Below, piece after piece: positions 1-50,215 of a stretch of DNA of 50,215 bases (position 1 is its first letter; each line of letters begins with the position of its first letter). The position numbers were made by a program, and so were the translations under genes. The stretch covers positions 1 to 50,215 of the forward strand of contig CANSTH010000006.1 in the NCBI GenBank assembly GCA_947649875.1, in the 5' to 3' direction. The notes beneath the pieces are model-generated. The model was given only the letters and a program-made list of their open reading frames with translations. It was not told where the DNA came from and did not search any database. This stretch comes from an uncultured Parvibacter sp. GTDB taxonomy: Bacteria; Actinomycetota; Coriobacteriia; Coriobacteriales; Eggerthellaceae.

Positions 1-1221
1 GCCGAGCGCATCTTCGAGGGCCGCGGCTTCTGCGCCCATTGCCGTGGACATGCGAGAGCAAACCTCATCTAGGAGCCTTGCCATGGCCTTTGGCGACAAG
101 GAGAGCTCCTTTGCCAGGGCCAAGAAATCCTCCTTCGATACCGCATCGATTTTGTTCGTGCCGCCTATTCGCATTGCCATATGCCGATCGAGGCCTTTGT
201 ATATCACTGTCGACGCGATGTCGTAGGCGGGGGCCAGACGGAATTGGCACCAATCTCTTCCGCGCAAAGCGGTAAGGTTTTTTAGATGCCCATCGCAGTT
301 GCCCACAATGGCGTTGACAATCAACATGCGAACGAATTGGTCCATGTCGCCCAGGGGATCCGAGGAGTTTGCCAAGATGGTGTCCCTGACCAGCCTTGCA
401 TATTGTTGGCCCGGCTTCTCGTATTTCTGCTCAGGTAGTTTCCCCAGGATTTGGCAAAAATCCTCTTGGTGCAGCCGAAGAACCCGGGGGCTCCTATCGG
501 CATCCGAGTTCTTTTCGTATGTGGCGAGTTCTCTGTCAAAGCGCTCGGTCACATAAAGGGCGTCCTCCCCGAGAATATCGATTGTGGAATCTGCCGTTCG
601 AAGCCCAGCGCATTTTGCGAGGAAAAGGCAGAAGTGCTCGTTTTCGCTCAACTGCTCGAATCGCCTGTTGGGAGCCTTCACGATATGGGTGGAAGCTGCT
701 CCCTCCATGGGGATGGCATAAGAAATGCTGCCGCCCCGGCTTTCTGCGTAAAGGCCCATTTTCGATTGTGCCCCCGCAAGCGAAAGCTTCGCCTCTTCTT
801 GAAGCTCAGCGATTCCGTCGGCGCCACCTTCCATCGTTTTGTGCAAGGCTTCACGCGAGATGGGTACGTAGTGGCCATCGGATCCCGCCGTGTCTTCGCT
901 GTTGCCCAGGATTACCGCTCCGATGCATTCGGTGCCCAGCGCATTTAAGACTTTGAGATAGGACGCGCTTTTCACCTCCAGAGCGCGTGCAACTGCGGCC
1001 AGAGCAGCTCCCTCGGGAAGCAGGTTGCGAAAGAAGGCTCGAGTGGGTCGGGCCGGGAATGAGCCAGCGGAAAGGGGCAATGCCACGGAAAGGGGAGACT
1101 GGGGGAAGGAATCCCTGAATTGCGGGCTATAGGTGAATTGCTCCTCCTTGCCGGGTACGGTCTGGAGGGTGCCTACTAGGTGGCGGGTGCCGTCGATTTC
1201 GCCGAAAACGTGAAGCTTCAA
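1..1221 (-). CDS. hipA: HipA-family Ser/Thr kinase toxin (3' end cut by window edge)
   Basis: The minus-strand frame is open from 1221 to the window edge (407 codons) and encodes a HipA kinase toxin. HipA proteins phosphorylate a translation factor (glutamyl-tRNA synthetase for the E. coli protein) and are neutralised by HipB. Visible landmarks are FFRNLLPEG near residues 62-70, SLAGAQSK at 147-154, GNCDGHLKN at 307-315 with the presumed catalytic Asp310, and the following LAPAYDIAS. The Asp position matches E. coli HipA Asp309. I chose the TTG at 1221, which sits six bases after the GAGG at 1231-1228; a TTG at 1227 is in frame but abuts that GAGG. The family is usually about 430-440 residues, so only about 30 are missing. 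It follows hipB directly, and the two are surely cotranscribed. Confidence 0.9.
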   Translation of the reverse strand, partial: MKLHVFGEIDGTRHLVGTLQTVPGKEEQFTYSPQFRDSFPQSPLSVALPLSAGSFPARPTRAFFRNLLPEGAALAAVARALEVKSASYLKVLNALGTECIGAVILGNSEDTAGSDGHYVPISREALHKTMEGGADGIAELQEEAKLSLAGAQSKMGLYAESRGGSISYAIPMEGAASTHIVKAPNRRFEQLSENEHFCLFLAKCAGLRTADSTIDILGEDALYVTERFDRELATYEKNSDADRSPRVLRLHQEDFCQILGKLPEQKYEKPGQQYARLVRDTILANSSDPLGDMDQFVRMLIVNAIVGNCDGHLKNLTALRGRDWCQFRLAPAYDIASTVIYKGLDRHMAMRIGGTNKIDAVSKEDFLALAKELSLSPKAMARLLDEVCSRMSTAMGAEAAALEDALG

Positions 1222-1223
1222 GA

Positions 1224-1448
1224 TCAACCTCGCTCTTCAAGATTGATGGTCAGTCCCACCATGTTGGCTACGCGCAGGGCCTTTTCCAGCTGAGTGGTTT
1301 CTTTTCCGTTCTCCAATTGCGAGACGAACATGACGCCCACGCCACACGCATCGGCCAGCTGCGCTTGAGTGTAGCCGAGTTTCTTTCGTCTGATCCGAAT
1401 TGCAGAGCCAAACTCTTTGGCAGTCAGCACGCCCATGAGCACCTCCAT
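1224..1448 (-). CDS. hipB: HipB-like antitoxin, Xre-family HTH
   Basis: This 74-residue protein is a single helix-turn-helix of the Cro/C1 (Xre) type: the segment from FGSAIRIRRKKLGYTQAQLA through VGVMFVSQLENGK is the canonical HTH_3. It is the antitoxin and autorepressor partner of HipA, and its stop at 1224 lies next to the hipA start. The ATG at 1448 is used here; an internal ATG at 1436 (MGVLTAKEF) is an alternative. Three operator-like palindromes lie directly upstream between 1451 and 1548. This matches known HipB biology, in which HipB dimers bind several operators and HipA acts as co-repressor. Confidence 0.88.
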   Translation of the reverse strand: MEVLMGVLTAKEFGSAIRIRRKKLGYTQAQLADACGVGVMFVSQLENGKETTQLEKALRVANMVGLTINLEERG

Positions 1449-1450
1449 TA

Positions 1451-1548
1451 ATTATCGCGTTCGCAATAATAGCAGAGAAACTGGGTAAAACTATTGCGAA
1501 CGCGATAATACTGCGGAGGATTCAAAGAATTATCGCGAACGAAATAAT
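1451..1548. promoter_or_regulatory. Three HipB operator-like palindromes
   Basis: Three near-identical imperfect palindromes lie upstream of hipB at 1451-1470 (ATTATCGCGTTCGCAATAAT), 1492-1510 (the same motif inverted) and 1529-1548 (ATTATCGCGAACGAAATAAT). The first overlaps the region just before the hipB start codon. Multiple palindromic operators near the promoter are known for hipBA. The HipB assignment is inferred from position, since the half-site differs from the E. coli TATCC motif. Confidence 0.7.
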
Positions 1549-1678
1549 CGTGTAAGCACTGTGGCTTTTGGCGGCTATTGAGCAGATCTCCATAATTGAG
1601 CTATTAACTACATATTGAATTCAGTACATAATAAATACTATAATTCATTCAATTAAAGTTAGCGGAATCGAGGTGCTT
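1549..1678. promoter_or_regulatory. AT-rich divergent intergenic segment
   Basis: The stretch between the hipB operators and the Phd-like antitoxin gene is far more AT-rich than its surroundings (for example, 1611-1655 is almost only A and T). It should hold the plus-strand promoter for the second toxin-antitoxin pair. I see no unambiguous -35/-10 pair. The low GC is typical of a transferred accessory segment. Confidence 0.4.
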
Positions 1679-1984
1679 ATGCCGGTTGGAGTTGAGGCGT
1701 TGCCGCTTATTCGGCCTATTACGGATCTGCGCACGCAGTTCAATGAGGTGTGCGCGCAGGCCACGGAAACCCAAGAGCCCATCATTCTCACCAAGAACGG
1801 CGTGCCCGCCTATGTGCTGGAGGATTGCGAGGCCTACAACGCCGCCACCCGGCGCAACCGCATGTATTTGGCGGTGCGCGAGGCCGAGATAGAGGAGCGC
1901 TACCGTCCCGAGCCGCTGTCGGCCGAGGAATCAAATGCGCGCATGGCGGAGATATTCAAACTGTGGGGGCTGGAGTATGCTTGA
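1679..1984 (+). CDS. Phd/YefM-family antitoxin
   Basis: This is a protein of about 101 residues whose N-terminal half has the Phd/YefM fold pattern: PITDLRTQFNEVCAQATETQ, then EPIILTKNGVPAYVLEDCEAY. That is the usual DNA-binding and dimerisation domain. The C-terminal half (REAEIEERYRPEPLSAEESN) would be the flexible toxin-neutralising tail. I chose the ATG at 1679 because GAGG at 1670-1673 is well spaced for it; a GTG at 1673 overlaps that site. The stop overlaps the toxin start by 8 bases, the normal antitoxin-first arrangement. Confidence 0.85.
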   Translation: MPVGVEALPLIRPITDLRTQFNEVCAQATETQEPIILTKNGVPAYVLEDCEAYNAATRRNRMYLAVREAEIEERYRPEPLSAEESNARMAEIFKLWGLEYA

Positions 1985-2288
1985 TCTCCAATGGCGCCCC
2001 CGCGCTCATCTGGATCGCGAATCCATCGCCATCTACTTGGGGGTAGAGCGCGGCAATCCCCAGGCGGCGCTGCGCACCATCAACGCCATTGATAGTGCCA
2101 TCGACATGGCTCGTCGCTTCCCTGACAGCGGCGGCCACTACGCCGATGACCACCTCGAGCACGAGTACCGCACAACGCTCGCCGGCTCTTACATCATCAT
2201 CTACCGCTATAACGCCACCACGCTTACGGTGTATCGCATCATGCACCAGCGCCAAAACATCGACACTTACTCGCTCATCGAGTTTTAG
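1977..2288 (+). CDS. RelE/ParE-family toxin
   Basis: This 103-residue basic protein begins MLDLQWRPRAHLDRESIAIY and continues to RTTLAGSYIIIYRYNATTLTVYRIMHQRQN, the alpha-alpha-beta-beta-beta pattern of the ParE/RelE superfamily. The start chosen is the ATG at 1977 overlapping the antitoxin stop (TATGCTTGA); a longer in-frame reading from 1935 only adds residues encoded by the antitoxin in another frame. The motif YRIMHQRQ near the C-terminus is typical of ParE-like (gyrase-targeting) members rather than of ribosome-dependent YoeB. The target is not decidable from sequence. Confidence 0.85.
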   Translation: MLDLQWRPRAHLDRESIAIYLGVERGNPQAALRTINAIDSAIDMARRFPDSGGHYADDHLEHEYRTTLAGSYIIIYRYNATTLTVYRIMHQRQNIDTYSLIEF

Positions 2289-2442
2289 CGCCTTGGTATC
2301 GTGGAATCCGACTAAATACAAGTAATCTAGTCATGATTGGAAAGATGCGCTTTTTGCCCAAAATCGGGTTGGAAAAATACACGTTCTCTCGATTGCGCGA
2401 GCCCGAAAGGCCCGACTGCCTGGGGCAACGCCCTCGAGTTTC

Positions 2443-2476
2443 AAAAAGAAAGGTTATGGCGATAACCTTTCTTTTT
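2443..2476. terminator. Perfect 15-bp hairpin between convergent genes
   Basis: AAAAAGAAAGGTTAT at 2443-2457 and its exact complement at 2462-2476 enclose a GGCG loop. The stem starts with A-runs and ends in T-runs, so it can act as a terminator on either strand. That suits its place between the ParE-like toxin (plus) and the histidine kinase (minus). A partial copy of the arm (GAAAGAAAGGTTGTG) follows at about 2485. Confidence 0.6.
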
Positions 2477-2531
2477 GGGTGTGCGAAAGAAAGGTTGTGC
2501 ATTCTACTTGATGCGCTCGTAGGTGGCTGGG

Positions 2532-4091
2532 CTAGTTCAGGGTTTTGGCGGTTATGGCGGCTTTGAGGGCTTTGAAGTCCACCGGCTTGGGGATGTGGGC
2601 GTTCATGCCGCCGCTGAGAATGCGGCGCACGTCTTCGCTACTGTTATCCGAGGTCACAGCGATGATACGCACCGAATCGCCGCCCTTCTCCTCGCAGGAG
2701 CGAATGCGGCGGGTGGCCTCGTAGCCATCCATCACCGGCATATGAATGTCCATGGTGATGGTATCGAAGAACCCCTTCTCATGATTGGTGAACTGCAGCA
2801 ACGCTTCTTGCCCGTCGCGGGCGGTTACCGTTTCGGCCCCTTCCATCTCCAGGAATTCGCAGATAATTTCGCTATTGATTCGGTTATCTTCGACCACCAG
2901 AATGTGACGATTGGTGAGATTGGCTCCATCGGACTGGTCGGCAGGAAGCTCGCCTATCTCCATTTGAACGCGAATTGTAAATGTGGATCCTAAGTCGACA
3001 ACGCTATTTACGGTGATGCTGCCGCCCAACCCTTGCACGAGCTGCTTGGCTACCGTCAGGCCAAGCCCCATGTGGGGAATGTCGCCATCGATGCGCGTGT
3101 CCTCAACGCGGTTGAAAGGTTCGAATATCTCTTTCAGGTGCTCTTCGGCAATGCCAATTCCGCGGTCGATTACCTGGAATTCGTAATAGCCGAAACCGGC
3201 TTGCAAGGCGGGCAGCTCGCGCACGATCAATTCAACCTGGCTGTGCTCCGGCGAGAAGGTGGAGGCGTTTTCCAATAGTGCCCGCAATGCACGCGTAATG
3301 GCGCTGAAATCCGATATCACGCAAAGATGCTGGGCGTCCAACGTTGATTTCAGCTCCTGGCCCTTCAAATGGAGCTTGCGGGAAACCGCGTCGAGTGTAG
3401 TGGTCATAAGCTCCGAGAGCGAGAAAGACTGGTAAGAGAGGTGATCGTCGGACTTGCTGTCGGTGCGCAGCTCCATGGCTCGATTGATCATGTCCATCAG
3501 CCGAGAGGCTGCTGCGCTGATAATGTAGCAGTTGTCCTTCGTGCGGTCGTCCTGCGCGTTGACGGCTATCAGGTTCGCCGATCCAAGAATGGCGTTCAAG
3601 GGGGTGAACATATCATGAGATATTTTCGACAGCATCTCGCTTTTCAGCAAATGCGACTCCTCCACCGACCGCAGGGAGCTTATCCAAACCGGTCGCCCGT
3701 CGGGGGTGGTGGCAGAGGTGCAGTGCTCGGAGAACCATCGCGGCTTGCCGCCCTTTGCGATAAGGCGGTATTCGCAGGTGTCTCCTTCGCCATCTTTATG
3801 TGCTTGAACAAAAATGTCCCTGTCCTCCGGGAACACGAGCTCTAGGAAGTTCCCACCGGTTTGTTGGAGAAAGTCGTCAATGCTCATGTCGAGGTTTTGA
3901 AGGGCAAAATCGCTGATGCAGTAAACAGGGTATCCGTCTTCGTAGAAACCGCACACGGCGCCAACGGCGAAATTCGCAGAGAGCAAATCTACAATCTGCT
4001 GCCCCAAGGCGCCATCGCCCGAGGCCTCGTCTTCTCCAATGAAGAATAGGTCTTCCTTATAGAAAGAACGATGCGCCTGCACGCTCTGCAT
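2532..4091 (-). CDS. Soluble hybrid histidine kinase / response regulator
   Basis: This 519-residue cytoplasmic signalling protein has no membrane segment. In order it has an N-terminal PAS-like sensor (about 35-145), a HisKA dimerisation domain with phospho-acceptor His159 in SKISHDMFTPLNAILG, a HATPase_c domain (about 210-385) and a C-terminal receiver domain (394-519). The receiver has acidic residues in VVEDNR, phospho-acceptor Asp448 in ITMDIHMPVMDG and the conserved Lys502 in IPKPVD. No separate output regulator is adjacent, so phosphate probably passes to a partner elsewhere. The ATG at 4091 has an AGGA sequence upstream. It is divergent from the Ser/Thr kinase gene. Confidence 0.9.
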   Translation of the reverse strand: MQSVQAHRSFYKEDLFFIGEDEASGDGALGQQIVDLLSANFAVGAVCGFYEDGYPVYCISDFALQNLDMSIDDFLQQTGGNFLELVFPEDRDIFVQAHKDGEGDTCEYRLIAKGGKPRWFSEHCTSATTPDGRPVWISSLRSVEESHLLKSEMLSKISHDMFTPLNAILGSANLIAVNAQDDRTKDNCYIISAAASRLMDMINRAMELRTDSKSDDHLSYQSFSLSELMTTTLDAVSRKLHLKGQELKSTLDAQHLCVISDFSAITRALRALLENASTFSPEHSQVELIVRELPALQAGFGYYEFQVIDRGIGIAEEHLKEIFEPFNRVEDTRIDGDIPHMGLGLTVAKQLVQGLGGSITVNSVVDLGSTFTIRVQMEIGELPADQSDGANLTNRHILVVEDNRINSEIICEFLEMEGAETVTARDGQEALLQFTNHEKGFFDTITMDIHMPVMDGYEATRRIRSCEEKGGDSVRIIAVTSDNSSEDVRRILSGGMNAHIPKPVDFKALKAAITAKTLN

Positions 4092-4296
4092 GATTTCCTG
4101 GTTTCTCTTCCCAATTACCCGCTTCGTTCAAATTCTAGCATGGGCAACTTTACAGCGAGGAAACAACTGGATGGCAACGATGGTTTTTGCGCAGCCGCCC
4201 GAATGCTCGAATAACCGCCTTCGGCGAGACATTTCGCCACGATACAGTAGAATGTGGGGCAGCTGAAAAAAGCGAGGGCCAAGGAGTTGCGCCACC

Positions 4297-6909
4297 GTGG
4301 CGAAGCAAAAGCTGCTGCTGGACAGATATCGCGTGGTGAAGGCCGCAGGCGCCGGTGGGTTTGCCACGGTCTACGAGGCGCTGGACACCCATCTGAACCG
4401 CACCGTGGCCATCAAGGTATTCGAACTTTCGGAAAGCGACAAGGCTGGGTTCCACTTGGCGGCGCTGGATGGCAAAATTGCCGCCGAACTGGAAGATGGC
4501 GCTGCGGTAGCTGAGGGCACCGGCAATGGGGAAGGCGGCGGCGGAAGTGCTGGCCATCGCGGCGCGGTTGGCGGCCGGGAGAGCAGCGGCGCATCCGCAA
4601 ATGGGGGAGCGATGGTCGCGCCAGGTGCGCTCGGCGCATCTGCGAGCAGTCCGGCATCTTCCGCAGTTGGTGCGGCGGCTGGCGGCGTACTTGGCGTATC
4701 AACCGTCCCGAGCGCTCCTGCTGCACCCGTTTATCCCTCCGACCCCAGCTTCCTTTCTGCCCGCGAAGAGCGGCTGGCCGCCCGAAATGGCGCCTCCCTT
4801 CGTAAGAAACCCAACTTCCAGGAGCTGGCGCAGGCATTCGAGAACGAGCTGGCGCAAGATGCGGCACGGGAGGCAAAGGCCCGCGGGGCGGAATGCAACA
4901 GGGGCAACGCCGCCTCCAGTGCCGATTTGGAGAACACGGTGCCCTGGGACGAGGACGAGGATCTGGGGCCCGATGAATATTTCGAAACTGGGGGCGAAGG
5001 CGATTCCAACCTTGCCGCACCCCTTCTCACCATAATCGGTGCGGCGGCTGAGGCGCAGCGGGGCATCCCTGAAGGCCACTGCTCCAGCGCCGAAACCGCG
5101 TCCGCAGAAGGCGCAACCACCACCGGAATTGGCACAGGCACCGCTGTCATGCCCTGCTCTGATGCAGCCGCAACCCCGGCCGGAGCCGCCCCGGGTGCGG
5201 TCCGGGCTCCATCCAGCTCGGGTGATGCCAATGACGGTGCCAACGATGACGCCGACGACCAGGAAGACGGCACTGCTTTCGATAGCATTCCCGCCATCGC
5301 GGAGGCGCGGCTGATCGCGTCGCTGAACGATCCCAATATCGTTACCGTGTACGATTGCCAGGAAAGCGACGGCCGCGCCTACATCATCATGGAGTTCGTG
5401 GACGGTCTTACGCTGGCGGACTTTTTGGAAAAGGTGGGCGACCAGATTACCCTGGACATGATTGCCGCCATTGTTGCCGCGGTAACCGGCGCCCTAGAGG
5501 CTGCCCACAGCCATAACGTGCTGCACCTGGACATCAAACCGGAAAACGTGCTGATCGATCGCCAGGGCAAGGTGAAAGTGACCGACTTCGGGCTGGCCAC
5601 GCTGGCCGATGCTTCCGGCCACGGCCGTGCCGCCGCCGGAACCATAGGCTACATGCCCCCCGAGCAGTTGCGCCTGCAGCCGCTGGACGTGCGCACCGAT
5701 GAATGGGCGGTGGCCAGCCTCACGTACGAGATGCTCACCGGCTCCAACCAGTTCATCGTGGACGACCTGGAGGCGGCGTTGCCCGCCATCGAGGACTCCG
5801 AGCTGCCGGTGCCATCGCAGATGTGGGACGAGGCGGGCGATGCGCTGGACGATGTGGTGTTCACCGGCCTGGACATCGACCCCGAGGACCGCTACCAAAC
5901 GGTGGAGGAGTTCGCGCAGGCAATACTGCCCCAGCTGGGCAGCGCTCGCAAAGGCAAGAAGCAATTGGCCGCAGCGCTTAACCAAGAAGACGAGCCAGAA
6001 GCGCCGGAGATTCCGCCCGAGCCACAAGGACCGGTGATCCCCCTGGTGGATCGCGTTGGGCCACGGGGGGCGCAACTCCTCGTGCGTATCCTGTGCGCTT
6101 TGAGCTGTGGCGGCTGCGCGGCGCTGGCCATGATGAATTTCCATGCCCTGGGCGCCACCAGCATGGGTCTTGCCACCGATGCTCCGTTTGTGTTCTGGCC
6201 GCTATTGGTAGCGGCAGTTGCGCTGGCGGCGGTGAGGCCCACATTCGGAGCCTTAGCGGCACCGCTGTTTTTGGCAATCAGCTTCTTCGCCAACGAGGCA
6301 TTCCTGCTGGCACTTGGCTTTGGAGCGCTCACGGTGGTGTGGTGGGTAAAATTCTGCAAAGACGACGAGCCCATGGCGTTGTGTGCCCTTTTGGGCCCGG
6401 CCACAGGGGCCTTCGGCATGGGGGCAACCGCGCCGTTGCTGGCCGGCGCTTTGCTGTCGGTGGGGCGCGCCGCCATCTGCGCCATCTACAATGCGCTGTT
6501 TGCTCTGGTGATGGCCTGCTTGGGCTCGTGCACGCTGCTGGGCTGGAACATTGCCGCCAACAGCCATTTCACCATTAACATGCAATCGGTGTTCCTGAAC
6601 GTGGTGCAGCGGCCGGAAACCTGGGTGATGGCCGTTGCCTGGGTGGGGGCGGCAGTTGCGCTCAGCCTGTTCTGCGCCCGGGGCACCCGCATCTTCGATG
6701 TGCTGGGCTCGCTTGCCGGCGCCGCTGTGCTGCTGCTAGCCGGTTGGGCCTGCGCCCAGCTGGCCACCGGCTTCGACCCGCTGTCCATTGCCGGCAGCAT
6801 CCTGCCCGGCGCCTTCGCCGTGGTGCTGGCGCTGCTGGGGGTGCCCGACCGCGCCCGCCGGGACCCAGACGACTGGGAGCAGCTGCGCCATCTCGATGAC
6901 ATCGCCTAA
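4297..6909 (+). CDS. Membrane Ser/Thr protein kinase with a large insertion in the kinase N-lobe
   Basis: This is an 870-residue Hanks-type kinase. The N-lobe begins LLLDRYRVVKAAGAGGFATV with the glycine loop and continues to VAIK (Lys40). Instead of helix C, about 280 residues rich in Ala, Gly and acidic residues follow (about 48-328). The domain then resumes at IPAIAEARLIASLNDPNIV, with HLDIKPEN at 410-417 (Leu in place of the Arg of HRD), the DFG Asp430 and GTIGYMPPEQ. After about residue 590 there are roughly nine or ten hydrophobic segments, so the C-terminal third is a polytopic membrane domain rather than the usual single helix with PASTA repeats. The start is a GTG at 4297 with AAGGAG at 4281-4286. 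HLD instead of HRD is common in active bacterial kinases of this kind. Confidence 0.88.
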   Translation: MAKQKLLLDRYRVVKAAGAGGFATVYEALDTHLNRTVAIKVFELSESDKAGFHLAALDGKIAAELEDGAAVAEGTGNGEGGGGSAGHRGAVGGRESSGASANGGAMVAPGALGASASSPASSAVGAAAGGVLGVSTVPSAPAAPVYPSDPSFLSAREERLAARNGASLRKKPNFQELAQAFENELAQDAAREAKARGAECNRGNAASSADLENTVPWDEDEDLGPDEYFETGGEGDSNLAAPLLTIIGAAAEAQRGIPEGHCSSAETASAEGATTTGIGTGTAVMPCSDAAATPAGAAPGAVRAPSSSGDANDGANDDADDQEDGTAFDSIPAIAEARLIASLNDPNIVTVYDCQESDGRAYIIMEFVDGLTLADFLEKVGDQITLDMIAAIVAAVTGALEAAHSHNVLHLDIKPENVLIDRQGKVKVTDFGLATLADASGHGRAAAGTIGYMPPEQLRLQPLDVRTDEWAVASLTYEMLTGSNQFIVDDLEAALPAIEDSELPVPSQMWDEAGDALDDVVFTGLDIDPEDRYQTVEEFAQAILPQLGSARKGKKQLAAALNQEDEPEAPEIPPEPQGPVIPLVDRVGPRGAQLLVRILCALSCGGCAALAMMNFHALGATSMGLATDAPFVFWPLLVAAVALAAVRPTFGALAAPLFLAISFFANEAFLLALGFGALTVVWWVKFCKDDEPMALCALLGPATGAFGMGATAPLLAGALLSVGRAAICAIYNALFALVMACLGSCTLLGWNIAANSHFTINMQSVFLNVVQRPETWVMAVAWVGAAVALSLFCARGTRIFDVLGSLAGAAVLLLAGWACAQLATGFDPLSIAGSILPGAFAVVLALLGVPDRARRDPDDWEQLRHLDDIA

Positions 6910-6997
6910 GTGCGCCTTCGCCGCAGACGGCCCTTCGATGTTTCCACAGACGAGGGATGAATCAGGCTCACCAAAGTGGACAAAACGTGCTGCTTAG

Positions 6998-7053
6998 CCT
7001 CACCAAACCTGTTATTTTGTGCAAATCTGTATGAAATAGCAACTTTGGTGAGG
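6998..7053. repeat. 56-bp palindromic repeat, copy A
   Basis: This imperfect palindrome begins CCTCACCAAA and ends TTTGGTGAGG, with internal arms TGTTATTTTGTGCA and TGTATGAAATAGCAA that are also mutually complementary. Its length and end motifs match the elements at 7143-7198 and 33324-33379. Confidence 0.75.
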
Positions 7054-7142
7054 TTCGGGACGTTCGAATGCGTCTGAATATGAATAAAAGCATCAATAAG
7101 AAATAATTTGAATACTGCAACTGGGAGTTTGGTGCATCATGG

Positions 7143-7198
7143 CCTAACCAAAGTTGTAATTTTTTGCAGAAATGCACGAAACCGCAAGTTTGGTGAGG
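7143..7198. repeat. 56-bp palindromic repeat, copy B
   Basis: This element begins CCTAACCAAA and ends TTTGGTGAGG. The right half, TGCAGAAATGCACGAAACC followed by GCAAG, matches copy A in TGCA, TG, GAAA and GCAA at the same positions. The total length is again exactly 56 bp. Confidence 0.75.
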
Positions 7199-7338
7199 GG
7201 CGGTGGCTGGCAAGCGAGTGGCGCGGTTCCAGATGACGGCTCGCTGAACCATTGGCGCTGCTTTGGTGCAAGAGTGCTACTATCGTGCCCGTTCGAAATG
7301 TTCCTCCGAAACTGCCTTTTCAGAAGGAGATGGCCATT

Positions 7339-8268
7339 ATGCCCCAATCCGCCAATGCGCCCGTCGACAGCGCCAATGCCCCCGATGTCCTTGCCCCCGT
7401 CTCACAGCTGTACCTCTACGAGCGCGAAGGCGCCTACATTCCCCGCATTGCCGCCGTGCACGACCTGTGCGGCTACGGCAAATGCTCGCTAGGGGTGGCC
7501 ATCCCGGTACTGTCCGCCGCCGGCTGCGATGTGTGCCCGGTGCCGACGGGCCTGTTCAGCAGTCATACCGCCTTCCCTGGTTGGTACATGCACGACACCA
7601 CCAGCATCCTCGCTGAGTACCTGAACGCTTGGAAGGGCATCGACGTGGACATCGATGCCATCTATTCCGGCTTTTTGGGCGCCCCCGAGCAGGTGAACAT
7701 CATTCGCAGCCTCTACGAAACCTACCCCAACGCGCTGCGCATCGTAGACCCGGTGATGGCCGACCACGGCAAGGTGTACCCCACCTATACTCCCGAGTTG
7801 TGCGAGGCCATGGCCCAGTTGGCCTGCGATGCCGACGTGCTCACCCCCAATCTCACCGAAGCCGCCATCATCTTGGGCGAGGAGTGGCAGGGCACCAATA
7901 TCTCCGATGCCGAAGCTGACCGCATCATCCGAGCACTCATCGATCGCGGCGCCAAGAACGTGGTGCTGAAGGGCATCCAGCGCCCCGGCGAAACCCTTAT
8001 CCGCAATTTCGTAGGCAGCGAGAACGGTGAAACGGTGGAAGTGCACAACGAATTTCTGCCCTACATGCTGCACGGTACCGGCGATGTGTACGCCTCCTGC
8101 CTGCTGGCGGCCATCATGGCTGGGCGCAGCTTGAGCGAAGCAGTGGATTTTGCGGGCGCCTTCGTACACGATGCCATGTTGGTATCGGCCGAGCAGCCCC
8201 ACTTCCAAGAGCGCGGTGTGAGCTTCGAGCCCCTGCTAGGGAAGGTGTGGCAGTTGCTGGAGGATTAG
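7339..8268 (+). CDS. Pyridoxine/pyridoxamine/pyridoxal kinase (PdxK/PdxY type)
   Basis: This 309-residue ribokinase-superfamily enzyme should phosphorylate B6 vitamers to make pyridoxal phosphate in the cytoplasm. Features are IAAVHDLCGYGKCSLGVAIP near the N-terminus, the VDPVMADHGK segment with the substrate and metal-binding pattern, TPNLTEAAIILG, and the anion-hole signature LHGTGDVYASCLL with Asp as the likely general base. The ATG at 7339 is nine bases beyond AAGGAG; an in-frame ATG at 7330 abuts that site and is less likely. There is an N-terminal extension of about 30 residues compared with short PdxY proteins. It stands alone, ending in a strong terminator shared with the convergent gene. 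Confidence 0.88.
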   Translation: MPQSANAPVDSANAPDVLAPVSQLYLYEREGAYIPRIAAVHDLCGYGKCSLGVAIPVLSAAGCDVCPVPTGLFSSHTAFPGWYMHDTTSILAEYLNAWKGIDVDIDAIYSGFLGAPEQVNIIRSLYETYPNALRIVDPVMADHGKVYPTYTPELCEAMAQLACDADVLTPNLTEAAIILGEEWQGTNISDAEADRIIRALIDRGAKNVVLKGIQRPGETLIRNFVGSENGETVEVHNEFLPYMLHGTGDVYASCLLAAIMAGRSLSEAVDFAGAFVHDAMLVSAEQPHFQERGVSFEPLLGKVWQLLED

Positions 8269-8285
8269 CAGCTCCGAAATGCAAA

Positions 8286-8323
8286 AAAACGGCCGGTCCG
8301 CAGCGTTGCGGGCCGGCCGTTTT
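8286..8323. terminator. Bidirectional terminator
   Basis: AAAACGGCCGG, then CCGCA, pairs with TGCGG and CCGGCCGTTTT around a short loop, leaving a GC-rich stem flanked by A-run and T-run. It sits between convergent pdxK and the small membrane protein gene and can serve both. Confidence 0.85.
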
Positions 8324-8355
8324 GCTAGCAGCAGTCTGCAGTAGCAGGCAGCGCG

Positions 8356-8559
8356 CTACTTCTGCTCTTCCTCGTCCTCGTCGTCATCGTCGAATAGCGA
8401 CCAGTCGTCGGCGGTCTTCTCGTGGTTCTTGTACACCTTGCGGGTGCGCTTCTCCATGATCACGCATGCAATGATGCTTATGACCAGCCCGCAGCCAACC
8501 AGGACGCCAATACCAGCGAACGACTCGAAAAGAAAGTGGTAAAGCGCCTCGAAATCCAT
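8356..8559 (-). CDS. Small single-pass membrane protein, function unknown
   Basis: This 67-residue protein has one clear membrane segment, GIGVLVGCGLVISIIACVIM (about residues 16-35). A basic stretch (EKRTRKVYKNHEK) follows, then a strongly acidic tail with a DDDDEDEEE run. By the positive-inside rule the charged C-terminus should be cytoplasmic. GAGG eight bases before the ATG supports the start. I do not recognise a family. The gene is monocistronic and convergent to pdxK, with an independent promoter facing the divergent histidine kinase gene. Confidence 0.7.
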   Translation of the reverse strand: MDFEALYHFLFESFAGIGVLVGCGLVISIIACVIMEKRTRKVYKNHEKTADDWSLFDDDDEDEEEQK

Positions 8560-8732
8560 ATATACATCCTCGTTACAGTGAAAGTGGGGACTTGTGCCCC
8601 TGTGGCAAAATCACAATCGCCAATTTTACACGATTGGGATTTGAATACCAATGCGCCCTTTGCGGTAACTTAAATCTCCACGATGGCCGGAGAACAGGCC
8701 AGAAGAACGGATGGATAAACACAAGGATGTCC

Positions 8733-11603
8733 ATGACTTCAGAGCGCCAAAATACAAGGCGGGAAGGAGTTCCCCATTCGAAGACAATCATCGCCGCGAT
8801 CATGGTAGCGGTTTTGGTTTTGGTGGGGGTCATGCTGTCGGTCACCAGCTATCTCAGCAAATGGCTGCAAAGTACGGGCGAAGACGAGGCCCTGGCCTTC
8901 ACCGAGCAAGCGGCGCAATCAGTGGGCGAGCGTGCGCTGCTTGTCCAATCGGCCATTGGGTCGTTCACCATTGAGAGCGAGGACTTTGCTCGTATCCAGC
9001 CGGCTTTGGCGGCCCTGCAAGATTCGATGGGGTTCAGCGGCGTTGCATTCGCCGATATGGACGGCAATGGCATCACCGCTGAGGGCGCGGCTTTCAAGCC
9101 GTCCGATTTCTCGCAAGATTTGGTGATTCGCCAGGGAGGTATGGGCTACTCCGCAGCGTTCGTCAACGCCAACGGCCAGTATGCCCGCATTGCCCAAAAG
9201 CCCTTGTATTTGGAAAATCGGCAGGTGGGGGTGCTGTATGTGGAAATACCGCTCTCGTTGATGGCCACTCCCTCCATCAACGCGTTTCCCAATCATGAGG
9301 GTGCGTTCCTGTTCGATGCGGGTACCGGCGAAGTGCTGTTGGTCTCTCCGGATATGGCGAATTTCCCGCTGCCGGGTTCTTCGGCCCTGGCCTTTGTGGG
9401 AGAAGCCTTGGAGAGCTGGCAGGGAAACGCCGGGACGGCTCCCCAAAAAGATTCCGAGCGCTTTGCGAACGACATAAGCGAGGTGGAGGCGCAACTGCGT
9501 CAGAATCAACCGGTGATCGCGCTGGGCATGGTGGGGGGAAGCGAGTGCTACATTTGCCTGGCCCCTACTGGCCGCGGCGCATGGTACGTGGGCAACGTGC
9601 TTACAGTGGATTCGGTGCGCGCGGACGCTTCGGTGGTGTCCAAGGCGCTGGATGTGGCCATGGCGTTTTCGGCGCTGTGCCTGGTGCTGGGGACGGTTGT
9701 GGTTCTGCTGCTGTACTATCGGCAGGTGCGAACCCAGAACCACGAACTGAAAATGCGGCTGTACGGCGCGTTTTCCGACTTGATGGAGTTCGGGGTGTCA
9801 CTGTACTCGCCCAGCGATGAACAGCTGACCATCATTGTGGCGAAAAACAAGCGCATCTTCGGCTGCACATTGGAGGAGATGCTGGGCGACTCGTCCAACG
9901 AGGCGCGGCTGGGCATGTCGGTGCAGGGTCGCGTGTTGCTGGAGCGCATTCGCAGAGGCGCCATAGAAGAGATTTCCCGCGGCCGGTTTTCGTTTGAGGA
10001 TGCCGCTACGGGAAGGCTTCGCTATGTGGACTACTCGGTGAAGCCACTGCGCTACGAGGGCAAGGACCAGATCCTCATCGTTCTGCGCGACGACACCGAA
10101 ACCGTTACCATGGAGCTTTCCATGAAAGAGGCCATGGAGGCTGCCGAGGCGGCCAATCGGGCCAAGTCGGAGTTCCTCTCGCAGATGAGTCACGAGATTC
10201 GCACCCCCATGAACGTCATCATGGGCAAGTTGCACCTGGCGCGACGCCACGTTGACAATCCGCCCCGCATACGGGAAGACCTGGCCGATATAGAGCACGC
10301 TTCCGGCCATCTGCTGCAGCTTATCAACGAGGTGCTGGACATTTCGAAGATCGAAAGTGGAAAAGTGAATTTTGTGGACGCGCCGTTCAGCCCGCGCGAG
10401 CTGGTGTCATCCATTGACGAGCTGATCTCTCCCCAGTGCGACCAGAAACGCCAAACATATCTGAGCGATGCCTCTCGAATGGATAGCGGCATGGTGATCG
10501 GGGATGAAACCCGGCTGCGCCAGTTGCTGGTGAATCTGCTTACCAATGCGGTGAAGTACACGCCCGAGGGCGGCGAAGTGTGCTTCAGGGCCGAGGAGCG
10601 CCCCTCGCGGGCTGAAGGCTACAAAACGCTTGTGTTCACTGTATCCGACAACGGCATTGGCATGAGCCGCGAATACCTGACCCATCTCTATGAGCCGTTT
10701 GCTATGGAGGGGCGGTCGAGTGCGGAGGGCACCGGCCTGGGGCTCTCCATCGTAAAAAGCCTGGTGAACGCTATGAACGGCTCGATAGAGGTTGAGTCGA
10801 AGCTGGGGGAGGGCACGAAGTTCACGGTGGTGATCGACAAGCGCATCGCCGTTGAAGTGCCTCCCTGCGGCATTGCCGGCGATCCTGGTGCGGCAGTGAC
10901 CTATTCGGAGCTGAGGCAGTGGGGGCGGGGGGAAGATGAGAAGCCGGCGGCAGCGAAGGGCGCAAGCCGGCTGGGCGATCGTGGCGGCGCGGATGTCGCG
11001 CCGTCTAGCTCAGCGGATAAGGAGCTGTCGGACGTTGCGAGGAAGCAGCACGGCCTTGGTTCGCCGAATGGCTGCCAAGCGGCTGATGTGACGGCGCTTG
11101 ACGCGGCCGAAACCCTGCAGGCCAATGCGCCCGATGCTGCGGCAACTTCGCCGGACCCTCCGGTTGCAAACGATGCCCCGAGCGCTCCTCTTCCGCGATT
11201 CGCCGGCGTGCGCGTGCTGCTGGCGGAGGACAGCGAGCTGAATGCCGAGATAGCTATTGAGATTCTGAAGGAAGAGGGCATTGCAACCGAATGGGCCCAC
11301 GATGGCCAGGAAGCGGTGGAAATGTTCGAGGCTTCGGCACCGCAGTATTACGATGCGGTGTTGATGGACGTGCGCATGCCCCGCATGAACGGCTGCGAGG
11401 CGGCACGGGCTATTCGCGCCTCTCGTCATGCAAACGCCGCCACCGTCCCCATTCTGGCCATGTCGGCAAACGCCTTTTCCGATGATGTGGCCGCATCGTT
11501 GCGGGCGGGTATGAACAATCACCTGTCCAAGCCCATAAACGTCGAGCAGCTGATGAGCGCCTTGGCCGATGCCCTCGGGGTCGGTGACAAGGAGGCGCAT
11601 TGA
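8733..11603 (+). CDS. Membrane hybrid histidine kinase with receiver domain
   Basis: This is about 956 residues from the ATG at 8733, which has AAGG at a suitable distance; an ATG at 8727 and a far upstream one at 8592 are in frame but poorly placed. The order is a transmembrane helix (IIAAIMVAVLVLVGVML), an extracytoplasmic sensor of roughly 270 residues of the Cache/periplasmic type, a second helix (VAMAFSALCLVLGTVVVLLL), a PAS-like segment and HisKA with His487 in QMSHEIRTPMN. Then come HATPase_c with DNGIGMS and GTGLGLS, an Ala-rich linker of about 110 residues, and a receiver with phospho-acceptor Asp879 in LMDVRMPRMNG and the conserved SKPIN lysine. It would sense an external ligand; the output partner is not in this window. 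Confidence 0.9.
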   Translation: MTSERQNTRREGVPHSKTIIAAIMVAVLVLVGVMLSVTSYLSKWLQSTGEDEALAFTEQAAQSVGERALLVQSAIGSFTIESEDFARIQPALAALQDSMGFSGVAFADMDGNGITAEGAAFKPSDFSQDLVIRQGGMGYSAAFVNANGQYARIAQKPLYLENRQVGVLYVEIPLSLMATPSINAFPNHEGAFLFDAGTGEVLLVSPDMANFPLPGSSALAFVGEALESWQGNAGTAPQKDSERFANDISEVEAQLRQNQPVIALGMVGGSECYICLAPTGRGAWYVGNVLTVDSVRADASVVSKALDVAMAFSALCLVLGTVVVLLLYYRQVRTQNHELKMRLYGAFSDLMEFGVSLYSPSDEQLTIIVAKNKRIFGCTLEEMLGDSSNEARLGMSVQGRVLLERIRRGAIEEISRGRFSFEDAATGRLRYVDYSVKPLRYEGKDQILIVLRDDTETVTMELSMKEAMEAAEAANRAKSEFLSQMSHEIRTPMNVIMGKLHLARRHVDNPPRIREDLADIEHASGHLLQLINEVLDISKIESGKVNFVDAPFSPRELVSSIDELISPQCDQKRQTYLSDASRMDSGMVIGDETRLRQLLVNLLTNAVKYTPEGGEVCFRAEERPSRAEGYKTLVFTVSDNGIGMSREYLTHLYEPFAMEGRSSAEGTGLGLSIVKSLVNAMNGSIEVESKLGEGTKFTVVIDKRIAVEVPPCGIAGDPGAAVTYSELRQWGRGEDEKPAAAKGASRLGDRGGADVAPSSSADKELSDVARKQHGLGSPNGCQAADVTALDAAETLQANAPDAAATSPDPPVANDAPSAPLPRFAGVRVLLAEDSELNAEIAIEILKEEGIATEWAHDGQEAVEMFEASAPQYYDAVLMDVRMPRMNGCEAARAIRASRHANAATVPILAMSANAFSDDVAASLRAGMNNHLSKPINVEQLMSALADALGVGDKEAH

Positions 11604-11722
11604 GTTTTCATGGTCTGCGGTAAACCGCCATTGACATGGGTGTTGTAGCCATGCGAGCCAATCCTGCCGGCAAAACCTGCCCCCGCCTGGGGCGGCTCGG
11701 CGGCCCATGGCCGATAAGAGGT

Positions 11723-11728
11723 ATACTA
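11723..11728 (+). promoter_or_regulatory. Possible -10 box of serS
   Basis: TATACT lies about 53 bases before the serS start codon in otherwise GC-rich DNA. No convincing -35 is visible at 17 bases spacing, so this is only a suggestion. Confidence 0.3.
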
Positions 11729-11780
11729 TTCGGCTACCACGTATTTGTCCGTTCTGTTCTCAAGCGATGAAGGAGATCCC

Positions 11781-13073
11781 ATGCTGGACATTAAGTTTGT
11801 TCGCGAAAACCAAGAGGCGGTGGCCGAGGCCATGCGCAACCGCAATGCTGCGTGGGACGGCTCCGCGTTTTCCGAGCTGGACGAAGAGCGCCGCAGCGCC
11901 ATCCAGGAGGAGGAAGCGCTGCAGGCCGAGCGCAACGCTGCTTCCAAAGAAATCGGTCGCATGATGGGCCAGGGGCTCAAGGAAGATGCCGAAGCGGTGA
12001 AGGAGCGCGTGCGCGCTATCAACGACGAGCTGGCCGAGGTGAGCCGCCGCCGCGAGGTTGCCGACAATGCATTGCGCGACCTGCTGCTGGCCACCCCCAA
12101 TATGCCCGATGCCACCACGCCGGTGGGCAAAGACGAGAACGACAATCCCGAGGTGCGCCGTTGGGGCACTCCGCGCGATTTTGCCGCCGAGGGTATGGAG
12201 GCGAAGGCCCATTGGGATTTGGGCCCCGAGCTTGGCATCATCGATTTCGAGCGTGGCGTGAAGCTGGCGGAGAGCCGCTTCTACGTGCTGGGGGGTCTTG
12301 GTGCCCGCCTCGAGCGAGCGCTGATCAGCTTCATGCTGGATCAGCACGTGAGCCGTGGCTACAAGGAATGGTGGGTGCCGGCCATGGCCAACGCCGCCAC
12401 TCTCACCGGAACGGCCCAGCTGCCCAAGTTCGAGGAAGACCTGTTCAAAACCACCGGCGGCCTATACCTTATCCCCACGGCGGAGGTTCAGCTGACCAAC
12501 CTGCATGCCCAAGAAACCCTTGATGCGGCCGATCTGCCGCTGTACTACACCGCCTTCACCCCCTGCTTCCGCGAGGAGGCGGGCAGTGCCGGGCGCGACA
12601 CCCGCGGCATCATTCGCGTGCACCAGTTCTCCAAGGTGGAAATGGTGAAGTACGCCACCCCGGAAACAGGCTTCGACGAGCTGGAGAAAATGGTGGAAGA
12701 CGCCGAGAATATCCTGCAGAAGCTGGAGCTGCCTTATCGCGTGATCAGCCTGTGCACCGGCGACATTGGGTTCTCGTCCGCCAAAACCTACGATTTGGAA
12801 GTATGGCTGCCCTGCTACAACGGCTACAAGGAAATTTCCTCTTGCAGCTGCTGCACCGATTTCCAGGCGCGTCGCGCCAACATCCGCTACAAGGACCCCG
12901 AGAACTTCAAGGGCTCGCGCTATGTGTACACCCTGAATGGCTCGGGACTGGCAGTTGGCCGCACTATGGCCGCCATTCTGGAGAACTACCAGCAGCCCGA
13001 TGGCACGGTGAAGGTGCCCGATGCGCTGGTGCCCTACATGGGCGGTGTGACCGTGATCGGCCCCGAGGCTTAG
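11781..13073 (+). CDS. serS: Seryl-tRNA synthetase
   Basis: This 430-residue class II aminoacyl-tRNA synthetase charges tRNA-Ser in the cytoplasm. The N-terminal [14 protein letters not shown] starts the long coiled-coil arm (about 1-105). The catalytic core follows, with [13 protein letters not shown], class II motif 2 [20 protein letters not shown] and motif 3 [19 protein letters not shown]. The length is standard. AAGGAG at 11770-11775 fixes the ATG at 11781. It is followed by a terminator, so it is probably transcribed alone. Confidence 0.97.
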
Positions 13074-13084
13074 ATTCTTCGAGG

Positions 13085-13119
13085 GGAGGGCGGGGCCTTG
13101 CGGCCTTCGCCCTCCTTTT
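13085..13119 (+). terminator. Rho-independent terminator after serS
   Basis: GGAGGGCG and CGCCCTCC enclose an inner GGCC/GGCC stem with a TTGC loop, and TTTT follows. It lies 12 bases after the serS stop. Confidence 0.8.
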
Positions 13120-13134
13120 GCGTTAAGGCAGTCC

Positions 13135-14838
13135 ATGACACCCACCAAGCGAAAAAAACCCGAGAAGCAGCCCCAGCAGCCAAAGCGCCCTTCTGTTGCG
13201 AAGAAGGGGCGCGCGGCAGCGCCTGCGTCCGACGAGCCGAAATCGATGGCATCGGCCGAGGGTCTGGCAACCGGTAGCGTATCGGCTGGTAGGGCCGGCA
13301 AATCGTCCGAAAAGACTCCGAGGGGGTTTCTGGGGCGCTTACAAAAGGGCCGGCGCGCCAAGAATGCCTCTCAAGATGCATCGGCAATGCTCGCTGCTGA
13401 CCACGGCGGGGAAGAAAGCGCTCCTGCCGACGATTCGCTGTCGGCTTTCGAGGAGTTCGCAACGGTGGATTTGGCCGATGGCGCTCTGTACAGCGGCTCC
13501 GAGCTGTCAACGGAGGACATCTTCCAGCAAGAAGACCGCGTGGGCGAGGATCCCTTGGCCGATCGGGAGACAAAGCGCGCAGGTGAGGCCACGGCTTCTG
13601 GCGGCGCAGCTGACAACCTGTTGCCCCGCAATGCGGTATCTGCCGTTATGGGGGCGGACGCGATGGGCGATTTGCGCCCTGCATCGTATGGCGGCAAGGT
13701 GGCCGATGCGGCTGCGGGGAGCACCGGCAAGGATTCTGGCGGCTCTGCGGCTTCCGGAGGCAGTGGCGCTGGCAAGGGCAATGATGATACCGGTCAAGCC
13801 GATGGAGCCGGCGCAAGAGCCGATAATGGGGTTGCAGGCAATGCACCCGTGAGCGCCGAGGGCGTTTCATCGGGGACGTCTGCAGCGGCGGGCCCGGCCG
13901 AGATAACCGATGAAGAGCGTGCTGCCTTCTATTCGGCGGTGCCCCAGCAGCGGCCCGAAGAGCCCGAGGGGAAGGGCTCCAGGCGCCCCAAGCGCAAAGG
14001 GAAGGTGGCGGCCGCTAAAGCGGGGGTCGGCAAGCGCGGCAATCCTCGGGCGGAGGTGGTTGGGGCGGGCGGCGAAGCGAAAGGTTCCGCCGCTGCTTCC
14101 ACGGCAAGGGGGGCTTCTCGCGTAAAGAAAACGGCGCCTCCTCGCAAGGTGTCGGTGGGGTTTGTGGTCAAAGTTGTGATCGTTGCGGTACTGGTGCTGG
14201 CGGTGGCCTTGGCCGTGGCAGCTGTGGTGGCTTTCAACCAGGTGCGCAATGGCGGCGATGATGCCCAGGACTTCCAGGGCACCTGGTATCTGAACGGCAC
14301 CAACGTTCCCGTGGAGGTAACCGCTGATGAGATTGTGCTTACCAGCGATGTTGCCTACGGCTATCAACTGGATGCCGCCGACAAAACCATTGAGTTGAAG
14401 TTCGGCAACCTTAAGGGCGGGGGCAGCTACCTGTTCTCTTTGAACCGGCAGCAGCTGATGATCGTTGACGGGAAAACAAGCGGCGAAGAGCTGCTGCCGG
14501 ACTTCTTCTGGACAATCCAGGCGCTTCTTGCCCAGGTGCGCGGCGATGACGAGTATCCCCTTCCCCAGATGGAAAACGCCACCTACCTCAACAGGGCTCC
14601 TGCGCCGGGAAGAGCAGTGACCGATGCTTCAGCTGCCGGAAACGGCCTGCTGGCAAATGGGGAAGGCGCATCCGATTCCGGCGGCGGCGATTCAGCTGGC
14701 AATGCAAGCGGAAGTGCGGATGGCGCAAGCTCGGGCGGGGACGGTTCGAGCGATGGTGCGAACAGCTCCAGTGTGAGTGGGGACGGCACGAGCGGAACTG
14801 CTGATTCCGGTGCTGGCGATTCGGGCGATGGCGAATAG
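13135..14838 (+). CDS. Single-pass membrane protein with long disordered arms, function unknown
   Basis: This is a 567-residue protein. Residues 1-340 are low-complexity, rich in Lys, Ala, Gly, Ser and Asp, with basic patches. One transmembrane helix (VVKVVIVAVLVLAVALAVAA, near 345-365) follows. Then comes a compact domain of about 120 residues starting GTWYLNGTNVPVEVTADEIV and containing YLFSLNRQQLMIVDGK. The tail of about 80 residues is Ser/Gly/Asp-rich. The folded part resembles lipocalin-like or DUF domains on Gram-positive surface proteins, but I cannot name it. AAGG seven bases before the ATG is a weak ribosome-binding site. The next gene overlaps it by 11 bases, so the pair is likely translationally coupled. 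Confidence 0.72.
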   Translation: MTPTKRKKPEKQPQQPKRPSVAKKGRAAAPASDEPKSMASAEGLATGSVSAGRAGKSSEKTPRGFLGRLQKGRRAKNASQDASAMLAADHGGEESAPADDSLSAFEEFATVDLADGALYSGSELSTEDIFQQEDRVGEDPLADRETKRAGEATASGGAADNLLPRNAVSAVMGADAMGDLRPASYGGKVADAAAGSTGKDSGGSAASGGSGAGKGNDDTGQADGAGARADNGVAGNAPVSAEGVSSGTSAAAGPAEITDEERAAFYSAVPQQRPEEPEGKGSRRPKRKGKVAAAKAGVGKRGNPRAEVVGAGGEAKGSAAASTARGASRVKKTAPPRKVSVGFVVKVVIVAVLVLAVALAVAAVVAFNQVRNGGDDAQDFQGTWYLNGTNVPVEVTADEIVLTSDVAYGYQLDAADKTIELKFGNLKGGGSYLFSLNRQQLMIVDGKTSGEELLPDFFWTIQALLAQVRGDDEYPLPQMENATYLNRAPAPGRAVTDASAAGNGLLANGEGASDSGGGDSAGNASGSADGASSGGDGSSDGANSSSVSGDGTSGTADSGAGDSGDGE

Positions 14839-15256
14839 AGAACGTGGGCCTGTTGCGCCGCTTGTGGTAGAGCGGGTGCAGTTTGGCGCTGCCCGCATGA
14901 CGCTGCTAGTGCGCATGGCCCCCGAGGCCCAGACCACCACGGCTCAGCTGGTGCAGAGGCTGCTTCACCGCTACCCCGACCTCCCCCATCATGCTTGCGT
15001 GAACGATGAGGGCCCGTATTTTGCGGCGGTAATGGACCATACCGGCATGGCTCATTTGTTGGAGCACCTGATAATCAGTCAACAGCTGCGCCTGCTGCCC
15101 GATGCGGAGCCGGCCCCTGTGCTGTGCGGCAGCACGGCCTGGGTCTGTCGTGCGGAAGGACGCGCCCGCATCGAAGTGAGCTTTGTCGACGACATCATTG
15201 CTCTCAAGGCGTTGCGCAACGCCTTGGCCGACCTTTTCGCCTGCTTTTCCGAGTAG
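14828..15256 (+). CDS. Uncharacterised protein with weak cyanophycin synthetase N-domain resemblance
   Basis: This 142-residue soluble protein starts at the ATG overlapping the previous stop by 11 bases (MANRERGPVAPLVVERVQF). The segment around HHACVNDEGPYFAAVMDHTG then MAHLLEHLIISQQLR resembles the N-terminal domain of cyanophycin-synthetase-like ligases (a C-x-N-x-x-x motif followed by a T-x-x-AHLLEHL helix). It also superficially recalls the HxxEH of M16 peptidases, but the spacing and fold context differ. There is no ligase domain, so any enzymatic role is doubtful. The start upstream at 14777 is rejected because it lies inside the preceding gene. Confidence 0.6.
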   Translation: MANRERGPVAPLVVERVQFGAARMTLLVRMAPEAQTTTAQLVQRLLHRYPDLPHHACVNDEGPYFAAVMDHTGMAHLLEHLIISQQLRLLPDAEPAPVLCGSTAWVCRAEGRARIEVSFVDDIIALKALRNALADLFACFSE

Positions 15257-15361
15257 CCGCGCGCTCCCAACGTTTCGTCAACTTCTCAAGCTGTTGCTGC
15301 CAGCGGGCAGCAGCTTGTCTATAATGGAGGGACGGTACATTCGAATTTATAGGAGGCAGTT

Positions 15362-16033
15362 ATGGCCAACAAATTCACAATCTTCGTTTTGGGCGGGCTG
15401 GCCGGCGCGCTTGGCGCCCTGCTTTTGGCTCCCAAGAACGGCGCGCAGACGCGTCAAATGGTGGCCGAGAAGGCCAACGATGCCTTTACTACGGCCCAGC
15501 AGTGGGGCAACGAGGCCAGCACCCAGGCCCAGGAGGCCTTCAAGCAGGCCACTGAAAAGGGGCAAGAAGTGGTGGAGAACCTCACCGCTCGAGGCCAGGA
15601 AGTAGCCCAAGAGGTGGCAACTGGCGCTCAGAGTGCCATGGACGCCGCCCAGGCGAAAGTGCAGGAGGCCACTGCGGCTGTGAAGCCGGCCTTCACCGAC
15701 AAGAACGATGACCTGCGCGACAAGATTGAAGCTGCGCGCGCTCGCATTGCCGCTCAGGTGCAGAAGAACGCTGAAGAGTCCGCCGCTGCCATGAGTGCCG
15801 AGATTCCTGCTGCCGCCGATAAGGCCGACGACGTTGTAGACGCTGCGGCCGATAAGGCCGCCGAGGTTGCGGACAAGGCTGCCGATGCTGCCGATGCCGT
15901 TGCCGATAAGGCTGGCGAGGCTGCGGACGCTGCCGCCGACAAGGCCCACGATGCCATTGACGCTGCTTCTGCTGCTGCCGAGAAGGCCGCCGGCCAGGTT
16001 TCCCAGGCTGTCGAGGGAACCGACGCCAAGTAG
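15362..16033 (+). CDS. YtxH-domain protein with long Ala/Lys/Asp helix
   Basis: This 223-residue protein starts with the YtxH signature: a hydrophobic glycine-rich helix (IFVLGGLAGALGALLLAPKN) followed by GAQTRQMVAEKA. The rest is a predicted long amphipathic helix. From about residue 140 the sequence repeats ADKA-type units (AADKADDVVDAAADKAAEVA and onward), similar to LEA or apolipoprotein-like repeats. YtxH proteins are small general-stress membrane proteins of Gram-positive bacteria; the role of the tail is unknown. A strong AGGAGG precedes the ATG and a terminator follows. Confidence 0.82.
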   Translation: MANKFTIFVLGGLAGALGALLLAPKNGAQTRQMVAEKANDAFTTAQQWGNEASTQAQEAFKQATEKGQEVVENLTARGQEVAQEVATGAQSAMDAAQAKVQEATAAVKPAFTDKNDDLRDKIEAARARIAAQVQKNAEESAAAMSAEIPAAADKADDVVDAAADKAAEVADKAADAADAVADKAGEAADAAADKAHDAIDAASAAAEKAAGQVSQAVEGTDAK

Positions 16034-16092
16034 GCGCACCGCCCGCGACATTTCATCGCGACAACAACCGCATCGCTACGATGCGAACCCTC

Positions 16093-16119
16093 AAGGCCGT
16101 CCATCAGGGCGGCCTTTTT
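16093..16119 (+). terminator. Terminator after the YtxH gene
   Basis: AAGGCCGTCC and GGGCGGCCTT pair with two mismatch-free 5' and 3' arms around ATCA, followed by a T-run. It lies 60 bases after the YtxH stop. Confidence 0.8.
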
Positions 16120-16131
16120 GTGCCCGGCGCC

Positions 16132-16155
16132 CAGAACAAGCGCCTATTCTGGGCT
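16132..16155. repeat. 24-bp local repeat, copy 1
   Basis: CAGAACAAGCGCCTATTCTG followed by GGCT occurs here and again 143 bp downstream. Each copy is itself a short hairpin (CCCAGAA / TTCTGGG for this copy). Confidence 0.8.
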
Positions 16156-16274
16156 CGTTGCCCATGAGGCTTTCACTGGGGCCCAAAACCAGCAGCAATT
16201 GGCGAACAATGTATCATTTACCACTAAAAAGACTTCCAACTGGCTTGATTCCGGGTTCAATGAGGCTTTGTGGT

Positions 16275-16298
16275 CAGAACAAGCGCCTATTCTGGGCT
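16275..16298. repeat. 24-bp local repeat, copy 2
   Basis: This is an exact second copy of the 24-bp unit at 16132-16155. Confidence 0.8.
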
Positions 16299-16503
16299 TC
16301 ATGGCTTGCGGTTTCCGGCTTTGCCTTCCTCCGAGGGTGGCCGCCCAATCGTACGATTCTGTAACATCCCTTTCAGGATTATGGGGATTGGTTGCAACAG
16401 CCGTCATCATTGACCCGAACAGATATGATTTTCTTCCTGCCCACTTTGCGCCTTCTGCGGGCGGTAAAAGCGGCAGTCGAAGTGACTCGTAAAGGGGAAG
16501 CAC

Positions 16504-17697
16504 ATGGATGAGACGAGCGCGATCGTTCCGGTGGTGAACGAGGCGAACGGAGATGACGAGCCGAGCTACGTTGCCGATGTGACCGCCGAAGGCGTGCCGG
16601 TTTTCGATACAAAGGAGCTGCAAGGGCTGCGGGTGGTGATGCCCAAAGCCTCCAAGAAAGATCCCGATGCCACCAAGCGGGTGGGCAAGGTGCGCAACTT
16701 CGTGTTCCATCCCAAGGGGAAGCGCCTGGTGGGCTTTTTGGTGAAGCGCCCCGATGTGGCGTTGATGTTCCATCGCAAAGACCTTTTTGTGGGCGTGAAC
16801 GGGTTCGATATTGTGGATGGTCGCATTATGGTGCGCGATTCTGATGATGCCACCGACAAAGGTGCTTGCAAGGCGTTGGGGGTGGACCTAGACGAGTGCG
16901 TGCTGTGGATCGGGCTGCCGGTAATGTGCGACGACGGCACCGATTTCGGCCTGGTGGGCAGTGTGGAATTTAACAGTCAAACTGGCGAGGTACTCACCTT
17001 GGTAGTGGATGGCGGTGTGACTGCCAACACGTTGCTGGGCACCCGTCACATTCCCGCTAGCGAGATAAAAGGCTTCCGCTTCGGCATGGGCGCGGCCTTG
17101 AACCAGTATGAGGTGGACGACGAAGAGGACGTCATCCGCGGTGCCATTTTGGTGAACGACTCGGTGAAACAGTTGCAAACCGAGGGCGGCGTAGCGGATG
17201 CCGCCGGTGCTGCCACGGCTGTGGTGGTGGACAGGGCCAAGGATGTGTGGGAGTCCGCCAAGCCCATGATGAGCGATGCGGCCCATGCGGCCGGTGAGGC
17301 AGCTACGAAGGGTGCCTACGCCACGGGCAAGCAAATCAAGAAGGCCAGCGGCATGTTCAGCGCCTTCAAGGAGGAATACGACAAAGCCGCTGCTCCCGAT
17401 GCCCCTGCTGTCGCTGCCCTCGAGGAAGTGGAGTACGTCTACGTTGACGAAGACGGCAACGAGGTTGAGTATGTTGACGAAGATGGCAATGCCATTGAGT
17501 TCGTGGACGAGCATGGCAACCCGGTGCACCCCGATGGCACGCCCATTGAGCAACCGAAACCCCGCCCCGCTGCCAAGAAACCGGCCGCAAAAAGTGCGTC
17601 CGGTTCGATGGGCCGCAAGGCGGGTGAGCATCTTAAGAAAGCCGGCGGAATGTTCTCCGCCTTCAAAGAAGAGTACGACAAGGCCCGCCATGAGTGA
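16504..17697 (+). CDS. PRC-barrel domain protein with acidic repeat tail
   Basis: This 397-residue protein begins with two PRC-barrel-like domains (about 35-105 and 115-200). Typical strands are VGKVRNFVFHPKGKRLVGFL and DFGLVGSVEFNSQTGEVLTL. A linker then contains the motif GMFSAFKEEYDKA twice (about 280 and 385). Between the two lies a block of near-repeats of the form YVDEDGNEVEYVDEDGNAIE, which looks Ca2+- or partner-binding but is unassigned. PRC-barrels are small beta-barrels found in RimM and photosynthetic reaction centre subunits. The ATG at 16504 has GGGGAAG upstream. Its stop overlaps the next start by 8 bases. Confidence 0.82.
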   Translation: MDETSAIVPVVNEANGDDEPSYVADVTAEGVPVFDTKELQGLRVVMPKASKKDPDATKRVGKVRNFVFHPKGKRLVGFLVKRPDVALMFHRKDLFVGVNGFDIVDGRIMVRDSDDATDKGACKALGVDLDECVLWIGLPVMCDDGTDFGLVGSVEFNSQTGEVLTLVVDGGVTANTLLGTRHIPASEIKGFRFGMGAALNQYEVDDEEDVIRGAILVNDSVKQLQTEGGVADAAGAATAVVVDRAKDVWESAKPMMSDAAHAAGEAATKGAYATGKQIKKASGMFSAFKEEYDKAAAPDAPAVAALEEVEYVYVDEDGNEVEYVDEDGNAIEFVDEHGNPVHPDGTPIEQPKPRPAAKKPAAKSASGSMGRKAGEHLKKAGGMFSAFKEEYDKARHE

Positions 17698-18559
17698 TTC
17701 GCAAAAGCCCAAGACTTCCCAGCCTGGTGTTTCCGCCACGAAAGGCAATGCCGAATCTGCCAACAGCGCTGGTCGTAAGCACCACAGCGTTCCGTTGCAC
17801 GACGTTCACCCCGTCGAAAAGGTGAAGGAGAAGGCTCACGGCACCTCCACAGTGCACGGCCATCAGATGGATACCGCAAACATCTTCAAACTGTGCGGCC
17901 TGATTGCCTTCTTTGTGCTGATGGGGGTAATCGTATGGTTGATCTGGCCTTATATTGGCATGCTGTTCGAGCCGGACGGGCTGGAGAAAGCCCTTACCGA
18001 GGTGCGCGACAATGGGGTTGTGGGCGTGCTGATGCTGCTGGGGTTGCAATTCTTGCAGATTGTAGTGGCCTTTATCCCTGGTGAAGCCGTGCAGGTGGCG
18101 GCCGGCGCGCTGTATGGCCCTTGGTTGGGAGCGCTGGTGGTGTTGGTGGGCTGCGTGTTCTCCAGTGCCTTCGTGTTTTTGCTGGTCAGGAAACTTGGTG
18201 CGCCATTTGTGAATGCCATGGTGCCGGCGAAGTACATCGATAAGCTGAGCGCCTTTGAGCAGTCCAGCAAATTCGACACCATCGTGTTCATCCTGTTCCT
18301 CATCCCCGGTATGCCCAAAGACGTGTTCACCTACATTGTGCCGCTCACGAAAATGCCGCTCGGAAAGTTCCTGCTCATTACCAATGTGGGTCGCATTCCC
18401 GGTGTCATCCTTTCCACTTATGCGGCGTCCGGCCTGGTGAACGGCCAAATAGTGGAGTCGATAGTCATCTTCGCCATAGCCGCCGCCGTAGCCATCTTGG
18501 CCATCGTGTTCTCCGAGAAAATCATGAACCGCCTGGGCGACAAGTTGGGTAAGAAATAG
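17690..18559 (+). CDS. VTT (SNARE-associated/TVP38/DedA-like) membrane protein
   Basis: This is a 289-residue polytopic protein. A cytoplasmic His/Lys-rich stretch of about 65 residues precedes the first helix (LIAFFVLMGVIVWLIWPYIG). The VTT core is recognisable from FLQIVVAFIPGEAVQVAAGA and LYGPWLGALVVLVGC, and the reentrant and glycine-rich part FLIPGMPKDVFTYIVPLTKM follows. Such proteins are linked to lipid scrambling or flipping and membrane homeostasis. The ATG at 17690 overlaps the PRC-barrel stop by 8 bases and defines the start; the longer in-frame reading from 17276 lies inside the previous gene. It is coexpressed with the PRC-barrel protein. Confidence 0.88.
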   Translation: MSDSQKPKTSQPGVSATKGNAESANSAGRKHHSVPLHDVHPVEKVKEKAHGTSTVHGHQMDTANIFKLCGLIAFFVLMGVIVWLIWPYIGMLFEPDGLEKALTEVRDNGVVGVLMLLGLQFLQIVVAFIPGEAVQVAAGALYGPWLGALVVLVGCVFSSAFVFLLVRKLGAPFVNAMVPAKYIDKLSAFEQSSKFDTIVFILFLIPGMPKDVFTYIVPLTKMPLGKFLLITNVGRIPGVILSTYAASGLVNGQIVESIVIFAIAAAVAILAIVFSEKIMNRLGDKLGKK

Positions 18560-19064
18560 CTTGCGGGGAGGGGAGTTGGGTACATGACCTCATCGCCCGT
18601 TAGCGGTTTGTGGGAGTCGTTTGAGTCCGAGCCAACAATGCGTTTCGGAAAACACCAGTTCACAGCCTTAACGAAAGAAAGCATGTACGTGAAGCGCCTT
18701 TTCTGACCGAAGATCTCGGTGAACCCATGTACCCAACTCGCAATCCTGTCCAAAAATGCAGCAAAAAACGGCCGCCTTGTTTGCTTCGTGTACCCAACTC
18801 CCGTTCTTGACCAACCGAGATTAGAGAAAAAGGCATGCTGCTCGTGTTGCGCCTCTACCGGTACAGTGGTCTTGTTTCTTTTGGTTCGCCCCGTTACTAT
18901 GATAGGAACTTGTCCTAGGCTAAGTTCGAACAACGCGCTTATGTCCCGCCGCTTCCGGTGGCGGTAAGCTACGTTGAGCTATCGGAAAGGTTGGCGAAGG
19001 GCAGTTTGGCTGTAGGTGATGTGACTGCCTTGGCTTGGACGCATCAAGAGGGGGAGGGGGAAGC
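18560..19064. other. Intergenic region containing the 27-bp repeat locus 1
   Basis: This non-coding gap of about 500 bp holds one forward and two reverse copies of a 27-bp unit ending in GGGAGTTGGGTACATG (18571-18586, 18726-18752, 18786-18812). No gene with a credible start and ribosome-binding site is visible. The following gene has a GA-rich Shine-Dalgarno at 19049-19063. Confidence 0.6.
18571..18812. repeat. 27-bp-unit repeat locus 1 (one forward, two reverse copies)
   Basis: The forward partial copy GGGAGTTGGGTACATG is at 18571-18586. Reverse copies are at 18726-18752 and 18786-18812, exactly 60 bp apart. The same unit, with the same 60-bp spacing and inverted layout, is at 43327-43650. 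Confidence 0.8.
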
Positions 19065-20189
19065 GTGATCGGCGAACTTGCCACATGGTATTTGTTCTTG
19101 GCCGGTGCTGGCGCGGGCGCCATCGTGGTGACTGCCGTCTTGGAAGCCCTCACCCCCTTTGACGTACGTTGCTTTGCGCCGGTTGCCTTTGCTTGTGGGG
19201 GGAGTGGACGGCGCGCGGCAGCGGGAAGCGCTTTCCCGGTTGCGGGCTATGGCGACGGCGCTGGCGAAATGACCCCGGTTGTCGGGTTTCGTTCAGCGAA
19301 TGCTACTTGGACGGTGGCGCCGACCGGTGAGGCTGCCTCGCGATTGGTAGTCGCACCAGCCCGATTCGTTCGTTTGGCCGCCGTTCCCGTCATGCCCCGT
19401 CCCCAGTTCCAGCGCTTTTTCGGACCGGCGTATGGGGCTGGATTCATCGCGGTGGCGGTGGGCATGCTGTGCTTGCTGGCCGACTTGGGTCGTCCCGATC
19501 GCATTTTCCAGCTGCTACTCAACCCCACTCTCTCGTTCATTTCAGTGGGGGTGTACCTGTTGCTGATCCTCATCCTGGCCACCGCCGTGCTGTGCGTTGT
19601 GTGGGTGTTCGGCGCAACGCGGCTGCCCCGATGGCTGGTGGTAACGGCACGCGCCGTCGGCTTCGTCGCCGCCATTGCGGTGATGACCTATACCGGCCTG
19701 TTGCTATCCAGCATGCCCGCCATTCCCTTCTGGCACACCGCTTGGGTGCCGCTGCTGTTTGTGCTATCCGATATCTCCACTGGGGTGGGGCTTGCTGTGG
19801 CCGCGGTGTTGCTCTCCGGTGGCGATGGGTTGTTTCGCACTACCTTCGCTCGCATCAAGCGTTGGGACGCCATTGTCATTGTTGCCCAGGCGCTTTGCCT
19901 TGTCCTTTTGCTGGGAACTGCGGTTTTCCGGGGCCCGGTGGCGCAAGCTTCTGCCACAATGTTGCTCAGTGGAAGCATCGCCCCCCAATTCTGGATCATG
20001 GTGGTGGGAATGGGAATTCTGCTCCCGCTCCTCGCCCAGCGCCTTGGCCGCTTTGGTAGCCAGCGCATGATGCTTGCGGTGTCGGCGGCTCTGCTCATCA
20101 GCTGCTTCTTTTTGCGCTGGTGCATTGTGCAAGTGGGGATGGCGCCCGACATGGCCACGGCGGTGATGGCCGCGCTGGGCACCGGGTAG
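19065..20189 (+). CDS. Orphan NrfD/PsrC-family membrane subunit
   Basis: This is about 374 residues from the GTG at 19065, which directly follows GGGGGAGGGGGAAGC. Seven or more hydrophobic helices (for example FIAVAVGMLCLLADLGRPDR, where LADLGRP is a family hallmark) identify the NrfD/PsrC/DmsC-like quinol-interacting anchor family. Between the first helix (residues 5-28) and the second there are about 80 residues with no membrane character, longer than usual. No ferredoxin or catalytic subunit lies next to it, so it is an orphan or serves subunits encoded elsewhere. A GntR-slipin pair follows about 90 bases later. Confidence 0.78.
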   Translation: MIGELATWYLFLAGAGAGAIVVTAVLEALTPFDVRCFAPVAFACGGSGRRAAAGSAFPVAGYGDGAGEMTPVVGFRSANATWTVAPTGEAASRLVVAPARFVRLAAVPVMPRPQFQRFFGPAYGAGFIAVAVGMLCLLADLGRPDRIFQLLLNPTLSFISVGVYLLLILILATAVLCVVWVFGATRLPRWLVVTARAVGFVAAIAVMTYTGLLLSSMPAIPFWHTAWVPLLFVLSDISTGVGLAVAAVLLSGGDGLFRTTFARIKRWDAIVIVAQALCLVLLLGTAVFRGPVAQASATMLLSGSIAPQFWIMVVGMGILLPLLAQRLGRFGSQRMMLAVSAALLISCFFLRWCIVQVGMAPDMATAVMAALGTG

Positions 20190-20275
20190 CGGGAATGCGG
20201 CCGTGTGGGAATGCGATCGCGCAGGACTGCAGGGCCCGAAGATGCGAGAGTTGCAAGAAGGAGGTGCATGGTCGC

Positions 20276-20677
20276 ATGACAGTATTGTTCGAGCTGGACG
20301 CGAAAAGCGACCTGCCCCCTTGGCTGCAGCTGCGCAATCGGCTGGCCTACCTCATCACTTCCGGCTACTTCAAGCCGGGAGAGAAGCTGCCCACCGTTCG
20401 CGGGCTGGCGGCCGATATCTCGATGAACTTCAACACGGTGAACAAGGCTTACATCAGCCTCACCGATGAGGGGTACATCGAGTCGAAGCCGGGCAAGGGC
20501 ACCATCGTGCGCAGCATCAGCGAGAAGGAGAGTCAGAAGCTAGAGTCGGTTGACGTGCTTATCGAAGACTGCATCGATGCCTGCCTCGCCATGGGGCTGG
20601 ATTTCGACGACGTGAGCAAGCGCATTCGCAAAAAGATCCATGAGATGGAAAGGGAGCGGGAAGATGGCGAGAAGTGA
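20276..20677 (+). CDS. GntR-family transcriptional regulator, YtrA-like short form
   Basis: This 133-residue regulator has an N-terminal winged helix: PPWLQLRNRLAYLITSGYFK then PGEKLPTVRGLAADISMNFN and TVNKAYISLTDEGYIESKPG. The C-terminal helix of about 50 residues is too short for an FCD or UTRA ligand domain. That is the YtrA subfamily layout, which typically controls a neighbouring membrane or transporter operon. AAGGAGG at 20258-20264 precedes the ATG at 20276. Its stop overlaps the slipin start by 14 bases, so it probably regulates its own operon. Confidence 0.88.
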   Translation: MTVLFELDAKSDLPPWLQLRNRLAYLITSGYFKPGEKLPTVRGLAADISMNFNTVNKAYISLTDEGYIESKPGKGTIVRSISEKESQKLESVDVLIEDCIDACLAMGLDFDDVSKRIRKKIHEMEREREDGEK

Positions 20678-21641
20678 CCGAAAGAACCGTGCGATAGCCG
20701 GTGGCGAGGCGGCTGCCCGTGCCCAGCGCGGCGTTGTGGTGGACTCTCAGGTGCTGGAAACCGATCGCACTGCATCGCGGGCAGGGGCGCTCATCTTCTC
20801 AACGGCGCTGTTCGTGGCGCTGTTCTGCGTGGTGCTGGCCGTTGGCTTTGCCGTAACCGGACAGCTGGACTTCATTGCCATTCTGGTGGGGTTGGCGGTA
20901 GGGTGGCTGGGAGTTTCCGCCATTCACATCGCCCAGCAATGGGAGCGCATCGTGGTGTTGCGGCTGGGCAAGTTGAACCGCGTTTCCGGGCCAGGACTGG
21001 TTTTTACCTGGCCTATTATCGAGCATTGCGCCCTGTACGTGGACATGCGCACCCGCTCTATTCCCTTTGGTGCGAAGGAAACGCTAACTGCCGACCTCAT
21101 TCCGCTGGATATCGATGCGGTGCTGTATTGGATGGTATGGGATGCCGAGAAGGCCTGCATGGAGATCAACAACTACAGTTTGGCGGTGCAGCTGGCGGCC
21201 CAAACCGCGCTGCGCGACGCCATTGGCCGCTCTACGGTGGCCAGCATCACCATTCGTCGCAACCAGCTGGATCAAGAGCTCACAAAGCTGCTGGATGAGA
21301 AGGTGTCGGAGTGGGGCATCACCGTGCTGTCGGTGGAGATCCGCGACATCATTGTGCCCGAGGGGCTGCAGGAGGCCATGAGCTTGGAGGCGCAGGCGGA
21401 GCAGCGCAAGAAGGCCCGCATTATTCTCATGGAAGCGGAGCAGGCCATCGCCGACATGGCCGCCGAAATCGGGCACGCTTACGAGGGCAATGAGAACGCG
21501 CTGGACGTGCGCCGCATGCACCTCATGTACGAGAGCGTGCGCGACACCGGCGGCACCGTGGTGCTGCCTAGCGCTTTCGCCGATGGTTTCACCCCCGACG
21601 GCGACAGCTTGGCCGATATGGCGAAGGTTGTGGGGAAGTAA
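20664..21641 (+). CDS. Slipin / SPFH (band 7) membrane protein
   Basis: This is a 325-residue protein. The N-terminus has two adjacent hydrophobic segments (about 45-65 and 72-92), then the SPFH domain with QWERIVVLRLGKLNRVSGPG, LVFTWPIIE, DIDAVLYWMVWDAEKACMEI and TVASITIRRNQLDQELTKLL. The C-terminal part (LEAQAEQRKKARIILMEAEQ) forms the coiled coil of stomatin/slipin proteins. These scaffold membrane microdomains and usually work with an NfeD-type partner or protease; none is adjacent here. It is translationally coupled to the GntR regulator. Confidence 0.88.
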   Translation: MARSDRKNRAIAGGEAAARAQRGVVVDSQVLETDRTASRAGALIFSTALFVALFCVVLAVGFAVTGQLDFIAILVGLAVGWLGVSAIHIAQQWERIVVLRLGKLNRVSGPGLVFTWPIIEHCALYVDMRTRSIPFGAKETLTADLIPLDIDAVLYWMVWDAEKACMEINNYSLAVQLAAQTALRDAIGRSTVASITIRRNQLDQELTKLLDEKVSEWGITVLSVEIRDIIVPEGLQEAMSLEAQAEQRKKARIILMEAEQAIADMAAEIGHAYEGNENALDVRRMHLMYESVRDTGGTVVLPSAFADGFTPDGDSLADMAKVVGK

Positions 21642-21680
21642 GGACCAAAACGCTTCTGGGAGCTGCTCCTGCGCCCCTCT

Positions 21681-21993
21681 ATTCTCAAAATAAGATAGAA
21701 CAAGCGGAAAATATCCTAGGATATCTCTTGAATGTCCTAGGATAAGTTGGTAATGTGGTGCCCATAAAGAATTGGCCAATTCTAAATGTTGTTGGGGGAC
21801 GCTCTTTAGAGAGGGCCCGCGAGGGCTCGGCGTAATGGCCGTTCGTTGGGGATTTTAAGCTTCATCGGCATCTTTGCCATCCTGCTGGCGAACTCGATCG
21901 GAAACCGCAGATGCGGGCGCGGCGCCGGTGTGCCGTTGGCTGCCGCTCCAGCCTGGGGATTCCGGGGAGCCTCCTTATGTTTCAGGAGGGAAG
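21681..21993 (+). promoter_or_regulatory. Duplicated leader and promoter of molybdoenzyme operon A
   Basis: These 313 bases are closely similar to 26639-26943 in front of operon B. They contain ATATCCTAGGATAT at 21711-21724 and TGTCCTAGGATA at 21733-21744, whose centres are 21 bp (two turns) apart, so they look like paired operators. A 16-bp palindrome AGAATTGGCCAATTCT follows at 21768-21783. A hairpin lies at 21811-21828 (GAGGGCCC, GCGA loop, GGGCTC). The ribosome-binding site TTCAGGAGGGAAG precedes the ATG at 21994. I see no match to a named riboswitch, but the long conserved leader may form RNA structure. Confidence 0.65.
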
Positions 21994-24458
21994 ATGGAAG
22001 AGATCAAGAGCACAAAAAGCACTCTAACGCGCCGTGGCTTCTTGAAGACGACAGCGGCCGTTGCAAGCGTTGCTGCTGTCGGTGTTGCTGGGGGGGGGTG
22101 CCGCTCACTGCCCTAGCTGAGGGAGGGGCGCCGAAACCATCGGGCGACAAAACCGGCTATAGCGTTTGCCGCGGCAATTGCGGTAGCCGCTGCCCCATGA
22201 AGGTGGAAATCCGCGAGGGCAAGGTGGTGCGCACCTCTGCTGCGGTGTTGGAAGAGCAGGACAACGCCGATCAGCGGCGCATTTGCGTAAAGGGCCTCAC
22301 CCAGCCGCAGCGCGTGTACGATCCCGACCGCATCAAGTACCCCATGCGCCGCGTGGAGGGCACCGAGCGCGGTGCCGGGCAGTGGGAGCGCATCAGCTGG
22401 GACGATGCGCTGGATGAAGTGGCCTCCAAGATGAAGGAGACCTTCGACAACTACGGCCCCTCTTCGGTGGCAATGTGGAACTCGTTCGCCTGCACCGGCT
22501 TGGTGAACGGGTCGGGAAAAGGCTCCGTCTCCTACGGCCGCTTCCTTTCTCGTACCGGCGCGACCATCCTTGGCCCTGGCGCCGACTATGCCCAGATGTA
22601 CTTGTTCTACGGTGCGCTCACCCTGATCTTCGGCAATGCGGGCACCGATGTTCCCAACGCCAATACCATTTTCGTGTGGGGAGCCAGCCCCACTGACGCT
22701 TACGTGCAGGACTGGCAGTTCGTATGCCGGGCACGCGAGGGCGGCACCAAACTGATTACCATCGACCCGCAGTTCACTGCGGCGGCAGCAAAATCCGATA
22801 TGTACGTGGCCATCCGTCCTGGCACCGATGGCGCCATGATGCTGGCCATGGCCAACTACATCATCGATAACGGCCTCATGAACGAGACCTATATGAAAAC
22901 CGTGAGCATCTCCCCGTTCCTCATCAAGGAAGACGGCCAGTACATCCACCTGAGCGAAGCCGGAGTGGCCCCCGTCGAGGTGACCAACCCGCTCACCGGC
23001 GAGCCGATGCTGGTGGACCCGTACATGGTGTGGGACAACGCCACGGGTACCTGGTCGGCACCTGATGCCGCCACCGACCCAGCGTTGGACGGAAGCTACG
23101 AGGTGAACGGCATCAAGGTGCGTACGGTGTTCGACCTCACCAAAGAGAAAATCAAGGAATACACGACCGCCAAGGCGGCAGAGATCTGCGATGTGCCCCA
23201 GGAAACCATCGAGGAGCTGGCGCGCATCTACGCCACCGAGGGCCCGGTGTACATCCACACCAACCAGGGGCTTGGCCATCACGTGAACTCGCATCACAAC
23301 TACAAGAACCTGGTGCTCCTGGCGTCCCTGACGGGGAACGTGGGCGTGCCCGGTGGCAGCTTGGGCCATGCCAGCCTTGGCTTCCGTTCCTTCCCCTACA
23401 ATCCGGCCCCCATGGCGGCCGGCGATGCCCAAAACCTGGACATTTGCGGCATGTACCTCCCCGAAATCATGGAAACCAAGAAGTGGGGCGACCAGCCGCT
23501 GGACATTCAGTTCCTGTGGATGGCCAATGGCAACATGCTGTGCAACGAGTCCGGCCGCGTAGAGCTGATCGAGGCTGTTAAGAAGGTACCGTTTGTGGTG
23601 TGCGCCGACTGCACTATGACCGATACGGCCAGTTACGCCGACATCGTGCTGCCGGTGCCCCATGCGTTCGAGGTGGAAGATATCGCCAGCCTGCCGTTCG
23701 TGCCCTACTTCCCCTATCAGCCGCGGCTAATTGAGCCGCTGTACGAATGCCGCACCGACTTCGCCATCTTGAATGAGCTGGCAAACCGCATGGGCATGAC
23801 GGACCTGTACGACAAGACCGAGGAAGAGTACCTGCACGAGATGCTGGACACCGAGGCCAACGTGGCCAACGGCGCCTCTTACGACGACCTCAAAGAAAAG
23901 ATGCTGGTGCGCCTGTACGACACCAGCGCGGTACCTGAGGTGGATGCGTCCTTCGTGATCATGCCCACCGGCCGCTTGACCTATTACATGGACAATCCAT
24001 TCCCGCGCAATTTCCGCGGCCAGGAAATTGCCGAATTCGAGCACTACCCCTACTACACCCATGCCAACGAGTCCTATTGGGAGAATCCGCTGCGGGAGAA
24101 ATACCCCTTGTTCGGCTTGGGCCAGCACGAGAAGTATCACGTGCACTCCCAACTGGCGATGACTCCTTGGCTGCGCGAGATAGAGCCGGAGCCCATGCTG
24201 AAGATCAACAGCAAGGACGCTGAGGCCCGTGGCATTTCCCAGGGCGACTATGTGCGCGCCTACAACGACCACGGCTCGGTGGTGCTGCGCGCAAAGGTCA
24301 CGCCGGGCATCAAGGAAGGCGTGGTATCCATTCCCCACGGGTGGAACGCCTCCCAATACAAGGAAGGCCATGCCCAGGACCTTACCAACCGGTTCATGAA
24401 TGATTTCTGCTCGAACAGCGCGTTTTACGACTTCCTGTGCGAAGTAGAGAAGTACTAA
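21994..24458 (+). pseudogene. Tat-exported molybdopterin oxidoreductase A, frameshifted in a G9 tract
   Basis: The gene starts at the ATG 21994 with a perfect Tat leader (MEEIKSTKSTLTRRGFLKTT then a hydrophobic stretch). After 32 codons it enters nine G (22090-22098), runs into the wrong frame and stops at TAG after CRSLP. From the end of the G-run the next frame is open to 24458 and encodes the complete mature enzyme: CRGNCGSRCP iron-sulfur ligands, the molybdopterin-binding core, and a C-terminal cofactor-binding domain. One extra G (or two fewer) restores an 821-residue protein, against 822 for the paralogue at 26944. The family reduces S-oxides, N-oxides or similar acceptors outside the membrane; the substrate is unknown. 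It could be phase-variable, a recent pseudogene, or a homopolymer sequencing error. Confidence 0.75.
22090..22098 (+). repeat. Poly-G tract (G9) in the Tat signal sequence
   Basis: Nine consecutive G follow GTTGCT in the hydrophobic part of the signal peptide. The frame is correct with 10 or 7 G and wrong with the 9 seen. Homopolymer G-tracts of this length inside coding regions are classical slipped-strand sites. Confidence 0.85.
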
Positions 24459-24474
24459 GAGGGGGAGGTGCAAA

Positions 24475-25098
24475 ATGACTCATTACGGAATGGCGATTGA
24501 CATGCAGCGCTGCGTAGGATGCAACGCGTGCACCATAGCCTGCAAGTCCACCAACAATGTTCCCGAGGGCGTGTTTTGGACCCGTGTGCATACCGATGGC
24601 GGCGATGTGCCGGATGTCCCGCGCGAAACCGCAGGCGGCCTGTACATGAACTACATCACCATCGGATGCCAGCACTGCGAGAACCCCGCCTGCGTGAAGG
24701 TGTGCCCGGTGGGGGCCACCTATCGCGACGAGGCCACGGGCATCGTGCGCCAGGACTACGACAAGTGCATCGGCTGCCGCATGTGCATGGCGGCATGCCC
24801 TTATACCGGCGTGCGTAGCTTCAACTGGGAAGAGCCGAAGTACGCAATGGATTTCGCCACAGGTGACATCGATGTTCCCAAGCATGAGAAACATGTAGTG
24901 GAGAAGTGCACCTTCTGCTACCAGCGCATCGCGAAGGGGGAGGTGCCGGCCTGCATGGAGCTTTGCCCGGCGCGCGCCCGCCATTGGGGAGACTTGGACG
25001 ACCCGGAGTCTGATGTGTCGAAGGCCCTCGCAGGACGCGAATACGCTCAGCTTCTTCCCGAGATGGGCACGAAGCCGTCCGTCTACTATCTGGTCTAG
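24475..25098 (+). CDS. DmsB-like four-cluster ferredoxin subunit of operon A
   Basis: This 207-residue electron-transfer subunit has four cysteine groups for [4Fe-4S] clusters: CVGCNACTIACK, CQHCENPACVKVCPVG, CIGCRMCMAACPY and CTFCYQRIAKGEVPACMELC. It passes electrons from the NrfD quinol oxidase module to the catalytic subunit. There is no signal peptide of its own, so it is expected to be co-exported with the Tat-bearing catalytic subunit. GGGGGAGGTG precedes the ATG 16 bases after the catalytic stop. From 24667 onward its DNA appears identical to the operon B copy, while the first 64 codons differ. Confidence 0.93.
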   Translation: MTHYGMAIDMQRCVGCNACTIACKSTNNVPEGVFWTRVHTDGGDVPDVPRETAGGLYMNYITIGCQHCENPACVKVCPVGATYRDEATGIVRQDYDKCIGCRMCMAACPYTGVRSFNWEEPKYAMDFATGDIDVPKHEKHVVEKCTFCYQRIAKGEVPACMELCPARARHWGDLDDPESDVSKALAGREYAQLLPEMGTKPSVYYLV

Positions 25099-25439
25099 CC
25101 GAGAGGAGATACGGAAATGACTGAAAACGTTTCGACGGCCGGCGCCGTCAAGGCTCCCTCGGCACCTGCCAAGGCGGGCAAGGGCGCCACGGTGGGGATC
25201 GTGGTGTCCGCGATCGTGGCCGCGATAGGCATCGCCCTGTGGATGGTGCAGCTCTCCGGCGGCATGGTGCAGACCGCGATGAGGAACCTCGACTCCTGGG
25301 GCCTCTACATCACCATGTTCATGTTCTTTGTGGGCCTCTCCGCCGGCGGCCTGATCATCAGCTCCGTGCCCAAGGCCTTCGGCATCAAGGGCTTCGGCGG
25401 CATCTCCAAGGTGGCCGTCATGACCTCCATCGCCGCCAC
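24667..25439 (+). repeat. 773-bp identical tract, copy 1
   Basis: This segment spans the last two thirds of the ferredoxin gene, the intergenic gap and the first quarter of NrfD. By eye it reads as identical to 29610-30382 (constant offset 4943). Identity begins and ends abruptly inside both genes. Confidence 0.85.
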
Positions 25440-26343
25440 GGTGGCCGCCATCGGCTTCGTGGTGGTGGACCTGGGCCAGCCCCTGCGGGTGTGGGAGCTC
25501 TTCGCCTACTCCAACCTGGGAAGCCCCCTCATGTGGGACATCATCGTGCTGATGGTCTACCTCATCCTCTCCTGCGTGTACCTCTGGGCCCAGGTGGGGA
25601 ACGAGAAGGGGAAGGTCACCCACGCGGCCCTGCGCGTCATCTCGGTCGTCGCGCTCGTGTGCGCCGTGCTGGTGCACTCCGTCACCGCCTGGATCTTCGG
25701 GCTCCAGCAGTCCCACGAGATGTGGCACACGGCGCTCCTCGCCCCCTGGTTCGTGTCCTCGGCGCTCGTGTGCGGCACCGGCCTCGTGATGTGCGCCGCC
25801 GTGGCCCTGCGCGCGGCCGGGTACCTCAAGTGGGACCAGTCCGACCTCGTGAAGCTCGCGAAGCTGCTGGCCGTGTTCCTCTTGGTCGACCTCTACTTCT
25901 TCGGCTGCGACCTGCTCACCGAGGGCTTCCCGGCCGCCTCCGGCATGGCCGTTGTGGACATGCTCGTGTCCGGCCCGCTCGCCCCCTTCTTCTGGGGCGA
26001 GATAATCCTCAGCGCGGTCGCGGTCGTGCTGTGCGTCGTGCCCCAGCTGCGCACCACGCCTCTCATGGTGGTCGCGGGCATCTGCGCCATAGCCGCCATC
26101 TTCTGCAAGCGCGCCCAGCTGCTCGTCGGCGGCTTCCAGATCCCCAACGTGGACCTGCCCGCCGTCATGACCCCCTTCACCGTCACCAACTGGGAGGGCA
26201 ACATGGCCCAGGCCTACGCCGGGATGGTCTACTGGCCCACCCCGCTCGAGCTCGGCATCGCCCTCGGCGTGGTCGGCCTCGCCTTCCTCGTCTTCTTCCT
26301 GGGGCTCAAGCTCCTGCCGCTCAAGCCCGCCGAGCAAGAATAG
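25117..26343 (+). CDS. NrfD-family membrane anchor of operon A
   Basis: This is a 408-residue polytopic quinol-interacting subunit with about ten hydrophobic helices, including VGLSAGGLIISSVPKAFGIK and VVDLGQPLRVWELFAYSNLG, where DLGQP-x-R is the NrfD/PsrC hallmark. It anchors the complex and oxidises menaquinol. GAGAGGAGATACGGAA precedes the ATG. The first 323 bases lie in the tract shared with the operon B copy. The remainder (25440-26343) uses CTC and other C-ending codons heavily, unlike the CTG-rich neighbours and the operon B copy, which suggests a different origin for this gene. Confidence 0.93.
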   Translation: MTENVSTAGAVKAPSAPAKAGKGATVGIVVSAIVAAIGIALWMVQLSGGMVQTAMRNLDSWGLYITMFMFFVGLSAGGLIISSVPKAFGIKGFGGISKVAVMTSIAATVAAIGFVVVDLGQPLRVWELFAYSNLGSPLMWDIIVLMVYLILSCVYLWAQVGNEKGKVTHAALRVISVVALVCAVLVHSVTAWIFGLQQSHEMWHTALLAPWFVSSALVCGTGLVMCAAVALRAAGYLKWDQSDLVKLAKLLAVFLLVDLYFFGCDLLTEGFPAASGMAVVDMLVSGPLAPFFWGEIILSAVAVVLCVVPQLRTTPLMVVAGICAIAAIFCKRAQLLVGGFQIPNVDLPAVMTPFTVTNWEGNMAQAYAGMVYWPTPLELGIALGVVGLAFLVFFLGLKLLPLKPAEQE

Positions 26344-26359
26344 TTGGTTTGCTCCTTCT

Positions 26360-26388
26360 CCCAGGAAAGGGGTCCGCTCTTTCCTGGG
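26360..26388 (+). terminator. Terminator-like hairpin after operon A
   Basis: CCCAGGAAAG and CTTTCCTGGG form a perfect 10-bp stem around a 9-base loop, 17 bases after the NrfD stop. No T-run follows, so termination is plausible but not certain. Confidence 0.55.
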
Positions 26389-26517
26389 GTTGCGGTCTCA
26401 TGATGACCGTGCGGTTGGGCAGAGAAGGAATTCATTCCCTGCGAAGACCCCTTGCGGCAACCTGCCACGAAGAAGACGACTGACAGTGGTCCGCACCTGC
26501 CCGATGCCCCTTCATGC

Positions 26518-26545
26518 AAGTGCCCCGGAGCTTTCCGGGGCACTT
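26518..26545. terminator. Second hairpin after operon A
   Basis: AAGTGCCCCGG and CCGGGGCACTT form a perfect 11-bp stem around AGCTTT. The short A/T ends suggest a terminator or RNA-stability element. Confidence 0.6.
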
Positions 26546-26638
26546 CCTCTGCAGGTTGCATTGTGGAGCCATCGTGTCGTACATAGGTCGAGGGACGGGG
26601 ATGATGTCCGGTCCTTTCGGGCAGTTAAAAGGTCAGAT

Positions 26639-26943
26639 ATTCTCAAAAAAAGATAGTAAGAGCAAAAAATATCCTAGGATATCTCTTGAATGTCCTAGGA
26701 TAACTTGTTAATGTAGCGCTCATAAGAATTGGCCAATTCTAAATGTTGTTGGGGGACGCTCTTTAGAGAGGGCTTGAGAGGAGCCCGGCTGAATGGCCGT
26801 TCGTTGGGGGTTTTAAGCTTCATCGGCATCTTTGCCACCCTGCTGGCGAACTCGATCGGAAACCGCGGATGCGGGCGCGGCACGGGTGTGCTGCTGCCAG
26901 ATTCCGGGTTTGCGAGGAGCCTCCTTATGTTTCAGGAGGGAAG
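26639..26943 (+). promoter_or_regulatory. Duplicated leader and promoter of molybdoenzyme operon B
   Basis: This is the second copy of the leader at 21681-21993. The palindromes ATATCCTAGGATAT (26669-26682) and TGTCCTAGGATA (26691-26702) are kept at the same 21-bp centre spacing, and AGAATTGGCCAATTCT is at 26725-26740. The hairpin at 26770-26786 (GGGCT / AGCCC) uses a different sequence from copy 1 yet still pairs. The ribosome-binding site TTCAGGAGGGAAG is the same. Confidence 0.65.
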
Positions 26944-29412
26944 ATGGAAGAGATCAAGGAAGGCAAAGGCACTCTGACTCGTCGCGGTTTCTTTAAAACC
27001 ACGGCAGCCGTAGCCGGAGCAGCTGCGGCGGGAACGGGGCTGGTCACCATGGCTGCCCATGCGGCATCGCCCACCAAGGGCTTGCCGGACGAACAATCCT
27101 TTGTGAACACCTGTCGTGGCAATTGCGGCGGCAAATGCGTGCTGGTGGGAAAGGTGCGCGAAGGCAAGTTGGTGCAAACGCGCCCCTATGACCCCCCTGA
27201 GGGTTTCGAGCGCAGCCGTATGGGATGCGTTAAGGGCGTTACTTATCCGCAGCGTCTCTATGCTCCAAACCGTGTGCTTTACCCCATGATCCAGCGCGGC
27301 GAACGTGGCAGCGACAATTGGGAGCGTGTCAGCTGGGACGAGGCTATTTCTTATGTAGCCGACAAGATCAACAAGGCGCAGGCCGAGTACGGCCCCCAAT
27401 CCTTTGGGTTGTGGCACTCTTATGGCTCCGAGGGGTGGCTGAATGGTGCCTACCATCAGTCTACTGGCGTGGGCTACCATCGCTTCCTCAACACCTTTGG
27501 GGGCAGTGTGATTATTCCGGGCGGCGACCAGGCTCAGGTGTACATGGGCTTTTCCGTTGTACAGCATGGCACCAATTCGACGGCTGACTACACTAATGCT
27601 AAAACCCTTATCGCGTGGGGCGCAAACGTGACTGAGACTGTGCGCTGCTCGTGGCCTTTCATCTGTGACGCTCGTGACAAGGGGGCTCGCATCTTCGCGG
27701 TTGATCCCCGTTACACCATTACCGCATCCGGGGCTGACACGTGGATTCCCGTTCGCAGTGGCACGGACGGCGCACTCATTCTGGCCATGTGCAACTTCAT
27801 CATCGACAACGACCTTATGGATAAAGAATTCCTTGCTAAGAAGTCGGTAGCACCGCTTCTCATCAAGGACGATGGACAGTACCTCAGAATGTCTGACATG
27901 GGCGTCCCTCCCACTGAAGGTCCGCTTAATCCCTGGACTGGGAAGCCGACCATCATCAATCCCGAAGTGGTATTCGACCAGGCAACAGGCGAATTGACCT
28001 CGCAGTTTGTGGCCCAGGACCCGGCCTTGAGCGGTGAATATGAGTACGAAGGGATGCGTTTGCGTACGGTATTCGACTATGTGCACGACAAAACCAAGCA
28101 ATTTACGGTTGAGTTTGCCGCTAAGGAATGCGATATCCCTGCCGAACAAATCGAGGACCTGGCCCGTACGTATGCCACCAACACGCCGTCCACTATCGTG
28201 ATGGCCCAAGGCATGTGCCATCATGTGAACTCACGCCACAATTATAAGGATCTCGCCTACCTTGCCAGCCTGACGGGCAATATCGACCGCAAGGGTTCCA
28301 CGATTTATCTCAACAAGAATCATGTTAATGTGGAGAAAACAACGCTTGTGACCAGGGAGATGTACCCCGATCCATCAATGATGAAACCGTATACGCCGGT
28401 TTGCTCCGAGCGTGTTCCGGAAATACTTGAGACGGGAAAGCTGGGTCAGAACGATCATCCGCTCAAGGTTATCATGATCGTGAGCGCCAATCCCTTCGCC
28501 AGTGAATCGGGTCGCCAACGTTATCTCGAGACGCTCAAGTATCTTGACTGCCTTGTCACGGTGGACTGCTTTATGTCTGACACCGCGCGTTATTCCGATG
28601 TCGTCCTGCCGGTGGGGCTTTCGTTCGAGCAGGAGGACTTTCTGCAGATCAGCGCCCATGAGGTAGATTTCCTCATGCAAAAGGCGGTAGAACCGGCCGG
28701 TGAAGTGAAAAGCGACTTCGAGATTTATAACATGCTTGCACCCAAAATTGGACTGGATGGCCTGTACGATAAGGACGCCGAGGGCTATCTGCGGGCGCTT
28801 CTCGATAACGAGGAGAATAAGAAAATCGGGCGCACCTATGATGATTTCAAACGCGAAGGATGCATTGCCGACTGGAGTGAAGAGCCAGCTATTGGCACCG
28901 AGAACAATGCAACGCGAAGGGTTCAGTTCTATGTGCCGCACATCGTGGCACGAGACATAGCCTATACGGAGCTGCCCGAAGAGGAGAAGATTCCTTGGTA
29001 CGAGCATGCTATGGAGGCCTACCAGGACAATCCATTGCGCGAGAAGTACCCCTTCTTCGGAAACAGCGAACACAGCAACTACACAGGGCATTCCATGTAC
29101 AACAACATACCTTGGCTGCATGAGATTTGGGGAGACCCCTATGTGATGATCCCTGCCAAGGCGGCTGCGGAGCGCGGAATTGCCGAGAACGATATGGTTC
29201 GCGTGTTCAATGATCGTGGCGAATTTGTTGCCCGTGCGCGTCTTACCGACGGTCTGCGCTACGACTCCATCGTAATTCCCCATGGGCCTCAGCAGGACGC
29301 ATACCCGGTGGGCCATCCGCAGGATCTTACGTTGTGCTACAGCGATTTGACCGGAAACAGCTCGTACAACGACTTCCTCTGCGAAGTGGAAAAATGGGAA
29401 GGGGGTGAGTAG
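26944..29412 (+). CDS. Tat-exported molybdopterin oxidoreductase B (DMSO reductase family)
   Basis: This 822-residue catalytic subunit starts at the ATG 26944 behind TTCAGGAGGGAAG; the in-frame reading from 26869 only adds leader sequence. The Tat signal is MEEIKEGKGTLTRRGFFKTT followed by an Ala/Gly-rich hydrophobic stretch and AHA. The Fe-S ligands are CRGNCGGKC plus the later CVKG. The molybdopterin core follows (for example FAVDPRYTITASGADTWIPV then RSGTDGALILAM), with a C-terminal domain starting near DPYVMIPAKAAAERGI. It is paralogous to the operon A gene but intact. The acceptor is unknown; S-oxide or N-oxide reduction is the family default. Confidence 0.93.
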   Translation: MEEIKEGKGTLTRRGFFKTTAAVAGAAAAGTGLVTMAAHAASPTKGLPDEQSFVNTCRGNCGGKCVLVGKVREGKLVQTRPYDPPEGFERSRMGCVKGVTYPQRLYAPNRVLYPMIQRGERGSDNWERVSWDEAISYVADKINKAQAEYGPQSFGLWHSYGSEGWLNGAYHQSTGVGYHRFLNTFGGSVIIPGGDQAQVYMGFSVVQHGTNSTADYTNAKTLIAWGANVTETVRCSWPFICDARDKGARIFAVDPRYTITASGADTWIPVRSGTDGALILAMCNFIIDNDLMDKEFLAKKSVAPLLIKDDGQYLRMSDMGVPPTEGPLNPWTGKPTIINPEVVFDQATGELTSQFVAQDPALSGEYEYEGMRLRTVFDYVHDKTKQFTVEFAAKECDIPAEQIEDLARTYATNTPSTIVMAQGMCHHVNSRHNYKDLAYLASLTGNIDRKGSTIYLNKNHVNVEKTTLVTREMYPDPSMMKPYTPVCSERVPEILETGKLGQNDHPLKVIMIVSANPFASESGRQRYLETLKYLDCLVTVDCFMSDTARYSDVVLPVGLSFEQEDFLQISAHEVDFLMQKAVEPAGEVKSDFEIYNMLAPKIGLDGLYDKDAEGYLRALLDNEENKKIGRTYDDFKREGCIADWSEEPAIGTENNATRRVQFYVPHIVARDIAYTELPEEEKIPWYEHAMEAYQDNPLREKYPFFGNSEHSNYTGHSMYNNIPWLHEIWGDPYVMIPAKAAAERGIAENDMVRVFNDRGEFVARARLTDGLRYDSIVIPHGPQQDAYPVGHPQDLTLCYSDLTGNSSYNDFLCEVEKWEGGE

Positions 29413-29414
29413 CC

Positions 29415-30041
29415 ATGACGCGTTACGTGATGGTGATTGATACGAAGCGTTGCGTTGGCTGCAACAACTGCTCCATGACCTGCAAGGTTGAGAACAATAT
29501 TCCCGAGGGGATTTGGTGGAGCCGATCCGTGACAGACGGTGGCGAAGCCGAACTTACTCCTCGTGGTGACAGCCCCGACAACATGTACATGCGATTCCTC
29601 ACGCTGGCCTGCCAGCACTGCGAGAACCCCGCCTGCGTGAAGGTGTGCCCGGTGGGGGCCACCTATCGCGACGAGGCCACGGGCATCGTGCGCCAGGACT
29701 ACGACAAGTGCATCGGCTGCCGCATGTGCATGGCGGCATGCCCTTATACCGGCGTGCGTAGCTTCAACTGGGAAGAGCCGAAGTACGCAATGGATTTCGC
29801 CACAGGTGACATCGATGTTCCCAAGCATGAGAAACATGTAGTGGAGAAGTGCACCTTCTGCTACCAGCGCATCGCGAAGGGGGAGGTGCCGGCCTGCATG
29901 GAGCTTTGCCCGGCGCGCGCCCGCCATTGGGGAGACTTGGACGACCCGGAGTCTGATGTGTCGAAGGCCCTCGCAGGACGCGAATACGCTCAGCTTCTTC
30001 CCGAGATGGGCACGAAGCCGTCCGTCTACTATCTGGTCTAG
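29415..30041 (+). CDS. DmsB-like four-cluster ferredoxin subunit of operon B
   Basis: This 208-residue protein has the four-cluster pattern CVGCNNCSMTCK, CQHCENPACVKVCPVG, CIGCRMCMAACPY and CTFCYQRIAKGEVPACMELC. It starts two bases after the catalytic stop. Its first 65 codons are specific to this copy. From 29610 on, the DNA is the same as the operon A gene, so the C-terminal 143 residues of the two proteins are identical. It transfers electrons between the NrfD anchor and the catalytic subunit. Confidence 0.93.
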   Translation: MTRYVMVIDTKRCVGCNNCSMTCKVENNIPEGIWWSRSVTDGGEAELTPRGDSPDNMYMRFLTLACQHCENPACVKVCPVGATYRDEATGIVRQDYDKCIGCRMCMAACPYTGVRSFNWEEPKYAMDFATGDIDVPKHEKHVVEKCTFCYQRIAKGEVPACMELCPARARHWGDLDDPESDVSKALAGREYAQLLPEMGTKPSVYYLV

Positions 30042-30382
30042 CCGAGAGGAGATACGGAAATGACTGAAAACGTTTCGACGGCCGGCGCCGTCAAGGCTCC
30101 CTCGGCACCTGCCAAGGCGGGCAAGGGCGCCACGGTGGGGATCGTGGTGTCCGCGATCGTGGCCGCGATAGGCATCGCCCTGTGGATGGTGCAGCTCTCC
30201 GGCGGCATGGTGCAGACCGCGATGAGGAACCTCGACTCCTGGGGCCTCTACATCACCATGTTCATGTTCTTTGTGGGCCTCTCCGCCGGCGGCCTGATCA
30301 TCAGCTCCGTGCCCAAGGCCTTCGGCATCAAGGGCTTCGGCGGCATCTCCAAGGTGGCCGTCATGACCTCCATCGCCGCCAC
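29610..30382 (+). repeat. 773-bp identical tract, copy 2
   Basis: This is the partner of 24667-25439. The first divergent base downstream is T30383, opposite G25440. Confidence 0.85.
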
Positions 30383-31286
30383 TATCGGGGCCATCGCCTT
30401 TGTGGTGGTAGACCTGGGCCAGCCGGTGCGCATGTGGGAGCTGTTCGCCTATTCCAACCTCGGCAGCCCGCTGATGTGGGACATCATCGTGCTGATGACC
30501 TATCTCATCCTGTCCTGCGTGTACCTGTGGGCCCAGGTGCAGAACGAGAAGGGCAAGGTGTCCCACGTGGCCTTGCGGGTGATCAGCGTCATCGCGCTGG
30601 TGTGCGCCATCCTGGTGCACTCCGTCACCGCCTGGATCTTCGGCCTGCAACAGAGCCACGAGATGTGGCACACGGCGTTGCTGGCCCCTTGGTTCGTAAG
30701 CTCGGCGCTGGTATGCGGCACCGGCCTGGTGATGTGCACCGTCATCGCCCTCAACGCCACTGGATACCTGAAGGTGGCGCGTGAGAACCTGGTGAAGCTG
30801 GCGAAGCTGCTGGCGGTGTTCCTGCTGGTGGACCTCTACTTCTTCGGCTGCGACCTTTTGACCGAGGGCTTCCCGGCCGCCTCCGGCATGGCCGTTGTAG
30901 ACATGCTCGTGTCCGGCCCGCTGGCTCCCTTCTTCTGGGGCGAGATCGTCCTGAGTGTGGTCGCGATCGTGCTCTGCGTGGTGCCCCAGCTGCGCACCAC
31001 CCCCCTCATGGTGGTGGCGGGCATCTGCGCCATCGCCGCCATCTTCTGCAAGCGCGCCCAGCTGCTGGTGGGCGGCTTCCAGCTGCCCAACATCGACCTG
31101 CCCGCCGTCATGACCCCCTTCACCGTGACCAACTGGGAGGGCGGCATGGCCCAGGCCTACGCCGGCATGGTCTACTGGCCCACCCCGCTCGAGTTCGGCA
31201 TCGCGCTGGGCGTGGTGGCGCTGGCCTTCCTGGTGCTGTTCCTGGGGCTGAAGTTCCTGCCCCTGAAACCCGCCGAGCAGGAGTAG
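30060..31286 (+). CDS. NrfD-family membrane anchor of operon B
   Basis: This 408-residue protein is about 90 percent identical by eye to the operon A anchor and shares the DLGQP-x-R motif, here VVDLGQPVRMWELFAYSNLG. The first 108 codons lie in the identical tract. After 30382 the DNA changes to CTG-rich codon use like most of the window, while the protein stays similar. The role is menaquinol oxidation and anchoring of the operon B reductase. A strong terminator follows. Confidence 0.93.
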   Translation: MTENVSTAGAVKAPSAPAKAGKGATVGIVVSAIVAAIGIALWMVQLSGGMVQTAMRNLDSWGLYITMFMFFVGLSAGGLIISSVPKAFGIKGFGGISKVAVMTSIAATIGAIAFVVVDLGQPVRMWELFAYSNLGSPLMWDIIVLMTYLILSCVYLWAQVQNEKGKVSHVALRVISVIALVCAILVHSVTAWIFGLQQSHEMWHTALLAPWFVSSALVCGTGLVMCTVIALNATGYLKVARENLVKLAKLLAVFLLVDLYFFGCDLLTEGFPAASGMAVVDMLVSGPLAPFFWGEIVLSVVAIVLCVVPQLRTTPLMVVAGICAIAAIFCKRAQLLVGGFQLPNIDLPAVMTPFTVTNWEGGMAQAYAGMVYWPTPLEFGIALGVVALAFLVLFLGLKFLPLKPAEQE

Positions 31287-31317
31287 CCTGCATTTACCCG
31301 ATGCATTGATAACCCCC

Positions 31318-31352
31318 AAGGCCGGCTCCGCATTTCGCGGGGCCGGCCTTTA
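31318..31352. terminator. Terminator after operon B
   Basis: AAGGCCGGC then CCGC pairs with GCGG and GCCGGCCTT, followed by TT. It lies between the NrfD gene and the convergent ATPase gene and can serve both. Confidence 0.82.
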
Positions 31353-31354
31353 TG

Positions 31355-32608
31355 TCACCCAAGGACCAGGAGCGAATCGTCCATCAGGAAATCGTAGAGC
31401 TTCAAATGCCGCACCCCGTTGATGTTTCTAGTGATCGGATCCATGGAGATAACGTATTTCGGATATGCATCGCGCACATGGTCGAAAGCTCCAAACTCCC
31501 GTTCGACAGTAGCTTCGTCTTGCATGAGATAGGCAACCTGGATATAACAGCGCTTCTCTCCCTGCATCACAACGAAGTCGATTTCTCCCCGCCGCGTCTT
31601 CCCTACAGAAACGCGAAGGCCGCGAGAGATAAGTTCGTTATAAACAACCGTTTCTGCTATGTGGGAAAACTCGTTTTTGGACGGGTTCTTTTTTGCGTGG
31701 AAGAGACCCAGATCGCAAACAAACCCCTTTTTCTCGTACTTAAGAGGAGTTTTGCCTGATATGTCGTATTGGTCCACGAGGGAAACGATGAAGGCATCTT
31801 GGATGAACCGGAGGTACTCGTACACTTTGGTGGCGGAAATGCTTTGGTTGTTGCTTGTGAGGGTATCAGCGATTTTCTTACCGCTGATGAAGTTGGAAGA
31901 ATTGGCAATCAGGTAATTGAGCACATTTTGGAGCGGCTCCCCTTTGGCCACATTGTTTCTGTCCATTATGTCGCGCAAGACGATCGATGTATAAAGGTCG
32001 TCGATGACGACATAGCGGGCATCGTCTTCTGACTGCGCGCAGACGAGAGGAAATCCGCCCCAGCGCAGGTAATCTTGCAGAAGATTTTCAGGGGAGGGGG
32101 CGTAATTGAACGGATAGTTATGGGGGTAGTTGAGGCCGCCCGCGTTTTCCTGGCGGTATTGCACATATTCCCTAAAATTAAAGGGCATGACCTGGAAGGA
32201 AACGTATCGCCCGCTGAGAAGGGTTGCAAGTTCGCCGGCGAGGAGACGAGAATTAGAGCCGGTCACGAAAATGCTCGACTCTCCTTCCGAGTGAAGCGAA
32301 TTCACTACGTCCTCGAAGCCTTCGACAAGCTGGATTTCGTCAAGGAGGATATAGGCCTTTTCGCATGTGGCAATGTGCTCTTTGAGGTACCGGTAGAGCT
32401 GGTCTGCGTCGCGAAGGTTCTTGTGCTCGAAAGACTCAAAGTTAATCAATGCGATGTCGGATGTTGGAACACCGGAGGAAACAAGGTCCTCGCGGATCTG
32501 CTTTAACAAAACCGACTTTCCGCATCTGCGTACGCCTACTATCACCTTGATAAGGTTTTGATGGTAGAAGGGCCGTATTCTTCTTAGGTAGGATTCGCGG
32601 ATAACCAC
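31355..32608 (-). CDS. AAA-type ATPase with DUF4143 domain
   Basis: This 417-residue protein has an N-terminal P-loop (VIVGVRRCGKSVLLKQIR), a Walker B-like segment (AYILLDEIQLVEGFEDVVNS) and the sensor segment FVTGSNSRLLAGELATLLSG with RY-x-S following. The C-terminal half (KVYEYLRFIQDAFIVSLVDQ and VVYNELISRGLRVSVGKTRR) carries the GEIDFVV nuclease-fold motif typical of DUF4143. Such ATPases are very common accessory genes in anaerobes; their role is not established. The upstream DNA is strongly AT-rich (32640-32725), unlike the window average, and suggests acquisition. Confidence 0.87.
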   Translation of the reverse strand: MVIRESYLRRIRPFYHQNLIKVIVGVRRCGKSVLLKQIREDLVSSGVPTSDIALINFESFEHKNLRDADQLYRYLKEHIATCEKAYILLDEIQLVEGFEDVVNSLHSEGESSIFVTGSNSRLLAGELATLLSGRYVSFQVMPFNFREYVQYRQENAGGLNYPHNYPFNYAPSPENLLQDYLRWGGFPLVCAQSEDDARYVVIDDLYTSIVLRDIMDRNNVAKGEPLQNVLNYLIANSSNFISGKKIADTLTSNNQSISATKVYEYLRFIQDAFIVSLVDQYDISGKTPLKYEKKGFVCDLGLFHAKKNPSKNEFSHIAETVVYNELISRGLRVSVGKTRRGEIDFVVMQGEKRCYIQVAYLMQDEATVEREFGAFDHVRDAYPKYVISMDPITRNINGVRHLKLYDFLMDDSLLVLG

Positions 32609-32639
32609 CTGTTCTCCTTGGGCGCATTTCCAGCAGATC

Positions 32640-32733
32640 GCTTCGATTCTACAATATTTTTCAGAAATATGAAATATATAGACATATCGAGATATTTTTT
32701 CACAATAATGAAATTATTTTGAGAAAGAAGCCT
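32640..32733. other. AT-rich segment upstream of the ATPase gene
   Basis: This segment of about 90 bp is mostly A and T in an otherwise GC-rich window and probably contains the minus-strand promoter of the ATPase. No precise boxes are claimed. Confidence 0.4.
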
Positions 32734-32833
32734 CGACGACTCTGGTGAGGCTGTACACGGCATTCGTGCCAGTTGTTCGAAGTCCCTAAAGGTCAACTGT
32801 TTCCACTGCGGCGCTGGTGTCTAGGACGATCAT
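32734..32833 (-). pseudogene. VapC-like PIN toxin remnant with internal deletion
   Basis: The minus-strand ATG at 32833 overlaps the antitoxin stop (ATGA), exactly where a VapC toxin should start. It reads MIVLDTSAAVETVDL and then stops at 32786. The first residues are the PIN-domain start with its first metal-binding Asp. Immediately after, in another frame from about 32796, the sequence reads LTFRDFEQLARMP, which resembles the C-terminal end of VapC proteins. The middle of the gene seems to be missing. The right border of the remnant is uncertain. Confidence 0.6.
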
Positions 32834-33228
32834 GCTTGCTGCCCCTTATTCTCGGCATCGGAGAAGAGGCCGGCTGCCTCCAGTATCTGATTGCCACGCT
32901 CTTCGCGCATTTCGCGAATCAGTTCAACGGTATCGGGGAAATCTTCTGGGGTTTCGATGGCTCCTCGTTCCTGGATGCGTTCGAGGACAAGTCGGTGACG
33001 CTCGGCGCGGCGCTTTGATTCCAGCTGCTCGGACTCGGGCAGCAAATCGGTTACGTAGGGGAGTGCCCACTTCGCATGCTTGATGGTTTGGAAAACATCG
33101 CGAAAGCGAAGATACTCGCGCAGGCAATAGATAGTTTGCTGGGAAACGCTCCGCTGTTCCTCGGCGGCGTATTCCTTCAGCTCTTCGTACAAATCCTCAG
33201 GAAAGTCCTTTACTTGCAATGAAGGCAT
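32830..33228 (-). CDS. FitA/VapB-like ribbon-helix-helix antitoxin
   Basis: This is a 132-residue protein. The N-terminus MPSLQVKDFPEDLYEELKEY followed by AAEEQRSVSQQTIYCLREYL is the Arc/FitA ribbon-helix-helix DNA-binding fold. It has a longer charged C-terminal part than usual (FitA is about 80 residues), including PEDFPDTVELIREMREERGN. The ribosome-binding site is GGAGGAATA upstream of 33228. Its stop overlaps the ATG of a destroyed PIN toxin, so this antitoxin seems to have outlived its toxin. Confidence 0.75.
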   Translation of the reverse strand: MPSLQVKDFPEDLYEELKEYAAEEQRSVSQQTIYCLREYLRFRDVFQTIKHAKWALPYVTDLLPESEQLESKRRAERHRLVLERIQERGAIETPEDFPDTVELIREMREERGNQILEAAGLFSDAENKGQQA

Positions 33229-33323
33229 GATATATTCCTCCTAAGTTCAGGAATTATGACTGTATTTTACCCTATATAATAATACTGCGAAAGATGCGAT
33301 GTCGAGATGTTCCTTTCTTTTCG

Positions 33324-33379
33324 CTTCGCCAAAGTTGCCATCTCGTGCAAAAGTGTAGAACTTGGCGACTTTGGTGAGG
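33324..33379. repeat. 56-bp palindromic repeat, copy C
   Basis: This element begins CTTCGCCAAA and ends TTTGGTGAGG, with inner arms GTTGCCATCTCGTGCA and TGTAGAACTTGGCGAC that pair imperfectly. It is exactly 56 bp like copies A and B at 6998 and 7143. It ends 16 bases before the yefM operator. Confidence 0.7.
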
Positions 33380-33395
33380 TGTTTATGTGGTAGCA

Positions 33396-33413
33396 TGTAC
33401 AAAAACTTGTACA
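33396..33413 (+). promoter_or_regulatory. YefM-YoeB operator (two TGTACA boxes)
   Basis: TGTACA at 33396-33401 and again at 33408-33413 are 12 bp apart centre to centre. This is the core and spacing known for YefM-YoeB operators. It lies just upstream of the yefM ribosome-binding site AAAGGAGG. Confidence 0.8.
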
Positions 33414-33425
33414 AAAGGAGGTCCG

Positions 33426-33683
33426 ATGCGTACAATTACCTATAGCAACTTCCGGAAAGACCTGAAAAGCGAGATGCGTCGTTGCCGTGATGATGCGGAG
33501 TCTTTGTTGGTGGCTAACAAAGATGACAGCGAGAACGTGGTGGTGATGAGCGCCCGCGACTATGATTCGCTCATGGAGACTATTCGCATCTACGAGAACC
33601 CCTACCTCCATGACAAGATCCTTCGCGGCATGAGTCAGATAGAAGCCGGCGCAGGAATCCAGCGCGAGTTGATTGATGAATAA
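33426..33683 (+). CDS. yefM: YefM antitoxin
   Basis: This is an 85-residue Phd/YefM antitoxin: MRTITYSNFRKDLKSEMRRC, then VANKDDSENVVVMSARDYDS and LMETIRIYENPYLHDKILRG. It binds DNA as autorepressor and neutralises YoeB with its acidic C-terminal tail (IEAGAGIQRELIDE). AAAGGAGGTCCG precedes the ATG at 33426. An upstream in-frame start at 33387 would run through the operator and is rejected. The stop overlaps the yoeB start by 8 bases. Confidence 0.93.
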   Translation: MRTITYSNFRKDLKSEMRRCRDDAESLLVANKDDSENVVVMSARDYDSLMETIRIYENPYLHDKILRGMSQIEAGAGIQRELIDE

Positions 33684-33930
33684 GGTATTCACCGAGGATG
33701 CGTGGAAAGACTATCTGCACTGGCAAACGCAGGACAGGAAGACCCTCAAGCGGATTAACGAGCTGATCCGGGATATTGAACGCGATCCGTTTTCGGGGTT
33801 GGGCAAGCCCGAACCACTGAAATTTGGACTGTCCGGATGCTGGTCACGGCGAATCGACCAGGCCAATCGGCTGGTTTATCTTATAAACGAGAATGGCATC
33901 AATATTCTTTCCTGCAAAGACCACTACTGA
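33676..33930 (+). CDS. yoeB: YoeB mRNA interferase toxin
   Basis: This 84-residue RelE-superfamily ribosome-dependent endoribonuclease carries the canonical sequence: DPFSGLGKPEPLKFGLSGCW with the catalytic Glu, SRRIDQANRLVY with the catalytic Arg, and the C-terminal KDHY with the catalytic His and terminal Tyr. The length is exactly that of E. coli YoeB. All key residues are present, so the toxin should be active. Confidence 0.95.
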   Translation: MNKVFTEDAWKDYLHWQTQDRKTLKRINELIRDIERDPFSGLGKPEPLKFGLSGCWSRRIDQANRLVYLINENGINILSCKDHY

Positions 33931-34172
33931 GGCGCGAGGGGCGGCCGAGCTCCAGGGCATTCTCGTGACAGGCGTTTGCGTTCAAGTCCGCCCTGCAATT
34001 GAGGCCGATGGTGCGAGAAGATACACAGGAGCCGCTGTAGCCTAGGTGCTATTATTTGCAATAAATTGCTATAAAAGGTGCCGCCCCGCACGCGGTACGC
34101 GGTTTCTGGCAATTGGGCGGTTTGGCTTGGTGGGGGAGCGAAGTTGCGCTATACTTCACTTTCGCATGCGAT

Positions 34173-34256
34173 GCCCGGGTGATGGAACGGCAGACATGTC
34201 GGTCTCAAAAACCGATGCCGAAAGGCGTGTGGGTTCGAATCCCACCCCGGGCACCA
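34173..34256 (+). tRNA. tRNA-Leu (anticodon CAA)
   Basis: This 84-base class II tRNA has acceptor stem GCCCGGG / CCCGGGC, anticodon stem TCGGT / ACCGA with loop CTCAAAA (anticodon CAA), a variable arm TGCCGAAAGGCG, and T-arm TGGGT TCGAATC CCACC (broken here only for reading). CCA is encoded. It is a tRNA for UUG codons and has served as an integration site, judging from the 3' end duplication at 34437. Confidence 0.92.
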
Positions 34257-34278
34257 TCTCTTTTGCATGAATCTTCCA
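34237..34278 (+). repeat. att-like direct repeat 1 (tRNA-Leu 3' end)
   Basis: This 42-bp segment covers the last 20 bases of tRNA-Leu with CCA and 22 bases downstream. It is repeated exactly at 34437-34478. Confidence 0.85.
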
Positions 34279-34350
34279 ACAATTCATCACTTTCATTTTC
34301 GTGCCCCTTACAGGGTGGGGTTCGAACCGATGAGGTGGAATTCCGTTAAG

Positions 34351-34374
34351 AAAACGCGCCAGTGGCGCGTTTTT
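34351..34374 (+). terminator. Terminator hairpin inside the duplicated segment
   Basis: AAAACGCGCC and GGCGCGTTTT form a perfect 10-bp stem around a three-base loop, with a 3' T-run. It lies between the two tRNA-derived repeats and could end the tRNA transcript. Confidence 0.75.
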
Positions 34375-34436
34375 AGGAATTCGCCCGAGCAATCTATGAT
34401 TGTGAGGGGTAGAGCGTTCGCCGTAGGCGGACGCGG

Positions 34437-34478
34437 GAATCCCACCCCGGGCACCATCTCTTTTGCATGAATCTTCCA
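34437..34478 (+). repeat. att-like direct repeat 2 (orphan tRNA 3' end)
   Basis: This exact 42-bp copy of 34237-34278 includes a bare tRNA 3' end (CCCACCCCGGGCACCA) with no tRNA body. The offset is 200 bp. Confidence 0.85.
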
Positions 34479-34590
34479 GCTAATAACTTCGGCCGCATAG
34501 TGCAAGGGGCAAACTAGCTAAAATAGCACGAGACGAACGAAGCTCTTTGCGCCGTCTCAAACGGAAGGCTCATTTGTGTAGGGAGGACAG

Positions 34591-35409
34591 ATGGGGGAAA
34601 TGGCAGAGGAGAAGCCTCGGGCCTCGGTTCAGGCTGTTCTTTCTGGTGCAGATCCGATTCTTGTGGCCGGGTTGGGTTTCTTCCAGATTAGCATGTCAAC
34701 GCGATGGTTGCCGTTGAACGGGGGCGCAATCGATGCAGCCTCCGGAATTCAGTCGCTCGTTCTGCTCTCCTGCTTCGTGGCGATTCTGATTTACGCCCTT
34801 TTCCTGGCATTCCACTCTCGTGTTTCCTTATGGCTAAGCTCGCTTGGCTGGAAAACCGTCGTTGGAATTCTGTCGGTGGCAGGAGTGGTGGCCGCATCTC
34901 TTAAGGCGCCGTTGTCTGACGCCGGCTTCGCCTCATTTTGGTTAGTGTTCTTCGACTTCATGAGCGTAGCCTGGTACGGTGGTTCGCTAGCGGGCAGTGC
35001 GCTGTTTGACGCCTTGCGATCGATGGAGCGGCTAAGCGCTGTGTGGGGCGCCGAGCTGGTTTCAGTTATGGCGGTGCTGCTTTTGGTGGTGGCTTATGTG
35101 TTTCTGTTTTCCGAAAAAGATAGCGACCTTATGTTCGGTGAAGAGCGGAGTTCGAAGAAAGAGCGCGCTTTCCACAAGGCCTGCGAACGGCTGAGCACGA
35201 AAGGGCAGCTGACGGCGCGCGAGCAAGAAGTGTTTTACTTGCTGGCGAAAGGCGCTCCCGTGTCTACCATCGAAGAGAAGCTTTACATTTCTGGGAGCAC
35301 TGTTTCCACCCACATGAAGCACATCTACCAGAAGCTGGGTGTGCATTCTCGCGGCGAGCTGTACGACATGGTGGATGAGTCGCTGAGAACGCTTCCTTCT
35401 GAAAAATAA
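34591..35409 (+). CDS. Membrane-bound LuxR-family transcriptional regulator (short form)
   Basis: This 272-residue protein has about five transmembrane segments in the first 185 residues (for example SLVLLSCFVAILIYALFLAF and VSVMAVLLLVVAYVFLF). A charged linker and a LuxR/GerE helix-turn-helix follow (LTAREQEVFYLLAKGAPVST then IEEKLYISGSTVSTHMKHIY, residues about 208-262). Eggerthellaceae carry many such regulators with 10-12 helices and around 470 residues, so this one has roughly half the membrane domain. GGGAGG precedes the ATG. It lies directly upstream of the molybdoenzyme at 35540 and probably controls it in response to substrate. Confidence 0.88.
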   Translation: MGEMAEEKPRASVQAVLSGADPILVAGLGFFQISMSTRWLPLNGGAIDAASGIQSLVLLSCFVAILIYALFLAFHSRVSLWLSSLGWKTVVGILSVAGVVAASLKAPLSDAGFASFWLVFFDFMSVAWYGGSLAGSALFDALRSMERLSAVWGAELVSVMAVLLLVVAYVFLFSEKDSDLMFGEERSSKKERAFHKACERLSTKGQLTAREQEVFYLLAKGAPVSTIEEKLYISGSTVSTHMKHIYQKLGVHSRGELYDMVDESLRTLPSEK

Positions 35410-35433
35410 CACCTCATCAGGAAAAACGAGAAA

Positions 35434-35452
35434 ATCCCCTGTAGCAGGGGAT
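35434..35452 (+). terminator. Hairpin between the LuxR gene and the molybdoenzyme
   Basis: ATCCCCTG and CAGGGGAT form a perfect 8-bp stem around TAG, preceded by an A-run. It may terminate the LuxR transcript or sit in the leader of the next operon. There is no T-run. Confidence 0.5.
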
Positions 35453-35539
35453 GGCCTCCTGTGTGGTATGGGATGGCAGATTCTGCCCCCGCTGGTAGCG
35501 TGCGCCCTGTAGCGTAATACCAACGGAGGAGGTTGAAAT

Positions 35540-38398
35540 ATGAGTACGCTTATCATGACGCGCCGAACGCTGCTGAAGACGGCTGCCGTTCTTGGGGCGG
35601 TTTCCGCTGCGGTGGGCACCATCCCCATTCCCGCCCTGGGGGCCCAAACGGAGGGCCCTGCGGCAACCGAGGTGAAGCGGGTGCGCTCGTGCTGCCGTGC
35701 TTGCGGCAAGATGGAATGCGGCGTGTGGATTACCGTAGAGAACGGCCGCGCAGTGAAGATCGAGGGCGATGAGAGCGCCTGGCATTCACGCGGGAACTGC
35801 TGCAGCAAGTCGCAGTCTTCGCTGCAAGCCGCTTATCATCCCGATCGGCTGAAGCACCCGTTGAAGCGCACCGGCGCAAAGGGCGAGGATCCCGGTTGGC
35901 AGCGCATTACCTGGGAAGAGGCGTTCAAGACCATTGGCGACAAGGTGAACGAGACCATCGCCAAATACGGCGGCGAGGCCATCTTCAGCATGATCGGCAC
36001 TAGCCGCATATGGTCGATGTCGGGCGGCAATGCCATGACCTACTACTTCGAGTCGCCCAACGTGCATTATGCCAGCCAAATTTGCAAGGGCCCCCGTTAT
36101 GTGGGAACGCGTATCAGCTCCTACAACGGCATGTTCTGGCTGGCCACAACGGAGCGTCCCCGCGTATACGTGCAATGGGGCGGCGCGGCAGAGATTTCCA
36201 ACTACGATGACTCTTGCCGGGCAACGGTGGACACCGCAACCGCTGCCGACACCCACATCATCGTGGATCCGCGCATGACCGGCATGGGCAAGGAATCCGA
36301 CATTTGGTGCCCGGTGCGGCCCGGTACCGACGGCGCCATGGCCCTCTCCTGGGCAAACGTGATCATAGAGAACGATCTTTACGATGACCTGTACGTGAAG
36401 CGCTGGACCAACGGCCCCTTCCTTTATTGTGCTGACATTGAGCCCTCGGGATTCGAAACCAAGGCCCCTTCAAATCGTATGTTCGAGGTGAAGACCCGCC
36501 TTTTGAAGGAGTCGGACATCAAGGAAGGCGGCAGTCCTAAACGCTTCATGATTTGGGACAATCTTTTGGAGGCTCAGGGGAAAACCGGCAACGACTGCCT
36601 GACCTTCTACGATGTGGACATGGGCAACTTCGAGGGCGAGGGTCCCTGGAGCCCACAGACTCAGGGGCGCCCGTCCGAGCAGTATGCGCCCGGCGCAGTG
36701 CCCGGATTTTTGCCCGATCCGGTGCAGTTCAGCCCCGAGAAGGATCCAGCCCTGTACGGTTCGTTCGACATCACCCTCAAAAACGGCGTCACTTCCACCG
36801 TGGTGCCCGTGTGGCAGATGTACGCCGAGCGCTGCGCCGAGTACGCCCCCGAGAAGGCGGCGGAAATCACCGGCGTGCCGGCGGATACCATTCGCAAGGC
36901 CGCTCTCGCCTTCGGCCAGCGCCTCGACCCCTCCACTGGCTATGGCAATGGCGGAATCCAGTACATGCTGGCCATCGAGCACTCCGGCAATGCGGTGCAA
37001 AACGTGCGCTGCTTCGATTCGCTGGTGGGCATTACCGGCAACTTCGATACCCCTGGCGGCAACCGTGGCGGCACCAAGGGCGGCTGGGGCAGCCAGTTCA
37101 CTCCTGGCGGCAAGATGAATCCGCCGGAGATCACCGAAAAGATCCTCGGCAAAGAGCAATTCCCCCTGCTCTACCCCTGGCTGGGCATGTTCTCCGATGC
37201 CCGTACGGTTTTGGAGGCCATTGAAACCGGTAAGCCCTATGGACTGCACCTGTGCATGCTTTCTTCTGGCGACCACATGAACATGGTGAACGCAACGTAT
37301 GCGTGGGAGCAGCTGAAGAAGCTGGACTTCATGTTTGCCTCAGAGCTGTGGCATGCTCCCACATCGCAGTTGGCGGATATCTTGCTGCCGGTACACCACT
37401 GGCTTGAGGTGGATTGTGTGCGCATCAGCCAAGGTGCAACCGGCGTGGAGGGTGCCACGTGCCGTGCCATTGAGCCCCCGGCCGACACCATGTGGGACAT
37501 CGACATTTACACCAATGTGGTGAAGGCGATGGGGAAGGAATGGCTGTCTTCAGCGGAAAGTGATTACCCCACGGGCGAAGAGCAACTGAGCGAAACCACA
37601 AAGAAGGCCTATGGCATGACCTGGCCAGAATTCCGTCAGCACTTCCAAGACAACGGTTGGACCGATTGCAAGGAAAAGTATCCGGATACGTGGGGCACAT
37701 ATCGGCGCTACGAAACGGGTCAGTACATGACCGGCTGCCCCGGATTCTGGACTCCCACCCAAAAGCAGGAGATATGGTCCACCGTGCTGGAAACCTATAT
37801 GCCCGATAGCGGCTTTGAGTTGCCCAGCTACAAGGAACCGCCCCACAGCCCCATTGCCGATCCGGAGCTCTGCCAGGAGTACCCCTACGTGATGACTACC
37901 GGCCGACGCATCCCCGTGTACTTCCACAATGAGCATCGTCAGCTGCCCTGGTGTCGCGAGCAGTGGCCGGTGCCCCGGGTGGAAATCAACCCCGAGGACG
38001 CCGCCGAGCTGGGCATCAACCAAGGTGATTGGGTGTGGATCGAGTCGAAGTGGGGAAAGGTGCGCCAGACCGCCGACCTTTACTACGGCATCGACAAGGG
38101 CGTCATAAATTGCGAGCATCAGTGGTGGATGCCGGAGTTCTCCAGCCCCACCAAGGGCTTCGAGTTGGTGAACATCAACTGCCTTATGGACAAAGACGCT
38201 CAGTGCCCCATTGGCGGCGCCACCAACATTCGCGCCGTGCCGGTGAAGATATACAAGGCCACGGCGGAGAATTCGCCGAATGGCAACCCCATTCCTTGCG
38301 ACGTCGACGGTACGCCCATGATTTCCACTCCCGATGACCCGCGTCTGAAGGCGTGGCTGCCCGGGGGCGAGGGCACTGACAAATACTCTGCGGAATAG
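35540..38398 (+). CDS. Tat-exported molybdopterin oxidoreductase, catechol-dehydroxylase-like
   Basis: This 952-residue catalytic subunit has a Tat signal MSTLIMTRRTLLKTAAVLGA and iron-sulfur ligands CCRACGKMECGVWITVENGR with a later NCC. The molybdopterin core includes TSRIWSMSGGNAMTYYFES and WCPVRPGTDGAMALSWANVI. The segment FDTPGGNRGGTKGGWGSQ and the C-terminal cofactor domain from PRVEINPEDAAELGINQGDW onward follow. It is clearly diverged from the two operon enzymes at 21994 and 26944. The length, the Tat leader, the ferredoxin partner without NrfD, and the adjacent membrane LuxR regulator fit the group containing gut catechol dehydroxylases and related hydroxytransferase-like enzymes. 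The exact substrate is an inference I cannot make. GGAGGAGG precedes the ATG. Confidence 0.88.
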   Translation: MSTLIMTRRTLLKTAAVLGAVSAAVGTIPIPALGAQTEGPAATEVKRVRSCCRACGKMECGVWITVENGRAVKIEGDESAWHSRGNCCSKSQSSLQAAYHPDRLKHPLKRTGAKGEDPGWQRITWEEAFKTIGDKVNETIAKYGGEAIFSMIGTSRIWSMSGGNAMTYYFESPNVHYASQICKGPRYVGTRISSYNGMFWLATTERPRVYVQWGGAAEISNYDDSCRATVDTATAADTHIIVDPRMTGMGKESDIWCPVRPGTDGAMALSWANVIIENDLYDDLYVKRWTNGPFLYCADIEPSGFETKAPSNRMFEVKTRLLKESDIKEGGSPKRFMIWDNLLEAQGKTGNDCLTFYDVDMGNFEGEGPWSPQTQGRPSEQYAPGAVPGFLPDPVQFSPEKDPALYGSFDITLKNGVTSTVVPVWQMYAERCAEYAPEKAAEITGVPADTIRKAALAFGQRLDPSTGYGNGGIQYMLAIEHSGNAVQNVRCFDSLVGITGNFDTPGGNRGGTKGGWGSQFTPGGKMNPPEITEKILGKEQFPLLYPWLGMFSDARTVLEAIETGKPYGLHLCMLSSGDHMNMVNATYAWEQLKKLDFMFASELWHAPTSQLADILLPVHHWLEVDCVRISQGATGVEGATCRAIEPPADTMWDIDIYTNVVKAMGKEWLSSAESDYPTGEEQLSETTKKAYGMTWPEFRQHFQDNGWTDCKEKYPDTWGTYRRYETGQYMTGCPGFWTPTQKQEIWSTVLETYMPDSGFELPSYKEPPHSPIADPELCQEYPYVMTTGRRIPVYFHNEHRQLPWCREQWPVPRVEINPEDAAELGINQGDWVWIESKWGKVRQTADLYYGIDKGVINCEHQWWMPEFSSPTKGFELVNINCLMDKDAQCPIGGATNIRAVPVKIYKATAENSPNGNPIPCDVDGTPMISTPDDPRLKAWLPGGEGTDKYSAE

Positions 38399-38410
38399 GA
38401 GGTTGAAGCA

Positions 38411-39073
38411 ATGACACAGTATGCTATCGTCACCGATCTCAATCGGTGCGTCGGATGCCTGGCTTGCTCTGTGGCTTGCAAGGTGGTAAACGATGTGCCG
38501 GTGGGAAACTACTGGAACAAAGTGTTGCGTGTGGGGCCAAACCCTGTTCAGGGCGGCAGCGGCCACTTCCCCGATGTGGAGATGTACTATCTGCCCATGC
38601 AGTGTCAGCACTGCGAGGAACCGGCTTGCGTGAACGTGTGCCCCACCAATGCCTCCCATAAATTGGCGGATGGTACGGTGCAGATCGACAAGTCTAAGTG
38701 CATCGGCTGCCAATTCTGCGCCATGGCTTGCCCCTACAACGTTCGCTACCTGAATGAAGATGAGAAGGTGGTGGAGAAGTGCACCCTCTGCGAACAGAAA
38801 GTGGCCCAGGGGGAGCTGCCCCATTGCGTAACCATGTGTGGTGGTCGTGCACGGTTCTTCGGTGACTTGGATCAGGGTATCGACGGCTTCATGGCGCCGG
38901 GGGATTATGAGTCCTTGAACGGCAGCAAGGCATACGATGCGGTGCACAATGCGCGCATCACATTGGCCGAAGTGGCGGAGCCCTATGAGCAAGGGGACGT
39001 TCACCACGTACCGGATGTGGGCAATAAACCATCGTTCGTCTATATCCTAAGAGGCCGTACCTGGCAAGGGTAA
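38411..39073 (+). CDS. Four-cluster ferredoxin partner of the 35540 molybdoenzyme
   Basis: This 220-residue protein has cysteine groups CVGCLACSVACK, CQHCEEPACVNVCPTN, CIGCQFCAMACPYN and CTLCEQKVAQGELPHCVTMC. It starts 13 bases after the catalytic stop with AGGAGG upstream. It should deliver electrons to the catalytic subunit. There is no NrfD or DmsC gene after it, so the electron donor must be another membrane component or a soluble carrier. Confidence 0.92.
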   Translation: MTQYAIVTDLNRCVGCLACSVACKVVNDVPVGNYWNKVLRVGPNPVQGGSGHFPDVEMYYLPMQCQHCEEPACVNVCPTNASHKLADGTVQIDKSKCIGCQFCAMACPYNVRYLNEDEKVVEKCTLCEQKVAQGELPHCVTMCGGRARFFGDLDQGIDGFMAPGDYESLNGSKAYDAVHNARITLAEVAEPYEQGDVHHVPDVGNKPSFVYILRGRTWQG

Positions 39074-39103
39074 GCGCGAAGCAATTTGCGAGACGGGGAA
39101 GAA

Positions 39104-39164
39104 GGCTCTTTCCCGCCTTTCCTTTTCCTTAGTTTTCCTTTCTTTCCTATTCTTTCCTATTTGG
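39104..39164 (+). other. Pyrimidine-rich tract
   Basis: About 60 bases consisting almost only of C and T with repeated TTTCCT units follow the ferredoxin gene. It may act as a weak or rho-dependent termination region; no hairpin is visible. Confidence 0.5.
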
Positions 39165-39280
39165 TCAAGAAGTGGAGGGGTGGGGGCTTGCAATGCGGGA
39201 ACATTGTGCGCTTGGGCGCTTGATGGATTACTATAGGCGCAGCATTTTTGTGGCGTGGTCGGCGTGGGAAAGGAATAGCC

Positions 39281-39961
39281 GTGGAGCAAACGCGCGTAAT
39301 CGAAGTGAAGAAGAACATCTTGGCGGCAAACGACGAGGCAGCGGACAAGTTCCGGGCGCAGCGGGCGGCCGAAGGCACGTTCTTCGTGGACGAGATGGCC
39401 TCGCCGGGTGCGGGGAAGACCACGCTGCTGCTGGCGGTGATCAAGGAGCTGCGCGCCCGCGGCGTGGAGAAGCTGGGCGTGATCGAAGCGGACCTGGAAT
39501 CGGACGTGGACGCCCTGAAAATCAAGGAAGCCGGCGTGCCGTCGGTGGAGCTGAACACCCGCGGCGTGTGCCACGTGGAAATGAACATGGTGGACATGGC
39601 CTTCGCCGCCTTCGCCGGCATGAACTTCGAGTATCTGTTTCTGGAGAACATCGGCAACTTGGTGTGCCCGGCCGATTTCGACACCGGTGCCCACACCCGC
39701 ATCATGTTGCTGTCGGTGCCAGAGGGCTGGGACAAGGTGATGAAGTACCCGCCCATGTTCGCTGCCGTGGATGCGCTGGTGGTTACCAAGTGCGATTACC
39801 TGCCGTTGAATCCCGACTTCGACATGGCGCGGCTGCACGAGGAGGCACGCCGGCTGAACCCGCGGCTGCAGATATTCGAAACCTCCGCCCGTACCGGCGA
39901 GGGCATTCCCGCCCTGGTAGATTGGCTGCAAGCCCAGCGCGCCGAAAAGGTGCAGGGGTAA
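39281..39961 (+). CDS. hypB: HypB-like hydrogenase nickel-insertion GTPase
   Basis: This is a 226-residue SIMIBI GTPase. The P-loop is SPGAGKTT at 41-48. Further motifs are VIEADLESDVDALKIKEAGV, FLENIGNLVCPADFD (HypB signature) and VVTKCDYLP for guanine binding. The N-terminal histidine-rich and CxxCGC metal-binding extensions found in many HypB proteins are absent. HypB loads nickel into [NiFe]-hydrogenase with HypA, but no hydrogenase or other hyp gene is in the window. I chose the GTG at 39281 after AAAGGAA; an earlier in-frame start at 39248 lacks a site. Confidence 0.85.
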   Translation: MEQTRVIEVKKNILAANDEAADKFRAQRAAEGTFFVDEMASPGAGKTTLLLAVIKELRARGVEKLGVIEADLESDVDALKIKEAGVPSVELNTRGVCHVEMNMVDMAFAAFAGMNFEYLFLENIGNLVCPADFDTGAHTRIMLLSVPEGWDKVMKYPPMFAAVDALVVTKCDYLPLNPDFDMARLHEEARRLNPRLQIFETSARTGEGIPALVDWLQAQRAEKVQG

Positions 39962-39990
39962 TTCGTTAACAGCATTTCAGCGGTTTTGCT

Positions 39991-40020
39991 GCGCAAGGGG
40001 CCTTCGGGCCCCTTTGCGTT
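39991..40020 (+). terminator. Terminator after hypB
   Basis: GCGCAAGGGGCC and GGCCCCTTTGCG pair with one bulge around TTCG. It lies 30 bases after the hypB stop. Confidence 0.8.
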
Positions 40021-40096
40021 AGCATGGAAATTCCTGCGGTTCGCACTCGTATGAACTGTCCCGCGATTCGCAGCTCGAAGAAACGGAGAAGCGCCC

Positions 40097-41290
40097 ATGC
40101 CCATGAGCAAATTGGCCCAGAAAGCGGTGGCCGCCATTACCAAACTACAGCCGGATCCTTCTGAGGGCTACCTGGCCCAACGGAAGGCCGAGGACGCCGC
40201 CGGTAAGTTGACCGTTGCCAGCCCTCGCTGCCGCATCGACAATCTAACCGTGACCGCCGATGATGGCTACGCGATTCCCTGTCGTGTGTTCACCCCGCTC
40301 GATGTGGACTTTTCCCCGCGCACGGGGCTGAAGGTGGAAGAGGACTATCGTGGCACCATCCTGTACCTGCACGGCGGCGGTTGGGCCAATGGCGACGTGG
40401 ACTTCTACAGCGATGCCTGCATGCGTACCGCGCTGAAGCTGGAGCGGCGCGTGGTGGCGGTGGAGTATCGTCGCAGTCCCGAATACAAATTCCCTCGCCC
40501 TCTGATGGACTGCTACAACGCGGCTTGCGCCTTGTTTGCAAAGCAGCTGCTGCCAGACGTGCGGGTGCCGCACATCGTGCTGATGGGCGATTCTGCCGGC
40601 GGAAACCTGGCCGCTGCGGTGGCCTGCCTGGCCCGTGACCGGGGCGACTTCCACCCCAACACTATGGTGCTGCTGTACCCGCTCACCTACAGTGACCACA
40701 GCCCCAGCACCATCTTCGACTCGGTACGCGAAAACGGCGAAAGCTACATTCTCACTCGCGAGGCCATTCAGGATTACACCGACATGTACATCAATGGTCC
40801 GGAGGATTTGGCGAATCCGTTGCTGGCGCCGTTGTTAACGCCGGATTTGGGGGGCCTGCCGCGCACGCTGGTAGTAACCGCCGAGTATGATCCGCTGCGC
40901 GACGAAGGAGAGGCGTTCGCTGCGCGTCTGGAGGCAGACGGCACCCCGGTGGAATGCGTCCGTATCCTTGATGCGGTGCACGGCTACTACCTGTACCCGT
41001 CGGTGCTGTCGTTTGTGCGCGACACCTTCGACATCGTCGAGCGGTTCCTGAACAACCCCGTGGCGGCTTCGTCTGGCGAGGGGGCTGCAATCGGCGCGAT
41101 TCGCGATGGCATGGGTGATGGCGAGAAGATGGCGGTTGTTGACGATGAAGCGGCCGCTGCACCAGACCCGGCAGCCGCTCTTGCGGCATTGCTGAAACCG
41201 GTGGCGGAAACCCTGGGGTTGGGGGGAGCGTTTTCCCCGGAGGGCAGGAAGCGATGGATAGAACTGCTTGGTACCGACTTGACAATGTAG
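40097..41290 (+). CDS. Alpha/beta hydrolase, HSL (acetyl esterase) family
   Basis: This 397-residue hydrolase has the oxyanion-hole motif HGGGW starting at His92, the nucleophile Ser166 in MGDSAGGNLAAA, the acid Asp in VTAEYDPLRDEGEAF and the His in LDAVHGYYLYP. It should cleave short acyl esters. The last 80 residues, Ala- and Asp-rich, extend beyond the usual fold. The start ATG at 40097 has a weak GGAG site. The next gene starts inside its last 40 bases, so the three genes to 43246 form a tightly coupled operon. Confidence 0.88.
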   Translation: MPMSKLAQKAVAAITKLQPDPSEGYLAQRKAEDAAGKLTVASPRCRIDNLTVTADDGYAIPCRVFTPLDVDFSPRTGLKVEEDYRGTILYLHGGGWANGDVDFYSDACMRTALKLERRVVAVEYRRSPEYKFPRPLMDCYNAACALFAKQLLPDVRVPHIVLMGDSAGGNLAAAVACLARDRGDFHPNTMVLLYPLTYSDHSPSTIFDSVRENGESYILTREAIQDYTDMYINGPEDLANPLLAPLLTPDLGGLPRTLVVTAEYDPLRDEGEAFAARLEADGTPVECVRILDAVHGYYLYPSVLSFVRDTFDIVERFLNNPVAASSGEGAAIGAIRDGMGDGEKMAVVDDEAAAAPDPAAALAALLKPVAETLGLGGAFSPEGRKRWIELLGTDLTM

Positions 41291-42600
41291 GGAAGTTTTA
41301 CTCGGCCCAGGCGGGCGATCCCAATCAGACGGTGTTCCGCATCTCGGCGGTGATGTGCAGCGATGTGCGTCCCCGCCTGCTGCAACAGGCGTTGGAGCTA
41401 ACGGTGGCCCAGCTGCCCAGCTTCAATGTGGTGCTGCGCAACGGCCTGTTCTGGCGCTATTTGCAAGAAGCTCCTGCCGTGCCCGAAGTGCAACCGGAAG
41501 ACTTGCCGGTGTGCTTTCGCCTGCACACGGGGCTGAAAAGCGTGCTGTACCGGGTAAGCTATTTTCGCAATCGCATCAACCTGGAGATGTCCCACATGAT
41601 CGCCGATGGGCGTGGCACTCTGGAGTTTCTGAAAACCCTGCTGGAATTCTACGTAAGCCTGCTGCAAGGCGGGGAAGCGACGTCGGATGCGGCAGTGGAG
41701 GGAGCCGAGGAATCGGAGGACAGCTTCACCCGCTACTTCGACAAAACCAAGGCGGGCACCACCCCTTCCACCAGACCCTACCAGCTGAGCGGTTGGCGCA
41801 ACGAGGCCGACCCCACTTTCATGGAGCTGCACCTGAAGGTAAGCGAGGTGGTGGCCGTGGCGAAGGGGATGGGGGTCAGCGTCACGTCGCTGCTGGTAGC
41901 GTGTGTGACCTCCGCTATCCGCGCTGGCATGCCCGAGCGCGCCCTCGGACGCCCCATCACCATGGACGTGCCGGTGGACCTGCGCGGTTTCTACGGCTCG
42001 GAAACTCTGCGCAACTTCTTCGGCCTGGCATTCATCAGTTGCAGCAGCCAGTTGGCGGCGGCACCCCTGTCCGAAATTGCCCGCGATGTTCAGCGGCAGC
42101 TGAACGATGCCACGGTGCCCGCCAATCTAGCCCGCCGCATGAACCAAATGGTGAAGCTGGAGAAGAACCCGGTGGTGCGTATGATGCCGCTGTTCGTGAA
42201 GGATGCGGCGCTGGCGTTCGGCGACTGGAAGGCACGGCACGATGTCACCTGCACGTTCTCGAACCTGGGGCTGGTGAAACTGCCGCCCGTCGTGGCGGAG
42301 GAGGTGCGCTCCATCGGCTGCCTCACCGCCACACGAGGGCTGAACTTCCTGGCGGTGAGTTGCAACGACGACCTCACGATAGGGATAGCGTCGGTGTACC
42401 TGCTGCACGAGGTGCCCTGCCGCCTGGTGCGCATCCTGGCCCAGTGTGGCCTTTCGGTACGCTTGTGCGTGGCGAAGGACGCGGCTGAGGTGGACGCCGA
42501 CCTGGCCCAAGCCAGCCTAGAGCTGCGCCTACGCGGCGAAACCCTCGATGACGCCATGGCGGTACCTATATACAAGGGGGCGGCCCATGAAGCACTGTGA
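41254..42600 (+). CDS. HxxxDG acyltransferase (condensation/alcohol-acetyltransferase-like)
   Basis: This 448-residue protein has the CoA-dependent acyltransferase fold. The catalytic HxxxDG is at 114-119 (HMIADG) in LEMSHMIADGRGTLEFL. The other landmarks are PITMDVPVDLRGFYGSETLR with a DLR segment, and FSNLGLVKLPPVV. It resembles alcohol acetyltransferases and the condensation-domain family without a carrier domain. Coupled to an esterase and to a membrane zinc-ribbon protein, it could build or edit an acylated product. The product is unknown. It overlaps the upstream gene by 37 bases and the downstream gene by 14. Confidence 0.82.
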   Translation: MDRTAWYRLDNVGKFYSAQAGDPNQTVFRISAVMCSDVRPRLLQQALELTVAQLPSFNVVLRNGLFWRYLQEAPAVPEVQPEDLPVCFRLHTGLKSVLYRVSYFRNRINLEMSHMIADGRGTLEFLKTLLEFYVSLLQGGEATSDAAVEGAEESEDSFTRYFDKTKAGTTPSTRPYQLSGWRNEADPTFMELHLKVSEVVAVAKGMGVSVTSLLVACVTSAIRAGMPERALGRPITMDVPVDLRGFYGSETLRNFFGLAFISCSSQLAAAPLSEIARDVQRQLNDATVPANLARRMNQMVKLEKNPVVRMMPLFVKDAALAFGDWKARHDVTCTFSNLGLVKLPPVVAEEVRSIGCLTATRGLNFLAVSCNDDLTIGIASVYLLHEVPCRLVRILAQCGLSVRLCVAKDAAEVDADLAQASLELRLRGETLDDAMAVPIYKGAAHEAL

Positions 42601-43246
42601 CTTCTGCCGCATCGACGTGGAGGGCACGCTGGACCGTTGCCCCCTGTGCGGCACGCCGCTGGAAGGCGCTCCCACTTCCGACCCGTTCCCCAACGTGGCT
42701 CCGGTGCGTCAGGCGTTTCGTGCCGAGGGTCTGCTGGGCACCATCACGCTGCTGCTGTGTCTGCTGGTGGTGCCTCCGTTGGCAGCAGGGCTGGTGGGCC
42801 CGCTGGGGGCATTGGCCATCGTGGGCACGCTGCTGGCGAACTACCTGTTTCTGCGCAACATCTTGGCCCACGCATCAGATGTGCTGCGCATGGTGGAGCG
42901 ATATTACTTCGTGCTTTTGGCCATGGCGCTGCTGGCTTATATGGCCACGCAGGCGCCAATGGTGTCGTGCCTGGTGGTGCCGCTGCTGTGCATTGTGGCG
43001 CTGCTGGTGAACGGCGTGCTGCTGCTGGTGTTCCGCGGCTCGTTTGTGGAGGGCTATGCAAAGTACCTGATCATGGATATAGTTTTGGGGGGCGTTCCCC
43101 TTCTGATGGTGGCGCTGGGGTTCGCCTCATGGCCCTGGTTGGCCTATGTGAGCGCAGCGCTGGCGCTGTTGCTGCTGGTGGCGCTGCTCACCGGCACCCG
43201 CGGACGCTTCGCCGCCGAAAGCCGCAAACTCTTCGACCGCGGATGA
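42587..43246 (+). CDS. Membrane protein with N-terminal zinc ribbon (DUF6320-like)
   Basis: This 219-residue protein begins MKHCDFCRIDVEGTLDRCPL with a CxxC-x11-CxxC zinc ribbon (about residues 4-21). About six hydrophobic helices follow, including LLGTITLLLCLLVVPPLAAG and YLIMDIVLGGVPLLMVAL. I relate it to the DUF6320 family from the layout and from co-occurrence with an acetyltransferase-like gene, but without a database check. The function is unknown. Confidence 0.75.
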   Translation: MKHCDFCRIDVEGTLDRCPLCGTPLEGAPTSDPFPNVAPVRQAFRAEGLLGTITLLLCLLVVPPLAAGLVGPLGALAIVGTLLANYLFLRNILAHASDVLRMVERYYFVLLAMALLAYMATQAPMVSCLVVPLLCIVALLVNGVLLLVFRGSFVEGYAKYLIMDIVLGGVPLLMVALGFASWPWLAYVSAALALLLLVALLTGTRGRFAAESRKLFDRG

Positions 43247-43986
43247 CGTACGAGTGGCCCGCTTCGCCGTTAGGCTTTCCATCGAGGCGTTGCCTGCCAT
43301 CAATCACCAAGGGGCTCCAGTCTAGGTGGACAGAATCGGGAGTTGGGTACATGAGTCAAACGCAAAGCCGCTTTTTGGGTTCAAAATGGACAGAATCGGG
43401 AGTTGGGTACATGGATTAATCGCCCGTCAAGCCTTTTCGAGGATTCGGAAGGGGTTTGATTTGAGAGAGCGGAAAACTTATCAGGAAAACTCCTGGTCAG
43501 ATGGAAGGCCTACGAGACCAGTATTTCTTCCTCTATTGCAGGGTTGCTCGCTGGCGATGCGCCCATGTACCCAACTCCCAATCTTGTCCAAAAACAGGCG
43601 CTTTTGCGGCAAGGTGTTTGCTCCATGTACCCAACTGCCAATCCTGTCCAATGCACAGAAGGGGCAGCGGAGCCCGGCGGGGTAGGGGGTTGAGATAATC
43701 TGGAATCTCGCTGAAATGTGAGGGGTTTATTGGCAAAACCTATACACTGAAGCCCGCAGCGTTGAAACCCGCTATCATGGTTTCAATTGCGCGGAAACGC
43801 GAAGGCCGCCGATGGGGGCTGGCAATGAGGCTGTTGGGCTGGAAGTGGCTTTGACCGGGTTGTAGCTTGGGTCTTCTGCCAGCCGGACCAATAGGTTTGA
43901 GCCGACCGATGGGCGTGCCGCGTGTTTCCGGAAATGTTGGAGAAAGTCGCCGGGAGGCGACGATGCTCGAAGATTAGGGGACCGAT
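43247..43986. other. Intergenic region with the 27-bp repeat locus 2
   Basis: This non-coding stretch of about 740 bp holds four repeat units (43327-43650) and an 8-bp hairpin (TTGAAACC / GGTTTCAA at 43762-43786) that could be a regulatory site for the aldolase gene. No gene with a credible start is visible. The ORFs in it merely read through the repeats. Confidence 0.6.
43327..43650. repeat. 27-bp-unit repeat locus 2 (two forward, two reverse copies)
   Basis: Units beginning TGGACAGAATCGGGAGTTGG and ending GTACATG are at 43327-43353 and 43387-43413. Their reverse complements are at 43564-43590 and 43624-43650. Both pairs are spaced exactly 60 bp. The four copies flank a central segment of about 150 bp. 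It is the same family as 18571-18812. Confidence 0.85.
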
Positions 43987-44934
43987 ATGCCCAAGATCAC
44001 TCGTGAAGAAGTGCGCGTGCCCGCAGACGTGCTGCCCGAGATGCGCGACGAGTACATCACCAATTACATGAAGGCCACCCGCGAGACGGGGCGCCTGATG
44101 TTGTTCGCCTGCGATCAGAAGGTGGAGCATCTCAATAAGGACTTTTATGGCGAGGGCATCGACATCGCAGATGCCGACCCGCAGCATCTGTTCGAGATCG
44201 GCAAGAACGGCGTGTGCGGTGTGGTAGCGGGCCAGCGCGGCCTGGTGGCGGCTTATGCCAACGACTATCCCGAGATCAACTACCTGATCAAGATGAACTC
44301 CAAGACCAATCTGGTGGGCGTGAAGCAGGACGACCCCTACTCGCCGCAGCTCACCGATCTGGATGCCGTGCTGGCCATGCGCGATGCCGGCGTGAACATC
44401 GTGGGCCTGGGATACACCATCTACCTGGGCAGCGAGTATGAGTCCACCATGATGGCCGAAGCGGGCGAGCTGATTGCCCAGGCCCATGCCAATGGCCTGC
44501 TGGTGGTGCTGTGGATTTACCCCCGCGGCAAAGCGGTTACCGCCGAGAAGGACCCGGATCTGATTGCCGGCGCCGCTGGCGTGGCTCTGTGTCTGGGCGC
44601 CGACTTCGTGAAGGTGAACCCGCCGAAGCCCGAGGATGGCCGCACTCCGGCGGAGGCTCTGAAGGTGGCCTCCATGGCTGCCGGTCGCACTGGGCTGGTG
44701 TGCGCGGGCGGCTCCACTGTTGACGCCAACACCTTCCTCACCCAGCTGTACGACCAGATCCACGTGGGTGGTGCCTGCGGCAACGCCACTGGTCGCAATA
44801 TCCACCAGCGCTCGCTGGACGAGGCGGTGCGCCTGACCAAGGCCATCTCCGCCATCACCCTTGCCGACTACACCGTGGCCCAAGCCATGAAGGTATTCAA
44901 CGGCGAAGAGGACTTCACCCTCGAGATGATCTAG
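43987..44934 (+). CDS. fbaB: Class I fructose-bisphosphate aldolase (FbaB/DhnA type)
   Basis: This 315-residue aldolase of the archaeal-type class I family forms a Schiff base with lysine. Landmarks are LMLFACDQKVEHLNKDFYGE at the N-terminus, GLGYTIYLGSEYESTMMAEA, GADFVKVNPPKP with the likely Schiff-base Lys, and the phosphate-binding VCAGGSTVDANTF with HVGGACGNATGRNIHQR. It splits fructose-1,6-bisphosphate in glycolysis or gluconeogenesis. AGGGGACCG precedes the ATG. It is followed by structured non-coding elements and convergent lysA. Confidence 0.92.
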   Translation: MPKITREEVRVPADVLPEMRDEYITNYMKATRETGRLMLFACDQKVEHLNKDFYGEGIDIADADPQHLFEIGKNGVCGVVAGQRGLVAAYANDYPEINYLIKMNSKTNLVGVKQDDPYSPQLTDLDAVLAMRDAGVNIVGLGYTIYLGSEYESTMMAEAGELIAQAHANGLLVVLWIYPRGKAVTAEKDPDLIAGAAGVALCLGADFVKVNPPKPEDGRTPAEALKVASMAAGRTGLVCAGGSTVDANTFLTQLYDQIHVGGACGNATGRNIHQRSLDEAVRLTKAISAITLADYTVAQAMKVFNGEEDFTLEMI

Positions 44935-44940
44935 TTAGTC

Positions 44941-44968
44941 GTTGCGCTGTTCTGACGAACAGCGCAAC
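44941..44968 (+). terminator. Hairpin after fbaB
   Basis: GTTGCGCTGTTC and GAACAGCGCAAC form a perfect 12-bp stem around TGAC, starting six bases after the fbaB stop. There is no T-run, so it may stabilise the mRNA as well as terminate. Confidence 0.65.
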
Positions 44969-44981
44969 TGCTTGCCGCTGC

Positions 44982-45083
44982 AAAGCCGCCGGGCACTCCA
45001 TCTTGCCCCTTCCAGAAGGCACGGCGCGTACCAAAGTACGCTTGGCCTTCTGCGCGGGGCAATCTGGGGCACCGGGCGGCTTT
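44982..45083. repeat. Long nested hairpin element
   Basis: The arms 44982-45020 and 45045-45083 pair over most of 39 bases (AAAGCCGCC with GGCGGCTTT, TTGCCCC with GGGGCAA, CAGAAGGC with GCCTTCTG). A perfect inner hairpin GCGTACCAAAGTACGC is at 45026-45041. The whole folds as one extended stem of about 100 nt. Confidence 0.75.
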
Positions 45084-45125
45084 TCGCTTACTTTGGTGGA
45101 CCTGCAAATGGTGCAAACTTAAAGA

Positions 45126-45151
45126 AAAAAGGGCCCTTCGGGGCCCTTTTT
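45126..45151. terminator. Bidirectional terminator between fbaB and lysA
   Basis: AAAAAGGGCCC and GGGCCCTTTTT form a perfect 11-bp stem around TTCG, with A-run and T-run ends. It lies 18 bases from the lysA stop. Confidence 0.9.
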
Positions 45152-45168
45152 CGTATTGACATGTTCTC

Positions 45169-46524
45169 TTACAAGTCGCGCTGGTAGAGGTCGGCGTAGG
45201 TTTCGCGGCGGGTTACCACGCGGGCGGCGCCATCTTTCACGAACACCACCGCCGGGCGCGGCTGGCCGTTGTAGTTGCTGGCCATGGTCATGTTGTAGGC
45301 GCCGGTACCGAACACGCACACGATATCCCCCAGCTCCGGTGTTTGCAGGCTGCCGTCGATCACCACAGCGTCGCCGCTTTCGCAGTGCTTGCCGCACAGG
45401 GTAACGATCTCGGTGCGGGGCTGGTCGGCCTTGTTGGCGATGACCGGCTCGTATTCCGCATGGTACAGGGCGGTGCGGATGTTATCGGACATGCCGCCGT
45501 CCACTGCCACATACTTGCGAATGCCTGGCAGCGTCTTCAGAATGCCAACGGTATACAGCGTCATGCCGGCATTGGCCACCAGGCTGCGGCCCGGTTCCAC
45601 CAAAAGCCGCGGCAACGGCAGGTTGTGCTGGGTGCAAAAATCCTTCACAGCCGTGGTAGTAACTTCGGCGAAATCTGCAATCGAAGATGGCTCGTGATCG
45701 GCAGTGTAGGCGATGCCCAGACCGCCGCCCAAATCCAACTCGCCCAGCGTAACGCCGTAGCCATCGCGGATGCGGGCCATGAACTCCACCATCACGGCGG
45801 CCGCCTCGCGGAAGGAGTGCAGCGCGAAAATCTGCGACCCAATGTGGCAGTGCAGCCCCACCAGCCGCACGCCGGGCGCTGCCAGCACGTCGGCAACGCA
45901 CTTGTAGGCGAAGTCCTCGCGCATGGTGAAGCCGAACTTCGAATCCTCGCAGCCGGTGCGGATGTACTCGTGGGTATCTGCCTCCACGCCGGGGGTGATG
46001 CGCATGTACACGTCCTGCACGATACCTAGCCGCTGGGCAATCTCCGAAACGCGGGCCAGCTCAAGCCGGCTGTCCAATACGATGCGCCCCACGCCGGCGG
46101 CCATGGCCTCTTCCAGTTCTTGCGGCGTCTTGTTGTTGCCGTGCACGAACACGCGCTCCATGGGGAAGTCCACCGCCTGCGCGCAGGCCAACTCGCCGCC
46201 GCCGGACACGTCCAGGCACAGCCCCTCGGCATTGACCAGCCGCAGCACCTCCTTGTTCAAAAACGCCTTCGAGGCATAGATGATGTCGGAATTGGGGTAG
46301 CGGCGGGCGAACTCCTCGCGGTAGGCCTCCATGCGGCCGCGCAGGTCCGCTTCGTCGAACACGTACAGCGCCGTGCCCTGCTCGCGGGCCAGCTGCACCA
46401 TGTCCACGCCGCCGATGAACAGGTGGCCGTCGCGCACCTCGGCGGTGGCAGGCAGCACCGCCCCCAGCTCCATCACGGTGCGGTTGTCGGCTTTTTTGCT
46501 AAGGTCGGATGCCGGAAGCGACAT
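45169..46524 (-). CDS. lysA: Diaminopimelate decarboxylase
   Basis: This is a 451-residue PLP enzyme of the alanine-racemase-like fold type III that decarboxylates meso-diaminopimelate to lysine. The PLP lysine is in IIYASKAFLNKEVLRLV. Other landmarks are LVGLHCHIGSQIF, LDLGGGLGIAYT, LVEPGRSLVANAG and CGKHCESGDAVV with the catalytic Cys. The ATG at 46524 has AAAGGAGATGCC upstream. The in-frame extension to 47163 covers the promoter and part of the divergent gene and is rejected. Confidence 0.96.
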   Translation of the reverse strand: MSLPASDLSKKADNRTVMELGAVLPATAEVRDGHLFIGGVDMVQLAREQGTALYVFDEADLRGRMEAYREEFARRYPNSDIIYASKAFLNKEVLRLVNAEGLCLDVSGGGELACAQAVDFPMERVFVHGNNKTPQELEEAMAAGVGRIVLDSRLELARVSEIAQRLGIVQDVYMRITPGVEADTHEYIRTGCEDSKFGFTMREDFAYKCVADVLAAPGVRLVGLHCHIGSQIFALHSFREAAAVMVEFMARIRDGYGVTLGELDLGGGLGIAYTADHEPSSIADFAEVTTTAVKDFCTQHNLPLPRLLVEPGRSLVANAGMTLYTVGILKTLPGIRKYVAVDGGMSDNIRTALYHAEYEPVIANKADQPRTEIVTLCGKHCESGDAVVIDGSLQTPELGDIVCVFGTGAYNMTMASNYNGQPRPAVVFVKDGAARVVTRRETYADLYQRDL

Positions 46525-46824
46525 GGCATCTCCTTTCAATCTTGCGAAATTTCGCCATGAATGCGCTTTGCCGTCCGCAACCCGTCGTCGGGTTTTCCGC
46601 CGCAACGCACAAGCAGGCGATTCCCTTGCTTGCTTCAGTAGAATTCGGCCATGGTAACAAGACTTGTGTTTCCATCGGGAAAACGGCAAAAGTTTTGCAA
46701 CATACGCGGGGCGGACGGCAAAGTATTGAATTCGCCGCGAATTTCGCGAAACGGCTCTTTGGCGTGCCAAAAAGACAAGTAATATGGTGGGCGAAACGTT
46801 CCTTCTCTGAGAATAGAGGCTGCA
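46525..46824. promoter_or_regulatory. Divergent lysA / moaE-like intergenic region
   Basis: This gap of about 300 bp holds the promoters of both genes. It contains a 13-bp inverted repeat CTTTGCCGTCCGC (46566-46578) and GCGGACGGCAAAG (46711-46723). No coding region or riboswitch can be assigned; a lysine riboswitch is not evident by eye. Confidence 0.45.
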
Positions 46825-47220
46825 ATGGCGAAGACCGAACCTTCTGTGGATCAGTGGCTGCGCGAGGCGAAAGCCAGCGACGTGGCGGAGCAGTGCGGCA
46901 TGTTCCTCACCCATAACGGCGTGGTGCGCGCCACCCCGAAAAAGCAAGTACGCGAAGGCGTGGAGGGCCTGGGCACCGTGGAGGCGGTGGAGTTCTCCTA
47001 CGACGCCGAGGGGCTGGCCGCCGCCGAGGCCGAGGCGCTTACCTGGCCCGGCGTGTACTACGTGCGCACCTGGCTGAACGAGGGTCGTTGCGAAGTGGGC
47101 GATTCGCTGATGTACGTGCTGATAGGCGCCGATATCCGCCCCAACTGCATCGATGCCCTGCAAAAGCTGGTGGGCAAAATCAAAAACGAGCTAGTAGTGG
47201 AGAAGGAGATCTTCGCGTAA
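46825..47220 (+). CDS. MoaE-like protein (molybdopterin synthase large-subunit family)
   Basis: This is a 131-residue protein. NGVVRATPKKQVREGVEGLG, the following EAVEFSYDAEGLAAAEAEAL and the C-terminal GADIRPNCIDALQKLVGKIK follow the order and spacing of MoaE (G-x-VR, YEAY region, HR-x-x-A region, ID-x-LK). The typical catalytic Lys/Arg residues of MoaE near the C-terminus are not clearly kept (RPNC where HR is usual). It may be a diverged or regulatory member. The context of three molybdoenzymes makes a cofactor link attractive but unproven. Its stop is followed immediately by the next ATG. Confidence 0.6.
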   Translation: MAKTEPSVDQWLREAKASDVAEQCGMFLTHNGVVRATPKKQVREGVEGLGTVEAVEFSYDAEGLAAAEAEALTWPGVYYVRTWLNEGRCEVGDSLMYVLIGADIRPNCIDALQKLVGKIKNELVVEKEIFA

Positions 47221-47988
47221 ATGAGCCCCATAGCCCCCGCAAGCCGTCCCTACCGGGCGGTTTGTTTCGATTTGGACGGCACGCTGCTGCCCATGGATCT
47301 GCACGAGTTTTTGAGCGGCTACTATAAAGCACTGGCGGCGTTCGCCGTGGCCCACGGCTGCAACGCGGTCGAAGTGTCGAAGGCGCTGGACGCCGGGATA
47401 GGGGCCGTGCTGAAGTCCGAGGACGGCCGCACCAACCACGACGTGTTCTGGGAAGCCTTCTGCCGCAACATGGGTGGGGAAGAGTCAAGCTGGGAGGCGC
47501 TGTTCAACCAGTTTTACGAGGAGGAGTTCGGCCGGCTCGGGGCGAACGTGGTTCCCAACCCCGCTGCCGCCCGCGCCGTCGCCACGCTGCAGGCGAAGGG
47601 CTATCCGCTGGTGCTGACCACCATGCCGCTGTTTCCCCATCGCGCGGTGGAATGGCGGCTGCAATGGGCCGGCGTGCCGCCCGAGGCCTTCCAACGTCTT
47701 ACGGTGTACAGCAACTCCACGTCGGTGAAGCCCAAGCTGGCCTACTATCAGGAGAACTTGGATGCCATGGGGCTTTCTGGCGAAGACGTGCTGATGGTGG
47801 GCAACAACACCGTGGAGGACCTGGCGTTCACTCAGCTGGGGGCCGATGCCTTTCTAGTAACCGATTGGCTGCTGAACCCTTCCGACATGGACGTGGACGA
47901 GGTGCGCCACGGCACCATGGAGCAGTTCGCCCAATGGGTGGAAACGCTGCCCCCCTGCGCCAACCCCGCCACCTCCATCCAACCGTGA
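47221..47988 (+). CDS. HAD-superfamily phosphatase
   Basis: This is a 255-residue haloacid-dehalogenase-type hydrolase. Motif I is FDLDGTLLP with the nucleophile Asp, motif II is LTTMP, motif III is the Lys in SVKPKLAYY, and motif IV is MVGNNTVEDLAFTQLGADAF. The cap between residues 20 and 115 is helical (type I). The substrate is unknown. The ATG is the base next to the upstream stop, so translation is coupled to the MoaE-like gene. Confidence 0.88.
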   Translation: MSPIAPASRPYRAVCFDLDGTLLPMDLHEFLSGYYKALAAFAVAHGCNAVEVSKALDAGIGAVLKSEDGRTNHDVFWEAFCRNMGGEESSWEALFNQFYEEEFGRLGANVVPNPAAARAVATLQAKGYPLVLTTMPLFPHRAVEWRLQWAGVPPEAFQRLTVYSNSTSVKPKLAYYQENLDAMGLSGEDVLMVGNNTVEDLAFTQLGADAFLVTDWLLNPSDMDVDEVRHGTMEQFAQWVETLPPCANPATSIQP

Positions 47989-48007
47989 CAGGCGCACCGG
48001 TTCGGCC

Positions 48008-48090
48008 TTCGTAGGGCAGCGATTCTATCTCGGCCTGGGTACCAACTGTAATTGAGGCTTCCGGCAGACATAGAATGTCTGCCCTACGAA
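48008..48090. repeat. Intergenic inverted repeat element
   Basis: TTCGTAGGGCAGCGATTCTA (48008-48027, continuing one base) and its near-exact complement at 48070-48090 form 21-bp arms with two mismatches. A perfect small hairpin GGCAGACAT / ATGTCTGCC (48063-48083) overlaps the right arm. It lies between the HAD gene and the SNF transporter gene and could be a terminator or mobile-repeat remnant. Confidence 0.7.
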
Positions 48091-48289
48091 CCGGCCCGGT
48101 TGGCCCTGCCCGGCGCCAAGGCCGCCAAACTCGTCCATTTGCATTTCGCTAGGGCAAACGGGCCGTTTCTGCCCCCATCCTCGCTGGCTGCCCTCGTTTG
48201 GCTACAATGGCAACCGCAATTTTGTTCAAAACGCGAAACGAGAAGCGCTGCCGGGCCGGGCTTCGCAGCGGCTGCGGAGGGGGATTGCT

Positions 48290-49735
48290 ATGACCAACAA
48301 GGAAATGCTGGCGGAAGGAGCCGAGAACTTCCCAGCTGGCGAGGCGGTGCCGCGCGAGCACTTCGCCAGCCGATTGGGCTTCATCCTCATCAGCGCCGGC
48401 TGCGCCATTGGCCTGGGCAACGTATGGCGCTTCCCCTACATCGCCGGCGAGTACGGCGGCGCTGCATTCATCATCATGTACCTGGTGTTCCTGGTCATCC
48501 TGGGGCTGCCGGTAATGGTGATGGAATTCGCCGTGGGCCGTGCCAGCCAGCGCTCGGCCGCCCTGGCCTTCGACATCCTGCAGCCTTCCCGTCGCTGGCA
48601 TTGGTTCAGTTGGTGGGCTTACATCGGCTGCATGCTGCTGATGATGTTCTACACCACCGTGTGCGGCTGGATGCTGGCCTATACGGCGAAGATGGCCACT
48701 GGCACGTTCGTCGGGCTGGACCCCGATGGTGTGGCGGGCGTGTTCGGCGCCATGCTGGCCAACCCCGGCGAGATGATCGGCTGGATGCTGGTGGTGGTGC
48801 TCATCGGCTTCGCGGTGTGCTCGTTCGGCCTGCAAAAGGGCGTCGAGCGGGTGACCAAGGTGATGATGGTGGCGCTGCTGGGCGTGATGGCCATCCTGGT
48901 GGTGCGCTCGGTCACGCTGCCCGGGGCCGCCGCTGGCCTGGAGTTTTACCTGCTGCCCGACTTCGGCAAGATGTTCGAAGGGGGCCTGGCCGGCTTCGGC
49001 GACGCGGTGTATGCCGCCATGGGGCAGGCGTTCTTCACGCTGTCGCTGGGCATTTCCGCCATGGAGGTGTTCGGCAGTCGCATCGGGAAGAAGCATTCGC
49101 TCACCGGCGAGGCGCTGCGCATCTGTGGCTTGGACACCATGGTGGCCATTCTGGCCGGCTTCATCATCTTCCCGGCGTGCTTTGCCTTCGCCGTTGCGCC
49201 TGATCAGGGGCCGGCGCTGGTGTTCGTCACGTTGCCCAACGTGTTCGAGCAAATGCCGCTGGGGCAGCTGTGGGGCACGCTGTTTTTCGTGTTCATGAGC
49301 TTCGCCGCGCTGTCCACCATCATCGCGGTGTTCGAGAACCTCATCACCTTCACCATGGAGCGCTGGAATGTGGACCGCCGCACCGCCATCCTGCGCACCG
49401 GCGCGCTGGTCACCGTGCTCAGCCTGCCGTGCGCGCTGGGCTTCAACGTGCTTTCCGACGTTACGGTGCCAGGCATCGGCGACATCCAGTCCATCGAGGA
49501 CTTCATCGTGTCCAACAACATGCTGCCGCTGGGGAGCCTGCTGTATGTGGTGTTTTGCCTGTCGAAGAAGGGCTGGGGCTGGAAGAACTTCCTGAAAGAG
49601 GCCGACACGGGCGCCGGCGCCCCGTTCCCCCGCTGGTCGCGTCTGTGGCTCACGTACGGCCTGCCAGCCCTGATAATCATCATCTTCATCATGGGCTATG
49701 TGCCCAAGTTCATCCTTTGGCTAGGCCTGGCGTAA
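48290..49735 (+). CDS. SNF-family Na+-dependent transporter
   Basis: This 481-residue sodium symporter of the neurotransmitter:sodium symporter family has 11-12 helices. The first helix carries the substrate and sodium-binding pattern GCAIGLGNVWRFPYIAGEYG. FFTLSLGISAMEVFGSR (helix 6 region) and SFAALSTIIAVFENLITF (helix 8 region) match the family. Such proteins import amino acids or related solutes using Na+. GGAGGGGGATTGCT precedes the ATG. The N-terminal 20 residues are hydrophilic. Confidence 0.93.
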   Translation: MTNKEMLAEGAENFPAGEAVPREHFASRLGFILISAGCAIGLGNVWRFPYIAGEYGGAAFIIMYLVFLVILGLPVMVMEFAVGRASQRSAALAFDILQPSRRWHWFSWWAYIGCMLLMMFYTTVCGWMLAYTAKMATGTFVGLDPDGVAGVFGAMLANPGEMIGWMLVVVLIGFAVCSFGLQKGVERVTKVMMVALLGVMAILVVRSVTLPGAAAGLEFYLLPDFGKMFEGGLAGFGDAVYAAMGQAFFTLSLGISAMEVFGSRIGKKHSLTGEALRICGLDTMVAILAGFIIFPACFAFAVAPDQGPALVFVTLPNVFEQMPLGQLWGTLFFVFMSFAALSTIIAVFENLITFTMERWNVDRRTAILRTGALVTVLSLPCALGFNVLSDVTVPGIGDIQSIEDFIVSNNMLPLGSLLYVVFCLSKKGWGWKNFLKEADTGAGAPFPRWSRLWLTYGLPALIIIIFIMGYVPKFILWLGLA

Positions 49736-49877
49736 GGAGAAGCGTGAGGCTACGGCCTTACGCAGTCAGCGAGTTGAAAAGCTAAAGGAAGCAGGTGCGT
49801 TGATTTTTTCTGTCCGGTCTGACCGTTAAGTGCGAAGAAATCAATACTTTCGGTAATGAAGCTAGGGCCCTTCACGC

Positions 49878-49902
49878 GTACAAATCTCGGGATTCTGCGC
49901 AG
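49878..49902. repeat. 25-bp direct repeat, copy 1
   Basis: GTACAAATCTCGGGATTCTG followed by CGCAG occurs here and at 50042-50066, 164 bp apart. Confidence 0.85.
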
Positions 49903-50041
49903 TGGGACAGTTCTCGTGCGCCAAATCTCAACTTTTGTACGGTCTTCTAGCCAGTTGGCCTTGCGCCTAGAGTGCGCGGTTATTTCTACGTGTCTTGACC
50001 TGGGGTTATTCAGAGCAGAATTCGATGTTGGTTCATTGTTC

Positions 50042-50066
50042 GTACAAATCTCGGGATTCTGCGCAG
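50042..50066. repeat. 25-bp direct repeat, copy 2
   Basis: This is the exact second copy of the 25-bp unit. A shortened version, CGTACAAATCTTG, follows at 50072. A reverse GAGATTTGTAC lies at 50124-50134, and a shorter reverse match is near 49933-49940. Confidence 0.85.
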
Positions 50067-50215
50067 AATTCCGTACAAATCTTGTGCTTTTAAGCGCCAG
50101 AGGGTTACGTTGCGAAGAAACGCGAGATTTGTACGGCATGCCGAGACGTCCCTCCGGCCCGAGAGAAGAGGGGAAGGAAGGAATGCACTCTGAGTCGTGA
50201 AGGACGCCCGTTGGC

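Follow-up and report, generated by a model that had tools for sequence, protein, structure and literature searches.

Does a run of nine guanines that separates the Tat export signal of a molybdoenzyme from the enzyme itself reflect an error, a gene being lost or a switch? This question is raised by the first of two molybdoenzyme operons (from here: operon A and operon B) in the window, i.e. the whole stretch of 50,215 nt from an uncultured Parvibacter sp. that was analyzed. We consider slipped-strand (contingency) phase variation of a Tat-exported respiratory enzyme the best explanation and a likely one, given without sequencing reads, with no length variation seen within a species and with reversibility unobserved. 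The locus comprises the following features:

21680..22061, + strand: upstream region and signal start of operon A, 86% identical to 26638-27010 of operon B (blastn)
21994..22089, + strand: start codon and Tat signal MEEIKSTKSTLTRRGFLKTTAAVASVAAVGVA 5′ of the tract (translation)
22090..22098, + strand: G9 tract; assembled state OFF, ON state requires 10 (or 7) G (sequence, pattern search, frame translations)
22114..22116, + strand: TAG stop closing the signal frame at 9 G, 40-residue product (translation)
22098..24458, + strand: in the enzyme frame, the mature MopB catalytic subunit preceded by the last part of the signal (VPLTALAEGG, with an AxA-type cleavage site) (translation; PF04879, PF00384, PF01568)
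24475..25098, + strand: 4Fe-4S electron-transfer subunit of operon A (Pfam Fer4_11 and others)
25117..26343, + strand: NrfD/PsrC-type membrane subunit of operon A (Pfam PF03916)
26944..29412, + strand: operon B paralogue of the MopB (822 aa), whose Tat signal has no tract (translation, Pfam)

The sequence and a pattern search of the window place the run exactly at 22090-22098. It constitutes codons 33-35 of the operon A MopB gene, early in the coding region, and encodes Gly-Gly-Gly within the hydrophobic part of the Tat signal. The start codon ATG at 21994 is preceded by GGAGGGAAG; the signal frame translated from there is MEEIKSTKSTLTRRGFLKTTAAVASVAAVGVAGGGCRSLP, with RRGFLK as the Tat motif. 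The mature enzyme is encoded in a distinct frame that stays open for 786 codons after the tract, up to 24458. Addition of one G (or removal of two) fuses both frames into 822 codons including the stop, corresponding to 821 aa at 10 G. Full-length protein is thus obtained from one tract-length class in three, the gene being ON only at 10 or 7 G, and no second lesion was found in it besides the frame break. This anatomy and frame logic are shown by the translations. An initial annotation, made from the sequence alone, had described the start, Tat motif and mature enzyme as intact with the frames split by G9, and had predicted 821 residues at ten G against 822 for the tract-less paralogue in operon B; both statements held. 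The 822 aa of the latter are counted from ATG 26944, the corresponding MEEIK start, while an alternative upstream ATG would yield 847 aa.

The domains PF04879 (Molybdop_Fe4S4), PF00384 (Molybdopterin) and PF01568 (dinucleotide-binding) all score above the Pfam cut-off in the operon A MopB. Together with the 4Fe-4S and NrfD subunits, they place the enzyme among the complex iron-sulfur molybdoenzymes of the DMSO reductase superfamily. Its substrate is unknown: among the models for the substrate classes DmsA, PhsA, TtrA, ArrA and YnfE, no NCBIfam model reached its curated cut-off, the best score being 333 bits for TIGR02166 vs 778 required. The arrangement resembles that of the membrane-bound molybdoenzymes described for gut Actinobacteria, with a MopB carrying a Tat signal, a 4Fe-4S partner and a membrane anchor (PMC7028382); the text of that paper nowhere uses the words frameshift, pseudogene or homopolymer. 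Despite only 40% identity between the MopB enzymes of operons A and B, the region upstream is shared at 86%, which suggests that a control region may have been copied. Perfect palindromes are located at 21712-21783 and 26670-26740, namely TATCCTAGGATA plus a second one, TCCTAGGATA, and AGAATTGGCCAATTCT. Lying upstream of both operons, they are probably operator sites of a shared regulator, although this is inferred from sequence alone.

A G9 run as such is unremarkable in 50 kb, with one observed in the window vs 1.13 expected from a dinucleotide shuffle; its placement inside a Tat signal is the unusual part. Among 43 distinct Tat signals from the fetched loci, the longest G/C run was at most 5 in 39, and 7, 9, 9 and 10 in the other four. 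Whole-genome enrichment of G9 was considered as an argument and dropped, as the window count matches chance and counts vary widely within the family; genome-wide tract counts derive from pattern searches.

Two further genomes were available in the genus of the window genome (G000), one of them Parvibacter caecicola, with one genome per species. The P. caecicola orthologue of the operon A MopB is 90% identical, in frame and 823 aa long. It has no tract, the matching glycines being coded GGC GGA GGC. The dN/dS of the mature enzyme against this orthologue was 0.052 and equal across both halves; therefore, the window gene is constrained and not decayed. Together with the lack of a second lesion, this upholds the earlier view that the rest of the gene shows no decay. 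The P. caecicola orthologue (91% identical) of a second tract-bearing enzyme of the window genome, C31, also lacks the tract, which is hence not even a conserved feature of the genus. In 58%-identical orthologues from other genera, it was absent where the leaders were readable. A comparison of the tract in related strains, which the initial annotation had proposed, was possible only between species (one genome each); the orthologues have 9 G, 11 G or no tract.

Recurrence of such tracts is shown by six MopB Tat signals in four genomes, with 9, 10, 9, 9, 11 and 9 G. Each of the six genes needs 10 (or 7) G to be in frame, and as assembled one is ON and five are OFF. Besides the operon A gene, the window genome holds the C31 MopB, whose Tat signal contains G10 at codon 31; this gene is in frame and its product 842 aa long. 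In G002, a genome of the same genus, the MopB on C5 has G9 just before RRSFLK and is OFF, with 824 aa at 10 G. The others belong to genus g24: a MopB with 9 G (G060 C3), its 94%-identical orthologue with 11 G (G063 C125), both OFF and both 828 aa at 10 G, and a further MopB with 9 G (G063 C114), OFF and 848 aa at 10 G. Tract length therefore differs within an orthologous pair, 9 vs 11 G. The tract-bearing enzymes are mutually 32-38% identical, with the exception of the G060/G063 pair, which are orthologous to the window enzyme and 67-68% identical to it. With such low identity and with tracts at different codons, several tracts must have arisen independently. In the g24 pair the tract is nearer the twin arginines, and on this ground it probably arose separately from that of the window.

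Patterns applied to 138 genomes of the family and 398 of the class found genuine Tat-signal tracts only in the window's genus (g1) and in g24. Some codon forms of a Tat signal escape these patterns. A DNA pattern from a G8 run to CxxNC returned only the two tract-bearing MopB genes of G000 and misses a tract before RR or a variant cysteine motif; a wide Tat pattern gave mostly false matches in GC-rich genomes, and after translation only the g24 genes and G000 remained. Several of the compared genomes are draft assemblies whose read type is not known. No match to the leader was obtained when viral contigs were scanned.

Weak indel repair, as in the absence of MutS, often accompanies homopolymer contingency loci. 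The MutS_I domain (PF01624) was not found in any of the five genomes searched (G000, G001, G002, G060 and G055), whereas 11 of the 14 controls contain it. Yet the genus of G055 showed no Tat tract, so the absence of MutS permits such tracts and does not explain them.

Tracts are not confined to MopB genes. In G000, all seven clear coding tracts of at least 9 are in genes of exported proteins and lie no further in than about codon 75; those on C8, C14, C15, C86 and C94 belong to large exported proteins and are all in frame. P. caecicola and G002 show similar early coding tracts, including a secreted protein of G002 (L103) that is out of frame. In the tract-rich genome G060, most tracts are intergenic and the genic ones lie mainly near gene ends or close to the N-terminus of exported proteins. 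Slippage-prone runs therefore also build up without any switch. Tract context was taken from a home-made gene caller that missed some starts; these were examined by frame analysis.

Under slipped-strand phase variation, replication slippage at the poly-G would add or remove a G, a change of length within the population that is inferred. A tract of 10 (or 7) G would allow the complete 821-aa molybdoenzyme to be made and exported. With 9 G, the signal frame would end after 40 residues and no enzyme would be made, its absence from OFF cells being an inference as well; the assembled genome would represent the OFF state. Switching may allow a fraction of the cells in a clone to retain or give up one electron acceptor, but selection for it is likewise only inferred. 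The operon A locus would be one of several, with 5′-end poly-G/C tracts in other MopB genes and in genes of large exported surface proteins of the genus.

Slippage switches are mainly known in surface antigens and modification systems. In other Actinobacteria without MutS/L, such as the mycobacteria, frameshifts in homopolymers are common and can revert, e.g. in glpK of Mycobacterium tuberculosis (PMC10159617). That case (PMC10159617 and references therein) resembles operon A in being an actinobacterial metabolic gene that is inactivated, in glpK reversibly, by a homopolymer frameshift in a lineage without MutS/L; it differs in that glpK encodes a glycerol kinase, its tract lies outside an export signal and within-strain variation has been reported. 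In Campylobacter and Helicobacter (e.g. H. bizzozeronii, PMC3234257), the contingency genes share coding runs of at least 9, ON/OFF control by frame, the lack of mismatch repair and several loci per genome. Unlike operon A, they are mainly surface-modification genes and belong to Epsilonproteobacteria, and we found no report of phase-variable Tat-exported respiratory enzymes among them. Phase variation in the same family is described for the Eggerthella lenta capsule (PMC13174815), but there it proceeds by chromosomal inversion and not by slippage, and it concerns capsule and not respiration. A poly-G tract in the Tat signal of a molybdoenzyme was not reported in the literature searched, which left out many subscription papers; within these bounds, the initial remark that no description of such a switch in the group was known held.

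The main rival is a base-call or assembly error, with a true tract of 10 G everywhere and the enzyme constitutively in frame. In its favor, the G000 draft consists of 163 contigs, several of which end in long G/C runs, so that G runs appear hard to assemble, and the six other coding tracts of 9-10 in G000 are in frame. However, the same in-frame tracts also imply that runs of 9-10 were mostly called correctly in this genome. Moreover, five of the six MopB Tat tracts in the four genomes are off-frame, at 9 and 11 G, which would require repeated errors in both directions. We therefore regard an error as unlikely, not as excluded.

Less plausible still, and in our view very unlikely, is a recently fixed loss of function, i.e. 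slippage in a dispensable paralogue that has turned the enzyme off and is making the gene a pseudogene. Genomes of the genus yield 75-107 MopB matches each (some proteins with more than one match), any one of which is perhaps dispensable, and the P. caecicola orthologue has no tract. Against this stand the absence of a second lesion, the dN/dS of 0.052 and the recurrence of like tracts in independent MopB genes, one of them in frame. The earlier preference for a switch or an error over an old pseudogene is thus supported and has been strengthened by the relatives, but it remains unproven.

Transcriptional slippage or ribosomal frameshifting on a fixed 9-G gene would give mixed products and a phenotypic rather than a genetic switch. 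Nine identical bases suffice for polymerase slippage in some bacteria. Nevertheless, we hold this to be very improbable, as such events alone leave unexplained both the 9 vs 11 G between orthologues and the in-frame 10 G of C31. The least credible of the four rivals is an alternative start at 9 G, e.g. GTG 22098, giving a signal-less cytoplasmic enzyme and hence a switch of location instead of on/off: the enzyme frame extends upstream of the tract without a stop and contains this GTG, but no clear ribosome-binding site lies ahead of it and the first in-frame ATG (near 22199) is located beyond the first Fe-S site cysteines.

Slipped-strand switching allows a bolder reading, for which we see as much reason to doubt as to believe: two MutS-less gut genera of Eggerthellaceae may hold a repertoire of poly-G/C contingency loci that randomly switch respiratory molybdoenzymes, in their Tat signals, and large surface proteins, in the signal or N-terminal region, so that clonal cells would differ in the electron acceptors they can respire. 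If true, export-signal switching of respiratory reductases would be a form of bet-hedging over gut electron acceptors, and the presence of a gene in a genome or metagenome would not reveal whether the enzyme is made. This would bear on the prediction of drug and diet metabolism by these bacteria.

Further runs were observed in these genomes. G000 contains very long stretches of G and of C, oriented both ways, at several contig ends (e.g. L092, L095 and L096) and inside contig C25 (L078:2485-2590); they could be a sequencing artefact or G-rich intergenic repeats. The P. caecicola orthologue of the C31 MopB is preceded by G/C runs of 10 and 9, at distances of 216 and 330 bases (L173:10866-10988). 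The homologous secreted-protein genes at L253 (G000) and L104 (G002) both have a G9/G10 run ~390 bases upstream; these might act as promoter-spacing switches, although the flanks of the two runs look unlike. Finally, the reading frame of a LuxR-type membrane regulator of P. caecicola is broken at a C10 run close to codon 75 (L127:2506-2515), and this regulator is perhaps phase-variable itself.
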